Of a stretch of 64,000 nt of DNA, positions 1-64,000 are shown one piece after another. Under the pieces are notes generated by a model. It was not told the origin of the DNA and did no database searches. It saw only the letters and a list, made by a program, of their open reading frames with translations. Every line of letters starts with the position of its first letter. Positions within the stretch are counted from its first letter, which is position 1. Origin of the DNA: Shewanella sp. SNU WT4 (GTDB taxonomy: Bacteria; Pseudomonadota; Gammaproteobacteria; Enterobacterales; Shewanellaceae); the NCBI RefSeq assembly GCF_006494715.1, contig NZ_CP041151.1, positions 434,001 to 498,000 of the forward strand, in the 5' to 3' direction. Both the position numbers and the translations under genes were made by a program.

Positions 1-19
1 CTAAGCGCTAGTTGATGCG

Positions 20-700
20 CTAGTCGATAGTCAGCTCATCAAAGCTAGTAATCTGGCTAAATTCACCGGTGCGAGTGTTAGGCTCACGCACCATTTGGCA
101 GACTTTCATGCCCGCCGATGCTGCGGCTTTTAATTCGTCCAGATTATCTGATACAAATAAAATCTGCTTACTGGTTAAGCTAATGGTATTGATAATGTTT
201 TGATAGGCTTGCTTATCAAGCTTGCTGCCAGTACGGGTATCAAAATGACCGTTAAATAGCGGGTTCAAATCACCGCCATCACTGTGGCCAAACAGCATAG
301 ACTGAGCTTCAGCAGAGCCAGAAGAGAAGCTGTAAATGCGCAGATTCTGTTGCTGATAACGCTTTATCGCTTCAATAAAATCAGGGTAGATATGACCTTT
401 AAATTCGCCCTTGGCATAGCCTTGTTTCCAAATCATGCCTTGCAGGGTTTTTAGTGGCGTTGCTTTGCGATCTTCGCCAACCCACTGCTGCAAAATAGCG
501 ATAACTCGGGCAAGGTCAGCTTCAGGTTCAAGCGCGATATCACGCACATCACTCAAACAAAAATCCACTAAGAAATCATTTTGGTGCTGTTGAATAAACT
601 CAGGCAGCATCTTGGCTGAGTAAGGAAATAGAGTGTTATGGATAAAATCTAAATCGGTTGTCGTGCCTGCGGTATCGACTATGATTGCCCTGATTGTCAT
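20..700 (-). CDS. mtnC: Acireductone synthase (enolase-phosphatase E1), MtnC
   Basis: Converts 2,3-diketo-5-methylthiopentyl-1-phosphate to the acireductone in the methionine salvage pathway, first as an enolase and then as a phosphatase. It is a cytoplasmic HAD-superfamily enzyme of 226 aa, the normal family length. Visible motifs are the nucleophile Asp9 in [13 protein letters not shown] at 126-129, the TGSK lysine at 160, and the acidic SDNLDE loop at 184-189. Most E1 enzymes have DIEGTT at the first motif; here the residue two after the nucleophile is Ala11 instead of an acidic residue. No other methionine-salvage gene lies in the window. The family assignment is confident; full two-step activity is inferred. 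Confidence 0.9.
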
Positions 701-979
701 GCGAACTACTCCAGCCTAAGTCATTTGTTATTTTTGTTACCCAGTGAATTTTGCTTGCCCTTGAGACAGATTAACGGGCGTTAGGTACTGAGTAATGATG
801 CCTGATCCTAAGCTGAAACGCTTGATTTAGCCAGTGTTTATCAAGCAAAACCTGAGCTAAGTGCCGCCTAAAACTAGTAAAGCCTGTGACTATCTGCCAT
901 TGTTAATGGTAACTTTTTTTGCGGGTGTAGATTCACAGCAACAGGCTTAGATACTCATAAAGCTTAAGGATAATTATCG

Positions 980-1396
980 ATGGATTTGATACAAATTATT
1001 TACGCTAGTAGCCACAATCAAATGCCGCCTAATGCCATTCGCGCCATGCTTCAGCAAGCGAGTACGGCCAATCAAAATAATCAGATCAGTGGCTTTGTGT
1101 GTGCTGATAATTATTACTTTTTACAGGCTATTGAAGGGGATGCTTACCAAGTCGATAAGCTGTTCGCTGCCATTTGTAACGATACTCGCCACTTTAACAT
1201 TAGTCTTATCAAGCGGCGCGCCATCCCCCAACGTGATTTTGCGCACTGGGGCATGGGCGCTGTGCTGCAGCTTGAAACCCATAAACACTTGCTCGAGTCG
1301 GTACTCCCTGAACCAGAATTTAATCCCTATCAATTAGATAGCTTGCAGAGTATTGCCTTGCTTAAGGGCTTTATGAACTTAAAAACCCTGCGTTAA
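980..1396 (+). CDS. BLUF-domain blue-light sensor, stand-alone
   Basis: Short FAD-binding photoreceptor made of one BLUF domain (138 aa) with a C-terminal extension from about residue 95. The key flavin-pocket residues are visible: Tyr8 (IIYAS), Asn31, Gln49 (FLQAIEG) and the Trp90/Met92 pair (HWGMG). BLUF domains switch by rearranging the Gln-Tyr hydrogen bonds on blue light. There is no fused output domain, so the signal presumably passes to a partner protein. The start has AAGGAT upstream. It stands alone between mtnC and hutI, so neighbours do not reveal the partner. Confidence 0.9.
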   Translation: MDLIQIIYASSHNQMPPNAIRAMLQQASTANQNNQISGFVCADNYYFLQAIEGDAYQVDKLFAAICNDTRHFNISLIKRRAIPQRDFAHWGMGAVLQLETHKHLLESVLPEPEFNPYQLDSLQSIALLKGFMNLKTLR

Positions 1397-1453
1397 TCTT
1401 GCGCCTTTTGTCGCCTACGCTTAGTGGCTTGGGCTGTTAAGCGCTAAGCATAT

Positions 1454-2680
1454 TTACTGATGAATAAGCTTGCCCGCTTTTACTGCATGCTTAAACGGAT
1501 TAGTGCCATAACTGTAAGCGAGCTCAGCTGGGTGAGTGATATCCCACAAGCAAAAATCAGCCTGCATACCAACGGCTAAGACGCCGACCTTATCTTCTAT
1601 CCCTAAGGCTTTGGCGGCATGGCGGGTAACGCCTGCTAATGCTTCGGCTGGCGTTAAACGAAATAAGGTGCAGGCCATATTCAGCATCAACAAGGTGGAG
1701 CAAATAGGTGATGATCCTGGGTTATAGTCACTGGCTATCACCATAGGTACTTGGTATTGGCGCAATAGCTCTATGGGAGGCAGTTTAGTTTCCCGCAGAA
1801 AGTAAAACGCGCCCGGTAACAAGGTGGCACAAGTACCGCTAGCAGCAATGGCTTTGACGCCCGCTTCATCTAAATATTCAAGGTGATCCACCGACTTTGC
1901 CCCAAGGCTGGCAGCCAGCTGTGAGCCGCCAAGATTAGATAACTGCTCGGCGTGCAGCTTGATATCAAGACCAGCCGTTTTGGCGGCGCGCAGCAGTTTT
2001 GCGGTTTGCTCGGGACTAAAGGCGATATTTTCACAAAAGACATCGAACGCATCGGCAAGGTTTTCTGCCATTACCGCTGGTAGCATCTCGTTAATGATGG
2101 CATCGACATAGGCATCGCTATCATGCTGATATTCTGGCGCTACCGCGTGAGCGCCAAGGAAGGTGGTTTTAACATCCACATGATGATGCTTACCTAGCTC
2201 GCGGGCAACGCGCAAAATCTTAAGTTCGGTATCAAGTTCGAGACCATACCCAGACTTAATTTCGATAGTCGTTACCCCTTCTTTGGCGAGGGCATTTAAG
2301 CGTTTGCGCCCGAGCTCAAATAAGTCAGCGTCGCTAGCGGCGCGAGTGGCTTTAACTGTGGCTAAAATCCCGCCGCCCGCCTTAGCTATGTCTTGATAGC
2401 TAGCGCCTTGCAAGCGCATTTCAAATTCGTTGGCGCGATTACCCGCAAAGAGTAAATGGGTGTGGGCATCAATTAAGCCTGGGGTAATCCAGCCGCCACC
2501 GCCGCGATAGACAGGGGTTGATAACACATCAAAGGCGGGCAATTGGTCTCTTGGGCCTATCCATACAATTTTGTCATTGATGATGGCCATAGCGGCATCA
2601 GTGATCTCACCGTAACCTCCTGAAAGTGCAGGATCCATACTGGCGATATTAATATCAATCCACACTTGATCCCATTCCAT
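1454..2680 (-). CDS. hutI: Imidazolonepropionase, HutI
   Basis: Hydrolyses 4-imidazolone-5-propionate to N-formimino-L-glutamate, the third step of histidine degradation. It is an amidohydrolase-fold metalloenzyme; the HxH metal motif is His73/His75 (DAHTH). I place the start at the ATG at 2680 (408 aa) because GGAG lies 6 bases upstream. The reading frame stays open upstream to 2773, but a longer protein would run through the HutC operator at 2736-2749. It is divergent from hutC-hutU-hutH and should share control with them. Confidence 0.93.
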
Positions 2681-2735
2681 GCCCATCTCCACTTGGTTAA
2701 TCATATGTTCGCCACTTGTTGCTTTTTTAGTCTGC

Positions 2736-2749
2736 CTTGTATATACAAG
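2736..2749. promoter_or_regulatory. HutC operator (perfect 14-bp palindrome)
   Basis: CTTGTATATACAAG is a perfect palindrome matching the HutC operator type known from Pseudomonas and relatives (TTGTA-N2-TACAA). It lies 56 bp upstream of the chosen hutI start and 107 bp upstream of hutC, so one site can repress both directions. Relief by urocanate is known for HutC; action here is inferred. Confidence 0.85.
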
Positions 2750-2856
2750 ATAGCACTCTCTCTGGTTTTTCAATAGAGCTAACTCAGAGGCTCAATACTA
2801 GTAATAGCTAAGCAGAGCGTTAGGAATACTTAGATGACAGCTGCCAAGGAATTGCA

Positions 2857-3561
2857 ATGACAGTGCCGATGTTTGCCCAAATCAAACAGATGATCCTAGA
2901 TCATATTCATGCCGGTGACTGGCAAGAGCACATGAAAGTGCCGTCAGAAAATCAGTTGGCGCAGCGCTTTCATTGCAGCCGGATGACGGCTAGGCGAGCC
3001 TTAACTGAATTGGTGGATGGCGGTGTATTAGAGCGTAGTCAAGGCGCTGGCACTTTTGTGGCCTCGCTTAAGTCGCAATCTTCGTTACTGTCCATTCGCA
3101 ATATTGCCGATGAAATTAAAGAGCGCGGTCATGGTTATAGCGTCAAGGTGCTGACCTTGGAAACTATGCCGGCACTGGCGCCGATTGCCATAGCTTTGGG
3201 GATAGAGCCTGCCAGTCCGATTTTTCATTCTATCTTGCTGCACTGCGAGCAAGACTTGCCGCTGCAATTAGAAGAGCGCTTTGTTAACCCAGCGCTGGCG
3301 CCAGAGTATTTATCCCAAGATTTTAATCAGCAAACTCCCCACGAATATTTATGCCGCGTAGCGCCGCTGACTGAAGCGCGCCACACCATAGAAGCCGTAG
3401 CCGCAAGTGCAGCGCTGCGAGAGCATTTGTTGCTTAAAGAGGGCGAAGCTTGCTTACAGATCATTCGTCGCACTTGGAGTCAGCAAGGGGTGGTGAGTTT
3501 CGCCCGTTTAGTGCATCCAGGTAGCCGCTTTCGTTTAGGCGGCCATCTCACATTTCGATAA
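2857..3561 (+). CDS. hutC: Histidine-utilisation repressor HutC (GntR family)
   Basis: Transcriptional repressor of the hut genes, released by urocanate. The N-terminal 70 residues form the GntR winged helix (residues PSENQLAQRF then SRMTARRAL). The C-terminal part from about residue 90 is the UTRA effector-binding domain with the HutC-like ending LVHPGSRFRLGGHLTF. At 234 aa it is full length. AAGGA precedes the ATG. It is first in a run with hutU and hutH, downstream of the palindrome at 2736-2749 that it probably binds. Confidence 0.93.
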   Translation: MTVPMFAQIKQMILDHIHAGDWQEHMKVPSENQLAQRFHCSRMTARRALTELVDGGVLERSQGAGTFVASLKSQSSLLSIRNIADEIKERGHGYSVKVLTLETMPALAPIAIALGIEPASPIFHSILLHCEQDLPLQLEERFVNPALAPEYLSQDFNQQTPHEYLCRVAPLTEARHTIEAVAASAALREHLLLKEGEACLQIIRRTWSQQGVVSFARLVHPGSRFRLGGHLTFR

Positions 3562-3605
3562 AACAACAACCTATAACAAATCATCGTTAGTTTGGAGAAG
3601 CCTTT

Positions 3606-5279
3606 ATGGATAAGCGTCACGACCCCACTCGCCGCATTATTGCGCCTCATGGTAATCAGCTCACTTGTAAAAGCTGGCTGACGGAAGCGGCCATGCGCAT
3701 GTTGATGAATAACCTGCACCCAGATGTGGCTGAACGCCCTGAAGATTTAGTGGTATATGGCGGCATTGGCCGCGCGGCGCGCGACTGGCAATGCTATGAC
3801 AAGATCATCGAGGTTTTGACCCGCCTTGATGATGATGAAACCTTGTTAGTGCAATCGGGCAAGCCGGTGGGAGTCTTTAAGACTCATAAGCAGGCGCCGC
3901 GGGTGATTATCGCCAACTCTAACTTAGTGCCTCATTGGGCCAATTGGCAGAATTTTAATGAGCTCGATAAACAAGGGCTTGCCATGTATGGCCAGATGAC
4001 GGCGGGCTCTTGGATTTATATTGGCACCCAAGGCATAGTTCAAGGCACTTATGAAACCTTTGTGGCCATGGCGAAACAGCATTTTAACGGTAACTCGGCG
4101 GGTAAGTGGATTCTCACTGGCGGATTAGGCGGCATGGGGGGCGCGCAAACATTGGCAGGCACTATGGCGGGTTACTCAGTGCTGGCATGTGAAGTCGATG
4201 AAACTCGTATCGACTTTAGATTGCGCACTCGTTATGTGGATAAAAAAGCGCATAGTCTGGATGAAGCGCTAGCTATTATCACGGCCGCCAATCGCAGTGG
4301 TCAGCCAGTATCGGTCGGCTTATTAGCGAATGCTGCCGATGTATTTAGTGAATTAGTGCAACGCGGCATTACCCCAGATGTAGTGACAGATCAAACCTCG
4401 GCGCACGATCCCCTCAATGGCTATTTACCTCAAGGCTGGAGCTTAGAGCACGCCAAAGCCATGCGTAATAGCGATGAGGCGGCGGTCGTTAACGCCGCTA
4501 AAGAGTCGATGGCAGTGCAAGTCAGGGCCATGTTGGCCTTGCAAGCCGCAGGCGCTGCCACCACAGATTATGGTAACAACATTAGGCAAATGGCGTTCGA
4601 GCAAGGTGTGGAAAATGCCTTTGATTTTCCAGGCTTTGTGCCTGCCTATGTGCGGGCACTCTTTTGTGAGGGCATAGGGCCATTTCGCTGGGTTGCTCTT
4701 TCTGGCGATCCCCAAGATATCTATAAAACCGATGCCAAAGTAAAAGAGCTAATTCCTGATAACCCTCATTTACATCAGTGGCTCGATATGGCGCGCGAGC
4801 GCATTGCCTTTCAAGGCTTACCTGCCCGAATTTGCTGGGTTGGGCTTAAAGATCGGGCGCGTTTAGCCTTAGCATTTAATGACATGGTGAAAAGCGGCGA
4901 GTTATCTGCGCCCATAGTCATAGGTCGCGATCACTTAGATTCAGGTTCAGTGGCAAGCCCTAATCGTGAAACTGAGGCCATGCTCGATGGTTCAGATGCA
5001 GTATCGGATTGGCCGTTACTCAATGCGTTACTCAATACGGCGAGCGGCGCGACTTGGGTGTCCTTGCATCATGGCGGCGGCGTAGGTATGGGCTTTAGTC
5101 AACATGCTGGGGTCGTGATAGTGGCCGATGGCACTGATGATGCGGCGGCAAGGCTTGGGCGAGTGTTATGGAATGATCCCGCCACTGGCGTTATGCGTCA
5201 CGCCGATGCGGGATACGAGCTTGCTAAGAGCTGCGCCCATGAACAGGGCCTTGATTTACCTATGCTGGAGAATAATTAA
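3606..5279 (+). CDS. hutU: Urocanate hydratase, HutU
   Basis: Converts urocanate to 4-imidazolone-5-propionate using tightly bound NAD+, the second step of histidine degradation. The protein is full length at 557 aa. It starts with the typical region around [10 protein letters not shown] and carries the glycine-rich NAD-binding stretch [10 protein letters not shown] near residue 170 and the conserved [10 protein letters not shown] segment near residue 490. GGAG precedes the ATG. Its stop overlaps the hutH start (TAATG), indicating translational coupling. Confidence 0.96.
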
Positions 5280-6811
5280 TGGAGCATTTTATCTTAACTC
5301 CTGGCAGCTTAACCTTAAGTCAGTTACGCGCCATTAGCCGCAACAAGGTGACATTGTCGCTAGCGCCAAGCGCCATCAGTGCTATCAATGGCAGCGCGGC
5401 GATAGTGCAACAAGTGCTGGATGAAGGCCGCACTGTCTATGGCATTAATACGGGTTTTGGCTTGTTAGCCAATACCAAGATAGCCCCGCAAGATTTGCAG
5501 TTATTGCAGCGCTCAATCGTGTTATCCCACGCGGCGGGTATTGGCCAATATATGCAAGATGCGACTGTGCGCTTGATGTTAGTACTTAAGATTAACTCCC
5601 TAGCGCGAGGGTTCTCAGGTATTCGTCTTGAAGTGATTAACTTTCTGATAAGCCTAGTTAATGCCGGCGTGTATCCTTGTATTCCTGAAAAAGGCTCAGT
5701 CGGCGCCTCTGGGGATTTAGCGCCTTTGGCTCATATGTGCTTGCCTCTTTTAGGGGAAGGTGAGATGAGTTATCAGGGCGAGCTTATTTCGGCCAGCGAA
5801 GGTTTAGCCATTGCTGGCTTAGCGCCGCTCGCTTTAGCCGCCAAAGAAGGCTTAGCGCTGCTTAATGGCACCCAAGCATCGACGGCCTTGGCATTAGAAG
5901 GCTTGTTTCACGCCGAAGATTTATTTGCCGCAAGTTCTGTGATTGGCGCCATGAGTGTTGAAGCTGCTATGGGTAGCCGTAGCCCATTTGATGCTCGTAT
6001 TCATGCCGCTCGCGGTCAACGTGGGCAAATAGATTCAGCCGCCATATTTAGGCACTTACTTGAGGCTGAGTCAGAAATTAGTTTAAGCCATGCCAATTGC
6101 GACAAAGTGCAAGACCCTTATTCGCTGCGCTGTCAGCCGCAAGTGCTCGGCGCCTGCTTAACGCAAATTCGTCAAGCGGCGGAAGTGCTAGGGGTTGAAG
6201 CCAATGGCGTAACGGATAATCCGTTAGTGTTTCAAGACACGGCTGAGATTATTTCTGGCGGGAATTTTCATGCCGAACCTGTGGCTATGGCTGCCGATAA
6301 CTTAGCCATTGCTATTGCTGAGCTGGGCTCAATCGCTGAGCGCCGAATTGCGCTACTGATTGACTCGAGCTTATCTAAATTGCCGCCATTTTTAGTTAAT
6401 AATGGCGGGGTTAATTCGGGCTTTATGATAGCGCAAGTCACGGCAGCGGCTTTGGCCTCAGAGAATAAAACCTATGCTCATCCCGCGTCAGTCGATAGCT
6501 TGCCAACGTCGGCTAATCAAGAAGATCACGTGTCTATGGCGACCTTTGCGGCGCGAAGATTAAGGGATATGGCGGAAAACACCCGCGGCGTATTGGCGAT
6601 TGAGTGGTTGGCGGCGGCGCAAGGCTTAGATTTCAGAGCGCCATTACTGCCAAGCGCGGCGGTAGCCCAAGCTAAGGCTGAGATCCGCGAGCAAGTGGCT
6701 TATTACGATAAGGACAGATATTTTGCCCCAGATATTGAGGCGGCCACTGAGCTACTTTATGGCGCGAGCTTGAATCGTTATTTACCAGCAGGTTTGCTGC
6801 CAAGTTTCTAA
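5279..6811 (+). CDS. hutH: Histidine ammonia-lyase, HutH
   Basis: Deaminates L-histidine to trans-urocanate and ammonia, the first step of the pathway. Ala143-Ser144-Gly145 ([11 protein letters not shown]) forms the MIO electrophilic cofactor by self-cyclisation, and Tyr54 in VYGINTGFG is the conserved active-site tyrosine. It is full length at 510 aa. It overlaps the hutU stop by one base. No hutG or hutF lies in the window, so breakdown of formiminoglutamate must be encoded elsewhere. Confidence 0.96.
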
Positions 6812-6833
6812 AGCATCAGTTGAGTTATGCAGC

Positions 6834-6864
6834 CTGAGGCTCTTGGTATTACCAAGAGCCTCAG
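6834..6864. terminator. Hairpin between convergent hutH and DUF3157 gene
   Basis: A 14-bp perfect stem (arm CTGAGGCTCTTGGT) with a 3-base loop sits between the hutH stop and the converging 6871-7524 gene. Neither side has a T-run, so it is not a classical intrinsic terminator. It may act as a bidirectional pause or RNA 3'-end stabiliser. Confidence 0.5.
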
Positions 6865-6870
6865 TGTTAA

Positions 6871-7524
6871 TTACATTCTTGAGTCCATCTCAGTAATGCG
6901 TAAGCTTAATAATTGCTGTTGCCATTGCTGCTGATTAAGCCCTTCAATCCAAAACGTGTTACTGGTGCGCTGCTGATTTTTACGCAAATAAGTGTCAGGC
7001 ATTCTATTAATTGCGCGCCACACGTTAATTGTCTCGGTTGCCATTTCTTGGCCATTATCGTTAAAGAAGCGTACTTCAAGTTCAACCAACACATAATGCT
7101 CAGGGCTAGTGCTGGCTAGATCAAAGGTGAGGCCGAGCCTACCATCGTTATCCCACTCGATTTGGCTGACACTCACTTTAACGCCATTTTTAGCTGTGCT
7201 TTTAAGTAATTGCGCCTGCACCATAGCGTCGGCAGTCAAGGTCTTAACGCTGCTAAGGACAACGGCGCTCGCGGCTGTGTTTTCAGCAGCCTTAATGGCA
7301 GTCGTGCTGGTGTTTAATGGCGTTGATGGGGCGTTTGCTGACGGTATTTGGCTAGTAACTGGCACTTCTTGGGTGTTGGTTAAGATGACGTACTCCCAAG
7401 TAAAGTCATCATTCAGCCTAACCTTAGCGCCATTTTCTAAAGTAATTATGCTTAGCTCGGCGGCACTAATGGGTAAGGTGAGCCATAACAGCGCTGCGGT
7501 AATGAGTTTATAGGGGGAAATCAT
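6871..7524 (-). CDS. DUF3157 family secreted protein
   Basis: 217-aa protein of unknown function with a clear Sec signal peptide (hydrophobic residues about 6-20, AxA-like cleavage near residue 21). Directly after it comes the segment ITLENGAKVRLNDDFTWEYV, which I associate with DUF3157 proteins of marine gamma-proteobacteria. Residues 50-95 are Thr/Ala/Ser-rich and probably an unstructured linker; residues 100-215 look like a beta-rich domain. Probably periplasmic. It converges on hutH. No function is proposed. Confidence 0.7.
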   Translation of the reverse strand: MISPYKLITAALLWLTLPISAAELSIITLENGAKVRLNDDFTWEYVILTNTQEVPVTSQIPSANAPSTPLNTSTTAIKAAENTAASAVVLSSVKTLTADAMVQAQLLKSTAKNGVKVSVSQIEWDNDGRLGLTFDLASTSPEHYVLVELEVRFFNDNGQEMATETINVWRAINRMPDTYLRKNQQRTSNTFWIEGLNQQQWQQQLLSLRITEMDSRM

Positions 7525-7699
7525 AAGCTGGCCAAGGTGATTTTTAGTGGCTATAGAGTAAACGCAATCGCGGATATTTGCATGAATAAGGCGAGGTTTA
7601 GAGTCACAGATTTGGCGGCATATTTATGGCAATCGACTAAAATAAGACTGGGTTGGCCGCTAAGCGGCCGCAACATTTAATCTTGATGAGGGTATCAAT

Positions 7700-8068
7700 A
7701 TGGCAAATCCCGTTGGTTGGTTTGAAATTTATGTCGATGATATGGCGCGAGCTAAAGCTTTTTATCAGCAAGTATTGGCCACTGAATTAACCGCTCTTGA
7801 GTTTCCGGGGATGGAGATGCATACCTTTCCTATGGATATGCTGACCTATGGTGCTTCTGGAGCGTTAGTCAAAATGCCTGGCATTGCCGCCGGTGGTAAC
7901 AGTGTACTGGTGTATTTTAGTTGTGATGATTGCCAAGTTGAACAAGAGCGAGTGACTGCTGCAGGTGGCAGTATTGTGAAGCCTAAGTTTTCCATCGGTG
8001 AGCATGGCTTTATTGCCCTAGGTTATGACACCGAGGGCAATATGTTTGGCATGCACTCTAACCGTTAA
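7700..8068 (+). CDS. VOC-family (glyoxalase/bleomycin-resistance fold) protein
   Basis: 122-aa single-domain VOC protein. It begins with the typical PVGWFEIYVDDMARAKAFYQ segment and ends with the second half-motif GYDTEGNMFGMHS. VOC proteins bind a metal with residues contributed by two beta-alpha-beta repeats and include lyases, dioxygenases and resistance proteins; the substrate cannot be told from sequence. A small GC-rich inverted repeat (GGCCGC/GCGGCC, about 7654-7670) lies just upstream. It is transcribed alone. Confidence 0.8.
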   Translation: MANPVGWFEIYVDDMARAKAFYQQVLATELTALEFPGMEMHTFPMDMLTYGASGALVKMPGIAAGGNSVLVYFSCDDCQVEQERVTAAGGSIVKPKFSIGEHGFIALGYDTEGNMFGMHSNR

Positions 8069-8095
8069 GCCAGCAATTATTGCAGTGTGTTTTGG

Positions 8096-9376
8096 TTATT
8101 GAGCATCTCTAATAGAATCAGGCGCCAAGCGCATTTGGCGCATATCTTCACCGGTCGGCACTTGGAAGGCACGTAAGCCAAATTCAGGCAAAATGGCATA
8201 CAAGTGATCAAAGATATCGGATTGAATACCTTCGTAAACATCCCAGCGCGTGTCATTAGTAAAGGCATACACTTGAATGGGCAATCCATCGGGCCCAGGT
8301 TGCAGTTGGCGCACTAACAAGGTCATGTTTTTATGGATGCAGTTGTGGTGCTTAAGGTATTCCAATAAGTAAATGCGCAGGGTACCAATATTGGTTAAGT
8401 GGCGACCATTAATCAGCTCATCATTGTCGATAAGACCTGTGTTGTAGTCGCTTAGCTCATGGCGCATTTTAGCTATGTAGTCTTTGAGTAGATTTACTTT
8501 GGTGAGGCGGGTTAGTTCGCTCTCACTTAAAAAGTGAATCGAGCTGACATCAATATTGACCGAGCGGCAAATGCGTCGCCCCCCAGATTCTGACATGCCG
8601 CGCCAGTTCTTAAAGGCGTCTTGCACTAAGCCGTAGGCGGGGATCATAGTTAACGTGTTGTCGAAGTTTTTCACTTTCACTGTGGTCAGGGATATTTCTT
8701 CTATGGTGCCATTGGCGCCATATTTATCCATTTGAATCCAATCGCCTAGGCTCACCATGCGGTTAGCCGCTAACTGAATACCTGCCACAAATCCCAAAAT
8801 AGTGTCGCGAAACACTAACATCACCAAACCCGTGGCCACACCTAAACCACTTAAGAAGTAGATGGGGGATTGGTTGGCTAGAATCGAGATGGCGACTATG
8901 ACGCCCACAAAGAATAAGAACAGTTTTATTAACTGCACAAAACTTTTAATCGGCAAGCGGCGACTGACAAGATTGACGTCGGCAATCTCGTTAGTGGCAT
9001 CTAAGGCTGAAAATGCCGCGCGAATAAATAGCATCACAATCAAGATGCTTAAGGTGCGATCTATTAGCACAGACAAAATAGAGTGTGCGGTTAACACTAT
9101 CGGCACTAACAGATTCATCACTAAGGCGGGCACCAGCAGTGCGAGCTTTTCCAGCACTCGAAAGCGCATAAAGCTGTCGTCCCACGAGGCTCTTGAATGT
9201 TTAATCACTATATTGAGGGCGCGGATCACTCCGCGTCTAACGATGAGATAGGCAACAGTGGCTAAGACAATGCACGCCAGTAGCAATACAAAAGTCGGCA
9301 GGCCATCTGTCGGCTGGCTATTGATCCCCACTTGGCTGAGCCAGTGAGCAATTTCGCCACGTAATTCGTTATTCAA
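8096..9376 (-). CDS. ybdG: Miniconductance mechanosensitive channel, YbdG-type (MscS superfamily)
   Basis: 426-aa inner-membrane channel protein. It resembles E. coli YbdG throughout: several N-terminal membrane helices, then the pore-lining and MscS beta-domain region (GLVMLVFRDTILGFVAGIQL, near residues 180-200), then the cytoplasmic part with FKNWRGMSESGGRRI and a long C-terminal domain. YbdG gates weakly under membrane tension during hypo-osmotic shock. The start codon is TTG, supported by GGAGAG about 8 bases upstream. It is monocistronic and ends 27 bp from the convergent VOC gene. Confidence 0.88.
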   Translation of the reverse strand: MNNELRGEIAHWLSQVGINSQPTDGLPTFVLLLACIVLATVAYLIVRRGVIRALNIVIKHSRASWDDSFMRFRVLEKLALLVPALVMNLLVPIVLTAHSILSVLIDRTLSILIVMLFIRAAFSALDATNEIADVNLVSRRLPIKSFVQLIKLFLFFVGVIVAISILANQSPIYFLSGLGVATGLVMLVFRDTILGFVAGIQLAANRMVSLGDWIQMDKYGANGTIEEISLTTVKVKNFDNTLTMIPAYGLVQDAFKNWRGMSESGGRRICRSVNIDVSSIHFLSESELTRLTKVNLLKDYIAKMRHELSDYNTGLIDNDELINGRHLTNIGTLRIYLLEYLKHHNCIHKNMTLLVRQLQPGPDGLPIQVYAFTNDTRWDVYEGIQSDIFDHLYAILPEFGLRAFQVPTGEDMRQMRLAPDSIRDAQ

Positions 9377-9633
9377 GTCTTACTCTCCAGCAGCACTATT
9401 GGCTCTACTTTAGCATAATTAGTCTAAGAGTTTGTAGGTTGAACATTAATCAATGCAATTGTAAATTAAGCGTTTTTAGCTAAAAGTTGACGTGTTGGTC
9501 AAAGACCTTTTGCGTGCTAGCACTTAACTGGTTAGCATAGATGCGAGTAGGTTTGTACTTAACTCACCGGATTGGCGCGGTAGTGATTTCTATCTGTCTT
9601 ATAGTCGCATAATAATAACTCAAGGATTCACGG

Positions 9634-10812
9634 GTGCGTTCTTTTTATCGACCGCCGCTTGCGGTACTAGTGCTACTGACAATTGTCAGTTTCTTTTTGA
9701 TCTTAGTAGTGACAGCCTACGTCTATGAAAGGGATCAAATTCATCGACAATTAATTCAAGAGCATAGTCAGCGTTTAGATAAGTCGTTGGCGCGATTGCA
9801 GTATGTAGCAGCAGAAACTGAGCTGCATGGTGGCTCGCATCGTCTTAAAACCGAAGTGTCCTTGGCATCGACGGATTTACAGGTGTTAGTCTTACTTCTG
9901 CTTGATAAGCAGCATGTCATTAAACACGCTAACTATTTGGTATGGCGCGGCAGTGTTGCCGATAGCTTTATTGATGGTTATCAAGCCAAGTTACATCAAG
10001 AGGCCATTGAGCAGCAAAGCTCGATTTTACAAGTCAATCCGCTGCGCAAAAGCATACAGGCCTATTACCCGATTTTTCACAGCAAGAAAAACCCTAAGAT
10101 AGATCTCATTTATTTAGAATTTGATTTAACCCCTGTGATGCTTACCGCCGATAGTGAATTACGTGAGCGCTACTTGTGGTTTTGGGGGCTCGCGGCAACT
10201 CTGGGGATGGGATTCATGGGGTTATTATACCTGTGGGTCATTCGGCCACTGAATCAGTTATCAGCGCAACTAAAGGGCTATATTGCTGCGGGTTCCTCTG
10301 CCTGCCAAAAGCCTGTGTCTATGCGCCCCATTGCGTGGAGCTGTAGTGAGGTGGCGCAGTTGCAATCGGCCATGCATGAAAACCTTGAGCAAAAACAGAA
10401 GCTGCAGCAAAAGTTACAAGACTACGAGTATCGCTGGTTCTATGCAGTTGAAAGCTCAGGCAACGGCATTTGGGATTGGAATATCATCACAGGCGCCGTG
10501 TATTTCTCTAACCGCTGGAAAGAGATGTTAGGTTTTCAGCAGCATGAGATTAACGATGATTTTCAGGAATGGGAAAGTCGCGTTCATCCCGATGATAAAG
10601 AGGCTGTGATGTTGAAATTGCAGGCCTATATCTCTGGCACGCACACTGAATTTGAAAGTATTCATCGTCTCAAACATAAGCTTGGGCATTATATCTGGGT
10701 AATGGATAGAGGCATGCTGGTGGAGTGGGACTGTGAAGGTCGCCCCGAGCGCATCATAGGCACTCATACAGATATGACAGAGCTAATGGCGGCTAAAGAG
10801 CAGCCGCAGTAA
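9634..10812 (+). CDS. Membrane-anchored PAS-domain sensor without an output domain
   Basis: 392 aa from a GTG start. One membrane helix at about 8-30, a periplasmic region of roughly 150 aa, a second helix at about 185-205, a HAMP-like linker with coiled coil (205-270), then a PAS domain with PAC tail (about 270-385) ending in THTDMTEL. This is the front half of many Shewanella diguanylate cyclases and kinases, but the frame stops 10 residues after the PAC motif and no GGDEF, EAL or kinase follows. Either a complete signalling adaptor or a truncated receptor. The ligand is unknown. Confidence 0.8.
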   Translation: MRSFYRPPLAVLVLLTIVSFFLILVVTAYVYERDQIHRQLIQEHSQRLDKSLARLQYVAAETELHGGSHRLKTEVSLASTDLQVLVLLLLDKQHVIKHANYLVWRGSVADSFIDGYQAKLHQEAIEQQSSILQVNPLRKSIQAYYPIFHSKKNPKIDLIYLEFDLTPVMLTADSELRERYLWFWGLAATLGMGFMGLLYLWVIRPLNQLSAQLKGYIAAGSSACQKPVSMRPIAWSCSEVAQLQSAMHENLEQKQKLQQKLQDYEYRWFYAVESSGNGIWDWNIITGAVYFSNRWKEMLGFQQHEINDDFQEWESRVHPDDKEAVMLKLQAYISGTHTEFESIHRLKHKLGHYIWVMDRGMLVEWDCEGRPERIIGTHTDMTELMAAKEQPQ

Positions 10813-10840
10813 CTATGTGCGTTATGTCAGTATCAGCACA

Positions 10841-10871
10841 GGCTAATGGCGATGCAATATTGCCATTAGCC
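10841..10871. terminator. Hairpin between convergent PAS-sensor gene and pldB
   Basis: 10-bp stem (GGCTAATGGC / GCCATTAGCC) with an 11-base loop between two converging genes. No T-run on either side, like the hairpin at 6834-6864. Possible bidirectional 3'-end signal. Confidence 0.45.
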
Positions 10872-10886
10872 ATTCTCGGCTTAGCT

Positions 10887-11852
10887 TCAACTGGCTTGGC
10901 TAAACCAGTGTAATGCCGCGCTTAAGCCTTGCTCTCGACGTACATCGGTTTCAATAAAGATTTCATGGCGAGCGCCATCAATCCGCAATAACTGACACCG
11001 GCCGTTAACCGCCGCCGTTTGGGCGTGATTATCAACAATACTATCGTCCCCCGCTTGCAAAATCAGTAACGGAATGTCTGACTGACTCGCAGCATCCTTG
11101 GCCTTATTGGCAGCGCTAAGAGCTTGCAATAACCAATGATTGCTTGGCGCGCCTAGTTGCAGTTGTGGCAACTGCTGATATAACTGCCGATACCTAAGAT
11201 AACGCACTTGGCTATGAGTGAGCTCATTGCTTTTAAAGGCAATATCTTGGTAGCCCTTACCTGTTAACACATAATGCGGCTGGCCGCCTTTAGGTACTTT
11301 ATTAAACCAAGTGGCCAGTGGCTTGATGATGCATTCAGGCGCAGGCAAGCGAATACCGTACATAGGCGCGCTAAACGCCGCAGCACTAAAATTATGGCCG
11401 TATTGCTGCAAATACAAGGTGCCAATGGCGCCGCCCATGGAGTGACCGAGCATAAATAGCTGAGTATGGCGGTCGGTTAAGACCTTGTTTTGCACAAATT
11501 GATGTAAATCTTGGACATAGTCATCAAACTCATCCACATGACCTAAGTGTGGGTTCGCTGTTAATCGCGCCGATAAACCTTGGCCGCGATGATCCATGGC
11601 GTAAATGCTAAAGCCTTGGCGGTAGCAATCAAAAATCAGTTCTTGATACTTTAAATAGCTTTCCACTCGGCCACTGCAAAACACAATCGCCGGCGCAATT
11701 TTGGGTTGGCGCACGGCGCAGTAGTTGAGCCTAATGCCATCAACACTGGTTATTTCACCTTGTTCAACTTGCTGCCAAAACTCTGCTAACTGCTCCTGAT
11801 AATGAGCATCTTGCAGTTGAGCTTCTGTGGTGAAAGAACTGGGGGTTAACAT
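10887..11852 (-). CDS. pldB: Alpha/beta hydrolase, lysophospholipase PldB-like
   Basis: Serine hydrolase of the monoacylglycerol lipase/lysophospholipase L2 group. The nucleophile elbow GHSMGG has its serine at about residue 138; DHRGQG is near residue 88; the acid (DDSIVD) and the catalytic His (DGARHEIF) are in the C-terminal quarter. I use the ATG at 11852 (321 aa), which has AGGA 6 bases upstream, rather than an upstream TTG. L2-type lysophospholipases cleave 2-acyl lysophospholipids at the inner membrane; the exact substrate here is inferred. Confidence 0.8.
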   Translation of the reverse strand: MLTPSSFTTEAQLQDAHYQEQLAEFWQQVEQGEITSVDGIRLNYCAVRQPKIAPAIVFCSGRVESYLKYQELIFDCYRQGFSIYAMDHRGQGLSARLTANPHLGHVDEFDDYVQDLHQFVQNKVLTDRHTQLFMLGHSMGGAIGTLYLQQYGHNFSAAAFSAPMYGIRLPAPECIIKPLATWFNKVPKGGQPHYVLTGKGYQDIAFKSNELTHSQVRYLRYRQLYQQLPQLQLGAPSNHWLLQALSAANKAKDAASQSDIPLLILQAGDDSIVDNHAQTAAVNGRCQLLRIDGARHEIFIETDVRREQGLSAALHWFSQAS

Positions 11853-12123
11853 GGGATATCCTAGCGTCAATAACTATCCAGAATGCCAGTGTATCAAAAA
11901 GTGGCGATGTTGGCAGGCTGTTGAATATCAGCACTATTAAGCTTGGTTCACTTAGCGCTGGGTGTTTAACTCGCCAGCAGATGCTACACCTAACAGAATA
12001 AAAGGTTCTTAAAGCGAAAATACCTTGTTAAATAATCTGATGGTGTAATAAAATTCAAAACGGCCGTATGATAATCAGAACAATGGCAAGTGCGACTTGC
12101 TAGAGCCTTATTGGAGTAACTAA

Positions 12124-13131
12124 ATGATAAATACCAGCATTCCCTTAGTCGACTTACATCGCCATTTAGATGGTAATGTTCGAGTCGGAACTATTTGGTC
12201 GTTAGCCGATCAACACGGTATTGCATTGCCTGCGGACTCGCTTGAAACCTTGGCTCCCTATGTGCAAATTCAAGGCAAAGAAGCCAGCTTAGTGGCTTTT
12301 TTAACAAAACTAGATTGGATGGTAGCGGTATTAGCCGACTTAGATGCCGTTAAGCGCGTCGCCTATGAAAACGTGCTTGATGCTGCCATTTCAGGGCTGG
12401 ATTACACTGAATTACGCTTTAGCCCTTATTACATGGCGATGAACCATAAGTTGCCGCTAGAAGGCGTGGTTGAAGCTGTGATTGAGGGCGTTGCCCACGG
12501 CATGCGCGATAGCGATGTAAAAGTGAATCTTATCGGTATTATGTCGCGCTCATTTGGCGTGGATGCTTGCCGCGCTGAACTGAATGCAATTTTATCGCAA
12601 CGAGCCAAAATCGTGGCGATAGATTTAGCGGGTGATGAGTTGTCATATCCTGGCGACTTGTTTGTGGAGCATTTCCGCCGTGCCCGCGATGCAGGTTTAG
12701 CTGTCACAGTGCATGCCGGTGAAGCTGATGGCGCCAGTAGCATTTGGCAGGCTATTCGCTCTTTAGGCGCGACTCGTATTGGTCATGGGGTTAATGCAGT
12801 AAAAGATCCGCAGTTAATGGAGTATTTGGCCAAACATAGAATTGGGATTGAATCTTGCCCAACCAGCAACTTACATACTTCAACGGTTGCGAGTTACCAA
12901 GCTCAGCCTTTAAAGGCTTTTTATGATGCCGGCGTGTTAGTCAGCATTAATACTGATGATCCAGGTGTGAGCAATATTGATATTGGCCATGAATATCGCG
13001 TGGCCGAGCAAGAAATGGGATTATCCGCTGATGTGTTAGCGCAAATTCAGCGTAATGGCGTCGAGATGGCGTTTTTATCTGATAGTGAGCGCCGCGCCAT
13101 GTATTTTGCTAAAGAAGCCAATTTACCTTAA
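12124..13131 (+). CDS. add: Adenosine deaminase, Add
   Basis: Deaminates adenosine and deoxyadenosine to inosine in purine salvage. TIM-barrel zinc enzyme of 335 aa. Zinc ligands are visible as His12/His14 (DLHRHLDG), the His in VHAGE, and the Asp pair in NTDDPGV; the catalytic Glu is in VHAGEADG and the conserved His in GHGVNA. GGAG precedes the ATG. Transcribed alone, it converges on hemN; the shared terminator has been split by the IS4-type remnant at 13171-13612. Confidence 0.95.
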
Positions 13132-13160
13132 GCCTTTTGGCTGCAAATAGTAAAAAGCCA

Positions 13161-13170
13161 CTGCATGCAG
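13161..13170. repeat. Target-site duplication, left copy
   Basis: CTGCATGCAG directly before the left end of the IS4-type remnant. The partner at 13613-13622 reads CTGTATGCAG, one mismatch, consistent with an old insertion. The 10-bp target is itself palindromic. Confidence 0.75.
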
Positions 13171-13220
13171 TAATGCCGATCAGTTAAGACAGATCGCTTG
13201 ACGATCTCACTGAAAGGATC

Positions 13221-13254
13221 AAAATCCGATGACCCCATGTCATCGGATTTTTTT
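13221..13254 (+). terminator. Terminator-like hairpin directly before the transposase ATG
   Basis: A 12-bp stem (AAAATCCGATGA / TCATCGGATTTT) around a 7-base loop, followed by a T-run to 13254 that abuts the transposase ATG at 13255. It would stop transcripts entering from add. The same arrangement occurs in the second element at 59860-59894. Confidence 0.75.
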
Positions 13255-13603
13255 ATGCAACTTTCAGAAGCTTTGGCGCGTACTCATATCAATCGCCATA
13301 CCGAATTCACCTGTCTGGCCGATGTGCTTGAGCCAGATTTAATTCAGTCGTGCCTTGATTCACATGGTGTTGCCAGTTTACGGCGACGTAAGTTACCTAT
13401 GGATGCCATGATTTGGGCGGTGATTGGTATGGCTCTGTTCAGAGGCGAGTCCGTCCGCTCTCTCATCAATAAGCTTGATATCGTCTTACCTCAAGAGGTT
13501 GAAGCTTGATGGGAAACGGGATAGAGCCTATCCACGTACGTTAAAAATGAGTAAAAACAAGTATCCCATTAAGCCTAAGAAAAATGCCGCTCACACTAAG
13601 TGA
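13255..13603 (+). pseudogene. IS4-family transposase remnant
   Basis: From the ATG at 13255 the frame encodes the IS4 N-terminal domain (LRRRKLPMDAMIWAVIGMAL) and stops at 13509. A second frame, from about 13511 to the TGA at 13601-13603, encodes a transposase C-terminus (YPRTLKMSKNKYPIK...), matching the end of the transposase in the 58.5-kb element (SYPRVVLKKTVKYPSK). The catalytic core with the DDE residues is missing and the join is out of frame. Not functional. Confidence 0.85.
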
Positions 13604-13611
13604 GCGGCATT
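13582..13611 (-). terminator. Hairpin at the right end of the IS4-type remnant
   Basis: Stem AATGCCGCTCAC / GTGAGCGGCATT, with the terminal repeat forming one arm. Read on the minus strand it is followed by a T-run, so it would stop transcripts entering from the hemN side, antisense to the transposase. Confidence 0.7.
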
Positions 13612-13672
13612 ACTGTATGCAGTGGCTTTTTTGTGGATATAGTTCGCGCTAGTCAGTGTGCTTAGCTAGTGA

Positions 13673-15049
13673 TTAGATAACTCGCGAGAACTGCTGCTGG
13701 CGCGCTTTGTCGCGGTAATACACGTCAAAGCAAATGCAGATGTTACGAATTAATAAGCGACCGGTTGAGTCGATAGTGATTTTGCGGTCACTAATGTCGA
13801 CTAACTTATCATCAATAAAGGTCTGCAATAGCTTTAAGTCTTCGCTGAAGTACTGTTCAAATTGAATACCCAGTTTTTGCTCCATATCAGCCATATCGAG
13901 CTCAAAGTGACAGATTAATTGCTTGATCACAGCGCGGCGAATTTCATCGTCACGATTAAGGCTGCAACCTTTCCACAATGCATGTCCTTGAGCTTCCACG
14001 GCTTCGTAATATGGACGAATATCTTTTTGGTTCTGGGCGTAACAATCACCAATCATGCTGATAGATGACACACCTAAGCCCAGTAAGTCACACTCTTCTT
14101 GAGTGGTATAACCTTGGAAATTGCGGTGTAAACGGCCTTCGCGCTGTAACTTAGCTAATTCATCATCTGGCTTAGCGAAGTGATCCATACCTATGTACTG
14201 ATAACCAGCCTCAGTTAAGGTAGTGATGGTTTGATGCAGCATATCGAGTTTTTGCTGCGGGCCAGGCATATGCTCTTCTTTAATTTTACGCTGCGCGGCA
14301 AAGCGGGCAGGTAAGTGCGCATAGTTAAATACCGATAAACGGTCTGGCGATAATTCAATAATGCGGGCGATAGTCGCTGCAAACGTCTCAGGCGTTTGAT
14401 GCGGCAAGCCGTAAATTAAATCTACGTTAGTGGACACAAAGCCCATAGCTTTGGCTTTGGCCATTAAATCGAAAATAAAGCCTTCATCTTGCTCGCGGTT
14501 AACCGCTACTTGTACTTCTTTATTAAAGTCTTGAACACCAATAGAAATACGGTTAAATCCGGCTTCTTTTAAGGTGTCTAGCATTGAGAGTTCAATCTCA
14601 CGAGGATCGACTTCGATAGAGTATTCACCTTGCTCTTCAAAATGGAAGTGCTGCTTAAGTAATTGGCTTAAGCGCAAGATTTGCTCTGGATTTAAGAAGG
14701 TCGGAGTACCGCCGCCCCAATGCATTTGCGTAACCGTATAATTTTCAAATAACGGCGCGCGATTGATAATTTCTTTCGCTAAGAATTCAATGTACTGATC
14801 GGCTTTGTGCTGATGGCGGGTAATGATTTTATTGCAGCCGCAGTAATAGCACAGCTTGGCACAGAAAGGGATGTGGATATACAGGGATAATTTATTACTT
14901 TTGCTTGTTTTTATCGCCTGCAATAGGTCTTGCTCAGAGAAAGCGTCGTTAAACTCTAATGCCGTTGGATAAGAGGTATAACGAGGACCGCTATAATTGT
15001 ATTTCTCAATCATAGACTGATCCCAGCTGATCTGTGTGGGCTGCTTCAA
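13673..15049 (-). CDS. hemN: Oxygen-independent coproporphyrinogen III dehydrogenase, HemN
   Basis: Radical-SAM enzyme that decarboxylates coproporphyrinogen III to protoporphyrinogen IX for heme synthesis without oxygen. The 4Fe-4S motif is Cys63-x3-Cys67-x2-Cys70 followed by Gly-Cys72 (CAKLCYYCGC), the arrangement typical of true HemN rather than HemW. At 458 aa it has the usual length, with the C-terminal HemN domain present. A weak Fnr/EtrA-like site lies upstream at 15110-15123. The next gene upstream ends at 15276 with its own terminator. Confidence 0.94.
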   Translation of the reverse strand: MKQPTQISWDQSMIEKYNYSGPRYTSYPTALEFNDAFSEQDLLQAIKTSKSNKLSLYIHIPFCAKLCYYCGCNKIITRHQHKADQYIEFLAKEIINRAPLFENYTVTQMHWGGGTPTFLNPEQILRLSQLLKQHFHFEEQGEYSIEVDPREIELSMLDTLKEAGFNRISIGVQDFNKEVQVAVNREQDEGFIFDLMAKAKAMGFVSTNVDLIYGLPHQTPETFAATIARIIELSPDRLSVFNYAHLPARFAAQRKIKEEHMPGPQQKLDMLHQTITTLTEAGYQYIGMDHFAKPDDELAKLQREGRLHRNFQGYTTQEECDLLGLGVSSISMIGDCYAQNQKDIRPYYEAVEAQGHALWKGCSLNRDDEIRRAVIKQLICHFELDMADMEQKLGIQFEQYFSEDLKLLQTFIDDKLVDISDRKITIDSTGRLLIRNICICFDVYYRDKARQQQFSRVI

Positions 15050-15109
15050 GGCGTGACCTCCGGTAATTTAGCAATAGGCGAAGTATGCAGCCTCTACGTC
15101 AAAAATACC

Positions 15110-15123
15110 TTGATCTAGGTTTA
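15110..15123 (-). promoter_or_regulatory. Possible Fnr/EtrA site upstream of hemN
   Basis: On the plus strand TTGATCTAGGTTTA has one perfect Fnr half-site (TTGAT) and a poor second half. It is about 60-75 bp upstream of hemN, an anaerobically used gene often Fnr-controlled. The match is weak. Confidence 0.35.
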
Positions 15124-15238
15124 AAAATTTAACGTAAAGGTTTCAGAATTAGCGACTATCCAACAAAATGGTGAGCTTGTCTTTGGTTTGATAGAGGTTT
15201 TGTGCTCTGACTCACTGGATATGTTGATTTTTATCAAT

Positions 15239-15263
15239 AAAAAAGCCGCATTACTGCGGCTTG
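15239..15263 (-). terminator. Intrinsic terminator after the yihI-DUF2489 genes
   Basis: Stem AAGCCGCA / TGCGGCTT with a TTAC loop; on the minus strand it is followed by TTTTTT. It lies 13 bp beyond the stop of the DUF2489 gene and separates that transcript from hemN. Confidence 0.85.
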
Positions 15264-15275
15264 TTAATCAATTGC

Positions 15276-15743
15276 TTAATGAGATTTTGGCAGTGGATGT
15301 AGGGCAATCTGCTGAATTTCTTGCATTATGCCTTCAGCTAACTCAGCCTCACTTTTTATCCGCTGCAAATCAAACCGCATCCGTTGCTGTTTATCTAACG
15401 CTTTTCTGTCATCCCTGATGGGATGAGAAGCGATGCGTTGAAAATGGCGGAATAGGTGAGGGTATTGCGGCATCACCTGCTCGCTGAGCGATAAGATGCC
15501 AAACAACTTACCTATGCGGATCACGCCTTCAGACAATTCACACCTATCTTCAATCACAGCTTGGGCGATATAACTGATATCCCCTAGTATTTGCTCTCGC
15601 TTAGCCTTGGCGGCGCTAGCGATTGCCAAAGCTTGCTGAGTGGCGTGCTGTTGCTGTTGGCGTAAGCGCCATAACAAGATAGCCGCATACGCGGCTAAAG
15701 GCACTATGATGGTGAATGCGGCAATGATCCAGATGCTATCCAA
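15276..15743 (-). CDS. DUF2489 family membrane-anchored protein
   Basis: 155-aa protein with one N-terminal membrane helix (about 4-26) followed by a basic Gln/Ala-rich helical region and a mostly alpha-helical cytoplasmic part. It matches what I know of DUF2489 proteins, found next to yihI and hemN in Shewanella and Vibrio. The start is TTG, well supported by AAGGAGG 6 bases upstream. It follows yihI by 26 bp and so is probably cotranscribed. Function unknown; the setting suggests a link to ribosome assembly or heme genes, but this is only context. Confidence 0.75.
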   Translation of the reverse strand: MDSIWIIAAFTIIVPLAAYAAILLWRLRQQQQHATQQALAIASAAKAKREQILGDISYIAQAVIEDRCELSEGVIRIGKLFGILSLSEQVMPQYPHLFRHFQRIASHPIRDDRKALDKQQRMRFDLQRIKSEAELAEGIMQEIQQIALHPLPKSH

Positions 15744-15769
15744 CTAAGCCTCCTTGCAATTGATGCGAT

Positions 15770-16321
15770 TTAGTCTTTATGACGAAACTGATCAAGTAAC
15801 GACTCACCAGACTCAAACTGAGCTAGCAATTCATCATCATTAAGGGCTTTCTTCGGCGCTGGTGCTGCAAGTTCTTCATCATCAGTGATGCCTAATTTGA
15901 TCATTAAGGCTTCAATCTTATTGAGTTGCTTATCCAGCCACTCTTGATCGGCCGCATTCAGATCGCGACCTTCTTCCAATGCATCCAGCAATTGGTTTAA
16001 GCGCGGATCTTCTTCAAGTTGCAACAGCTTTTGGTCATCGCTTAACTTTGGCTTAGGTGAAGCTTTCACGGCAGCAACATTGACTTTTTCAACGGCCGTT
16101 GGCAGAACTAAAGCCACAGGCTTTTTGCTGCCATGACGTGGATCTTTCTTGGTAGTTGAACCGTTTGCCACTTGCTCTAATAAAGTCTCATTGTGACGAC
16201 TTCCGGTTTTATTACCGGTAACGCGTTTCTTTTTAGCGAGTTCACGCTCGGTTTTTTTCTGTCTTGGTGCCTTGGTTGGGGCGCAACCCAGACCACTGCG
16301 GGTTTTCTTGGAACGACTCAT
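15770..16321 (-). CDS. yihI: Der GTPase-activating protein YihI
   Basis: Stimulates the GTPase of Der (EngA), which matures the 50S ribosomal subunit. It is 183 aa, with a highly basic N-terminal third (SRSKKTRSG, QKKTERELAKKKR) and an acidic C-terminal half containing the conserved region DPRLNQLLDALEEGRDLNAA, the typical YihI layout. It lies in a minus-strand run with the methyltransferase and DUF2489 genes; in enterobacteria it is likewise near hemN and engB. Confidence 0.9.
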   Translation of the reverse strand: MSRSKKTRSGLGCAPTKAPRQKKTERELAKKKRVTGNKTGSRHNETLLEQVANGSTTKKDPRHGSKKPVALVLPTAVEKVNVAAVKASPKPKLSDDQKLLQLEEDPRLNQLLDALEEGRDLNAADQEWLDKQLNKIEALMIKLGITDDEELAAPAPKKALNDDELLAQFESGESLLDQFRHKD

Positions 16322-16373
16322 ACTTTTCTCGACTACTGGTTTTGCCCAGCCTGTTTCAAATGCCAGGCCGAGA

Positions 16374-17036
16374 TCAAAGGGCGGGATTTATACCAGATTC
16401 TGATGTTTTTTGCATCAGAATGAAATCATCTGCTGCAAATAATAACGTAAATCCACTATTTTCGGCTAAATAACTAAAGGTCTTGGCGTGGAAAAAGGCC
16501 ACATGCGCGAGATTATTTTTGTAATGCCATTTTCCAAAGTCGGCATTATCACTCAACATGCGGGTACTTATCGCCAGCCAACCACCGGTTTTTAACAGGC
16601 GGCATAATAATGCCCACTCACGTTGTGGGTTTCTAAAGTGCTCAAATACTCGATAACAACAGATAAAATCATAACTGTGGCGCAAGACTTGGTGATTAGG
16701 AGCAATGAAGGGATCGTACTGCTCCAGTAAATGGCCTTGCTCAGTAATTATCTGCTGGCTGGCAGCATCGAGAATGCGACCGTAATTTAAACCATGCAAT
16801 TGACTGGCGGTTAACTGATGGAGTTGATCGAGCAGAGGCAGCACAAAATTAGCTAATTGTTGTTGTTTTTTGGCTGGGCTTGGTTGGCTAAATCGTTGTT
16901 TCAATGCTTGTGGGGGAAGTTGGCTGCGGCCATCTGCAAATATCAAGCAACAGCGCGGACAACTATAGAAGCTGCGTTTCTTGTCTTGATAAAATATTGA
17001 GCATGATGAATTTTGGCAAAGTGGGCAGCTAAGCAT
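16374..17036 (-). CDS. Class I SAM-dependent methyltransferase with an N-terminal zinc ribbon
   Basis: 220 aa. The N-terminus has two CPxC knuckles (SCPLCQ, and SCPRCC about 20 residues later), a small zinc-binding module, followed by a methyltransferase-like domain with YRVFEHFRNPQREWALLCRLLKTGGWLAIST, the usual post-motif and beta4-5 region. The SAM-binding glycine motif is degenerate (RILDAAS). The same two-part layout occurs in methyltransferases of uncertain substrate. It is 52 bp upstream of yihI on the same strand, so probably first in that operon. Confidence 0.75.
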   Translation of the reverse strand: MLSCPLCQNSSCSIFYQDKKRSFYSCPRCCLIFADGRSQLPPQALKQRFSQPSPAKKQQQLANFVLPLLDQLHQLTASQLHGLNYGRILDAASQQIITEQGHLLEQYDPFIAPNHQVLRHSYDFICCYRVFEHFRNPQREWALLCRLLKTGGWLAISTRMLSDNADFGKWHYKNNLAHVAFFHAKTFSYLAENSGFTLLFAADDFILMQKTSESGINPAL

Positions 17037-17115
17037 TTACTATCAGTAAGTTATGTCACTATTGCAGGATTATACCAGTAAAGAGGTATCGGTATTGATA
17101 ACTAATAAAATAAAA

Positions 17116-17139
17116 ATGGCGGCAGTTGCCTGCCGCCAT
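17116..17139 (-). terminator. Intrinsic terminator of an unidentified minus-strand transcript
   Basis: Stem ATGGCGGCAG / CTGCCGCCAT with a 4-base loop; on the minus strand it is followed by TTTTATTTT. No recognised minus-strand gene lies just upstream (higher coordinates), so it implies a transcript from the 17.14-17.64 kb region. Confidence 0.65.
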
Positions 17140-17640
17140 ATAAAAATGTCAAAGACATATCAATTTGATTATCCAGTATCCATACTAGCTATGTGACTAT
17201 CCCAGTCAAAATCCATCTGTTATTGTTTGCTTTCCATGCAATTATTTATAGTTTTTGGTCTTCCAGACACTTAATCTTGTAGCGCTTCAATGTTTCAATT
17301 GAAGATTCCCGTAGATGGTCTCAGCCATTTACTTATAGGTTGTCATCTATGACACTCAATCCAACCATCCCTGTTTAGTAACTTCTAGCGACATCTCGAT
17401 TCAGCGAGGAAGAAAACAACGGTTTTCTAGCAAATTCAAATCCTTTAAATTTGCGCCCCTGCTTGAGTATTTGAATCCAATCTGGATTACCAAGAACACT
17501 CCGAAAAACTGACATCATTTGAAGATTTCGACCTAGATTACAAAGGGTAATCATCACTTATTATTATTTTATGTGAGTGGTCTTGAGTTTATTCTTATTA
17601 TTAACTTTTATTTATTCTTATATCTTAAATGTATGTAATC
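17140..17640. other. Unassigned intergenic stretch
   Basis: About 500 bp without a recognisable gene. The only open frame of note on the minus strand, 17375-17557, would give 60 aa of unknown type, with an ATG pair but no convincing ribosome-binding site. The stretch ends in the terminator at 17116-17139. It could be a decayed gene or a non-coding RNA; I cannot tell. Confidence 0.4.
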
Positions 17641-17779
17641 GATATCAGTGCATGATTATAAGTATTAACATTCGCACTGCTGGGTTTGTATCGTTACGGG
17701 GCTCATTAAACCCAAATATGTGAGTATTGTCAAGCAATAGCGCTGCACGCTTTACGTTAACGTAAGCTTTAAGTAAATG

Positions 17780-17804
17780 AAAAGGGAGCAAGCGCTCCCT
17801 TTTT
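17780..17804. terminator. Terminator after cytochrome c4
   Basis: Stem AAAGGGAGC / GCTCCCTTT around AAGC, with A-run and T-run on the two sides, so it can work in either direction. It lies about 30 bp past the cytochrome c4 stop. Confidence 0.85.
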
Positions 17805-17831
17805 GTAGTCATTTCAATCATTAAGCTTTGT

Positions 17832-18452
17832 TCATTTAATTGTAGATATATAAGTCGATAATGCGTCGATATCTTGAGGAGATAATTTTTTTGCGATATC
17901 ACGCATCATGCCATTCATATCATTATTTCTACTGCCATCATGAAACTTAGTTAGCTGAATTTTGATATAATTAGCATGTTGTCCGGCTAAGCTTGGGAAA
18001 CCGGCTAATGCCATACCATTACCGTCTGGGCCATGACAAGCGATACAGGCAGTTATGCCCCGTGACATATCGCCACCTTTATACAAGGTTTCACCTAATG
18101 CCGGTGTTTCGATGGCTGGATTGGCAGTGATGGTCTGACTAGAGAAATAGGCAGATAAATCCTTTATATCTTCATCAGACAGGGCGGCAGCCATGCTACT
18201 CATGATAGGATCCATGCGGCCATTGGTACCGCCAGTTTGAGAAGCAGTACGGAATTCTTGTAATTGCTTTTGCAAATAGGTGGCATGTTGTTGGGCAATT
18301 TTAGGATACATGTTGATCATGCTGTTGCCGTCAACACCATGGCAGGCAGCACAGGTAATAGATTTGGCTTTGCCCGCCTCAACATTACCTTCAGCAATCG
18401 CAGAGGAAGATATAGTGGCGACTACAGACAGCGCTAGAGCTAACTTTTTCAT
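17832..18452 (-). CDS. Cytochrome c4 (di-heme, periplasmic)
   Basis: 206-aa c-type cytochrome with a signal peptide (about 1-20, ending SSSAIA) and two CxxCH heme sites, Cys34-Cys37-His38 and Cys136-Cys139-His140. Each sits in a cytochrome-c domain with a downstream Met ligand region. This two-domain layout and length are typical of cytochrome c4, which carries electrons to terminal oxidases. Next to engB and polA, as in other Shewanella. It is divergent from engB, with about 160 bp between them for both promoters. Confidence 0.92.
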   Translation of the reverse strand: MKKLALALSVVATISSSAIAEGNVEAGKAKSITCAACHGVDGNSMINMYPKIAQQHATYLQKQLQEFRTASQTGGTNGRMDPIMSSMAAALSDEDIKDLSAYFSSQTITANPAIETPALGETLYKGGDMSRGITACIACHGPDGNGMALAGFPSLAGQHANYIKIQLTKFHDGSRNNDMNGMMRDIAKKLSPQDIDALSTYISTIK

Positions 18453-18610
18453 GGCGTTCCAACTTCTTGTTAGTTTAATGTCCTGGTTCGAGAGACAGTC
18501 GTGTTAAAATGAGCTAACTGTGATCGAGCCTATATTTTACACGAAATTGTGGAAAAGTAAGCAATTCTTCAACTTTTATGACAAAAGTGATGCATCTACT
18601 GGAGTATTAC

Positions 18611-19267
18611 GTGACAGATAATCAAATTGATTTTCGTAAAGCTAAGTTTCTTATCAGCGCTCCTGATATTGCCCACTTAGATAAACATTTACCGGGCGAT
18701 ACCGGTATCGAAATTGCCTTTGCTGGCCGCTCTAACGCCGGTAAGTCGAGCGCGTTAAATGCGCTGACTGAGCAAAAAAGCTTAGCAAGAACCAGTAAGA
18801 CCCCAGGTCGCACTCAATTAATTAACGTGTTTGAGTTAGATGGCTATCGCCGTTTAGTGGATTTGCCGGGTTATGGTTTTGCCCAAGTGCCGTTAGCGCT
18901 GAAGAAAAAGTGGCAACATGCCTTGGGTGAGTACCTGCAGAAACGCGAATGTCTTAGCGGTGTCGTGGTGTTGATGGATATTCGCCACCCACTTAAAGAT
19001 CTTGATATTCAAATGATTGAATGGGCTGTGGAAAGTGAAATCCCAGTATTAACTTTGCTGACTAAATCAGACAAGTTAGCCCAAAGTGCGCGTATGAAGA
19101 CAGTCAATGAAGTGCGTGCCGCCTTAGCTGAGTTCGGTGATTGGGTTAATGTTGAACCATTCTCATCACTTAAAGGCACTGGTAAGCAAAAGGTATTATC
19201 GATTCTGAATGGTTGGTGCCATCCAGAAGGATGGGAAGAGTTTGAGCCAGAAGAGCAACAACTCTAA
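18611..19267 (+). CDS. engB: Ribosome-biogenesis GTPase EngB (YihA/YsxC)
   Basis: Essential GTPase needed for late assembly of the 50S subunit. Motifs are G1 GRSNAGKSS (about 39-47), G2 threonines in [10 protein letters not shown]3 DLPGYG and G4 TKSD. I start at the GTG at 18611 (218 aa), with GGAG 6 bases upstream; the frame is open from an ATG at 18578, but that would add 11 residues not usual in the family. It is followed by a strong terminator. In E. coli engB also lies beside spf and polA. Confidence 0.94.
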
Positions 19268-19286
19268 TCGTTAGCTCTTAAATTAA

Positions 19287-19309
19287 AGTCTGCCGCGGCA
19301 GGCTTTTTT
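19287..19309 (+). terminator. Terminator after engB
   Basis: Stem AGTCTGCC / GGCAGGCT followed by TTTTTT, about 20 bp downstream of the engB stop. Confidence 0.85.
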
Positions 19310-19498
19310 GCCAAAAAAAAGCCGATGACAATAGGGTCAGCGGCATAAAGTTAGCTCTTTTGGGGAGAAGCTAAAATTCAACAAGACTCAAGTTCTGGTG
19401 TTTCACAAATGATTCATTTGTTATCAACAGCGCTTAATGACCACAGCATAACTTGAAATTTAGCGGAATTAAAGTATTTACTCTAATTTTTTCAGGGC

Positions 19499-19607
19499 AA
19501 AAAAAAGCCTCAGCAATACAAAGATTGCTGAGGCGCCAGAATTTGGCTGTTCACTAAAAGTGAAATAAAGGTCTGAAAGATAGAACATCTTAACCTCTGT
19601 ACCCTAC
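19499..19607 (-). ncRNA. spf: Spot 42 small RNA
   Basis: On the minus strand the 5' part GTAGGGTACAGAGGT(T)AAGATG and the following TTCTATCTTTCAGACC match E. coli Spot 42 almost base for base. The 3' end is a 10-bp GC-rich stem (GCCTCAGCAA...) with eight Ts. The predicted length is 109 nt, the same as in E. coli. It lies downstream of polA in the same direction, facing engB, exactly the E. coli arrangement. A TATTAT -10 box sits 7 bases before the 5' end (19615-19620). Spot 42 is an Hfq-dependent regulator of carbon use; in E. coli CRP represses it. Targets here are unknown. Confidence 0.95.
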
Positions 19608-19733
19608 GCCGAGAATAATACTGGATTAATCATATTTTGAAAAACTGTTTTTTGCTCAATGACACAATAATGTGATGCCGATCGCGTCTCTCGCTGTTTT
19701 TATCAGCAGTTTTTGATCTAAAAATTACATAAA

Positions 19734-19770
19734 AAAAGAAGATGTCACCGAATGATGACATCTTCTTTTC
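19734..19770 (-). terminator. Terminator after polA
   Basis: Long stem AAAAGAAGATGTCA / TGACATCTTCTTTT; minus-strand T-run of seven. It lies between polA and Spot 42 and isolates the two. It has A/T-runs on both sides. Confidence 0.8.
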
Positions 19771-19928
19771 ATGAGCTCTTGGGTGAATTTTAATCAATCC
19801 CGTCGCAAGAGCTTGGGATACCTCAAACTGGGTAGCCCTTTTGGAGGGAGCGTTTACCTCACACTTGGTAATTTATTTTCGTAACTTAGTTGCTACGGCA
19901 GGCATCGCAAGTGAAGGCTTGAGTGAGC

Positions 19929-22700
19929 TTAGTGGGCTTCATCCCAGTTATTACCAATACCGGCTTCTGCCAGTAACGGCACATCAAGATTGGCCGCCGT
20001 TGCCATCAATTGGCAAATCTTGTCTTTTAGGGTTTCAGCCTGCGCCGCATCAACTTCAAAGACTAATTCATCGTGAACTTGCATTAGCATGGATATTTCT
20101 CCATGGGTATGCTCGTTAATCCATTGATCGACCGTGATCATGGCACGCTTGATGATATCGGCCGCAGTGCCTTGCATCGGCGCGTTAATTGCGGCGCGTT
20201 CTGCGCCTTGTCGGCGCATGGCGTTACGAGCGTTAATTTCGGGTAAATATAAGCGTCGCCCAAGCAAGGTTGAAACGTAGCCTTGCTCTGCCGCTATGGC
20301 GCGGGTTTCTTCCATATAGCGCAGCACCCCAGGATAGCGGGCAAAATAAGTATCAATATAGGTTTGCGCTTCTGCGCGGGGAATATCTAACTGCTTAGCT
20401 AACCCAAAGGCTGACATACCGTAAATCAAGCCAAAGTTAACTGCTTTCGCGCGGCGTCTTTGCTCTGTGGTGACAGTTTCAAACGCGACATCAAATACTT
20501 CGGCAGCGGTTGCGCGGTGAATATCTTTTCCTTGCGCAAACGCGCTGAGTAAACCGGCATCTTGCGATAAGTGCGCCATGATTCTGAGCTCGATTTGCGA
20601 GTAATCGGCAGCCAGAATTTTTTTACCTTCAGGGGCGATAAATGCCTGGCGAATGCGGCGACCTTCAGCGGTACGAATAGGGATATTTTGTAAGTTAGGC
20701 TCGCTTGACGATAAACGGCCAGTGGCAGCATTGGCTTGATGATAGCTAGTATGCACGCGGCCCGTTTTAGCATTCACCATCATCGGCAGCTTATCGGTAT
20801 AAGTGCTCTTTAACTTAGATAGACTGCGATGTTTTAACAAGATTTTCGGTAGCGGATAATCCAAAGACAGCTCGACTAATACTTCCTCGGCAGTGGATGG
20901 CGCGCCCTTAGGAGTTTTCTTGATGACGGGATAACCCAGCTTTTCAAAGAAGATAGTCTGCAGCTGTTTAGTTGAGCTTAAATTAAACACTTCGCCTGCC
21001 AGTTCATGGGCATCTTGCTCTAACTTATCAATTTTACGGGTTAGCTCTTCACTTTGCTGCGCCAATAATAAGCTGTCAATTAATACGCCGCGACGCTCCA
21101 TGGCTGACAACACAGGAACTAATGGCATTTCTAAGTCGAGCAATACCCTATCTAGACTGGTTTCTTTCGCCAGTCTTGGCCACAAATGCTGATGCAAGCG
21201 CAAGGTGATATCAGCGTCTTCTGCAGCGTAAGTGGCGGCTTGCTCTAATGGAATTTGATTGAAAGTGAGCTGCTTAGCGCCTTTACCGGCAACTTCTTCA
21301 AAACTTATGTTGTTATGACCTAAATACTTGAGGGCCAAGCTATCCATGTCGTGGCGAGTCGCCACTGAGTTAAAGACATAAGACTCGAGCATAGTGTCAA
21401 ATTTAACGCCTTGCAGCGTAATGCCAGCATTAGCGAGCACGCTCATGTCGTATTTTAAATTTTGCCCGACTTTATGAATGGCTGGGTCTTCCAATAGCGG
21501 CTTAAGCTGGGCTAATACTTGCTGCTTATCTAACTGAGTCGGCGCGCCTTCATAATCATGGCCTAATGGCAGATAAGCAGCTTCGCCCGCGGTAATCGCA
21601 AAGGATAATCCCACCAACTGAGCTTGCATATAATCAAGGCTAGTGGTTTCTGTATCTATGGCGACAAGCTCTGCTTGCTTGATTTTTTCAATCCAAGTAT
21701 CAAGCTGCGCTTGGGTTAATAAGGTTTCATATTGAGTAGTGATGATAGGTGCGACTTCAGCTTCTTCAGCAGCTGTTGCTAGCGCCACAGCGCTGGCACT
21801 AGTTGATGTAGGCGGGCGCGTATCGAGCACTTCAGCCAACCAGCGCTTAAATTCCATGTCAGTAAAATACTGAGCTAAGGCTTGCTTGTCTTCATCTTGG
21901 CGCTCAAGTTGCTGCCAAGTTTGCTCCATAGGAACATCTATTTTAATGGTGGCAAGCTCATAAGACAGTTGCAGCATAGCGGCGTTGTCTTTGATTTTGG
22001 CGGGCATAGTTTTAGCGCCGCGAAAACCAAGGGTTGCCACAGCATCTGGGTCGCGCAGCAGGTTAGCGACACTGCCGGCACCAGTAATAAGGGCTACTGC
22101 CGTTTTTTCACCGACGCCAGGTAAGCCTGGAATGTTATCAGCCTTATCACCCATTAATGCCAGCAAATCTATGATCCTATCGGGACCCACGCCAAATTTT
22201 TCAGTGACTTCGAGCGGTCCCATCACAGTATCTGTCATGGTGTTAATGAGGATGACGTTGTCGCTGACTAACTGCGCCATGTCTTTATCGCCAGTACTAA
22301 TAAGCGTGGCACGACCTTCGGCACAAGCTTGCGAGGCTAAGGTGCCAATCACATCGTCCGCTTCAACACCTGTGATAGAAATCAGCGGTAAGCCCATGGC
22401 TTTAATAATTTTATGTAACGGCTCTATTTGGCTGCGCAAATCATCAGGCATAGGCGGGCGCTGCGCCTTGTATTCGCTATACATGTCGTTACGAAAGGTT
22501 TTGCCTTTGGCATCAAACACTACCGCTATGTGCGAAGGCGAATATTGGCGCAATAAGCTTCTAAGCATATTAACGACACCATAGACGGCGCCAGTAGCTT
22601 CCCCTTTGGAGTTAGTAAGATGCGGCGGAGCATAATAGGCGCGATAAAGATAAGAAGAACCGTCGATTAAGACCAGGGGATTGTCGCTGATGGTAGCCAT
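19929..22700 (-). CDS. polA: DNA polymerase I, PolA
   Basis: Fills gaps in repair and removes Okazaki primers. Three domains in order: 5'-3' exonuclease (about 1-290, [16 protein letters not shown] at the start, acidic cluster EADDVIGT), 3'-5' proofreading exonuclease (about 320-510; [11 protein letters not shown] carries the catalytic Asp/Glu) and the polymerase domain (DYSQIELR motif [17 protein letters not shown] fingers helix; HDELVFEV motif C). All catalytic residues appear intact. I use the ATG at 22700 (923 aa); in-frame starts exist at 22718 and 22736 and none has a clear Shine-Dalgarno. The upstream 530 bp are unusual (see 22860-23040). Confidence 0.95.
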
Positions 22701-22859
22701 GTTGATATCGTGTGTCATTGCAAATGAAGTAAGCATGCCACATTGACAACCAATAGGCGAGTTAGCAAATCTTCGCGGTGCATAAGTTAATTTTGAGGTA
22801 AATCTTAGGCTTGAAAAACGAACAGCTGAGTATGAAATTCAGACAGTGCTAAAAAAGGT

Positions 22860-23040
22860 GATTAGCTGTGGATAACTCTGTGAATCAAAATGATCTATAT
22901 GGGAATAACCGATCGGATCGGAAAAGGGCGGTTTTGTAAGTCATTGAAAATAATGTGGTAAATAAAATTCTGTGAGATCAGATCAAATTTATTTAAAACA
23001 TCTTGAATTGTGGATTTTTTTGTTAGACAGAAAAAATATC
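22860..23040. other. Origin-like intergenic cluster upstream of polA (DnaA box, clustered GATC, AT-rich)
   Basis: The 500-bp gap between polA and glpG contains a perfect DnaA box (TGTGGATAA, 22867-22875), a one-mismatch box (TGTGAATCA, 22880-22888), a weaker one (TGTGGATTT, about 23009-23017), five GATC sites within 22892-22984, and an AT-rich stretch next to them. The box context CTGTGGATAACTCTGT also matches the E. coli oriC R4 region. No gene is seen. This could be polA promoter control by DnaA/SeqA, a DnaA-titration site, or an origin-like remnant. Confidence 0.4.
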
Positions 23041-23236
23041 TGCGCTAAAAGTCATCAATTTAAGCCAGTTAGAAACAGGATTTATAACTTAGCATGTTTT
23101 TTAAACTGAGCAATCGATTTGTGATGGAGTTGTTAAAATACTTGGTTATATTGATGCCGACCTTATGCTAAATAGGGCTAAGGTCGACAAGCTGTGTGCT
23201 AGGTAATGGTTATATGTTGCGACTAACGCGAATTGG

Positions 23237-24079
23237 CTAGCGGGAATGAGACTGGCGGCGGCTATCAAATAAGCCTTGAGCAATACCAACCAGCAATCCG
23301 CCGACATGGGCGCCGTTAGCAATGGATAAGCCAAAGGCATCGGTGAAGCCTAATACTAGCCAAATCATCATAAAGCCCATAAACGAATTTTGCAGAGCAA
23401 TGCCAGCTTCGGGTTTACGAATTCCCATTACATAGGTGTAGCCAGCTAACGCATAGACCACGCCTGACAGGCCGCCAAAATTGGGGCCTTGTAGTAGATA
23501 TTGCAGCACATTGGGCAGGGTGCCGGCTACCAGTAAAATCAGTAGCAGTTTGCCACTACCTAATTGCTGCTCGATTTTGCCGCCTAGGTACCACCACCAT
23601 AATAAGTTGAATATGATGTGCATGGCGGAAAAATGAATGAGGCTAGGAGTAAATACTCGCCAGAACTCATCAAGTCCTGCGCTTGGGGTGACGCCAAAAA
23701 AGCCTAAGTGGGTAAATAAGGTATCGGCAAAGCCGAGATTCCAAGCGCCAAAAATAACAATACAGATAGCGAGAATGCTAAGGGTTAGCGGTCCGCTGGT
23801 GCTTATGACTTCGGCCAGTAACTGCTTAATGGGCTTACCATAATTCAAATTGCTATGGGTGCTGCCGTACTGCCAGGAGGCTTGCAAGTATTTGTCATCA
23901 TTGGGATGAGCAATAAAGTTTTGGTACTCAGCTTCCGCCTTGGCAAAATCGCTGGCATCCACCAACAACTGCACTTGCATGCCTTCATCACGCATCTGGC
24001 AAACTACACCTTGGCTTTTAAGGTAATCAATCAGCGCTTGGGCAGCCCGGGCGTTAGGTAAGTGACCAAAAATCATCAT
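23237..24079 (-). CDS. glpG: Rhomboid intramembrane serine protease, GlpG
   Basis: Cleaves membrane-spanning helices inside the bilayer. An N-terminal cytoplasmic domain of about 85 residues is followed by six membrane helices. The catalytic pair is Ser205 in GLSGVVYAL and His258 in NGAHVGGL (numbered from this start); the family's HxxxN in the second helix is present as HIIFN. I start at the ATG at 24079, which overlaps the glpE stop as ATGA, rather than an upstream TTG. It is cotranscribed with glpE; here the pair is not beside glpD or glpR. Confidence 0.93.
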
Positions 24080-24381
24080 AAGTTCGCTGCCTGCCAAGCG
24101 CTAAAGCCGCCATCGAGACTATAGACTTGATCAAAGCCTTGCTCGCTTAGGTAGTTAGCGGCATTTTGGCTGCTCATGCCGTGATAACAAACAACGACTA
24201 GCGGCGCGTCCAAATCGGCTTGCTGAATATAATCCACCAGATTGTCATTGGTAAGGTTAACGGCCGCTGGGATATGCGCTTGCTCAAAGCTTGCTGAGTC
24301 ACGAATATCAACAATCTGTAACTGTGGATCTTGTTGCTGCATCGCGCGCAGCATGCCGAGATCCATATGGGTAAAAGACAT
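24076..24381 (-). CDS. glpE: Single-domain thiosulfate sulfurtransferase (rhodanese), GlpE
   Basis: 101-aa rhodanese that moves sulfane sulfur from thiosulfate to cyanide or thioredoxin. The active-site Cys65 lies in the loop CYHGMSS, the short GlpE-type loop. I start at the ATG at 24381 with GGAG about 6 bases upstream; the frame stays open into the 3' end of tdh, but that extension is not part of the family. It overlaps glpG by 4 bases and begins about 40 bp after tdh on the same strand. Confidence 0.92.
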
Positions 24382-24422
24382 ATACACTCCGAAAAAAATG
24401 GCGGGCAGACCCGCCATCATAA

Positions 24423-25448
24423 TTATGACCAGTCGAGGATCACTTTTCCTGATTGGCCAGAACACATGGCATCAAAGCCTTGTTGGAAATCATCAATGGC
24501 AAAATGGTGGGTGAGAATAGGGCTAATATCGAGACCTGATTGAATTAAGCTTGCCATCTTGTACCAGGTTTCAAACATCTCACGGCCATAAATGCCTTTA
24601 ATCACTAGGCCTTTAAAGATGACCTTGCTCCAATCAATGGCCATATTGCCACTAGGAATACCTAGCATCGCAATCTTACCGCCGTGATTGATGGTATCAA
24701 GCATGGCGTGGAAGGCTGATGGTACGCCAGACATCTCTAAGCCGACATCAAAGCCTTCGGTCATGCCAAGTTCGGCCATGACAGTTTTTAAGTCTTCATT
24801 AGCGACATTGACTGCGCGAGTGGCTCCCATTTTACGGGCTAACTCAAGGCGGTATTCGTTCACATCGGTAATGACCACATGACGGGCGCCAACGTGGCGA
24901 CATACGGCCGCGGCCATAATTCCAATGGGGCCAGCGCCTGTGATCAATACATCTTCGCCAACCAGATCAAAAGATAAGGCGGTATGCACAGCGTTACCTA
25001 GGGGATCGAAAATTGCGGCCATATCATCGCTGATATCATCAGGAATTTTGAAGGCGTTAAAGGCTGGGATCACTAAGTATTCGGCAAAAGATCCTTGGCG
25101 ATTGACGCCAACGCCAGTGGTGTTGCGGCATAAGTGGGTGCGACCAGCACGGCAATTGCGGCAGTAACCACAAGTAATATGGCCTTCACCTGAGACGCGA
25201 TCGCCAATGTTAAAGCCGCGAACCTCTTGGCCCATGCCTACCACTTCACCGACATATTCATGGCCGACGATCATAGGGACAGGAATGGTTTTTTGTGACC
25301 ATTCATCCCACTTATAGATGTGCACGTCGGTACCACAAATGGCGGTTTTGCGAATTTTGATCAAGAGATCGTTGTGTCCCACTTCAGGCATGGGAGCTTC
25401 AACCTGCCAGATACCTTCTTTAGGATGTAACTTGCTGAGAGCTTTCAT
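24423..25448 (-). CDS. tdh: L-threonine 3-dehydrogenase, Tdh
   Basis: NAD-dependent zinc dehydrogenase that oxidises L-threonine to 2-amino-3-ketobutyrate. Medium-chain alcohol-dehydrogenase fold of 341 aa, full length. Catalytic-zinc ligands are Cys38 ([10 protein letters not shown]) and the His/Glu of GHEYVGEVV; four structural-zinc cysteines lie at about 93-107 ([15 protein letters not shown]). The Rossmann motif is [10 protein letters not shown]. It is 8 bp behind kbl, which acts next in the same pathway, so the two form one operon. Confidence 0.96.
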
Positions 25449-25456
25449 AATAATCC

Positions 25457-26650
25457 TTATATGATGCCTAATTCTTTACCTATACGAGTAAATGCTTCAA
25501 TCGCTTGATCGAGTTGTGCTTGGGTGTGAGCCGCCGACATTTGGGTGCGAATTCGTGCTTGGCCTTTAGGCACTACCGGATAGGAGAAGCCCACCACATA
25601 GATATTTTCTTGCAGTAATCGATTCGAGAACTCAGAAGCAAGTTTAGCATCGCCTATCATCACAGGAATAATGGCGTGATCGGCGCCGCCTAAGCTAAAG
25701 CCCGCCGCTGACATATGCTCGCGGAAATAACGGCTGTTATCCCATACCGATTGACGCAAGGCTTGGCCTGATTTCAGCATGTCGAGCACTTGAATCGAGG
25801 CATGTACTATGGCCGGCGCTAATGAGTTAGAGAACAAATACGGACGCGAGCGCTGGCGTAACCAATCAATGACTTCTTTCTTGCCTGCAGTAAAGCCGCC
25901 AGAAGCGCCGCCCATGGCCTTACCTAAAGTCCCGGTAATTATGTCGACTCGGCTCATGACTTGGCAGTGTTCATGGGTGCCGCGGCCATTTTCGCCGATA
26001 AAGCCGACCGCATGGGAATCATCCACCATGACCAAGGCGCCATATTTATCGGCCAGATCGCACACACCTTGCAAGTTGGCAATAACGCCATCCATAGAAA
26101 ACACGCCATCGGTGGCGATTAAGATGTGACGCGCGCCTGCGGCTTGGGCCGCTTGCAATTGTTGTTCTAAATCTGCCATGTCGTTATTGGCATAACGAAA
26201 GCGTTTAGCTTTACATAAACGCACACCATCAATAATAGAGGCATGGTTTAGAGCGTCGGAAATAATCGCATCTTCAGCTCCCAATAAGGTTTCAAATAAA
26301 CCGGCGTTGGCATCAAAGCATGACGAATAGAGGATGGTGTCTTCCATGCCTAAAAATTCACTGAGCTCGGTTTCTAACTGCTTATGAATATCTTGGGTAC
26401 CGCAGATAAAGCGCACTGAAGCCATACCAAAACCGTGGGAATCTAAACCCTGTTTGGCAGCGCTAATCAACTTAGGGTGATTGGCTAGACCAAGGTAGTT
26501 ATTGGCACAGAAATTAATGACTTGCTTGCTATTCACTTGAATGGCGGTTTGCTGAGGCGAGGCAATGATGCGCTCGCTCTTATAGAGGCCTTCAGCCTTT
26601 ACATCTTGGATTTGCTGTTGAATTTGCTCGAAAAAAGAAGGTGCTGCCAC
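25457..26650 (-). CDS. kbl: Glycine C-acetyltransferase (2-amino-3-ketobutyrate CoA ligase), Kbl
   Basis: PLP enzyme that cleaves 2-amino-3-ketobutyrate with CoA to glycine and acetyl-CoA. It is an alpha-oxoamine synthase of 397 aa. The PLP lysine lies in [14 protein letters not shown] (about residue 243), the substrate-binding N-terminal region reads [14 protein letters not shown], and the conserved DDSHAVGF supports the family. First gene of the kbl-tdh threonine-degradation operon; the product of Tdh is unstable, so tight coupling makes sense. Confidence 0.96.
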
Positions 26651-26810
26651 GAAAATCTCCTTGGGTACTTATTTTGATAGTTGGAGTTGTTGGCATTTTA
26701 ACCTTAATTACCGCGCCGCTGCAGTGATTTTTGTGCCACTTAAGGTAGCAAGTTCACGCCCATAGGGTTTGCTAGTGTGACGCATGTCAATAAATCAGTC
26801 GCTAGGGCCA

Positions 26811-27452
26811 TTAAGGCTTGAGGGTTAACTCACGATAATGCCGCTCCATCCGCTCAAAGGTTTCTAATGAGGCGGGCATGGCGTAGCCTTTAAAAATCAT
26901 TAATACCCGTAGCAGGCCCTCATACAAAGTCGATTTACTGATTTGATGGGTGCTTGATTGCGTGAGTTGATAGCCAATCCATGAGCTCACTATCATCTTT
27001 ACTGTGTCAGCTAATTCAATCACTTTGCCAGTTTCTATATTCAGAAAACCATCTTGGCATAATTGGCTTAATACTTGGCTTGAACGCTGCAATACTGATT
27101 GCTGCGCTTTAAGATAGCGGCGTTTGAGGGCTTCATCGCGGCTCAGAATGTCGGCTAAGTTGGCGTAGATAAAGCGAAATTGCCACATGGTATAAAACAT
27201 GGCATCAAAGTATTTTAGTAATAGTTCAATATTGACGGGCTGATCGACATAGGGCTGAAACCCTTGCTCTAAATGATCTTCGTACAGGCTGAAGATAGAG
27301 CGAATGATGTCTTCCTTGTTGCGAAAGTGGTAATACAAGTTGCCAGGGCTAATGCTTAAGTGGGCGGCAATATGATTGGTGCTAGTGGCGCGCTCGCCGT
27401 GTTCATTGAACAACTCAAGACTGGCTAGAATAATTTTATCGCGCGTTTTCAT
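26811..27452 (-). CDS. TetR-family transcriptional regulator
   Basis: 213 aa. The N-terminal DNA-binding domain (about 1-55) is a clear TetR helix-turn-helix: ILASLELFNEHG, then SISPGNLYYHFRNKEDI. The all-helical C-terminal part is a ligand/dimer domain that I place with the general TetR repressors, without a known ligand. It is divergent from waaA with 123 bp between, and follows the kbl promoter region. A target among neighbouring genes or itself is possible but not shown. Confidence 0.85.
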   Translation of the reverse strand: MKTRDKIILASLELFNEHGERATSTNHIAAHLSISPGNLYYHFRNKEDIIRSIFSLYEDHLEQGFQPYVDQPVNIELLLKYFDAMFYTMWQFRFIYANLADILSRDEALKRRYLKAQQSVLQRSSQVLSQLCQDGFLNIETGKVIELADTVKMIVSSWIGYQLTQSSTHQISKSTLYEGLLRVLMIFKGYAMPASLETFERMERHYRELTLKP

Positions 27453-27575
27453 GAGTTCCCCTAAGGATTAACTGCTTAACCTAATTACCTTTTGCGACCT
27501 TGAGATGCTCGGCGCAGCTTTATGTTAACATTGGCATTAAGGCCCAAGCAAAATCGATTTTAAGCATAAATTCAT

Positions 27576-28853
27576 ATGAACCGAACGCTGTATTCCATTC
27601 TCGTCACCTTGCTGACGCCATTATTGGTCGTGTATTTATTACTGCGGTCACGCAAAGACCCTAGCTACAGGCTGCGCTGGGGCGAGCGTTTTGGTGTAAC
27701 GCGCCTGTTGCCATCTCAAGTATTAATTCATTCAGTGTCGATGGGCGAAACCTTAGCGGCTGTGCCCTTGATTCGGCAATTATTAAGCGCTTATCCGGGC
27801 TATCGATTGACGTTAACGACCTCAAGCCCAGCGGGGTCGGCGCAAGTGCTAAAAGCGTTCGCGGCGGAAATTCAGCAAGGGCGAGTGCAGCATGTGTATT
27901 TGCCTTTTGATATTCCGCTAGCTATTCATAGGTTTATAAAACAGTTGGCGCCTAAGCTCGTGATCATTATGGAAACTGAGTTGTGGCCTAATTTAATCCA
28001 TTACAGTCACCAAGCGGGCGCCAAAGTGGTGCTTGCCAATGGGCGACTTTCTGAAAAATCAGCGCAAAAATACCATAAACAAATAACGCTAGTGGCACCT
28101 ATGCTCAAGCAATTAGCCGCCATAGCGGTGCAAACCCCCGCAGAAGCCGAGCGTTTTATCGAACTTGGGGTAAAGGATGAGCGCATTAGCGTTTGTGGCA
28201 GTTTAAAATTTGATTTGAACATAGATGCCAAGCGTCAAGCGGCTTCGGCGGAATTGCGTCGCCATTGGCAAAAAGATAAGGCGCCGGTATGGGTGGCAGG
28301 GAGTGTTCATCCCGGTGAATTTGCCGCCATGATAGAAGCGCATCAGTTAGTGCTAGCTCAGTATCCTGCAGCCTTGATGATTTTAGTGCCGCGCCATCCA
28401 GAGCAATTTGCACTAGCGGCTCAAACCTTGGCGGCCGCGGGTTTTAAGGTAGCGCGGCGTAGCCAGCAAACGGACATCACAGCGCACACGCAAGTGCTGC
28501 TGGGCGATACCATGGGAGAATTACTGGATTTATATGGCTGCGGCGATCAAGCCTTTGTTGGTGGCAGTTTAATTGTCCATGGTGGCCATAATCCGCTGGA
28601 GCCAGCAGCCCTTGGGCTGGCCGTGTATATGGGGCCTAACTATCGTGACTTTTTAGAGATAGGCCAACTGCTACAAGATGCCCATAATTTAACGGTAGTT
28701 AGTTCGGGGGAGGCTTTAGGGCAGGCGTTATTAGCCAAAATAGCCAATCCAGCCCTAAGACAACAAGCAGGGGATGCTGGCCTTAGTGTGTTAGCGCAAA
28801 ATCGCGGCGCTTTAGATAAGCAGCTTGCGCTTATCAAGCAGCTTAGTGCTTAA
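27576..28853 (+). CDS. waaA: Kdo transferase, WaaA (KdtA)
   Basis: Transfers 3-deoxy-D-manno-octulosonic acid (Kdo) from CMP-Kdo to lipid A, starting the LPS inner core at the inner membrane. GT30 family, 425 aa, with one N-terminal membrane anchor (about 4-22), then HSVSMGE near residue 56, IIMETELWPN, VWVAGSVHPGE and GGSLIVHGGHNPLEPAALG, all WaaA hallmarks. Beside it lies kdkA: in organisms with that kinase WaaA usually adds one Kdo, which is then phosphorylated. Marks the start of the surface-sugar island. Confidence 0.95.
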   Translation: MNRTLYSILVTLLTPLLVVYLLLRSRKDPSYRLRWGERFGVTRLLPSQVLIHSVSMGETLAAVPLIRQLLSAYPGYRLTLTTSSPAGSAQVLKAFAAEIQQGRVQHVYLPFDIPLAIHRFIKQLAPKLVIIMETELWPNLIHYSHQAGAKVVLANGRLSEKSAQKYHKQITLVAPMLKQLAAIAVQTPAEAERFIELGVKDERISVCGSLKFDLNIDAKRQAASAELRRHWQKDKAPVWVAGSVHPGEFAAMIEAHQLVLAQYPAALMILVPRHPEQFALAAQTLAAAGFKVARRSQQTDITAHTQVLLGDTMGELLDLYGCGDQAFVGGSLIVHGGHNPLEPAALGLAVYMGPNYRDFLEIGQLLQDAHNLTVVSSGEALGQALLAKIANPALRQQAGDAGLSVLAQNRGALDKQLALIKQLSA

Positions 28854-28874
28854 GCTGCTAATAGCATTAATCAT

Positions 28875-29606
28875 TTAGCCTTGAGCGCGGGTAAGGTTAT
28901 AGCCTTTAAGCAGTTGCATCCACGCACTATCACTAAAGTTAAGCTTAGGCTGCTTGGTTTTCTCTTTAGTGAAAGAGCGCAATAAACGGGCTAAGTTGGC
29001 TTGCTGCCATTGATGATTCGCAGGCTTAATTGCGCCGCGATCAAAATCAATTAAATGAAAGCCTTGCGGGTTAAGCATAATGTTTTTTGCGTTTAAATCA
29101 GCGTGGTAGACACCGCGCTGGTGAAACTTGGCTATGCAAGCCCCAAGCGCTTGCCACTGCGTATCATCAAGGCTTTGACGCTCAAGAATATCCACCAAAT
29201 CGCGCGCTTCAGGAATTTTTTCAATCAAAATGTCGGCTTGATAAAACAGCCCGTGATGAATAACCCGCGCGGCTATGGGTTTTGGCACCGGATAGCCTTC
29301 AATCCACAGGGTATTTAATAAGGTGAGTTCCGCCGCCGCGCGTGTGCGCTGCAAACCCAGATAACAATATTTATCTTTGGATAGACGAGCAATCGCGCCG
29401 CCGCGCCAATAGTGGCGTAACACCCACTGCTCAGACTCATGCTGCACAAACCAAGTGGTATAGCGTCCACAAGAGGTGCCGAACACCGCATTTTGCTGCT
29501 GCCAGAAATCAGGCTCAAACCAGTTAGGGCTCAATTGCTGTGGTGCAAATTGAGTCGAAAGTAAGCTTGTTTGATCAAGCTTTTGGATATTGAGCTTAAA
29601 TGACAT
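28875..29606 (-). CDS. kdkA: Kdo kinase, KdkA
   Basis: Phosphorylates the single Kdo residue on lipid A at position 4. It is a small protein-kinase-like fold: the WVLRHYWRGGAIARL segment carries the ATP-binding positions, the catalytic loop is YHADLNAKNIML and the metal-binding motif LIDFDRG. The frame is open to a GTG at 29633, but I prefer the ATG at 29606 (243 aa); neither has a clear Shine-Dalgarno. It converges on waaA, whose product it modifies, with 21 bp between the stops. Confidence 0.9.
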   Translation of the reverse strand: MSFKLNIQKLDQTSLLSTQFAPQQLSPNWFEPDFWQQQNAVFGTSCGRYTTWFVQHESEQWVLRHYWRGGAIARLSKDKYCYLGLQRTRAAAELTLLNTLWIEGYPVPKPIAARVIHHGLFYQADILIEKIPEARDLVDILERQSLDDTQWQALGACIAKFHQRGVYHADLNAKNIMLNPQGFHLIDFDRGAIKPANHQWQQANLARLLRSFTKEKTKQPKLNFSDSAWMQLLKGYNLTRAQG

Positions 29607-29686
29607 ATTTAGTTGGGCCAAAACATGGAACACGAGGCTATTCTACATTAAGATCCACGCCTTGCATTAATTAACTGGCGACTGCT

Positions 29687-30742
29687 ATGGAACTTGCACC
29701 TCATCAATCTCTTTGTCTTTTACGTCTTTCCGCCATTGGTGATGTGTGTCATGCGGTGGCTATGGTGCAAGCGATTCAAAGACAATATCCAACTGTGACT
29801 ATCACTTGGGTGATTGGCAAAGTTGAATATCAATTGCTTAAGCATTTGCCTGGGGTTGAATTTGTTATCTTCGATAAATCATTGGGTTGGCGCAGTTATC
29901 AGCAGTTAAGAGCTAATCTTAACGGCCGCAAGTTTGATGTGCTGTTGCATATGCAAGTAGCACTGCGTGCCACGGTCGCCTCTTTATGTATTAAGGCTAG
30001 AACCCGTATTGGTTTTGATAAAGCGCGCGCTAAAGAAGGCCAGTGGTTAGCTACTAATCAAGCGATTACCCCGCAAACGCAGCCCCATGTACTTGATGGC
30101 TTTATGGGCTTTGCTGCTGCCATAGGCGTAAAAGATTTAACGCCGCAGTGGAATATTCCAGTAACTGCCGCTGACAGTGAGTTTGCCGCTGAACATATTC
30201 ATGCTGATGATAAAACGTTAATTATTTGTCCTTCAGCCAGCAAGGCCGAGCGAAATTGGTTACCTGAGCGTTATGGCGCCATCGCTAACTATGCTAGCGA
30301 GCGTGGCTTGCGAGTATTACTGTGCGGCGGCCCAAGCGCCAGTGAGCAGCAATTAGCCGTGCAAATTCAAGCCAATTGCAGCGTTAAGCTAACCAATTTG
30401 GTGGGAAAGACCACTTTGTGTCAGATGCTCGCACTATTAAAGCGTGCCACAGTAGTTATTGCCCCAGATACAGGGCCTGCCCATATGGCGGTAACCCAAG
30501 GCACCCCAGTGATTGGTTTATATGCCCATTCAAATCCTGGCCGCACTGGCCCATATTTATATCAAGACTTAGTTGTGAGCGTGTATGACCAAGTGATCTT
30601 AGAACAGCATCCACAAGGTGATATTCCTTGGGGTAAGCGCGCCAAAGGCAGCGATCTCATGGCAAGAATTAGCGTTGAACAAGTTGAGTTGAAATTAGCC
30701 CAGATGCAAGTTTTATCACTGCAACAAATTGAGACTATATGA
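29687..30742 (+). CDS. Heptosyltransferase-family glycosyltransferase (GT9)
   Basis: 351 aa, GT-B fold of the ADP-heptose transferase group. The N-terminus has the typical LRLSAIGDVCHAVAMVQAI; the C-terminal half has the nucleotide-binding segment APDTGPAHMAVTQGTPVIGLYAHSNPGRTGPY. These fit a heptosyltransferase I/II-type enzyme adding heptose to the LPS inner core. It is divergent from kdkA and overlaps the next gene (GT25) by 4 bases. Which heptose it adds cannot be told. Confidence 0.87.
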   Translation: MELAPHQSLCLLRLSAIGDVCHAVAMVQAIQRQYPTVTITWVIGKVEYQLLKHLPGVEFVIFDKSLGWRSYQQLRANLNGRKFDVLLHMQVALRATVASLCIKARTRIGFDKARAKEGQWLATNQAITPQTQPHVLDGFMGFAAAIGVKDLTPQWNIPVTAADSEFAAEHIHADDKTLIICPSASKAERNWLPERYGAIANYASERGLRVLLCGGPSASEQQLAVQIQANCSVKLTNLVGKTTLCQMLALLKRATVVIAPDTGPAHMAVTQGTPVIGLYAHSNPGRTGPYLYQDLVVSVYDQVILEQHPQGDIPWGKRAKGSDLMARISVEQVELKLAQMQVLSLQQIETI

Positions 30743-31458
30743 AAGTATTTGTAATTAATCTTGCGCGCTCAACCGAGCGTCGGCAATTGATGACTGAAAA
30801 AATGGCAGTGGCTGGCGTTGAGTTTGAATTCTTTGATGCTGTCGATGCGGCTGTGCCAGATTTCAGTTTATCTGAACGTGCTGCTCCAGAAATAACTCTG
30901 AAGCTTAAGGGTTATACTTTACTTTCTAGTGAGGTTGCTTGTTATGCTAGTCATTATTTAATGTGGGAAAAATGTATTGAACTAGGTGAATCAATCGTAG
31001 TTCTTGAGGATAACATAGACGTTTCAGGAGATTTTAAACAAGTTATTGATGCTTTATTAAATAAAACTAAGAGTTATGATTACATTAAGTTGTCGGCAAC
31101 ATTAAACGGACGAAAGTTTAAAGCGTTAGAGCCTATCTGTAGTGATACCAAATTGGGTATTTATAATAAGGGAACGTCTGGTGCAACAGGTTATGTTATC
31201 ACACCAAAAGCTGCAAGAGCCTTCATGGATGCTAGTGCTAAATTTATCTTTCCGTGTGATGATCTTATGGAAAAACCATGGTTACATCGTATTCAAGCTT
31301 ATAGTGTTTATCCTTCAATTTGTTGGCGTGCTAATATAGTTTCAACAATAGGTAATAATCGCAAAAATAAACAACATCTTGGGTTTATTAACAAGCTATC
31401 AGTAGAACTGTTCAGGGTTTATGAATCAGTGATGAAAAATATTTCTTGGAAATACTGA
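30739..31458 (+). CDS. GT25-family LPS glycosyltransferase
   Basis: 239 aa. The N-terminus VFVINLARSTERRQLM and FFDAVDA, then ACYASHYLMWEKCI and VVLEDNIDVS, are the marks of the LOS glycosyltransferase family 25 (galactosyl- or glucosyltransferases in Haemophilus and Neisseria). Note EDNIDV where most members have EDD. The ATGA overlap with the GT9 gene implies coupled translation. The base composition turns AT-rich from about 30.9 kb on, unlike waaA and the GT9 gene. Confidence 0.87.
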   Translation: MKVFVINLARSTERRQLMTEKMAVAGVEFEFFDAVDAAVPDFSLSERAAPEITLKLKGYTLLSSEVACYASHYLMWEKCIELGESIVVLEDNIDVSGDFKQVIDALLNKTKSYDYIKLSATLNGRKFKALEPICSDTKLGIYNKGTSGATGYVITPKAARAFMDASAKFIFPCDDLMEKPWLHRIQAYSVYPSICWRANIVSTIGNNRKNKQHLGFINKLSVELFRVYESVMKNISWKY

Positions 31459-31462
31459 TTTT

Positions 31463-31500
31463 TAAATAAAACTCTCGCTAAAAAACGAGAGTTTTATTTA
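31463..31500. terminator. Bidirectional terminator between GT25 and GT4 genes
   Basis: 15-bp stem (TAAATAAAACTCTCG and its inverse) around an 8-base loop, AT-rich at the base, lying between two converging genes. It can stop transcripts from both sides. Confidence 0.8.
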
Positions 31501-31518
31501 ATTAGTGATTTTATATGG

Positions 31519-32616
31519 CTATGAGTTTAAAAGATTATTCCAACATTTTAAAACATTCATTGCTGAATATTTGGCAACTTTAACTTCTGCATTTTTAGCA
31601 AGAGAAGCTCTAAAATCACGGTCAGACATACGTATTATGTTGTCTGAAAGTTGCTCTATATTCCCAAGAGAGGTTAGTAATCCGTCTACTTCATTTGTTA
31701 TAATTTCTTTAATCCCAGATTCTGTTTCGAAAGATATCACTGGTACATTATGAGAAAGGCTTTCTAATGCGATCATTGGGAATGCCTCGTATCTAGATGG
31801 AATTATTATTGCTTGGTAGTCATTAAATAAGCTATCTAAATTACTTGTAAATGGCATTATTTTCACATGTTCATGTAAGTTTAATTTATTTATTAGTTTG
31901 TTTAAATTGTCTATTTCTGGGCCAGATCCGTAAATTGAAAGATTAAAGTTATATCCTTTATTGACTATTTTTTCCCATGCCATGATAAGCATGTCGAAAC
32001 CTTTTTCGTAAGAAAGTCTTCCTGCAGCCATAAAGTGTTTGTTATTTAATCTTCCATTGGTCGTTGTAGTTATTTCTCTAATGAAGTTAGGAATGGTCAC
32101 TGAGTTTTTAAGGTTCCACTTGACTCTATCAGACTCAAATAATATGACCGCTAGGTCAAAATTATTTAGTTTTACTTTTAGCATTCTAAATCTATTAAGT
32201 TTTATGATCTTTCTTATAAAAGAATTTTTTTTTGCTAAATAGTTTCTGTAAAAGTCATAACTACCATGAATTTCAATAATTTTTTTGGCTGTTGTTTTTA
32301 TTTTTGGATATATTTTCAACCCTCTATCCATCAAGAAAAATATATGTGTAGGTTCAATAGTAGATAATTGGTTTTCTAGTGTGACTTTTAATTTTGACAA
32401 GTATTTAGCTTTGCTATATGACTCTCTTTCTATACCAAGATTAATATAATTAATTTTGGAGCTGTTGCATGATGCTGAAGTGTTTGAAGAAATTCTTGTA
32501 GATATAATAGATACCTTAAATCCCTGATTAATAAATAGGTTCGATTTTCCTAGTATACTAGTTCTTATTCCACCGGTTGTGGTAATGTCTTCAATAACAT
32601 AAACGATATGTTTCAT
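31519..32616 (-). CDS. GT4-family glycosyltransferase (AT-rich)
   Basis: 365 aa, GT-B fold. The C-terminal nucleotide-sugar domain shows AAGRLSYEKGFDMLIMAW, then PSRYEAFPMIALESLSHNVPVISFET, with the ExxxxxxxE motif of GT4. The gene is very AT-rich with many AAA/ATA/TTA codons, unlike the housekeeping genes here, pointing to recent arrival by gene exchange. It follows the GT2 gene by 61 bp on the same strand. The sugar and acceptor are unknown. Confidence 0.85.
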   Translation of the reverse strand: MKHIVYVIEDITTTGGIRTSILGKSNLFINQGFKVSIISTRISSNTSASCNSSKINYINLGIERESYSKAKYLSKLKVTLENQLSTIEPTHIFFLMDRGLKIYPKIKTTAKKIIEIHGSYDFYRNYLAKKNSFIRKIIKLNRFRMLKVKLNNFDLAVILFESDRVKWNLKNSVTIPNFIREITTTTNGRLNNKHFMAAGRLSYEKGFDMLIMAWEKIVNKGYNFNLSIYGSGPEIDNLNKLINKLNLHEHVKIMPFTSNLDSLFNDYQAIIIPSRYEAFPMIALESLSHNVPVISFETESGIKEIITNEVDGLLTSLGNIEQLSDNIIRMSDRDFRASLAKNAEVKVAKYSAMNVLKCWNNLLNS

Positions 32617-32677
32617 ATTTTACCTACGAAGCAACGTGAGGTTTTAGCCACGTAACGATAATATTTGGTTGATGGTC

Positions 32678-33442
32678 TCAGCATTTTTTTTCTAGCAGCC
32701 ATAAACCAACATACTTGTTGAAGTTTACTTGGGCGTAAGTCATGGCGACGATAAAGCCAACACTGCCGTCCATAAAGCCGCGGCGAAGGATATAAATATG
32801 GAAAAAAGTCCACATTCCTCTGAGTAATGCTAAGGCGAGGCCGTGGGATTTTTTACCTTTACGATGATATTTTTGCGCGCCTAGCCATGCATATTGCCCT
32901 GCTTTATGAAGGCCATGACCATAATCTCTGTGGGTGTAATGCAATAGCAACCCAGCTAATTTGCCTGTTTTGCCTGCGCTTGGTATGACAGTTTCATGCA
33001 CTTCATCTAAGGTGTATTTGGCGCCATCACGCTTAAATAAACGCAGTACAGATCTCGCGCTCCGGCCGTATTTTAAGGTTTTACCATAAAGGGTAACTCC
33101 CCAAGGCAGGGTAAAGGCTGTTTCATCAATATGCTCTTGCGCCAGTAAATTGCTAAGTGCCTGCTGCATGGTTTCATCTAAAGCTTCATCAGCATCTATG
33201 GATAACACCCAATCACAACTGGCCTTATTGAGCGCGCGTTGTTTTTGCTTACCAAAGCCTGGCCAGTCAGTAATTTCTATGTTGCTGGTATATTTTTGGC
33301 AAATGGTAACTGTGCCATCGGTTGAACCACTATCAAGGATGATTATTTCATCGGCAATGTCAGCCACTGATTTTAGGCACGGTTCTACGCGGTCGGCTTC
33401 ATTCTTAGTGATCAGAATGACGGATAAAGAATGTTTTTTCAT
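32678..33442 (-). CDS. GT2-family LPS core glycosyltransferase (WaaE/KdtX-like)
   Basis: 254 aa. GT-A fold: LSVILITKNEADRVEPCLKS, DSGSTDGT, then the metal-binding DADE (LSIDADEALD), followed by the RVHE-like segment with LDEVHETVIP and LLHYTHRDYGHGL that marks the WaaE (KdtX) beta-glucosyltransferase group. This enzyme type adds glucose to the first heptose of the core. Composition is less AT-rich than its downstream GT4 neighbour. Confidence 0.87.
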   Translation of the reverse strand: MKKHSLSVILITKNEADRVEPCLKSVADIADEIIILDSGSTDGTVTICQKYTSNIEITDWPGFGKQKQRALNKASCDWVLSIDADEALDETMQQALSNLLAQEHIDETAFTLPWGVTLYGKTLKYGRSARSVLRLFKRDGAKYTLDEVHETVIPSAGKTGKLAGLLLHYTHRDYGHGLHKAGQYAWLGAQKYHRKGKKSHGLALALLRGMWTFFHIYILRRGFMDGSVGFIVAMTYAQVNFNKYVGLWLLEKKC

Positions 33443-33540
33443 AAAAATTGGTCCAGATTATTCACAGTGAGCATATGGCTAGTTTGAATGCCAACCCTTA
33501 ATTACGTTTGGTTTCGAGATGGGTCGCTGATTTGGCCCAC

Positions 33541-34605
33541 TTACCATTTCCAATAGTTCAGCTTTTTGCGCATTTTCAATTCGCGAATTAAATTGAGGGG
33601 CTTAGGCGATAAAGAGCCTAGCCCGCTAGAAATTAGTTCATTGGCAGCGGCTAATACTCTGGCGCTAGATTTACCATCCTTATAGGGATGAATGATCTGT
33701 GAATATTTTGTGATTTCATTCATCAAGTCAATGGGTTGTTCTAGAGCGTGTGTTAATGCGGATTCAATCTCTTGGCTGTCTTCTATGTTCATTAAGTGTG
33801 GCTGAGGATTGAGGTTCTTAAAGGTCACAACCGGTTTCTGTTGTAATAGAAACATGATTAAAATCGATGAGGTATCGCACAGCATGACATCCGCCGCCTG
33901 CAGTAACGGGATCACATTATCTGTCTCAACAAAGGTGAGATTTGGCCCCTGCAGTTCCTTATACATCTCGACCACTTCGATTGGCATTTTCGGATGGAAT
34001 TGAATTAACCAGCGCCATTTACCTGATTCTGATAGTCTTTTTATTTCATTATACAGATGAGGTGCACAAGTTAAATTGCGTGAGAATGTTGAGCACATTA
34101 ATACGGTTTTACGCGTGTCATCATTGTCTATGTATGGATTCTTAGTGACAGGGGTAAATAGGGGATCGAGTGCTGGCCAGCCAGTTTGTGTGACTTTAAA
34201 AAAACCATATTCATCAGATAAACGATTGAAAACGGATGTGGTGTCATGGCCTTGAGTGCAATAAAGATCAAAGCACCCTCTGATTTCAAAGTGATCTTCT
34301 CTACCGCGTCGATTAATTTTGCCTGCGTTGAAACCGTGAAAGACTCCCACTTTAACCCCTGGGATAAAGTTCGGTACAGTATTGCCAGGCACAAAAACAG
34401 CATCAGGCTGCCATTGAGTGACATCATCAACGGTGAGTAATCGAGTCTCACTTGACTTGAGTAGACTGGGATTGACTTCGTCACCTTCGAGAAACCAACG
34501 GACTTCACCACCTTGCGCGATAATTTCTTGTTGTAATGGCCGCAAAATAGCATAGGAATAATTTTGGGCAATATACATTAAGTAACGTTTGAGGTTAGTA
34601 GTCAC
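33541..34605 (-). CDS. CDP-glycerol glycerophosphotransferase-family protein (TagB/SpsB-like)
   Basis: 354 aa from a GTG start with AGAGAA upstream. The segments VGVFHGFNAGK, YGFFKVTQTGWPALD, WLIQFHPKMP and ADVMLCDTSSILIMFLL, in this order, are those of the glycerophosphotransferase family that uses CDP-glycerol or CDP-ribitol in Gram-positive teichoic-acid synthesis; in Gram-negatives it occurs in LPS and capsule loci. No signal peptide or membrane segment. The donor is not established. It stands alone on the minus strand, 98 bp upstream of the GT2 gene. Confidence 0.75.
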   Translation of the reverse strand: MTTNLKRYLMYIAQNYSYAILRPLQQEIIAQGGEVRWFLEGDEVNPSLLKSSETRLLTVDDVTQWQPDAVFVPGNTVPNFIPGVKVGVFHGFNAGKINRRGREDHFEIRGCFDLYCTQGHDTTSVFNRLSDEYGFFKVTQTGWPALDPLFTPVTKNPYIDNDDTRKTVLMCSTFSRNLTCAPHLYNEIKRLSESGKWRWLIQFHPKMPIEVVEMYKELQGPNLTFVETDNVIPLLQAADVMLCDTSSILIMFLLQQKPVVTFKNLNPQPHLMNIEDSQEIESALTHALEQPIDLMNEITKYSQIIHPYKDGKSSARVLAAANELISSGLGSLSPKPLNLIRELKMRKKLNYWKW

Positions 34606-34916
34606 TAGTATTTTCTCTGGAAACTAAGATTAGGGGATTTTAACCGAATTTGACCATATATTGGATGTAATTTTTATTGTTCTCTTTTAAAATTACCTAT
34701 TGGGAGTATCGAATTTTTAAAGCATTATTTTAGAAGTGTATTTTTAGTTCTTCCTATTCTTTTTCTTGGCATTTCTAGTAACTTGTTGCTGGTGAATTTT
34801 GTGCATTACGTGTGATGCCTGTGGTTTTGATGTTAAGGTGTCGTTACTTTTGTTCGCCATTGAGATTTAATAAGTAATTAGCCTGATTCATAACATCAAT
34901 TACAAAGAGATCATGC
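34606..34916. other. AT-rich intergenic region
   Basis: 311 bp between two divergent genes, low in GC. It presumably holds both promoters. I see no hairpin with T-run, repeat or recognisable regulatory site in it. Confidence 0.5.
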
Positions 34917-35993
34917 ATGTCTTCATCACCAAAAATCTTATTCATTCCTGTGTCATCTGCTGAAGGTATGGGTGAATATATGCGGTGTGTTATCTTGGCT
35001 GATGCCATCAATAAAACCTTTCCAAGTGCTGACATTCATTTCATCCTGAGCGAGCAAGCGCCTTATGCATTAGCTTGCCCTTATCCATATAGTTTATTAA
35101 AAGATAGTCCTACTAAAGCAGTCACAAGCGTTAATCACATCATATCCAGCTATCAACCGGATGTTGTTTTCTTTGATGCTTCAGGTAGAAAATCGCAACT
35201 CAGCCACGCATATAAGCTCGGTGCTAAAGTGATATTTTTAAGCCAGCATAAACGTAAGCGTGCGCGCGGAATGAAAATTGGACGCGCGTTAGTCACAGAC
35301 TGTCATTGGGTGGTGCAACCTGAGTTTGTGATTGGAGCTATTAGTTGCTTAGATAGGATAAAACTTAAATTAATAAACCGGCCAGAGCCTATCAATATAG
35401 GTCCGGTATTTACCCAGCCAGATAAAGTCTCGCAAGTGACCTTATTATCTCGATATCAATTGATGCGTAATGAGTTTGTGCTGTTTAATGCAGGCTCCGG
35501 TGGCCATAAGGTTCGCGGTGAGTTAGCCGCTGATATTTTTGCTAAGGCGGCGCACGCCAGTTACCTAACGTCGGGTATTGTGAGTGTGATGGTGTTTGGT
35601 CCTAATTACCCTAGTGCTTTACCACAATTCGAAGGTGTTATTGCTATTAAACAGCTTAATAATAAAGAGTTTATTAATATATTGTCAGCAGCCAAGGCTG
35701 CAGTATTAAGTGGTGGCGATACTCTATTGCAAGCCATTGCCCTACGAGTACCTACTCTTACCGCCCCGGTATCAAAAGATCAGCCGCCGCGTATTGCCGC
35801 CTGTGTATCAGCCCAACTTGCAGTAAGTTCTGCGACCGAATTGGAGATGCTAAAGCTAAATATTGAGCGATTGTTGACCAAGGAAAACATTGTTACCTTG
35901 ATAACAAGATTAAAATATGAGCCTAATATGAATGGATTAGAAGTTATCATTCAGCAGTTACAACTTTGGTTCGATGTATCGCATAATTTTTGA
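34917..35993 (+). CDS. GT-B-type glycosyltransferase-like protein, unassigned
   Basis: 358 aa. The layout suggests a GT-B/MurG-like fold: an N-terminal FIPVSSAEGMGEYMRCVILADAI with a P-loop-like start, a central linker, and a C-terminal domain with LFNAGSGGHKVR and KAAVLSGGDTLLQAIALRVPTLTAPVSKDQPPR, the sort of glycine-rich SGG/ExxP segment seen in MurG and UDP-glycosyltransferases. I do not recognise the family. Its location among LPS genes supports a role in surface sugars. Moderately AT-rich. Confidence 0.65.
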   Translation: MSSSPKILFIPVSSAEGMGEYMRCVILADAINKTFPSADIHFILSEQAPYALACPYPYSLLKDSPTKAVTSVNHIISSYQPDVVFFDASGRKSQLSHAYKLGAKVIFLSQHKRKRARGMKIGRALVTDCHWVVQPEFVIGAISCLDRIKLKLINRPEPINIGPVFTQPDKVSQVTLLSRYQLMRNEFVLFNAGSGGHKVRGELAADIFAKAAHASYLTSGIVSVMVFGPNYPSALPQFEGVIAIKQLNNKEFINILSAAKAAVLSGGDTLLQAIALRVPTLTAPVSKDQPPRIAACVSAQLAVSSATELEMLKLNIERLLTKENIVTLITRLKYEPNMNGLEVIIQQLQLWFDVSHNF

Positions 35994-36234
35994 ATCTAGC
36001 TGAAATTATCTTATGTAATATGCAGTCAATTAGACTTATAACGAAAGTGCGTAAGATATCAGTCAAATAAAGTAAGAAATAGTATGCAAGATTGGTGATT
36101 GCATTGGTGGATTTTTTACTCATTCAAATTTTAGTTTACAATAAATATCAATGAGCATAGAGCTTGAGCTATATCTATCATGAATCCACTTTGGATTTAA
36201 GAAGCATCATTAAATATCAATTTGGAGAATTTGG

Positions 36235-37329
36235 GTGACAAAGCGAATAGCAATTACCATTGATAGCCTGGCTGGCGGTGGCGCTGAGAAAGTGATGCTA
36301 ACATTAGCCGTAGCTTTGATTAAACTGGGACATGAGCCACATTTATTGGTGTTGAAAAATCATTGTGATCATCAAATTCCTCAAGGCTTACCTGTTCATT
36401 TTTGTTTCGATGAGAGTGATAAACATTTAGACAGTTTTTGGCGATTATCACGTTCGGTAAAGCAGCTGAATGATTTTATTGTAGAGTTAGAACAGAAGGT
36501 TGGTAAATTCGACTTATTTCTTTCAAATCTTGATAAAACAAATCTTTTGATGTCACGGACACAAGTTTCACCGTTATATTTTGTCGTTCATAATTCAATT
36601 GAAGAAGAGTTAGTTCGTCAGCGTAAACTTGGCCCTTTTGCCTATTTGGATATGTTAAGAGCTAAGCGTGCACTTAACGGTAAACACCTGATCACTGTAT
36701 CGAATGGTATCGCATCAGAGATCACTAAAGTTGGACGAATTAACCCCGCGTCTATCCACACTATTTATAATCCTTTTGATTTGGAACATATAACTCAGCA
36801 GGCCGCTGGAGCCTCTGCGGATATACCTCATGAAGACTATATGATCCATGTCGGTCGATTTGCGAAACAAAAACGACATGATGTTTTATTTAAAGCATTA
36901 CAGCAAATGAAGCAACATTTGCCACTAGTATTGCTGTGTAATAATAAAAAAAAGGCGCTTAAGGCCGCTCGAAAGTATGGTGTTGAAAATCGAGTGATTA
37001 TCCCAGGGTTTCAAACCAATCCCTTTCCTTGGATAAAACAAGCAAAACTATTGGTGTTAAGCTCAGATTATGAGGGCTTACCGACAGTATTAATTGAATC
37101 GCTAGCTGTTGGTACGCCAGTGGTCAGCACTGATTGCCACCATGGTCCTAATGAAATTCTTTTAGGAAATTTAGCTAAGTATTTAGTGCCTAGACGAGAT
37201 CCAGCTGCCTTAGCCGATAAATTAGATATCGCTCTTGAGGATTATCCAGATTGCCAGCAAGCAGAGATCCTTGCTTTAGTCGATGCAAAAAAGGTTGCTG
37301 AGCGCTATATCTCTTTGATTTCCAATTAG
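36235..37329 (+). CDS. GT4-family glycosyltransferase
   Basis: 364 aa from a GTG start with GGAG 7 bases upstream. The N-terminal ITIDSLAGGGAEKVMLTLA is the typical acceptor-side glycine-rich loop; the C-terminal half has IHVGRFAKQKRHDVLFKAL, VIIPGFQTNPFPWIKQAKLLVLSSDYEGLPTVLIESLAVGTPVVSTD, the GT4 donor site. A retaining transferase acting on LPS core or O-antigen is likely; donor unknown. Its stop is one base away from the stop of the converging WavE gene, with no hairpin between. Confidence 0.88.
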   Translation: MTKRIAITIDSLAGGGAEKVMLTLAVALIKLGHEPHLLVLKNHCDHQIPQGLPVHFCFDESDKHLDSFWRLSRSVKQLNDFIVELEQKVGKFDLFLSNLDKTNLLMSRTQVSPLYFVVHNSIEEELVRQRKLGPFAYLDMLRAKRALNGKHLITVSNGIASEITKVGRINPASIHTIYNPFDLEHITQQAAGASADIPHEDYMIHVGRFAKQKRHDVLFKALQQMKQHLPLVLLCNNKKKALKAARKYGVENRVIIPGFQTNPFPWIKQAKLLVLSSDYEGLPTVLIESLAVGTPVVSTDCHHGPNEILLGNLAKYLVPRRDPAALADKLDIALEDYPDCQQAEILALVDAKKVAERYISLISN

Positions 37330-37330
37330 A

Positions 37331-38308
37331 TTATTTAAATTTTTTTACTGCTTTAGATTTAAATTTAAGACGGCTTAAGGGTAGTTTAACCAGTCTACGC
37401 CAGCCTAAGGTTCTAAATAATTCTAAGCGAGAAGCTTGGGTATTCGGATCACAATACTGTTTATATAGTAACAACCAATCGAGATAGCTCATTTCATTTG
37501 GGCGCTTGGATTTTGGGATAAAGCGTTTAATTAACCCAAGCCCAAGTTGTTGTGGCTCTAAAATAACCAAGTTAGATGCCATAAATCGTTGCCACCATGC
37601 AATCATAGCTTGTGTCGCATGGTGCCTATGTTCTAGATAAGGAATGCTTGGATTTAATTCGCGTAACCAAGCATTGCAATAAATTTGTTCGGCATGCGGC
37701 GCTGTTTTTGGGGCGCCGCGGTACTGCAATTTACCGGTTTTACTCGTATCATACTGCAGGTCAGCAAATGGGGTGATACCCCATATCTTAAGTAAATCTT
37801 CAGTTCGACCAAAGTGAAAAAAATCACTTGGATGCATCACAACTTCCTGGCCATCGGCAAAACGGCGAAAGTAACTAGTACACACAATTACGCGCTCGCT
37901 AAACACGCTATCTGCGGGATTTCTATGGGTAAACTGTTGCTGGTAGTCAACAAAATGATTACCGGTCAAAAAGTTATCTGATCGCAGTTTTATTGCATAG
38001 GGTGTTTTGACTTGTTTAAGACCTGCGGAAGTTGACAGTAACTGGCGATTAAAGTTTAAAGCTCCAGGCTTTCCTTCACGGGAAAATGAAGTGATAGTGC
38101 CACCAGGATCTTGGTTTAATAACAGCAAATCAGGTTCAAGACCTTGATAATTTTGACCTTCCCACGTCGAAATTATAATAGTTGCACCAGGTAGGTGCTC
38201 TCGTACGCTTTCAATGCACTTCTGCGTGATGCCGGGCTCTTGCGCTCTTGTGGTTGAGGCTTGAACTGGCCCTTGAATCACTACGCTAATATCTTCAAAG
38301 CGGATCAT
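37331..38308 (-). CDS. WavE-family LPS synthesis protein
   Basis: 325 aa, matching the WavE family known from the Vibrio cholerae LPS core (wav) locus. The start region ISVVIQGPVQ, then CIESVREHLPGATIIISTWEGQ, KLRSDNFL and FHFGRTEDL are family marks. WavE proteins are assigned to glycosyl transfer on the core, but the reaction is not firmly known. It overlaps the upstream nucleotidyltransferase gene by 4 bases (ATGA), the last member of the four-gene run 40990-37331. Confidence 0.87.
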   Translation of the reverse strand: MIRFEDISVVIQGPVQASTTRAQEPGITQKCIESVREHLPGATIIISTWEGQNYQGLEPDLLLLNQDPGGTITSFSREGKPGALNFNRQLLSTSAGLKQVKTPYAIKLRSDNFLTGNHFVDYQQQFTHRNPADSVFSERVIVCTSYFRRFADGQEVVMHPSDFFHFGRTEDLLKIWGITPFADLQYDTSKTGKLQYRGAPKTAPHAEQIYCNAWLRELNPSIPYLEHRHHATQAMIAWWQRFMASNLVILEPQQLGLGLIKRFIPKSKRPNEMSYLDWLLLYKQYCDPNTQASRLELFRTLGWRRLVKLPLSRLKFKSKAVKKFK

Positions 38309-39039
38309 TTGGGGATTATCCCTTGAGCAACAAATTGGTCGTATTCACTGGGAACGCCACAAAAAATAACTTGGTCACGCTCAATTAGGTGATAGCGAAT
38401 ATCTTTGCCCGCTTGAATGAGATCATTGTAAAGCGGAGCGATATAAAGCTCTGCTTTTTGCCATTCACTCACAGGTTTGCACACTTCTTGCTCAAATGCG
38501 CGCTTGAAATCTGCGGCATGGGCAAAGTGATACAAGCCTGTGCTACAAAGATCTGAGATAGGGTTCTTTTCGGCCGTGGCGACAACTACGTTGCTGGTGG
38601 CCGATGCAGGCTTGGCATAGGACCAATTACTGCCTTCACCTTTAAACACTTCCAGATATCCATCGGCATGGCTTGCTATCTCTGGCAGGATAAAATTCGG
38701 CCTAAAGGTATCAATATTGAAAATAGTAATAGGGCACTCATCATTTACTTCATCTAAGCCAAGGTAAACGGTTTCTGCCTGACCGCGCGTATCTTGCTCT
38801 AATACAACAATTTTATAGTCTGCAATGCCAAGGGCTTGGCAGCGATTGGCAACGAACTCTGGGGTGTTATATAAGTTACGTACAATAAATAGGAATTGAG
38901 TGTTGCTAAAGTAGGCTTTAAAACTTAGCACGGCATGATCGAATAAAGGCATACCATGGGCGGGTAACATGTATTTAGGTTCGGTATAGCCCGCGTTAAA
39001 AAAACGGGAGCTAAGTCCGGCCATTGGGATAACTATCAT
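38305..39039 (-). CDS. Sugar-nucleotidyltransferase-like protein
   Basis: 244 aa with a GT-A nucleotidyltransferase fold: IPMAGLSSRFFNAGYTEPKYMLP is the signature loop (GxSxRF...K), followed by an NIDTF segment at the metal-binding position. Such enzymes activate a phosphorylated small compound as an NDP- or CDP-derivative. It overlaps the preceding fusion gene by 4 bases and WavE by 4 bases, so it is translationally coupled to both. The substrate is not known. Confidence 0.8.
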   Translation of the reverse strand: MIVIPMAGLSSRFFNAGYTEPKYMLPAHGMPLFDHAVLSFKAYFSNTQFLFIVRNLYNTPEFVANRCQALGIADYKIVVLEQDTRGQAETVYLGLDEVNDECPITIFNIDTFRPNFILPEIASHADGYLEVFKGEGSNWSYAKPASATSNVVVATAEKNPISDLCSTGLYHFAHAADFKRAFEQEVCKPVSEWQKAELYIAPLYNDLIQAGKDIRYHLIERDQVIFCGVPSEYDQFVAQGIIPK

Positions 39040-40619
39040 AGGTCACCTGGTTGTAGTGCAATCATTTTGGCAAAGAGCCGATACGCATTGCCGATAAAGC
39101 TTAGCTGTCTATCTGGACGGTCTTGATGCAGTGGTAGCATAGATAAAAATAATTGAATTTGCATCGCATACAGTTGTTGGCTATTAAGGGCAAATTCTTG
39201 CTGCATCATGTTAATAAAATCACGCATGATTTGCTGGCGGCGCTTTGATATCACTAGCTTGAAATCAAGCTTATTATCAACTAGTTCAGCTTCAAAGTAG
39301 CCTGCGATTATTACATCATAGAGACCTAAAATCGAATGAGCTAGTTTGGCAATATCATAATAACTATTACCATAGATACTCATCTGATTATTGGCATCTA
39401 ACCCCCTAGGGTCAATGACTTTTATTTCGCAGGTTCGAAAATCATACAAGATATTACTGAAGCAAAAATCTCCATGTAAGACATTGATATTGCCATTGTC
39501 AGTAGGTAAATAAGCGGCACTCAGTCGCGCTAATTCATTGATGCTACAGACTGTCTCGCCATTGATTATTAATGGTGAATCTAACGCAATGAGCTGCTCA
39601 GTCGCAAACTCCTGCAGCCGCTCTTGAGTTTTGCCGATAAACAAGTCAGTGAGGGTAAGTTGCTCTGGCTGTGGGTATTGCTGTGCTTGTTTTAAGAAAT
39701 TACCACAGGCTTTAAGAATATTTCGCCACGCAAAAGCGGGTAATTGACTGAACACATAAAGTTCATTGAGTGCAGTCAGGTGTAAATACTCAATACTATA
39801 TTGCACGCTGTTGTCGGTTTCTTGGCTGGCTAATAACTGTGGGGTATAGCGACGTAGATCACCTGGAATAGCTTGGTACCAATGAATTTCAGCGGCTAGC
39901 TTAATCTTTTTATGGCTAGATTTAGTGACAATTTGACCGCAGATTTGCATTTCATTAAATGATCGTTGAGTGGTCATGCGGCTTTTCGATTGGTAATAGG
40001 TGTGGCCGTGACCAAAATCATACCAAGTATCAAATTGTACCGGCGTTAACTTGTGCTCCTTATGATAACCATTAATCCCATCAATAAAATTCCAATTAGC
40101 TTGTATTAAATGCCTAACTAAGGCTCGAGGATTGGCAAAGCTAAACACACCATTGGCGATTAAATTGCTGACAGGTGGGCGCTTATCTGAATATTGCTGG
40201 AGTCGACCGGTTTCAGGCAAGTATTCGGCCCAATCATAGTTACTGTCAATTTGACTAACACCTATGCTGTCTGGCTCAATGTCGAGATGATCAACTAAAG
40301 TATCACCGTGTAATATATATAGCGGCGTTTGTGGATTAAATTCAATAAGATTTAGCGCATAAACAACGGATTCGCCTAAGCATAACTGTGCTGGTAAAAA
40401 TAACACTTCAACTTGATGCTGCATTAATACTTGTTGATCATAAGCACCGAGTTCAAAACCTTCAGGCAGAGTTAAAATGATCCGCTTATTACTTGGGATT
40501 AAGGCTAACTGGTAATGAAATAGGCGCTGATTACCAACAGGTAAAAAACTTGGAGGCAGTGGCCCAAATTCTGATTGTAGGTCATGGCTAATAAGAGCCG
40601 CGGAGGTGATCAGGTACAT
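39036..40619 (-). CDS. Nucleotidyltransferase-like / APH-type kinase fusion
   Basis: 527 aa in two parts. Residues about 1-240 resemble a nucleotidyltransferase fold (FLPVGNQRLFHYQLALI, YILHGDTLVDHL) although the usual glycine-rich signature is weak, so it may be a non-catalytic or divergent copy. Residues about 260-527 are an aminoglycoside/choline-kinase-like phosphotransferase with the catalytic loop HGDFCFSNILYD and metal motif VIDPRG. The overlaps with its neighbours (10 and 4 bases) imply one operon. It suggests phosphorylation and nucleotidyl activation of the same small molecule. Confidence 0.75.
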   Translation of the reverse strand: MYLITSAALISHDLQSEFGPLPPSFLPVGNQRLFHYQLALIPSNKRIILTLPEGFELGAYDQQVLMQHQVEVLFLPAQLCLGESVVYALNLIEFNPQTPLYILHGDTLVDHLDIEPDSIGVSQIDSNYDWAEYLPETGRLQQYSDKRPPVSNLIANGVFSFANPRALVRHLIQANWNFIDGINGYHKEHKLTPVQFDTWYDFGHGHTYYQSKSRMTTQRSFNEMQICGQIVTKSSHKKIKLAAEIHWYQAIPGDLRRYTPQLLASQETDNSVQYSIEYLHLTALNELYVFSQLPAFAWRNILKACGNFLKQAQQYPQPEQLTLTDLFIGKTQERLQEFATEQLIALDSPLIINGETVCSINELARLSAAYLPTDNGNINVLHGDFCFSNILYDFRTCEIKVIDPRGLDANNQMSIYGNSYYDIAKLAHSILGLYDVIIAGYFEAELVDNKLDFKLVISKRRQQIMRDFINMMQQEFALNSQQLYAMQIQLFLSMLPLHQDRPDRQLSFIGNAYRLFAKMIALQPGDL

Positions 40620-40990
40620 GTTTTATCCTGCTCTATTAGCTGATTGATTTGCGCCAGCGTTAAGCGGGCAAATTCTGATGGACGAATCGCCCTATCATCG
40701 ACATAAAAACCTTCATGACCACACCAAGGTTTACCCACTAAAATTTCATCGTAAGGAACTTGATGCTCATCAAGCCAAGCCGTAATTATAGGTAAGGTAT
40801 GAATATTGATTTTACCCACGTTGCCCTCGAAAGTGCGCATATTGCGAGCCGTTGCGATAACGATAGTAAAACCATCAGCATGGTATTGTCTCAGCTTAGC
40901 TATCACATCGAGTCTAGGCAAAACCTTTGCATAATCAGAGGTATTTGCTTGAGTTAATGTCCCATCAAGATCCACTATGAGCTTTTTCAT
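40610..40990 (-). CDS. HAD-superfamily phosphatase-like protein (capsule/LPS cluster type)
   Basis: 126 aa, a minimal HAD fold: DLDGTL at residues 7-12 gives the nucleophile and acid Asp, followed by a short region with IATARNM (motif II) and the late KPWCGHEGFYVDD (motif III/IV). It lacks a large cap domain. Proteins of this type occur in capsular polysaccharide loci as 'capsular biosynthesis' HADs. First of the four-gene run leading to WavE, with its own promoter presumably in the 249-bp gap before coaD. Confidence 0.8.
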   Translation of the reverse strand: MKKLIVDLDGTLTQANTSDYAKVLPRLDVIAKLRQYHADGFTIVIATARNMRTFEGNVGKINIHTLPIITAWLDEHQVPYDEILVGKPWCGHEGFYVDDRAIRPSEFARLTLAQINQLIEQDKTCT

Positions 40991-41197
40991 GGCTAATCCT
41001 CTTAAAAAATAGCGTTATTTTAAGCACTTTGGCTAAAGTGCGCCAAGCAAAATAGAAATTAATGATAATTAATCACTTACTAATAGAGTGGCTATTAGAT
41101 AGTGTCTAGCCTGTAAGGTGAGTCGTATCTCGCACAAGCATGATATTCTAGAACTTAAATGGGATTAATCATTCACAAACCGCGGTAGGCAAGGTAG

Positions 41198-41719
<522 letters not shown>

Positions 41720-41726
41720 GAAGTTA

Positions 41727-43214
41727 ATGACACATATTTATAAGGCCATGATGGCCGCCATACTCTTTTCTAGTTGCTCAGTCGTTGCTGCGCCTTGGGT
41801 TGATACTTCTGATATTTACCTAAGGTCGGATATTCAGGCCCTTGCTGATGCTGGTGTGATAACGGTTCCAGTCAATACTTATCCGTTAATGTGGGCGGGT
41901 ATTGGGGTTGATTTAGCGAAAGCCGAACCATCGTTAATGACACCAGCGCAAGTTGCGGCTTTTGCTCGCGTTAATTTTTATTATCGCAATGCCATTGAAA
42001 ACCGCGGCAATACTAAAGTAAAACTTGTGGCTGCCAGTGATCCTGCACGTTTTCAGCATTTTGGCAGCGACTATCGTGAGCAAGGTGAGCTAAAAGTTTC
42101 GCAAGAATACACAGGAACGCGTTTCTCCTTTAAGTTATCTGGTTCTGCCAATTATGACCCGTTAGATGAGAAAGAGTTTAGATTTGATGACTCCTATATG
42201 GCTATGGTGCTAGGTAATTGGGTAATTACTGCAGGAACGTTAGATCAGTGGTGGGGGCCTGGATTTGATACAAGTTTAATCAAATCTAGCAATGCTAGGC
42301 CTATGCCATCAATTATGATCAGCCGTAATGATGCCCATGGTTTTGAAACACCTTGGTTATCTTGGCTTGGTCCTTGGACACTAACCTCTGGCTTTGGCAT
42401 GTTTGAAGAAGAGCGTTTTGCGCCTCACACTTTACTTTGGAATGCTCGAGGAACTCTGCGTCCCATCAGACAATTAGAGATCGGACTATCTTGGACCATG
42501 CAGTTTTGTGGTGAAGGACAAGACTGTGGAGTATCTAGTTGGTGGGATGCTATCGCTGGCGGTGGTGAATGTGCTAACGGGGATGTGACTTGTGATCCTG
42601 CATTGAATTCCCGTTTAGGTAACCAAATGGCGGGGTTTGATATTCGCTACAGCGATAGTTTCTGGAATGTGCCAGTCGGTTTGTATCTTGAAAAAACCTG
42701 TGAAGACTCCAGCGGCCCAAGTCCACTCGATTTAGCTGATTGCGGTTATTTATACGGTGTCGATACTCGCTTTGGTGATGGTCAGCAGCAATATAAGCTG
42801 TTTTTAGAATATACCGATACCTTGCGTGCTTGTGGCGAAGACGAAAACGCCTTCAATTGTTTTTATGAACATAGCACTTATTTAAGTGGCTCACGCTACT
42901 ACGGCCGAGCGTTAGGCTCCACTTATGACAGTGACGCGCAGGTTTATGTGTTAGGTATGGTGGCGCAATTTGCCAATAGTCAGGGCTTAAATGCGTTTGT
43001 GCGTTACGCCCAATTAAATAAAGACGGTGTAAGCGTTAATAATGGTTGGGCGCCGATTACACCGAAAGAAGACTTGCTGATGCTGGAATTATCTTACCGT
43101 TTGCCATTATGGCAAGGTATGGTCACAGTCGGTGGGGTCGCTTCACGCTCTGAATTTGTGGATAGCAATGACAGTAATGGCGGCGTATTTGGCAGTTACG
43201 AATATCGTTTCTAA
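41727..43214 (+). CDS. Wzi-family capsule/LPS assembly protein (outer membrane)
   Basis: About 495 aa from the ATG at 41727, with an AAGAAG upstream; the open frame extends back into coaD but the N-terminus is a signal peptide (MTHIYKAMMAAILFSSCSVVAAP). The remainder is rich in alternating beta strands and Tyr/Trp with repeated DP/GxW turns, the family pattern of Wzi, an outer-membrane beta-barrel that anchors capsule. The last residue is Phe (EYRF), as in outer-membrane proteins. Whether a capsule exists here is unknown. Confidence 0.82.
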   Translation: MTHIYKAMMAAILFSSCSVVAAPWVDTSDIYLRSDIQALADAGVITVPVNTYPLMWAGIGVDLAKAEPSLMTPAQVAAFARVNFYYRNAIENRGNTKVKLVAASDPARFQHFGSDYREQGELKVSQEYTGTRFSFKLSGSANYDPLDEKEFRFDDSYMAMVLGNWVITAGTLDQWWGPGFDTSLIKSSNARPMPSIMISRNDAHGFETPWLSWLGPWTLTSGFGMFEEERFAPHTLLWNARGTLRPIRQLEIGLSWTMQFCGEGQDCGVSSWWDAIAGGGECANGDVTCDPALNSRLGNQMAGFDIRYSDSFWNVPVGLYLEKTCEDSSGPSPLDLADCGYLYGVDTRFGDGQQQYKLFLEYTDTLRACGEDENAFNCFYEHSTYLSGSRYYGRALGSTYDSDAQVYVLGMVAQFANSQGLNAFVRYAQLNKDGVSVNNGWAPITPKEDLLMLELSYRLPLWQGMVTVGGVASRSEFVDSNDSNGGVFGSYEYRF

Positions 43215-43274
43215 CTTACCAATCTAACTCGCTCATTGACTAGGGCACCCATGACTCGTTGATGAGGTCAGCAT

Positions 43275-43299
43275 AAAAAGGCGCTAAGGCGCCTTTTTT
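43275..43299. terminator. Bidirectional terminator between wzi-like gene and mutM
   Basis: Stem AAAAAGGCGC / GCGCCTTTTTT around TAAG between two converging genes. A-run and T-run on both sides. Confidence 0.85.
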
Positions 43300-43305
43300 C
43301 ATGGG

Positions 43306-44118
43306 CTACGGTTGGCAATGGCGACAAAACACTGTCGCTCGTTGGCCTAATTTTATTTCTGTCAGCAATAAACCGCATTGTTTACATGCTTGATTACCGC
43401 GGCCATACACTTGCAGTTCTTGGGCAAAATAACCTGGCTTGCCTTCGGCATTGGTAAAATCTTTTAAGGTAGTTCCGCCTTGTTTAATGGCATTGGCCAA
43501 AATGGTTTTTACACATTCAGTCAGTTGCTTAAGCTTAGGCAGAGTAATGTTACCAGCTGCGGCTTGCGGATGAATACCAGCGGCAAAGAGTGCCTCGTTG
43601 GCATAAATATTACCAACGCCCACGACGATATGATTATCCATTAATGCCAGTTTAATCGCCTTGCTCTTACCCTTAAGGGCGTTAAACAAGTAATCGGCAG
43701 TAAATTCAGGGCTTAACGGCTCTGGGCCTAATTTCGCCAGCACAGGATGGTGGCCATCTGGCAATTCACTCCATAACCATGCGCCAAAGCGGCGCGGGTC
43801 GTTTAGACGTAAAGCGCGGCCATTGGCCATGACTAAGTCAATATGGTCATGCTTTTCTACTGGGGTATTCGCGGCTAACACCCGCAAACTGCCTGACATG
43901 CCTAAATGGATAATGGCAGTACCAGCATCGGTTTCTAGCAATAAATACTTAGCGCGGCGCTTAATGCTGCGAATGGTGTGGCCTATGATATTGGCCGCGA
44001 CGTCAGGCACTGGCCAGCGTAAATTTGGATTGCGCACAATAAAGTTAGTCACCTGCTGATCAAGCAAGTACGGACTAATTCCCTGACGCGTGACTTCAAC
44101 TTCTGGTAACTCAGGCAT
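43306..44118 (-). CDS. mutM: Formamidopyrimidine-DNA glycosylase, MutM (Fpg)
   Basis: Removes 8-oxoguanine and FaPy lesions from DNA. 270 aa. The N-terminus MPELPEVEV gives the catalytic Pro2 and Glu3; the C-terminal zinc finger has four cysteines (CKQCG...CRHC). The conserved helix-two-turn-helix region and [12 protein letters not shown] are present. 7 bp behind the small membrane protein gene on the same strand. Confidence 0.95.
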
Positions 44119-44125
44119 ATGGCCC

Positions 44126-44575
44126 CTAACTAAGAGTGTTGGCGCTAGGTATTAACGCTGGATTTTGGCTTGGCGGGATAATAAACCAATTACTTGATGG
44201 CGACTTTAATAGCCTTTGCTCAGGAAAATACAGCCATAATTGCATCTCACTCAGGTTACCCGCTTGAATTAACAACTCCATTGGTTCTGAGACTATCTCT
44301 GGCTCAGTCGTTAACGGTGAAATGGTTAAGCTTTGCCAAGCTTGTACCCATGCTTGGCAATTACTCACGCTGGTGCTGCAGTTCACCACGTGTTTGTCTA
44401 TGCTGAGCCAGTCTTGTTGTAACTGTAATTGTTGCAGTGGAGTGCTGGCATCAAATAACGCCTGAGTGGGGGCGCTCGGCGGATTAATATATTGATTGAT
44501 GTAATACATGCTGGAAATAAAAAGCAGACAAAAAATAATGATGAGGTTATTGATTTGCTTTCGAGTGATCGCCAT
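44126..44575 (-). CDS. Small membrane-anchored protein of unknown function
   Basis: 149 aa with one N-terminal membrane helix (about 9-28, [15 protein letters not shown]) and a periplasmic remainder, containing a pair of cysteines ([14 protein letters not shown]) that could form a disulfide. I do not recognise a family; similar proteins precede mutM in Shewanella as far as I recall. 7 bp upstream of mutM, so probably cotranscribed. No function is proposed. Confidence 0.65.
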
Positions 44576-44674
44576 GGCTTAGCCTATCCAGCAGTGGTTT
44601 GTGATGGGGTCAATGACAGTGTAACGAGTGTCAGACGCTCAGTCTAGCCACCCGTTATTTGCCATCACTAGCAC

Positions 44675-45661
44675 TTAACCACCAGTGACATTCATAAACC
44701 GCAGAATTTGAGTGTCGCCTTCAGCGCCAAAATCGTGCTGCTTCGGCTTATGCCAAATAGCTTCACTAATCACTTGTTTTAGCCTTGCTATATCGCCTGG
44801 ATGCTCACGCAGCAGCGCTTTTAAATCCACGGCATTTTCATTGCCAAGGCACAAGAGTAACTTACCTTCGACCGTGACTCTGACGCGATTGCACTCATGG
44901 CAAAAATTATGGCTATGGGGCGAAATAAAGCCGATGTGGATATCGCTGTCAGCCATTTGATAATAACGTGCAGGTCCAGCAGTGCGTTCTGCCGATAATA
45001 CCAAGGGATATTTTTGCTCTATGATGGCGCGCACTTCATCGCTGCTGCAATGACGGGCGGTTTTACGTTCAGATATTACCCCAAGTGGCATTTCTTCAAT
45101 AAAAGCAATATTGAGTGAACGGCCGCGGCAGAAATCAACTAAGTTGATAACCTCATCATCATTGTGACCTTTAAGGATCACAGCATTGATCTTGATGCGA
45201 TCAAAGCCTGCGGCTTTCGCGGCATCAATGCCCGCAATCACCCGCTCAAGCTTGCCGTTGCGGGTTAATGCGGTAAATTTTTCGGGATTTAAGGTGTCTA
45301 AGCTGATGTTCAGCCGCGATAAGCCCGCCGCTTTTAAATTGGGTGCGAGCTTAGTTAAACGCGAGCCATTGGTAGTCATCGATAGCTCGCGCAAATTAGG
45401 TAACTGAGCTAAGGCTGATACCAGTTGATCGCAGTCAGTGCGCACTAGCGGCTCGCCGCCAGTTAGGCGGATTTTACTGACCCCAAGCTCAGTAAAGGCT
45501 TGGCCGATTTGCGCCAATTCTTCCAAACTGAGCACTTGATCCTTGTTTAAAAAACACGGATCTTCACTCATGCAATATACGCAGCGAAAATCGCATCTAT
45601 CTGTGACCGACAAGCGTAAATATTCCACTTGGCGATCAAATCTATCGAGCAATAAACTCAT
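44675..45661 (-). CDS. moaA: GTP 3',8-cyclase, MoaA
   Basis: Radical-SAM enzyme that, with MoaC, makes cyclic pyranopterin monophosphate from GTP, the first step of molybdenum-cofactor synthesis. 328 aa. N-terminal cluster cysteines are Cys23-x3-Cys27-x2-Cys30 (CDFRCVYC); the C-terminal cluster cysteines are in FCHECNRVR and LLLCLG; the C-terminus ends in the conserved Gly-Gly. It is 9 bp behind the mobB-moeA gene. moaC is not in the window. Confidence 0.96.
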   Translation of the reverse strand: MSLLLDRFDRQVEYLRLSVTDRCDFRCVYCMSEDPCFLNKDQVLSLEELAQIGQAFTELGVSKIRLTGGEPLVRTDCDQLVSALAQLPNLRELSMTTNGSRLTKLAPNLKAAGLSRLNISLDTLNPEKFTALTRNGKLERVIAGIDAAKAAGFDRIKINAVILKGHNDDEVINLVDFCRGRSLNIAFIEEMPLGVISERKTARHCSSDEVRAIIEQKYPLVLSAERTAGPARYYQMADSDIHIGFISPHSHNFCHECNRVRVTVEGKLLLCLGNENAVDLKALLREHPGDIARLKQVISEAIWHKPKQHDFGAEGDTQILRFMNVTGG

Positions 45662-45670
45662 GCTTCTGGC

Positions 45671-47500
45671 CTAGAGCAAATCAGCAAACGGCTGAATATA
45701 CACAATTTGCCCAGCGGCAATAGCATCATCAGCATCATCAATCACGATTAAGCAATTGGCTTTAACCATGGAATTAAGCATGCCAGAACCTTGGGGACCA
45801 GTCGTGCGTACATGTAAACGGCCATCATCGCCAAGATGATAAACACCGCGTAAAAATTCACTGCGTCCCTGGCGGCTTGGCAGCATTTGATCGCTAATAG
45901 CTGGCAGCCACTTAGCTTGCCACTGCGCTTCACCAGCGAGCTTTCTTAAGGCTGGTTGCACGAATTGCAAGAAAGACACCATCACAGCCACTGGGTTACC
46001 TGGCAAACCAAAGAACAGTGCTTTGTTGACTTGGCCAAAAGCGAGTGGTCGCCCTGGGCGCATGTTGATTCGCCAAAAATTAATTTGGCCAAGTTGGGCG
46101 AGTACAGTTTTGATGTAGTCGGCATTGCCAACCGATACGCCGCCAGAGCTAATGACCACATCGGCTTGAGTGGCCGCTTGGCTTAAGGCTGCGCTTAACG
46201 CGGCCTCAGAATCTTCGATAATTCCAAGATCGATAACCTCACAACCTAAGGCTGTAGCCATGGCGCTGATGGTATAGCGGTTCGCATCATAAATGCAGTC
46301 AGGCTTTAGAGCCTCGCCCGGTTGACTCACTTCATCGCCAGTACTAAATACCGCCACCACAGGCTTTTTAACCACAGTGGCATGGGCAAAACCAAGGGAT
46401 GCCAACAGGCCAATTTCGGCGGCGCCTAAACGCTGACCTGAGGTAAGGGCGGTGGCGCCTTGGCGAATATCTTCCCCCGCTAAACGTACATGTTGACCGC
46501 GAATAACGCCGTCATGGCAACTCATGTGGCCATCTTGCTCTGTGGTGAGCTCTTTTGGTACGACAGTATCTGCGCCTGCAGGAATGGGAGCGCCAGTCAT
46601 AATGCGCACGGCTTCGCCGGTGTTAAGCGCGCGCTCAAAACTGTGGCCCGCTAAAACTTGGCCAACTATCTGATACTTTGCAATATCCGCGTCATAAGCC
46701 AGTGCAAAGCCATCCATCGCCGAGTTAGTTTGCTGCGGTACATCCACTGGTGAAATCGCATCTGTGGCCAATACGGCGCCGTTAAGCTCGGCTAATGGCA
46801 GTGACAGATACTCAGTTAATGGCGTGACGCAGTTTAAAATGGCTTGCGCGCCTTGGCTAACGCTTAAGGTTTGACTGGTGTGAGCTGGCGCAACTGTGGT
46901 CATTGGACGCTGGGCTAATGCAGGCTCTGCTGTTACGACTAGCTGCGCAGCCTTGTGTGCTGCCTGCCAGTCAGAGACATAGCTCATGACATAATCGGCA
47001 ATGGCATTGATGTTGTTTAAATCCAACCTTGGCATAGATTCAGGCAGTACTGTGTCATCACAGCAAGCGACTGCAAGAATATTGTCATCATGCTCATGAA
47101 TAAACGGCTTGCCGTGGGCGGCGCGGTGTAATTCAATCTTAGGTAATTGCAGCTTTTTAAAGCCTTCGACTAAGACGATATCGACTTTATCGGCTTCAAT
47201 TTGTGCCAATAAATGCGGTAATTGCGGGTCGCCCTCTAGCGCATCTTCGGTCATTAATGCCCAGCGCACATGGGAGGCAACCAGCATTTGTCTGGCACCG
47301 GCTTTGCGCATTTCGTAGCTGTCTTTGCCTGGAATATCCACATCAAAATTATGGTGAGCATGCTTGATCACTGCTAAGCGTAAACCGCGGTGGTTTAATT
47401 CAGGGATCAATTGCTTCAACAAGGTGGTTTTGCCTGTGCCGCTGTAGGCACAAAATCCAAGTACGGGAATAGACAGCGGATTTGAGAATGGAAGGGTCAT
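45671..47500 (-). CDS. MobB-MoeA fusion (MGD adaptor / molybdopterin molybdotransferase)
   Basis: 609 aa. Residues 1-175 are MobB, a P-loop protein (AYSGTGKTTLLKQL near 18-31) assisting guanylylation of the cofactor. Residues about 200-609 are MoeA, which inserts molybdate into adenylated molybdopterin: QTNSAMDGFAL, GAPIPAGADTVV, VFSTGDEV, the SSGGVSVGNADYI motif, and FGLPGNPVAVMVSF. The two are joined by a linker of about 25 residues. The gene lies 8 bp upstream of moaA and follows mobA. Such fusions are known in several gamma-proteobacteria. Confidence 0.93.
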   Translation of the reverse strand: MTLPFSNPLSIPVLGFCAYSGTGKTTLLKQLIPELNHRGLRLAVIKHAHHNFDVDIPGKDSYEMRKAGARQMLVASHVRWALMTEDALEGDPQLPHLLAQIEADKVDIVLVEGFKKLQLPKIELHRAAHGKPFIHEHDDNILAVACCDDTVLPESMPRLDLNNINAIADYVMSYVSDWQAAHKAAQLVVTAEPALAQRPMTTVAPAHTSQTLSVSQGAQAILNCVTPLTEYLSLPLAELNGAVLATDAISPVDVPQQTNSAMDGFALAYDADIAKYQIVGQVLAGHSFERALNTGEAVRIMTGAPIPAGADTVVPKELTTEQDGHMSCHDGVIRGQHVRLAGEDIRQGATALTSGQRLGAAEIGLLASLGFAHATVVKKPVVAVFSTGDEVSQPGEALKPDCIYDANRYTISAMATALGCEVIDLGIIEDSEAALSAALSQAATQADVVISSGGVSVGNADYIKTVLAQLGQINFWRINMRPGRPLAFGQVNKALFFGLPGNPVAVMVSFLQFVQPALRKLAGEAQWQAKWLPAISDQMLPSRQGRSEFLRGVYHLGDDGRLHVRTTGPQGSGMLNSMVKANCLIVIDDADDAIAAGQIVYIQPFADLL

Positions 47501-47507
47501 TAATGTC

Positions 47508-48110
47508 TCACTTAACCATGCTTTTAAGAGTGGTAGCCAGTTGCTGTTTCTGCTCTTGAGTATTCACATTGATGAATGCCTGCGGCTGATCAGCAAAGCT
47601 TACCTCAGCAACGTTGAGCGGTTGATACCAAAGTTCGATTTTGCGATCGCCGCCATCTAAAAAGGCCTGCATTGAGTCGCGTAAATGGGGTTTAAGCAGC
47701 ATGATCACAGGCTGAGTTCGTTTGCCATCGGTAGCAACGGCCAGATCGGCGTCTTGGGATTCTAAGGCCGCTTGCATGCGAGTCACTAAATCTAGCGGCA
47801 GCAAAGGACAATCACAAGGAACTGTGATCAGGTATTGGGTATTGGCATCGCATTCATTGAGGCCGCTGATAATGCCAGCAAGTGGGCCTAAAAAGCCTGA
47901 GTCTTGATCGCTCACCACTAAGTAGCCATAACGCGCATACACGTCTTGATTACGATTAGCATTTATCACTATGTCAGCGACTTGAGTGTTGATCCTGTCG
48001 ATGACATGCTCAATCATGGCTTTATCGTTTAAGATGACAAGTCCCTTATCATCACCGCCCATACGCTGAGCTCTGCCACCGGCTAAAATCACCGCCTTAA
48101 TTGCTGACAT
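47508..48110 (-). CDS. mobA: Molybdenum cofactor guanylyltransferase, MobA
   Basis: Transfers GMP to molybdopterin to form the MGD cofactor used by DMSO-reductase-type enzymes. 200 aa with the nucleotidyltransferase loop [18 protein letters not shown] near residues 7-24 and PLAGIISGL; the metal-binding acidic motif is VPCDCPLLP. The start region overlaps the end of the upstream ABC gene by 14 bases, and the mobB-moeA gene follows by 7 bp, so one transcript is likely. Confidence 0.94.
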
Positions 48111-48774
48111 ATTGTTTTTCCTCGTGATGCTTACATAACCAGGGCTGGCTTATCAGTCGCTGATTGTCGATGTGCCAGTGCTGCTCACACATATCGGTTA
48201 AGCCGCAGCGCTGATGACTGGTGAGTAATAAGCCCGTGCCTTGCTCGGCAAGTGAGCTCACCATAGTTTGTACTAACTGGCTAGATTCACTATCCATATT
48301 GGAAATTGGCTCATCGAGCAGTAATAACTTAGGGTTGAGTATCCAAGCTCTGGCGATAGCTAAGCGTTGGCGTTCGCCGCCCGAAAGAATGGCAGCATTA
48401 CTGGTAAGTAAGTGCTCAAGTTTGGCCATGCTAATGGCTTGCTCGCGTCTTTGGGCTATTTGGCTTGGGTCGTGACTAAAGCGCGCCGCAAAGGCTAAGT
48501 TGTAGTCAACGCTGCCTTCAAAAAGATACGGGTGTTGATGCAGATAAACTACTTGGCCTAAAGGTGAGTGCTTGGCGCCTTGGTTATTGACTACCAACTG
48601 CCCTTGAGTGGGCTTAATTAGCCCAGCTAACACTTTCATTAATGTGGTTTTGCCACAACCATTTTCACCTTGCAGGTAAATGCGCTGCCCTTGGCTAAAT
48701 TGCAATGAGCGGATAGAAAATAAACGACGTTGCTCAAATTGCATCACAAGGTCGGTGGCTTGGAGTGTTAGCAT
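48097..48774 (-). CDS. tupC: TupC-like ABC-transporter ATPase
   Basis: 225 aa. Walker [15 protein letters not shown] signature [14 protein letters not shown], Walker [11 protein letters not shown], and the switch His in LLTSHQR. Compact ATPase of a tungstate/molybdate-type importer, located between the permease gene and mobA. The 12-bp gap from tupB and 14-bp overlap into mobA show an operon. Substrate is inferred from the partner TupA; tungstate, molybdate or both are possible. Confidence 0.85.
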
Positions 48775-48785
48775 AAAAACCTGTA

Positions 48786-49493
48786 TTAATGACTGCGAGG
48801 CTCAGCTTTGCCTCTAAAACTGCCTATTCCAAAATTCAGTAATAGCGCCAGTATCAATAATACCAGACCTAAGGCTATGGCCTGAGCAAAATCTCCCTTA
48901 CTGGTTTCAAGTGCAATCGCGGTTGGGATATTGCGAGTCACGTACATGATATTGCCGCCCACCATCATAGAGCAACCGACTTCCGTGACTATGCGACTAA
49001 ATGCCGCAATGATGGCCAACGTTAATGGCGCCCTGAGTTCGCGGCACACCACCCATACGGCTTGAAGTTTAGTGGCACCCATAGTCAGCGGGGTTTCCCA
49101 CGCGCGTCTATCTACGCTCGAAAATGCGGCCTGACTCATGGCAATGAGCACGGGAGCGCAAATCATCATCTGGCCTAAAATCATGCCTTTTTGAGTGAAT
49201 AACCAGCCTAAATCGCCCATGGGGCCGGTGCGAGTTAGCAGTAAATATACCAGCAGGCCTATGACCACGGTTGGGATAGATTGCAGCGTTTGCACTAAGT
49301 TGGTGACGACCCAGCGTCCAGGAAAGCGGGTAAAAGCGAGTAGGAAGCCTAAAAGAATCGAAGGGATGAGCGTGATTAGCAGTGCGGCGATAGAGACGAT
49401 AAAAGACACGCCGATAATCGACCACACGTCGTGATTAAGTGAAAACAGCAGGCCAATGGCCTGCTGCATCAAGGCTGTCCAGCTATCAATCAT
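48786..49493 (-). CDS. tupB: TupB-like ABC-transporter permease
   Basis: 235 aa with about five to six membrane helices. The cytoplasmic coupling motif EAA---G reads RAWETPLTMGATKLQAVWVV, and LQSIPTVVIGLLVYLLL is typical of oxyanion permeases. Its start overlaps the tupA stop by 4 bases. Forms the membrane channel with TupC for the substrate delivered by TupA. Confidence 0.87.
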   Translation of the reverse strand: MIDSWTALMQQAIGLLFSLNHDVWSIIGVSFIVSIAALLITLIPSILLGFLLAFTRFPGRWVVTNLVQTLQSIPTVVIGLLVYLLLTRTGPMGDLGWLFTQKGMILGQMMICAPVLIAMSQAAFSSVDRRAWETPLTMGATKLQAVWVVCRELRAPLTLAIIAAFSRIVTEVGCSMMVGGNIMYVTRNIPTAIALETSKGDFAQAIALGLVLLILALLLNFGIGSFRGKAEPRSH

Positions 49494-50311
49494 CGCTTGT
49501 AAGTAGCCTTGAATAACTGTTCGTCTTGCACTTTATATTGATTAATCATTTGCTGCGCCGCCTCTGAAATCAACCAATCAGACAGGGCCTGAGCACCCTT
49601 GTGGTTCAGTTCTGGGTATTTCTTTGGGTTGATTAAAATGATTTGATATGGGTTAGCTAAAGCGCTGCCACCATCAAAATCAATGGCTAAATCAGTCTTA
49701 TTCTTATAAGCCACATAAGTGCCACGATCAGACAAGGTATAAGCGTGTAATTCGTTAGCCATTTGAATGGTTTTACCCATGCCTTGACCTACAGAAGTGT
49801 AACCAGAAAACTCTGGTGACATAGCGGCTTCTTGCCATAAGGCCAGCTCTTTCATGTGAGTGCCTGAGTTGTCACCGCGAGAGATGAAAGGCACATCTGA
49901 CTGGGCAATACGCTGCATAGCTTCAGCGGCGGTTTTGCTGCTGCGGATGCCAGCAGGGTCATGTTTTGGGCCTAAGATAACAAAGTCATTTTCCATGATG
50001 CCGCGTGGCATCCAACCAAAACCTTCTGCCACAAACTTAGCTTCTGCACCTGGCGCGTGAGTCATAACAACATCCACATCACCTTGACGACCTAAGGCCA
50101 GCGCCTTGCCAGTACCCGTTGCTATCACTTGCACCTTGTAACCTGACTCTTTTTCAAAGGTAGGCAGAAGGTCGGCTAATAAGCCTGAGTTCTCGGTGCT
50201 AGTGGTAGTGGCTAATTTAACCACCTGGTTATCGGCTTTAGCTGGGGCTGCGGCCAAAAATAATACGCCTAAGGTTAGCGCTAACCATTGGCTAATAGTT
50301 TTACTTTTCAT
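49490..50311 (-). CDS. tupA: TupA-like tungstate/molybdate-binding protein
   Basis: 273-aa periplasmic binding protein with signal peptide (about 1-26, ending PAKA). The mature N-terminus reads KLATTTSTENSGLL, the TTTS signature of TupA, and continues with GTGKALALGRQGDVDVVMTHAP; these fit tungstate-binding TupA better than ModA. First gene of a run that ends in the molybdenum-cofactor genes. Its promoter has a sigma-54 site (50401-50418) and possible regulator-binding repeats, and the activator is encoded divergently. Confidence 0.87.
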   Translation of the reverse strand: MKSKTISQWLALTLGVLFLAAAPAKADNQVVKLATTTSTENSGLLADLLPTFEKESGYKVQVIATGTGKALALGRQGDVDVVMTHAPGAEAKFVAEGFGWMPRGIMENDFVILGPKHDPAGIRSSKTAAEAMQRIAQSDVPFISRGDNSGTHMKELALWQEAAMSPEFSGYTSVGQGMGKTIQMANELHAYTLSDRGTYVAYKNKTDLAIDFDGGSALANPYQIILINPKKYPELNHKGAQALSDWLISEAAQQMINQYKVQDEQLFKATYKR

Positions 50312-50400
50312 GAAAGCTCCTGAAGTCCATCTTAAGATACCGCGAGCACTGAGAAATATACGGCTGCGGCTATGTTATGCCATTAATCAAACGTGCGTAC

Positions 50401-50418
50401 AAGCAAAAACAATGCCAA
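50401..50418 (-). promoter_or_regulatory. Sigma-54 promoter for tupABC
   Basis: Minus strand TTGGCATTGTTTTTGCTT matches the -24/-12 consensus TTGGCACG-N4-TTGCW with exact spacing and the invariant GG and GC. Transcription would start near 50390, about 80 bp upstream of tupA. An NtrC-type activator is encoded divergently beside it. Confidence 0.7.
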
Positions 50419-50489
50419 GTTTCAAATGGCGATCTGAGCGTGAATTCTTAAAAAAACGTGAAGTTAGACACTCATCGAGGTCACAACTT

Positions 50490-50586
50490 TTAGACAAAAT
50501 GTCCTATTAGTCAGATTTTTTGGTGCATAGTGACCAATCTTGACCAGACATTTGCTAGACTCCCTACCAATTGAGTCAAAATGTCC
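50490..50586. promoter_or_regulatory. Candidate activator-binding repeats upstream of the sigma-54 promoter
   Basis: Two related 11-mers, GACAAAATGTC (50493-50503) and GTCAAAATGTC (50575-50585), lie about 80-180 bp from the sigma-54 site, the distance of enhancer sites. The first is an imperfect palindrome with GACA/TGTC arms; AGACA also recurs at 50466 and 50546. Binding by the adjacent regulator is inferred. Confidence 0.45.
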
Positions 50587-50599
50587 ACCAGAGGACAAT

Positions 50600-51985
50600 A
50601 TGAGCCTGAACCCATCTAAGTCTATTACCATGCCTACCGCTGTCTCAGTATTAATTGTTGATGATGAGCCTGGCATGCGCAGTTTTTTAAGCAAAGCATT
50701 AGCCAAAAAGTTCGCCTTAGTGGAAACCGCAGGCAGTGTCGAAGAAGCTGAGCAATTACGTCAGCGCTGTCATTTCGACTTATTGCTGGTGGATATTCGC
50801 CTCCCCGGGCGCAGTGGCATTGAATGGCACGAAGCCTTATCCGATCAAGAGCGCCGCTCTGACGTGATTTTTATGACGGGTTATGCCGACATGGAAATTG
50901 CCATTCGGGCGCTGCGCGCTGGCGCTTCTGATTTCATCATGAAGCCGTTTCATTTAGAGCAAATGATGACGGCTGTGGATAGATGTATCGAGCGGCGTTT
51001 ATTAAAGCGCGAGAACTTGATGCTGCGCCGCGAAGTATCGATTGGTTATGCCAGTACCATAATCGGTAACTCGCAGGCGATGCGAGATGTGAAAGATATT
51101 ATCGCCAGAGTCGCGCCCACTAACTCAGTGGTGCTTATTCAAGGCGAATCCGGCACAGGTAAAGAGTTGGTGGCGCGGCAATTACATCAGCTTAGCGGTC
51201 GCCAAGGCCCATTTGTGCCGGTGAACTGCGGCGCCATTGCCCCAGAATTACTTGAAAGTGAATTGTTTGGCCATGCGGCTGGCGCCTTTACTGGCGCAAA
51301 AGCGAGCCGCGAAGGCTTATTTAGCTTTGCTTCTGGTGGCACCATCTTTTTAGATGAAATCGGCGAAATGCCGCTTAAAATGCAAACTGCATTGCTGCGC
51401 GTATTAGAGCAAAAATCAGTGCGCCCTGTGGGCAGCGAGAAAGAAGTCGCCATTGATGTGCGAGTGGTTGCGGCATCGAACCGCACCTTGATTGATGAGG
51501 TTAACGCTGGCAATTTCCGCCAAGACTTATATTACCGCCTGAATGTGCTCGATATAGTTATCCCGCCGCTGCGCGAGCGACGTGATGATATCGTGGAATT
51601 AACCCATTATTTCACTTTAATGCTGGCCGCAGAGCTTGGCGTTAAGGATGTAGTGTGGAGTCATGAAGATTTACTTAAGTTGCAGCAATACGACTGGCCA
51701 GGCAATATTCGCGAATTAAGAAACATGATTGAGCGCTGCTTGCTGTTAGGTAAGCCGCCAGCGGAATACTGGCGTAAACCGGCTATTAGTAATGAACCAA
51801 TTCAATCGGGTTATCCCCTTGATTGGCCGCTGAAACAAGTAGAAAAAGATCATGTTACCCGCGTGGTCGCGGCTTATGATGGCAATAAAAGCGCGGCGGC
51901 ACGTGACTTAGGCGTGTCGCGCAAAACCTTAGACCGTAAGTACAAAGAATGGTTTGAGGGTGACTCAGGTGAGGTGCAAGGCTAA
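50600..51985 (+). CDS. NtrC-type sigma-54-dependent response regulator
   Basis: 461 aa from the ATG at 50600 (GAGG upstream; an open frame continues to a TTG at 50540). Receiver domain about 15-130 with phospho-acceptor Asp65 (LLLVDIRLPG); AAA+ domain about 150-390 with Walker A GESGTGKE and the GAFTGA loop that contacts sigma-54; C-terminal Fis-type helix-turn-helix (NKSAAARDLGVSRKTL). DctD-like. The stop touches the kinase start (TAAATG). It probably controls the divergent tupABC genes. Confidence 0.9.
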   Translation: MSLNPSKSITMPTAVSVLIVDDEPGMRSFLSKALAKKFALVETAGSVEEAEQLRQRCHFDLLLVDIRLPGRSGIEWHEALSDQERRSDVIFMTGYADMEIAIRALRAGASDFIMKPFHLEQMMTAVDRCIERRLLKRENLMLRREVSIGYASTIIGNSQAMRDVKDIIARVAPTNSVVLIQGESGTGKELVARQLHQLSGRQGPFVPVNCGAIAPELLESELFGHAAGAFTGAKASREGLFSFASGGTIFLDEIGEMPLKMQTALLRVLEQKSVRPVGSEKEVAIDVRVVAASNRTLIDEVNAGNFRQDLYYRLNVLDIVIPPLRERRDDIVELTHYFTLMLAAELGVKDVVWSHEDLLKLQQYDWPGNIRELRNMIERCLLLGKPPAEYWRKPAISNEPIQSGYPLDWPLKQVEKDHVTRVVAAYDGNKSAAARDLGVSRKTLDRKYKEWFEGDSGEVQG

Positions 51986-54154
51986 ATGAAGTGGCTGAGT
52001 GAAAGGTTTCGGCAGGTTTTCGGCATGAGCTGGTTACAAATGAAGGCCAAAGTGCGCTATCGCATCTTAATTTTAACCTTGCTGCCTATCTTGCTGACCT
52101 TAGTCAGCCTAGTGTTTATCACTATTTATTGGAACATTAGCTACACCGGCCAACAGCTATTTATGAAGGTGAAAGCCGATTTAGCTGTGGCGCAAAATAC
52201 CTTGTCGAGCTTACAAACACGGCAAGCCGCGCAATTGCAAAATGTCGTATCTTCGTGGGCCTTTCAAAATCACTTTCAGCATATGGCGAGCATGCCAAGC
52301 ACTGAGGTTTTTGAAGCTTGTCTGTCTCAGCAGCAGAAGACATTAGGCTTAGATTTTTTACGCTTGGTGCCAGTAGCCGAAGCGCAGGCCGACCCAGACT
52401 TACGCCAGATGCTACCTAAGACTGAGCAAAATCAGGCGTTTTCTGGGTTAATGGTGATGTCAAATCAAGCGCTTGGGCGTTTATCCCCTGAGCTTGCTAA
52501 GCAAGCCATTATCGATATTCAAGCGACTCATCATGCCAATCCCCCGGACGTTAGCAAGTTATCGCGCGGCTTAGTGAGTCGCAGCGTATTGCCTGTGGCC
52601 GATAGCCAAGGCAATGTCTTTTGGTATCTTGATGGCGGTATTTTACTGAATCGCAATACCAACATAGTCGATGATATTCGTGACTTAGTGTATGAAGAGG
52701 GCACCTTGCCTGCGCGCTCCATCGGCGCTGTCACTATTTTCTTAGGCAATGTTCGGATTGCGACTAATGTGCCGCTTAATTTTTATCCGCGAGAAGGCCA
52801 AGACCCAGGGCGCGCCTTAGGCAGTTTAGTATCGCAAGAAGTTGAGCAAAAGGTATTGGCCACGGGTAACACTTGGGTTGATCGCGCATTTGTGGTGGAT
52901 GATTGGTTTGTGTCGGCATATGCGCCCTTAAGGGATGTGCGCGGTAAACGCATTGGCATGATTTATACTGGGTTTTCTGAATCCCCCTTTGTCCATAACT
53001 ACCTATTAAACATCTTGGAGCTTGGTAGCATTCTAATGTTAGTGCTCTTAGTGTCTGGCTTACTGGTTTATCGCGGCGCTTACAGTTTATTGCAACCCAT
53101 AGAGCGTATTCATCATGTGGTTAAAGGGGTGCAATCAGGGCGCAATATGCGCATTGGGCCATTGGAGCTAGAGCGTGACAATGAACTATCCAATTTAGCG
53201 GCGCAGTTTGATTTGATGCTAGATCAACTCCAAGCCCGCAATCTTGAAATTCAAGCGGCGGCTGAGCAGTTAGAAATGAAAGTGGAGCAGCGCACCTTTA
53301 GCCTTCAAGAAAAAACCTTAGAGCTAGAGCGCAGCGTTAAGCTTCTCAATGAAACCCGCCAACAGTTAGTGACCAATGAAAAGCTTACGGCTTTAGGCGA
53401 ACTAACCGCAGGTATTGCTCACGAAATTAATAATCCGACGGCGGTGATCTTAGGCAACATGGAATTAATTCGTTATGAGCTTGGTGATGCCTCCAATTTA
53501 GTGGAAGAAGAAATCGATTTGATTATTCAGCAGGTGGATAGGATAAGCACTATTATCCGCAGCCTGCTGCAATACAGCCGGCCAGGTGAATTTAATGCGC
53601 CGCTTGAGATGCATGACCTTAGCCCTATTCTTGAAGAAACTATGGTGTTAGTTAGACACTCAATTTCACAGCAAGAAGTGGTGTTAATTAAAGAATTTAA
53701 CGCCAAGTGCCTCGTTGAAATTAATCGGCCGCAGTTATTACAAGTGCTGATTAACTTAGTGATTAACGCCACTCATGCCATGGCGGGTAAGGGGCGAATT
53801 TGGATCCGTACTTATGATTGGTATCAAGCCAATCAATCCTTTGAGAATGGTCACTCCCCCATAGGCGCGCGTATAGAAGTGGAAGATGAAGGCTGCGGTA
53901 TTGCCGATAGCGTATTAAACCGAATTTTCGACCCGTTTTATACCACACGCAAAGATGGCACAGGTCTGGGTTTATTCCTAAGTTATGGCATTATTAAGCG
54001 CCTTGGTGGCACCATTGAAGTGAGTTCTACCTTAGGTCAGGGCACTAAGTTCATCATAGGTTTGTATCAATTTGCCAAAGAAAACAATGATGGCAATCCC
54101 TACGATGGCTTGCATTTTAGTGCAGCCACGAAAGACTCTGAAGCGCAACATTAG
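51986..54154 (+). CDS. Membrane sensor histidine kinase (partner of the NtrC-type regulator)
   Basis: 722 aa. TM1 about 26-48, a long periplasmic region of about 290 residues with a Cache-type ligand-binding domain (late segment DDWFVSAYAPLRDVRGKRIGMIYTGF), TM2 about 343-363, HAMP about 364-420, coiled coil, then the kinase: His479 in GELTAGIAHEINNP, N-box LINLVINATHAM, and G-boxes DEGCGI and GTGLGL. NtrB/DctB-like. Starts right after the regulator, so cotranscribed. The signal is unknown; proximity to tup suggests an oxyanion or an associated metabolite. Confidence 0.9.
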   Translation: MKWLSERFRQVFGMSWLQMKAKVRYRILILTLLPILLTLVSLVFITIYWNISYTGQQLFMKVKADLAVAQNTLSSLQTRQAAQLQNVVSSWAFQNHFQHMASMPSTEVFEACLSQQQKTLGLDFLRLVPVAEAQADPDLRQMLPKTEQNQAFSGLMVMSNQALGRLSPELAKQAIIDIQATHHANPPDVSKLSRGLVSRSVLPVADSQGNVFWYLDGGILLNRNTNIVDDIRDLVYEEGTLPARSIGAVTIFLGNVRIATNVPLNFYPREGQDPGRALGSLVSQEVEQKVLATGNTWVDRAFVVDDWFVSAYAPLRDVRGKRIGMIYTGFSESPFVHNYLLNILELGSILMLVLLVSGLLVYRGAYSLLQPIERIHHVVKGVQSGRNMRIGPLELERDNELSNLAAQFDLMLDQLQARNLEIQAAAEQLEMKVEQRTFSLQEKTLELERSVKLLNETRQQLVTNEKLTALGELTAGIAHEINNPTAVILGNMELIRYELGDASNLVEEEIDLIIQQVDRISTIIRSLLQYSRPGEFNAPLEMHDLSPILEETMVLVRHSISQQEVVLIKEFNAKCLVEINRPQLLQVLINLVINATHAMAGKGRIWIRTYDWYQANQSFENGHSPIGARIEVEDEGCGIADSVLNRIFDPFYTTRKDGTGLGLFLSYGIIKRLGGTIEVSSTLGQGTKFIIGLYQFAKENNDGNPYDGLHFSAATKDSEAQH

Positions 54155-54166
54155 CCAAAAAATTCG

Positions 54167-54263
54167 GCAAAAAAAACCGAGAATTATCTCGGTTCAACAA
54201 AAGTGCTGAAGGTAGTCACATGCAGAGGGATGTGACTAAGAGCGAATCATGATGAATGCTCGG
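54167..54263 (-). ncRNA. Predicted Fur-regulated small RNA, minus strand
   Basis: A transcript started from the palindromic Fur box (54266-54300) on the minus strand would be about 97 nt. It would contain a hairpin with GTCACAT/ATGTGAC arms and end in a strong intrinsic terminator (AACCGAGA/TCTCGGTT stem, eight Ts) that serves no protein gene: yhhQ ends 380 bp upstream and the kinase is on the other strand. Existence and ends are inferred. Confidence 0.45.
54169..54194 (-). terminator. Intrinsic terminator on the minus strand
   Basis: Stem AACCGAGA / TCTCGGTT with ATTA loop and minus-strand T-run of eight. No T-run on the plus side, so it does not serve the histidine kinase gene. Confidence 0.8.
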
Positions 54264-54265
54264 AA

Positions 54266-54300
54266 CGCAATTAAATGATAATCATTATCATTTAATTGCG
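54266..54300. promoter_or_regulatory. Perfect palindromic Fur box (35 bp)
   Basis: 16-bp arms (CGCAATTAAATGATAA and inverse) around TCA, with the core AATGATAATCATTATCATT (54275-54293) agreeing closely with the 19-bp Fur consensus. No gene starts beside it, so it probably governs the small RNAs predicted on one or both sides. Promoter elements (TTTAAT-like -10 boxes) can be read in both directions inside the palindrome. Confidence 0.85.
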
Positions 54301-54302
54301 CA

Positions 54303-54503
54303 AGTAGTTTGTGATGATTTTTGCAATGGCGTGAGTCCACCTCAGCTAATCACTGCTGGCAGCCTGAACGCTTGGCTTGCTAATGGTTTACTGCTTGCTT
54401 CTACAACACAGCTTATGACTGACTAGCTGTCAGTATTCTCAAACTATAGCCGCAGAAAAATGCTTAGATAATCCAAGAACAGCAGCCCTAACTGCTGTTT
54501 TTG
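54303..54503 (+). ncRNA. Predicted Fur-regulated small RNA, plus strand (RyhB candidate)
   Basis: Non-coding stretch of about 200 nt between the Fur box and an intrinsic terminator at 54478-54503. It contains the hairpin CTGAC-TAGCT-GTCAG and a TGCTTGCTTC segment with faint likeness to the RyhB core (ATTGCTCACATTGCTTC). From memory, RyhB of Shewanella oneidensis was placed in an intergenic region between a yhhQ-like gene and a kinase, which fits. RyhB represses iron-using proteins in iron shortage. Direction and ends are not proven. Confidence 0.5.
54478..54503 (+). terminator. Intrinsic terminator on the plus strand
   Basis: Stem AACAGCAG / CTGCTGTT with 6-base loop, then TTTTT (54498-54502). 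It ends the plus-strand transcript from the Fur-box region. Confidence 0.75.
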
Positions 54504-54573
54504 GTTGGTGTCTTTACAGGGAAAGGGGAGTTGTTACTACATGTGCCATGTGGCGCAGCAGTAGCAGGCAGGC

Positions 54574-55233
54574 TTATGCCAACTTGCTAGTGCTATCGGG
54601 CGTGATAATTCTGTCTTGTAATACTCGCAGTAATACCCCGTAGGCAGGTAAGAACAGCGCAAAGCTAATGGCAAGTTTAAAGCCATAATCCACTAAGGCA
54701 ATCTCAGGCCAGTGCTGCGCCATAAACACATCATTGGATGCGTAAAACGCTATGCTGAAGAACACTAAGGTATCGATAAAATTACCGATAAAAGTCGATG
54801 CCGCAGGAGCCACCCACCAACTGCGCTGAGCGCGAATTTTGGCGAATACTTTAATATCCATCAGTTGCCCCACCAAATAAGCGGCAAAACTTGCAAAGGC
54901 AATTCTGAACATAAAGGAGTTGAATTCAGTTAAGGATCCCATGCCTTGGAAACTGCCTTGATGGAACAGCACGCCGATGATGTAGGAGATAATTAAGGCT
55001 GGTACCATGGCTTTAAAGATAATGCCGCGCGCTTGCTGCTGACCAAAAATACGCACAGTTAAATCGGTTGCCAAATAGACGAAAGGAAAGCTGAACGCGC
55101 CCCAGGTGGTGTGATAACCAAAGATTTGGAAAGGTAACTGCACCAGATAGTTGCTGGCAGTAATGATAAAAATATGAAACGCGGTCAATAACAACAGCGC
55201 GCGCTGATATTGCGCGTTAGAAAGCATAAGCAT
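54574..55233 (-). CDS. yhhQ: Queuosine-precursor transporter, YhhQ
   Basis: 219-aa inner-membrane protein with about six membrane helices. Family COG1738 (YhhQ) imports queuosine precursors such as preQ0/preQ1 for tRNA modification. Marks are the N-terminal NYLVQLPFQIFGYHTTWGAFSFPFVYLATDL and the later APAASTFIGNFIDTLVFF. The leader carries a preQ1-I riboswitch (55241-55277) whose 3' end holds the Shine-Dalgarno AAGG, 7 bases before the ATG; this supports both start and function. Confidence 0.93.
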   Translation of the reverse strand: MLMLSNAQYQRALLLLTAFHIFIITASNYLVQLPFQIFGYHTTWGAFSFPFVYLATDLTVRIFGQQQARGIIFKAMVPALIISYIIGVLFHQGSFQGMGSLTEFNSFMFRIAFASFAAYLVGQLMDIKVFAKIRAQRSWWVAPAASTFIGNFIDTLVFFSIAFYASNDVFMAQHWPEIALVDYGFKLAISFALFLPAYGVLLRVLQDRIITPDSTSKLA

Positions 55234-55240
55234 CTTGTAG

Positions 55241-55277
55241 CCTTTTTAGTTTATTGGCGGGGTTAGGGAACCCGCGG
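55241..55277 (-). promoter_or_regulatory. preQ1-I riboswitch in the yhhQ leader
   Basis: Minus strand reads GCGGG-TTCCCTAAC-CCCGC-CAATAAACTAAAAAGG: a 5-bp stem closing a loop ending in AAC-CC, followed by an A-rich tail. This layout matches the preQ1-I type aptamer (for example CUGGG-loop-CCCAG-tail in Thermoanaerobacter). The tail includes AAGG, the ribosome-binding site of yhhQ, so ligand would block translation. Controlling a preQ1 transporter makes sense. Confidence 0.85.
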
Positions 55278-55327
55278 ATTTCGTGTGCCTTGGTAGCTCA
55301 GTACTGGACTGCTACTAAGGGTCGCAA

Positions 55328-55355
55328 ATTATAGGGAGCCATCAACAGAATGCAA
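55328..55355 (-). promoter_or_regulatory. Sigma-70 promoter of yhhQ
   Basis: Minus strand TTGCAT, 16 bases, TATAAT (55328-55333). It lies just upstream of the preQ1 aptamer and downstream of menF, so yhhQ has its own transcript with an approximately 90-nt leader. Confidence 0.6.
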
Positions 55356-55364
55356 GTCTTGAGG

Positions 55365-56744
55365 CTAGAAATCGATAAGAATTGAGATGATAGTAGCGAG
55401 TTTGTTTTCTAACTCCTGCCACTCGGCTTGCGGATCTGAGCCTGCCACTATGCCTGCACCGGCAAACAAATTAATGCGGCCTTGTTCAAACAAGGCGCAG
55501 CGAATTGCTACCGCAAATTCACTTTCAAGGGCGTTAAAGTAACCGCAAGCGCCGGCATACCAACCACGCTGATAACCTTCTTGCTCACGAATAAAATCCA
55601 TGGCGGCGCGTCTTGGTAAGCCGCCAACGGCAGGGGTGGGGTGCAAGGCGAGCAATAAGTCAAAATCATTAATTTCAGACTTGAGCTCGGCGCGGATAGC
55701 GCGGTGCAAATGCTGAATGTGTGTCAGTTTAAACACCCGTGGCTGCTCATCGGCGCCAACATACTGGCTGAGCGGGGTCAGCATATCGACAATATGTTCA
55801 CGGACTAATTGGTTTTCGTATTTGTTTTTATTGTCATCCAACAAGGCGCGCGCCAATTGCTGGTCTTCCTCATCACTTAAGCCCCTAAGCGTGGTGCCCG
55901 CCAAGGCTTCGGTAAATAATTCCCGTTGGCGACGACGAAATAACCGCTCTGGCGAACAAGAAATAAAGGAATGCTCGGGAGTAAATTGAAAGCCAAATTG
56001 AAAGCTATTGGGATTACGTCCTTGCCAGCAAGCTAACACCATCCAAGGGTTGGCTTCGCCATCAATATCTAGCTGAGTTAAGCGGGATAGCACCACTTTA
56101 GGCGTGGCTTGATTAAAATCCGCCTCAGTCACTTGCTGCACTAGCGTTTGCCAGCGATCAAATGAAGGTTGGTCGTGACGCGCTAACAAACTCAGTTTAT
56201 GGGGCGGCATGAGTGGCCTAGCCGGTTTAATGAGGGCTAAACAGCGCAGCGCATCATCAAGTTCGGCATTGAGTTCAGGGGCATCGACATTAATATTGAT
56301 CCTTAAACTAAATTGCTCGGCGCTGCGACGCAGTTCTATCCGTGGTAACACGAATCTGGCTTGGCCATATTCAGTCCAACTGGCAATGGAGCGGTCAAAG
56401 GCGAGGCCGCCATAATAGCGAATTTGTGGGTTATCACTGAGTTGGCGTTGTCTTTGATAAGCTTGGGCTAACTGCTCATCGCTGCTGTCTTGCTCGAAGA
56501 AGAATTCTAGGCAGCGACCAATGGCAGCGACTTCTTCCACTTTATCGCGGCCTTGCCAATAAATTTTCGGGTAGGTTTGCTGGCTAGCTAGCCAAGAAAT
56601 CAATGGGATAGCATCAATGTCACTGGATAATTGCAGTAAGCTATCTTTGATACCAAACGGCTCATTGCGTAGAGACTCGATTTTTCCCTTTAGGGTTTCA
56701 ATGGCAGACAACAACGACTGAAAAGGCAAAGAGAACTCCTGCAA
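55365..56744 (-). CDS. menF: Isochorismate synthase, MenF
   Basis: Converts chorismate to isochorismate for menaquinone synthesis, important in anaerobic Shewanella respiration. 459 aa, chorismate-binding fold: VLSRLTQLDI, HSFISCSPERLFRR, ALAGTTLRG, EHIVDMLTPL, LTHIQHLH and LLLALHPTPAVGG...GWYAGACGYF in the right order, then the final GAGIVAGSDPQAEWQE. Full length. No other men gene lies in the window; entC-type enterobactin synthesis is less likely since no siderophore genes are near. Confidence 0.9.
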   Translation of the reverse strand: MQEFSLPFQSLLSAIETLKGKIESLRNEPFGIKDSLLQLSSDIDAIPLISWLASQQTYPKIYWQGRDKVEEVAAIGRCLEFFFEQDSSDEQLAQAYQRQRQLSDNPQIRYYGGLAFDRSIASWTEYGQARFVLPRIELRRSAEQFSLRININVDAPELNAELDDALRCLALIKPARPLMPPHKLSLLARHDQPSFDRWQTLVQQVTEADFNQATPKVVLSRLTQLDIDGEANPWMVLACWQGRNPNSFQFGFQFTPEHSFISCSPERLFRRRQRELFTEALAGTTLRGLSDEEDQQLARALLDDNKNKYENQLVREHIVDMLTPLSQYVGADEQPRVFKLTHIQHLHRAIRAELKSEINDFDLLLALHPTPAVGGLPRRAAMDFIREQEGYQRGWYAGACGYFNALESEFAVAIRCALFEQGRINLFAGAGIVAGSDPQAEWQELENKLATIISILIDF

Positions 56745-57213
56745 CGATCAAAGACTCATACCGTGCCCGCTAAGTTAGATTGCAACTTATCTAAGACTAA
56801 GGTGAGTTAGCTATTAATAACCGCTCAAATTATGCTGTCAGCGCGGTCAGTGTCAACTAAATCGGTTCAGCTTGTGAACTTAGCCAACATGTGGATGCTT
56901 TGGCTGACTAAAGTGATGAATTTATGCTGTGGCTAACAGCGCTTGTTCAAGCATATCTGCAAATCGACTAACGACTACTTAGTCGTGGCGGGTCTTAACA
57001 CCATTAAGTCTCTCTCTCGTGAAATTTATGTCCATGCCTAAATTTTGAATTGAGCTATCCTTTAGCTATTAATCACATGAAGCGCGGCATTGGCCGTTGT
57101 TACGGCGTTTGGCGAGTGATTATGCGGGATTTCAAGGGGTCGCATGTAGGCAAGGAAACATTTCTTGTCGTATGTTTATAGTATTGTCGTTCGCATCTTG
57201 GAGTAGACAGTCA
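56745..57213. other. Intergenic region between menF and HD-GYP gene
   Basis: 469 bp between divergent genes. It contains a small hairpin (ACGACTACTTAGTCGT, 56971-56986) without a T-run. I see no further gene or recognisable site; it presumably carries both promoters. Confidence 0.5.
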
Positions 57214-58383
57214 ATGGAGAGTTCCACCGTCAAGGATGAGCTGCAGAGGGTACCCGTTGCTAAATTAGCCGTAGGTATGTTTGTAGCTGCCATTGATGAT
57301 TCTGGCAAAGTCACTATCGCCAATGCGGGGCAAATTCAAGATAGAACTGCCATCGCTAAAATCATTAAAAGTGGCATCAAGTTTGTGTGGATAGACCCTA
57401 GTAAATCGGCGCCAGGATCAATTGTTCAAGCTAAATCTAAAACCTCAACCACCAGTGGCGGCAATCGCGACGTACGCCAAACCAATGCCAAAAAATTATT
57501 AGGTGAAGCCAAGGGCCTCATCAAAAAAGTATTGGGTGAAATTTATGAAGGCAAGGCGATAGAAGTTGAGCCATTTGAAGCCTTAGCAGAGAACATGATT
57601 GAGTCGGTAATGCTGGATGTTGATGCCTTTAAATGTATCTCGGCGCTGCGCACTAAAGATGCTTATCTGTTAGAGCATTCAGTCAATGTCGCCTTCTTAC
57701 TGGTGACTTTTGGGCGCCACCTCAAGCTTGATAAGCAACTTCTTAAAGATATGGCTATCGGCGGCATACTCCATGATGTCGGCAAAATTCGTGTTGATAA
57801 CAAGGTATTGCATAAGCCTGGTAAGCTTACGCCTGAAGAATTTGAGCACATGAAGCTGCACCAAGTGTATGCCTTAGAAGAAATGAAAGCCGCTAAGGGC
57901 TTATCGCAAGTCTCCAAAGATGTGTGTTTGATGCACCATGAAAAGCTCGATGGTAAGGGGTATCCTAGGGGGTTAAACGCTGATCAAATTCCGCTTCACG
58001 GGCGCATGAGTTGTATTTGTGACATTTTCGATGCTCTGACTGCTACTCGATGCTACAAGCAGGCAATGAGCCCAGCCTCGGCCTTTAAAATCTTATTGAG
58101 TCTGACGCCGTTTCATTTAGATCAACAGCTAGTTTATGAATTTATTCGCTGTGTCGGCGTTTATCCCGTGGGTTCACTGGTCGAGTTGTCCGATGGTCGC
58201 GTAGGCATAGTGTGGGATGCTAAAGAGCGCGACGCCCTGCACCCTATCGTTAAATGCTTTTATTCACTTAAGCATCAGCGCTACACCGACATAGAATATC
58301 TGGATTTGAATAAATCTGAGTTAGGCATAGAGCGCGGCGTATCGCCAAGTAGTTTAAGTGTTGATCCCGCTCCTTTCTATTAA
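57214..58383 (+). CDS. HD-GYP-domain c-di-GMP phosphodiesterase
   Basis: 389 aa from the ATG at 57214 (GGAG about 10 bases upstream; the frame is open to a TTG at 57097). N-terminal DUF3391-like domain (about 1-130, VAKLAVGMFVAAID), then the HD-GYP domain with the HD metal site LHDVGKIRVDNKV and GYP motif HHEKLDGKGYPRGL. Hydrolyses cyclic-di-GMP to GMP or pGpG; usually favours motile over biofilm life. No receiver or membrane part. It converges on the yicC region and is followed by the split terminator at 58505-59963. Confidence 0.9.
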   Translation: MESSTVKDELQRVPVAKLAVGMFVAAIDDSGKVTIANAGQIQDRTAIAKIIKSGIKFVWIDPSKSAPGSIVQAKSKTSTTSGGNRDVRQTNAKKLLGEAKGLIKKVLGEIYEGKAIEVEPFEALAENMIESVMLDVDAFKCISALRTKDAYLLEHSVNVAFLLVTFGRHLKLDKQLLKDMAIGGILHDVGKIRVDNKVLHKPGKLTPEEFEHMKLHQVYALEEMKAAKGLSQVSKDVCLMHHEKLDGKGYPRGLNADQIPLHGRMSCICDIFDALTATRCYKQAMSPASAFKILLSLTPFHLDQQLVYEFIRCVGVYPVGSLVELSDGRVGIVWDAKERDALHPIVKCFYSLKHQRYTDIEYLDLNKSELGIERGVSPSSLSVDPAPFY

Positions 58384-58515
58384 GCCGTAGTTAGGTCATG
58401 CGCCAGTCAAAAGACTCGCCTATTTAGTTTAGTCAGCCTTGATATACCCTCTACATACGCAATTTAGCTAGGCTAGCTAGAAACAAAAATGCGCGTTTAT
58501 AAACGCAAAACACCC

Positions 58516-58525
58516 AGCAATGGCT
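58516..58525. repeat. Target-site duplication, left copy
   Basis: AGCAATGGCT, identical to 59942-59951 on the other side of the element. The sequence is the loop and stem top of the terminator. Confidence 0.9.
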
Positions 58526-58526
58526 T

Positions 58527-58559
58527 AATGCCACTCGCTTAAGAGCGAGTGGCATTTTT
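58527..58559 (+). terminator. Inward-facing terminator at the left IS end
   Basis: 13-bp stem (AATGCCACTCGCT and inverse) with loop TAAG, one arm being the terminal repeat; followed by TTTTT on the plus strand. It would stop transcripts entering from the HD-GYP gene, antisense to the transposase. Confidence 0.75.
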
Positions 58560-59859
58560 ACTTGGATATTTCACTGTTTTCTTTAGCACCACACGCGGGT
58601 AGCTGGGCCGATTCCTCTTTGGGGGTAAAATCAACCTTTTGCCATTTTCCCTCAGTCGTTTTAAGTGCTGTGGGATCGCTCCCGGACTCCCTCTGTCGCT
58701 CCAACCAAACTCATCCTGTATTAAAAACAGGGCATTAATGAAACTTATCCTCTGTGGCTCAACTTTATGCTGCACTGCCATTGCGGCCATCTCTAGCCGA
58801 ACAATATTGTAGGTCGTTAAGATCCCCCATAATTCTTGATACACCCCATCCTTCTTCTTACTGCGCAGGACAGGTTTATTTTCCAGTTGATATTGCTTTA
58901 GCTCACTATAACCCCTCTCTATCTCCCATCGCTGCCAATACACCTTGAGTAAATCGTTCACTGGATAGATGTTGGGGCATAGGCAGGACGTGATAAACCC
59001 TTTGATATCACCTTTGGGTGACGGAATAAGAATAAGGCGGGCTTGCCAGCTCTCCCCCAGATAAGGCGCTTACTGTTTAGCTTGGGGTGATACCGGCATC
59101 TCAACCAGATGGTCATACTCTGAGAATGACTCGATAATTTGATAGCGGGTCTTAGACTTTATCGGGGTTAACCAATGGGTGTTTGCACCGCTTTCTTGCC
59201 AGCTGATGAGCAATTCGGCAGACATAAACCCACGGTCAAACAACGTGAGCGAATTCTCGGGAGCTGAGCCAACCAATTGCTGTGCATAGTGAATTTCACT
59301 GTGGGTAACAGGCCCGAAAGCCGCATCAGAAAGTAAGTGGCTACGAGTAGACATTAAGGTGACCGCCAGCACAGAGGGAAAAGAAGCCGTGCTTTGTGCA
59401 AAGCCAAAGTGATGGTTTTCTTCAGTGTTATGCGTCTTAAAATACGTCCCATCAACACTGAGCAATTTCAATCCCGCTATCTCATCAAATTCGCACTGTG
59501 TTTCCCACTGTGCAGCGGTTGTTTTGAACAGATAACGCATGGGCTCTGAACCCAACTTTTCTTTGGCTTTGATGATACTACTGGTCGCCAGTGGCGGGAG
59601 CTCCCCCTTGGAGTCGGGAAATGCCAGTGAGAGCGTATCACAGACTTGCTGAATCGAGCGGTTACGCATCAAACCAATGCCTAGAACCAACCAAACAGCT
59701 TGCTCTGCAGGGAAACGGCGGGTTCGAAGCGAGGCCCTGCCAGTTTGTTGCACAGCCTCAGCTACCCAATCCATGGGAACATGTTTGGGCGAATACATCA
59801 ATATCTTGCGCTTGGCAAAATTCAGCGGTAACGAGTAGCTCTTTAGAAAATTCAGACAT
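58539..59859 (-). pseudogene. IS4-family transposase, broken by a frameshift and a stop codon
   Basis: The ATG at 59859 begins a frame MSEFSKELLVTAEF...DVFAQ; about 70 bp in, one extra A in a CCCAAACAT run (59781-59790) shifts it, and the rest reads HVPMDWVAEAVQQTGRASL... in the next frame. An in-frame TAA (59070-59072) interrupts the catalytic domain between QAKQ and APYLGESW. Catalytic DDE residues can still be seen: Asp in LLSVDGTYF, Asp in LTLFDRGFMS, Glu in WEIERGYSELK. The C-terminus ends at 58539. Two lesions make it inactive. Confidence 0.9.
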
Positions 59860-59894
59860 AAAAAAATCAGCTGCAACTTAGGTTGCGGCTGATT
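59860..59894 (-). terminator. Terminator-like hairpin directly before the transposase ATG
   Basis: 13-bp stem (AATCAGCTGCAAC / GTTGCGGCTGATT on the plus strand, one G-T pair) with a 4-base loop; on the minus strand a 7-T run runs straight into the ATG at 59859. Like 13221-13254. It stops transcripts coming from yicC. Confidence 0.75.
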
Positions 59895-59941
59895 ATGGAG
59901 CCCTTGAAAGATCGTTCAACTACTTAAAACGATCGGCATTA

Positions 59942-59951
59942 AGCAATGGCT
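59942..59951. repeat. Target-site duplication, right copy
   Basis: AGCAATGGCT, identical to 58516-58525. Proves insertion by a cut-and-paste IS with a 10-bp staggered cut. Confidence 0.9.
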
Positions 59952-59993
59952 GGGTGTTTTTAGTTGCGGAGCTTAGCTTAAACTCGTGGTAGG

Positions 59994-60857
59994 TTATTCC
60001 ACGTTCTGGATCTGCTCGCGCATTTGCTCAATCAGCACTTTAAGCTCAACGGCGGCTGAGGTGATTTCTGAGCTGATAGATTTAGAGGCTAAGGTGTTTG
60101 ATTCGCGGTTAAATTCTTGCATCATAAAATCTAAACGGCGACCTTCGCTGCCGCCTTTCTTAAGGATGCGGCGCGCTTCAGTCACATGAGCTTCGAGTCT
60201 ATCCATCTCTTCAGCAACGTCTTGCTTTTGTGCCAGTAACACCATTTCTTGCTCGATACGGGCTGAGTCTAGCTCGCCTTTAATTTCGGCTAAACGGTTG
60301 GTGAGTTTGTCACGCTGATATTGCATTACTTGTGGCATGTGCGCGCGCACTATGGCCACTTGTTCGCTTACGCCATCAAGGCGGGCTTGCAGCATATCGT
60401 TGATAGCGGCGCCTTCGCGGCCACGAGCTTCAATAAATTGATCGATAGCAGCATCAAAGGCAGCCATTAAATCGGCGCCAATTGCATCCATATCACGCTC
60501 AGCGCTAGAAAGTACGCCCGGCCAGCGTAAGATGTCAGTCAGGTTCACGTCACCTTGACCCGCTTCTTGCTTTAACCACTGCGCCGCGCCCAGCAATTGC
60601 TTGGCTAAGGCTTGATTGAGTTGTAATTCATTGTTGGTATTCTCGGCCAACTCATAACGCAAGTTCACTTCGATTTTGCCGCGATTCAGGCGTTTACGAA
60701 GGCGATCGCGTAAGGCAGGTTCAAAGCTGCGAAACTGCTCTGGTAAACGCAGGTAAGTTTCTAAATAGCGTTGATTGACTGAGCGGATTTCCCATGAGGC
60801 AGTGCCCCAGTCGGCTTTGTGTTCGATACGGGCGTAGGCTGTCATGCTTTGGATCAT
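59994..60857 (-). CDS. yicC: YicC-family endoribonuclease
   Basis: 287 aa. The N-terminus MIQSMTAYARIEHKADWG and SVNQRYLETYLRLPEQ, long helical middle and the C-terminal GRRLDFMMQEFNRESNTLASKS are those of YicC/YloC, a family shown to degrade certain small RNAs, including RyhB in E. coli. Full length. It is divergent from rph, as in E. coli, and its terminator region at 59.9 kb has been invaded by the IS4-type element. Confidence 0.93.
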   Translation of the reverse strand: MIQSMTAYARIEHKADWGTASWEIRSVNQRYLETYLRLPEQFRSFEPALRDRLRKRLNRGKIEVNLRYELAENTNNELQLNQALAKQLLGAAQWLKQEAGQGDVNLTDILRWPGVLSSAERDMDAIGADLMAAFDAAIDQFIEARGREGAAINDMLQARLDGVSEQVAIVRAHMPQVMQYQRDKLTNRLAEIKGELDSARIEQEMVLLAQKQDVAEEMDRLEAHVTEARRILKKGGSEGRRLDFMMQEFNRESNTLASKSISSEITSAAVELKVLIEQMREQIQNVE

Positions 60858-61030
60858 GCGAAGTTTCCAGATGGCGTCGAAAGTAAATGCAGATTATAGC
60901 CTTGGGTCGACTCTGGGGGAACCTTTAACGGCCTAGGCCACGATTTGGCCATGCAAATCATGGCATATATGTGGAAAGTCCTTATAATATGCCCCCAGAT
61001 TTAATCAAATTATTAAGCACAGGAATTCTC

Positions 61031-61744
61031 ATGCGTCCAGGCAAGCGTACCCCAGCACAAACCCGTCCGATCACCATTACCCGTAACTTTACTGCTCATG
61101 CTGAAGGTTCAGTGTTAGTGGAGTTTGGTGAAACTAAAGTGCTGTGTACTGCCAGCTTCACTGAAGGGGTTCCGCGCTTCTTAAAAGGCCAAGGCCAAGG
61201 CTGGGTAACCGCTGAATACGGCATGCTGCCGCGTTCAACTCACAGCCGCATGGACCGCGAAGCTGCCCGTGGTAAGCAATCTGGTCGTACTCAAGAAATC
61301 CAACGCTTAATTGGCCGCGCCCTGCGCGCCGCGGTGGATATGAAATTACTGGGCGAAAACACCATAGTGATTGACTGTGATGTGATTCAAGCCGACGGTG
61401 GTACTCGTACCGCGGCTATTACTGGTGCCTGTGTGGCCTTAGTGGATGCCTTAAATTGGGCGCGCGCGAAGGGCGTATTAAAAGCTAACCCATTAAAATT
61501 CTTAATTGCCGCCGTCAGTGTTGGTATTTTTGATGGTGAAGCGATTTGCGATTTGGAATACATCGAAGACAGCGCTGCTGAAACCGACATGAACGTAGTA
61601 ATGACCGAAACCGGCAAGCTTATCGAAATTCAAGGCACGGCAGAAGGTGAGCCGTTTAGCCATGAAGAGTTATTAGAAATGCTGGAGCTGGCCAAGCACG
61701 GTATTCGTGAAATTGTCGATGTTCAGAAAGCCGCATTGAATTGA
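61031..61744 (+). CDS. rph: Ribonuclease PH, Rph
   Basis: Phosphorolytic 3' exonuclease that trims tRNA precursors. 237 aa from the ATG at 61031 with AGGA upstream. It begins [20 protein letters not shown] and includes the substrate loops [14 protein letters not shown] and [19 protein letters not shown]...[19 protein letters not shown]. Full length. Divergent from yicC. A terminator after it separates it from pyrE, unlike the E. coli rph-pyrE operon with its attenuator. Confidence 0.95.
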
Positions 61745-61753
61745 TATGAATTA

Positions 61754-61778
61754 GGGACCCGTTGAGGGTCCTTTTTTT
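61754..61778 (+). terminator. Terminator after rph
   Basis: Stem GGACCC / GGGTCC with a GTTGA loop and TTTTTTT, 10 bp after the rph stop. It may act as an attenuator for pyrE, as in E. coli, or just separate the transcripts. Confidence 0.8.
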
Positions 61779-61881
61779 AAAGCAAAAAGTTAGCCTGTGT
61801 ACCACGCATAATAAAAATAAGATAAAAAATAAGATCATAAACAACAAAAAACAGATACCCAAAGTAACGTGAGGATTACGA

Positions 61882-62523
61882 GTGAAAGCTTATCAGCGAG
61901 AGTTTATTGAATTTGCCCTTGAGCGTCAGGTGTTGAAATTTGGTGAGTTTACCTTAAAGTCAGGTCGCCACAGCCCGTACTTCTTTAATGCCGGTTTATT
62001 TAATACTGGCCGTGATTTAGCCCGTCTTGGTCGCTTTTATGCCGCCGCCTTAATGGATGCGGGCATTGATTATGATTTGCTGTTTGGCCCAGCCTATAAA
62101 GGCATTCCAATCGCAACCACTACCGCTGTGGCGTTAGCTGAGCATCACGATGTTGATATGCCTTACTGCTTTAACCGTAAAGAGAAGAAAGATCACGGTG
62201 AAGGCGGTTCATTAGTGGGCAGCGAGTTAACCGGTAAAGTGATGCTGGTGGATGATGTGATCACCGCTGGTACTGCCATTCGCGAGTCGATGGATATTAT
62301 TCAAGCTCATAACGCGAGTTTAGCTGGCGTGCTGATTGCGCTTGATAGACAAGAGAAAGGCAAGGGCGAGTTATCGGCCATACAAGAAGTCGAGCGTGAT
62401 TATGGCTGCGCCGTGATTGCGATTATTACCTTGGCTGACTTGATAGGTTATTTGTCTGAAAAGCCAGGCATGGAAACTGAGCTTGCAGCGGTAAGTGAGT
62501 ATCGACAGCAATACGGTATTTAA
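61882..62523 (+). CDS. pyrE: Orotate phosphoribosyltransferase, PyrE
   Basis: Makes orotidine 5'-phosphate from orotate and PRPP in pyrimidine synthesis. 213 aa from a GTG start with GAGG upstream. PRPP loop [16 protein letters not shown]; other marks are [15 protein letters not shown] and [12 protein letters not shown]. It follows rph by 137 bp that include the rph terminator and an AT-rich stretch with a possible promoter. Neighbouring folE and slmA complete the usual arrangement. Confidence 0.96.
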
Positions 62524-62629
62524 TGCGATAGCAAAAACTGCCCCGAAACGACGTCGCTGCGGGACAAAATTATGAGTCCGCAGCGCCGCATAAGCCTTTA
62601 AGCCGGGTCGGTTGCGTCAACTAAAAACT

Positions 62630-62664
62630 AAAAAGCCTAAGATGTGATGTCTTAGGCTTTTTTA
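62630..62664 (+). terminator. Terminator between pyrE and folE
   Basis: Stem AAAAGCCTAAGA / TCTTAGGCTTTT with a 7-base loop, T-run TTTTTT on the plus strand and A-run on the other side. Serves pyrE and probably folE, which converge. Confidence 0.85.
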
Positions 62665-62718
62665 CGCGCCGCGCATAGTTCAGCATGTTGTGCCTGCTGA
62701 CTGGCATTATGCATAGGC

Positions 62719-63363
62719 TTAGGGGTGCAAAAACTCGGCGCGGGTGGCAGGGTTAGTTTTAAAAATTCCGCCTAAAGCCGTGGTAGTGGTGGAGCTGGTG
62801 GAGTCCATCACGCCGCGAGATTTAACGCAGTAATGCACGGCATCCATTTTTACTGCGACATCTTGTGTTTCAAGCAAGGTTTGCAGTGCCACTAAAACTT
62901 GCTGAGTTAAGCGCTCTTGCACTTGTGGCCGCTGGGCAAAAAAGCGCACTATGCGATTAATTTTCGATAGCCCTATGATGTTGTTACGCGGCAAATAAGC
63001 CACAGTCGCCACGCCATCTATGGTGACTAAATGATGCTCACAAGTGCTAGTCATGCTGATATCTTGCACGCGCACCATTTCATCAAACTGCATTTTGTTT
63101 TCGATGACAGTGATTTTTGGAAAGTTGGCATAATCTAGGCCAGAGAAAATCTCATCGACATACATCTTGGCAATGCGTCTTGGGGTGTCAGCTAGGCTGT
63201 CATCGCTTAAATCTAGCGACATTAATTCGAGGATTGAGCGCATGTGCTGTTCAATCTTATCTTTGCGAACGTCAGCAGACAGAACTGAGGGCAGCATCGG
63301 GGTTTCTAACCCACGTTCTAACAATGCCGTTTGCACTTTGCGTGCTGCGTCTGAGAGTGCCAT
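62719..63363 (-). CDS. folE: GTP cyclohydrolase I, FolE
   Basis: Converts GTP to dihydroneopterin triphosphate, the first step of folate synthesis. 214 aa. The zinc ligands are in [13 protein letters not shown] (Cys and His) and [11 protein letters not shown] (Cys); [22 protein letters not shown] is the conserved substrate/quaternary region. Full length. Transcribed toward the pyrE terminator. Confidence 0.95.
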
Positions 63364-63596
63364 GTTTCCTCCAACATCAATTGCGAACCCATCTCGACTA
63401 CACTCATTTATTCAGTGGTAGCGAGCGACTTGGGCTGGTGAGAATACCTTGAAATGCCGTCAATTCATACTCTTTGGCGGATAAAAAAACCGATTAACTT
63501 AGTCGGGTATTCGCTATTCTAGGTGCCGCCGCCGAGTTAGGGCTGTCGCTTAACTTGGTTATCTAGGGGCTAGGTTGGCTTAGGGAGAGTCACTTG

Positions 63597-63628
63597 AAAA
63601 AAAAGCGGGTATCCATACTGGACCCGCC
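63597..63628 (-). terminator. Terminator after slmA
   Basis: Stem GCGGGT / ACCCGC with inner TCCA/TGGA pairs; minus-strand T-run of eight. It lies about 25 bp after the slmA stop. Confidence 0.8.
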
Positions 63629-63650
63629 TTATCAATAGTGCGTTATGCGC

Positions 63651-64000
63651 TTAGCTTTGCAGCAATTGCTGCTGAATGAAAATCCACTGTTCATCAAAGT
63701 GATGGGTAGGTTTTAATTTAAATTCACTACGCACAAACTGGGCAATTCTGCCGTCAGCAAAGGCCAGTAATAAATTGGCTAAAATGGCCTCATCTAAATT
63801 AAAGCCTTGGCCCTCGCGCAAAGTTTTTTCCCGCAGAATTTGCTTTAACTGGGTTTCAATCTTGGCAAATAAGTTACTTACGCGGCTGCGAAGGCGTTCA
63901 TGTTCACCTAACAGTGCATCGCCATTGAGCAGGCGCGAAATGCCAGGATTACGTTCAGCAAAAATGAGCAACAGTTGTAGGGTCTGTTGGCAGCGGCGCA
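63651..64000 (-). CDS. slmA: Nucleoid occlusion factor SlmA, 3' part (cut by window edge)
   Basis: The C-terminal ~116 residues of SlmA. The frame runs past the window edge; visible sequence includes [34 protein letters not shown] and the end [15 protein letters not shown]. SlmA is a TetR-family DNA-binding protein that stops FtsZ rings from forming over the chromosome. The N-terminal helix-turn-helix lies outside. It neighbours folE, pyrE and rph; in E. coli slmA also lies beside pyrE. Confidence 0.9.

Follow-up and report, generated by a model that had tools for sequence, protein, structure and literature searches.

A predicted Fur-controlled small-RNA gene without the RyhB core at the ryhB locus of a Shewanella lineage

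INTRODUCTION

RyhB is a textbook small RNA in which conservation is highest in a short core that pairs with target messages. In Shewanella oneidensis, ryhB lies between SO_4716 and SO_4717 and gives a transcript of ~127 nucleotides (nt), according to the available part of one report (PMC5826389). The available part of another (PMC2964681) gives a transcript of 168 nt by RACE, 20-fold induction in a fur mutant, and repression of sodB by overexpressed RyhB; it also describes two copies of ryhB in S. amazonensis and states that the Rfam ryhB model missed the gene of strain MR-1. The available parts of the open-access literature, including PMC8891985 and PMC5471319, contain no report of a RyhB without its core and none of two divergent Fur-controlled RNAs at the ryhB locus.

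Here we analyze a 64-kb stretch of DNA (64,000 nt; the window) from Shewanella sp. SNU WT4, whose genome comprises 4,129,700 bases in two contigs. A previous reading of the letters of the window, made with no database searches (the sequence-only reading), had proposed that a palindromic Fur box separates two divergent iron-stress RNAs, one of which is likely RyhB.

RESULTS

The minus strand of the window carries a predicted small-RNA gene that adjoins a histidine-kinase-like gene on the opposite strand, as Shewanella RyhB does. The features of the locus are as follows.

51986 to 54154, plus strand: histidine-kinase-like open reading frame (ORF), the left neighbor of ryhB in relatives; named by reading and from synteny in the literature
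54169 to 54268, minus strand: predicted small RNA at the ryhB locus, ~100 nt long, with GCGTTCC as its start and no TGCTCAC core
54169 to 54195, minus strand: intrinsic terminator of the minus-side RNA (stem, 54195 to 54174, and T-run)
54196 to 54212, minus strand: linker at the position of the RyhB core, conserved in the sister genome; a putative new pairing region
54213 to 54238, minus strand: hairpin 2, TAGTCACAT with ATGTGACTA, from the predicted fold and the comparison with the sister
54240 to 54261, minus strand: hairpin 1 of the predicted fold, with an outer stem of GAGC with GCTC (in the sister, GAGC with GTTC)
54266 to 54300, no strand: perfect 35-bp palindrome that includes a Fur-type box and overlaps the minus-side RNA promoter
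54275 to 54280, minus strand: predicted −10 element of the minus-side RNA, TATCAT
54298 to 54303, minus strand: predicted −35 element of the minus-side RNA, TTGCGC, from comparison with the consensus
54302 to 54503, plus strand: stretch with a hairpin at 54481 to 54499, unsupported as an RNA gene
54574 to 55233, minus strand: yhhQ-like ORF, ending at 54574; named by reading and from synteny in the literature

We fetched 19 named Shewanella loci with the kinase protein as the query. The TGCTCAC core was present opposite the kinase strand in 17 of them; the two exceptions were a locus cut by a contig end (L043) and that of Shewanella sp. NIFS-20-20 (L030), which we infer to be the strain of the sister genome (G026). 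Relatives usually carry an SO_4716-like gene between the yhhQ-like gene and ryhB, and this gene is absent from the window and present in the sister. Placing the start at GCGTTCC, by analogy with relatives, gives a window RNA of 100 nt running from 54268 to 54169. A transcript of 127 nt ending with the T-run would start at GCGTTCC at two loci of relatives (L031 and L034) and 2 nt inside it at two others (L032 and L033). The predicted fold of the minus strand is much stronger than those of shuffled sequences (z = −5.36; 0 of 200 shuffles), and the hairpin and strong terminator that the sequence-only reading had placed on this side were both recovered. We conclude that this predicted RNA occupies the ryhB locus, with a ryhB-type promoter, start, and terminator.

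The 35-bp palindrome of the sequence-only reading lies at 54266 to 54300 and is perfect. A scan of the window for perfect palindromes with arms of at least 10 bases gave none longer; a second one, of 31 bp, lies at 6834 to 6864. The flanking ORFs end at 54154 and 54574, in agreement with the earlier statement that no coding gene adjoins the palindrome. By direct reading, the putative Fur box agrees at 16 of 19 bases with GATAATGATAATCATTATC, the Fur-box consensus as quoted in the available part of PMC2964681, and among the matches listed the palindrome is the only site of the genome that fits ATGATAATNATTATCAT with 0 mismatches; the sequence-only reading was right about the Fur-type box. Both the spacing of the promoter elements and the GCGTTCC start agree with the ryhB genes of relatives, in which the −35 element is TTGCAA or similar at the same spacing as in the window. 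We compared arm symmetry among 65 distinct ryhB-type promoters, taken from the fetched loci with a pattern that demanded the core or a window-type linker downstream. Symmetry was complete in the window (17 of 17 arm pairs), nearly so in the sister (16 of 17), and reached 13 in the best of the others; a palindrome extending well past the Fur box was seen only at 54266 to 54300 of the window and at 5761 to 5793 of L030. One arm position differs between the window and the sister, identically on both arms, so that the symmetry was kept through the change.

The TGCTCAC targeting core is absent from the ryhB locus in both the window and the sister. We built a covariance model, R1, that comprises the core and the terminator, from 30 core-bearing sequences and searched 129 Shewanella genomes with it. 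Among the matches listed, 126 of the 129 genomes had one with an E value of 4.6e-5 or better; at least 5 of the 126 had supplied sequences for R1. This is a count that rests on the R1 score, with the Fur box inspected at a minority of places. The three exceptions were the genome of the window (best E value, 0.059), the sister (0.017), and a genome with no match at all (G101). With laxer filters, the best match in the window's own genome had an E value of 0.056, and the ryhB locus itself scored 16.5 bits (E value, 3.3). The best place in the sister lay off the locus: it has CACGACCTTG, showed no Fur box by eye, and scored 29.3 bits (E value, 0.0012), more than the locus, which retained its E value of 0.017. 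G101 again gave no match. A covariance search for Shewanella RyhB, which the sequence-only reading had named as a check, gives no clear match at the window locus.

Fourteen further loci, from genomes picked for closeness or for low R1 scores, were also fetched, and 12 of them keep TGCTCAC, the other two being those of G101 and G068. No Rfam family reaches its curated gathering score at the window locus. PrrF (RF00444), likewise a Fur-controlled RNA, gives a weak match (22.6 bits; E value, 0.14) that covers the palindrome and terminator and lies far under the curated 90 bits of that family. The earlier suggestion that one of the RNAs is likely RyhB therefore stands as regards position, promoter, start, and terminator but fails at the core, and since the core is absent, the window RNA should not, by its sequence, be called or filed as RyhB.

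A relocated RyhB was sought elsewhere in the genome of the window. R1 gave six matches with E values of ≤10, five of them off the locus; the four of these five that were read looked like coding sequence or gene-end terminators, with a best Fur score of 11 or 12 of 19. Allowing up to 3 mismatches, the core sequence had 15 matches in the genome (2 for a backward-pattern control), and two of the 15, each with 2 mismatches, were read and had a best Fur score of 11 of 19. On these six places, a relocated RyhB was rejected. The alignments show substitutions and small gaps, and the idea that the core was lost by a clean 18-base deletion was also dropped.

Other arrangements were seen among the fetched loci. 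Three tandem core-bearing copies of ryhB lie at one locus in L058, L059, and L061, and two in L039, L040, L042, L044, L047, L060, L062, and L098. One genome (G102) has two full ryhB genes with Fur boxes, at L181 (G102:C13:1-2500) and L182 (the end of G102:C14), each followed by head-to-tail promoterless RyhB-like units of core plus terminator. These arrays have periods of 103 (7.3 copies) and 119 (2.8 and 2.2 copies, interrupted by the contig end) and the two places have 12 R1 matches in all; some of the terminators look degenerate, so that a multicore RNA is possible. The tandem genes belong to the same family and locus as the gene described here, but there core-bearing copies have multiplied, whereas in the lineage of the window the gene is single and lacks the core. 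In G101, represented by L092 and L146, the usual place shows no clear Fur box; the assembly is in 50 contigs and may have a gap there. Elsewhere in the window are a Spot 42 RNA (19499 to 19617, minus strand; 98.8 bits) and an ORF that, by reading, resembles the end of a transposase (58539 to 58961, minus strand).

Loss of the core could mean that ryhB is decaying in this lineage, the leftover RNA being without function and the promoter and terminator being remnants. The lost core match to R1 fits such decay, as does the divergence between window and sister of the 5′ part of the RNA (19 of 30 positions identical) and of hairpin 2 (11 of 25), and the lack of any RyhB match in G101 indicates that the gene can be dispensable. 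Against it, other parts of the gene are far better conserved than four-fold degenerate sites, of which 109 of 240 in the kinase gene and 40 of 80 in yhhQ are identical (45 to 50%); the kinase proteins share 588 of 714 residues. With block limits set after the alignment had been viewed, identity was 35 of 39 positions (90%) in the promoter, 24 of 26 (92%) in the terminator, and 15 of 20 (75%) in the linker that replaces the core. Homology to the sister covers 54169 to 54310, which is just the gene and its promoter. The Fur site, the best in the genome among the matches listed and the most symmetrical of the 65, and the strong fold likewise speak against decay. In hairpin 2, all seven of the compared pairs are kept in the sister, three of them through two-sided changes, a level also reached by 62 of 500 shuffles and, coming from two sequences, suggestive only. 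The lineage without the core is known from two genomes. On this comparison, the retention of promoter, terminator, and linker next to diverged four-fold sites favors a gene retained with changed targets over a decaying one, and the RNA appears to be kept by selection. We regard decay as unlikely, though as an alternative to be taken seriously.

The RNA might instead still be RyhB in function and reach the usual targets through another of its stretches; the GCGTTCC start and the general build are indeed common to other ryhB genes. The persistence of TGCTCAC at 17 of the 19 named and 12 of the 14 further loci argues against this, and so does the sodB leader. We sought sodB in 45 genomes. Of the leaders, 30 came as loci and 6 were fetched, and these 36 were read. 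GTGAGCA occurs in 25 of the 34 leaders outside the window-sister pair, and 28 of the 34 have at least 7 bases complementary to the core, a length that shuffled leaders reach in about 4 to 6% of cases. In the window and sister, the longest complement to the core is 4 nt, and the usual site is missing. Six of the 34 other genomes, with a clear RyhB match, also fall below 7 bases, so the absence of the site agrees with the loss of the core but is no proof of it. Pairing of the RNAs with their own sodB leaders was not convincing, the longest contiguous complement being 6 nt in the window and 7 nt in the sister. We consider it very unlikely that this RNA still acts on the usual RyhB targets.

An 11-base complement of the linker end has two exact sites in the window's own genome, one in the small-RNA gene itself and the other antisense to an ORF, and neither is a sensible target. 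As a speculation, CCUU in the linker might bind the AAGG found in ribosome-binding sites.

On the plus side, the sequence-only reading had described about 200 noncoding nt ending in a terminator. At 54481 to 54499 there is indeed an inverted repeat, followed by a short T-run, but the number of terminator-like sites between 52500 and 56500 (6, versus 4.3 ± 2.2 in shuffles) is within chance. For the ~200 nt, the gain in folding over shuffled sequences is only moderate (z = −2.06; 4 of 200). Positions 54308 to 54573 have no match better than an E value of 0.006 in the 129 Shewanella genomes, self excepted. In the sister, homology ends just past the promoter, and a coding gene occupies that side; most of the named loci that were read have there a minus-strand SO_4716-like gene that ends near the Fur box, and L039 and L045 have another gene. 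No SO_4716-like gene or relic was detected on the plus side of the window. A tblastn search with two such proteins against 54151 to 54700 gave none below an E value of 0.5, and the relic was rejected; a 12-base match, CAGCCCTAACTG, to the SO_4716-like gene of the sister had an E value of 0.19.

Symmetrical promoters can fire in both directions. The symmetry of the palindrome places TATCAT on both strands, and by the plain promoter consensus, the minus and plus directions differ by only one base (8 versus 7 of 12); weak transcription to the right may start at the symmetrical −10. These points and the inverted repeat would suit a single Fur site governing two outward-facing small RNAs, but the −35 element that relatives conserve serves the minus direction alone. 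With no plus-side match better than an E value of 0.006 in the 129 genomes, a hairpin count within chance, and a gene on that side in the sister, the sequence comparisons do not support a second conserved RNA, and the proposed divergent pair is very unlikely, the least probable of the readings considered here.

DISCUSSION

Our preferred reading is that the palindrome serves one Fur-controlled small-RNA gene at the ancestral ryhB locus, with the core replaced and the targets most likely changed, and we judge this probable. That ryhB has been rewired in place, with start, fold, and terminator kept, the Fur switch kept and perfected to a 35-bp palindrome, and the core, elsewhere nearly invariant, exchanged for a new conserved linker that serves a different set of targets, is a fuller claim, on which we are evenly divided. 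A single promoter would read the gene leftwards from the ancestral locus. In the presence of iron, Fe-Fur bound to the palindrome over the promoter would block it; in the absence of iron, the promoter would fire and give an RNA of ~100 nt, with two hairpins, the linker, and the terminator. The species of the window and its sister would have replaced the RyhB core while retaining promoter, start, fold, and terminator, and the linker 5′ of the terminator would most likely pair with a changed set of messages. The window RNA should probably act in the manner of RyhB, being expressed in the absence of iron, when Fur leaves, ended at the terminator, and bound by Hfq.

As described in the available parts of PMC2964681 and PMC5826389, RyhB of MR-1 shares with the window RNA the kinase-side locus and strand, a Fur-type box, the promoter spacing, the GCGTTCC start, and the kind of terminator. 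MR-1 RyhB differs in having the TGCTCAC core and the SO_4716 neighbor, both of which the window RNA lacks, and the perfect 35-bp palindrome is found in the window, unlike in MR-1. At ~100 nt, the window RNA is also shorter than the ~127 or 168 nt published for MR-1 RyhB in the available text. What appears to be new is an RNA at the ryhB locus that is without the RyhB core and yet seemingly kept by selection.

If this reading is correct, a lineage that has exchanged the core of a small RNA while keeping the gene and its iron switch would reveal how the regulon of such an RNA is retargeted, with close relatives serving as controls. It would also be a warning against taking RyhB function for granted from place and promoter alone.
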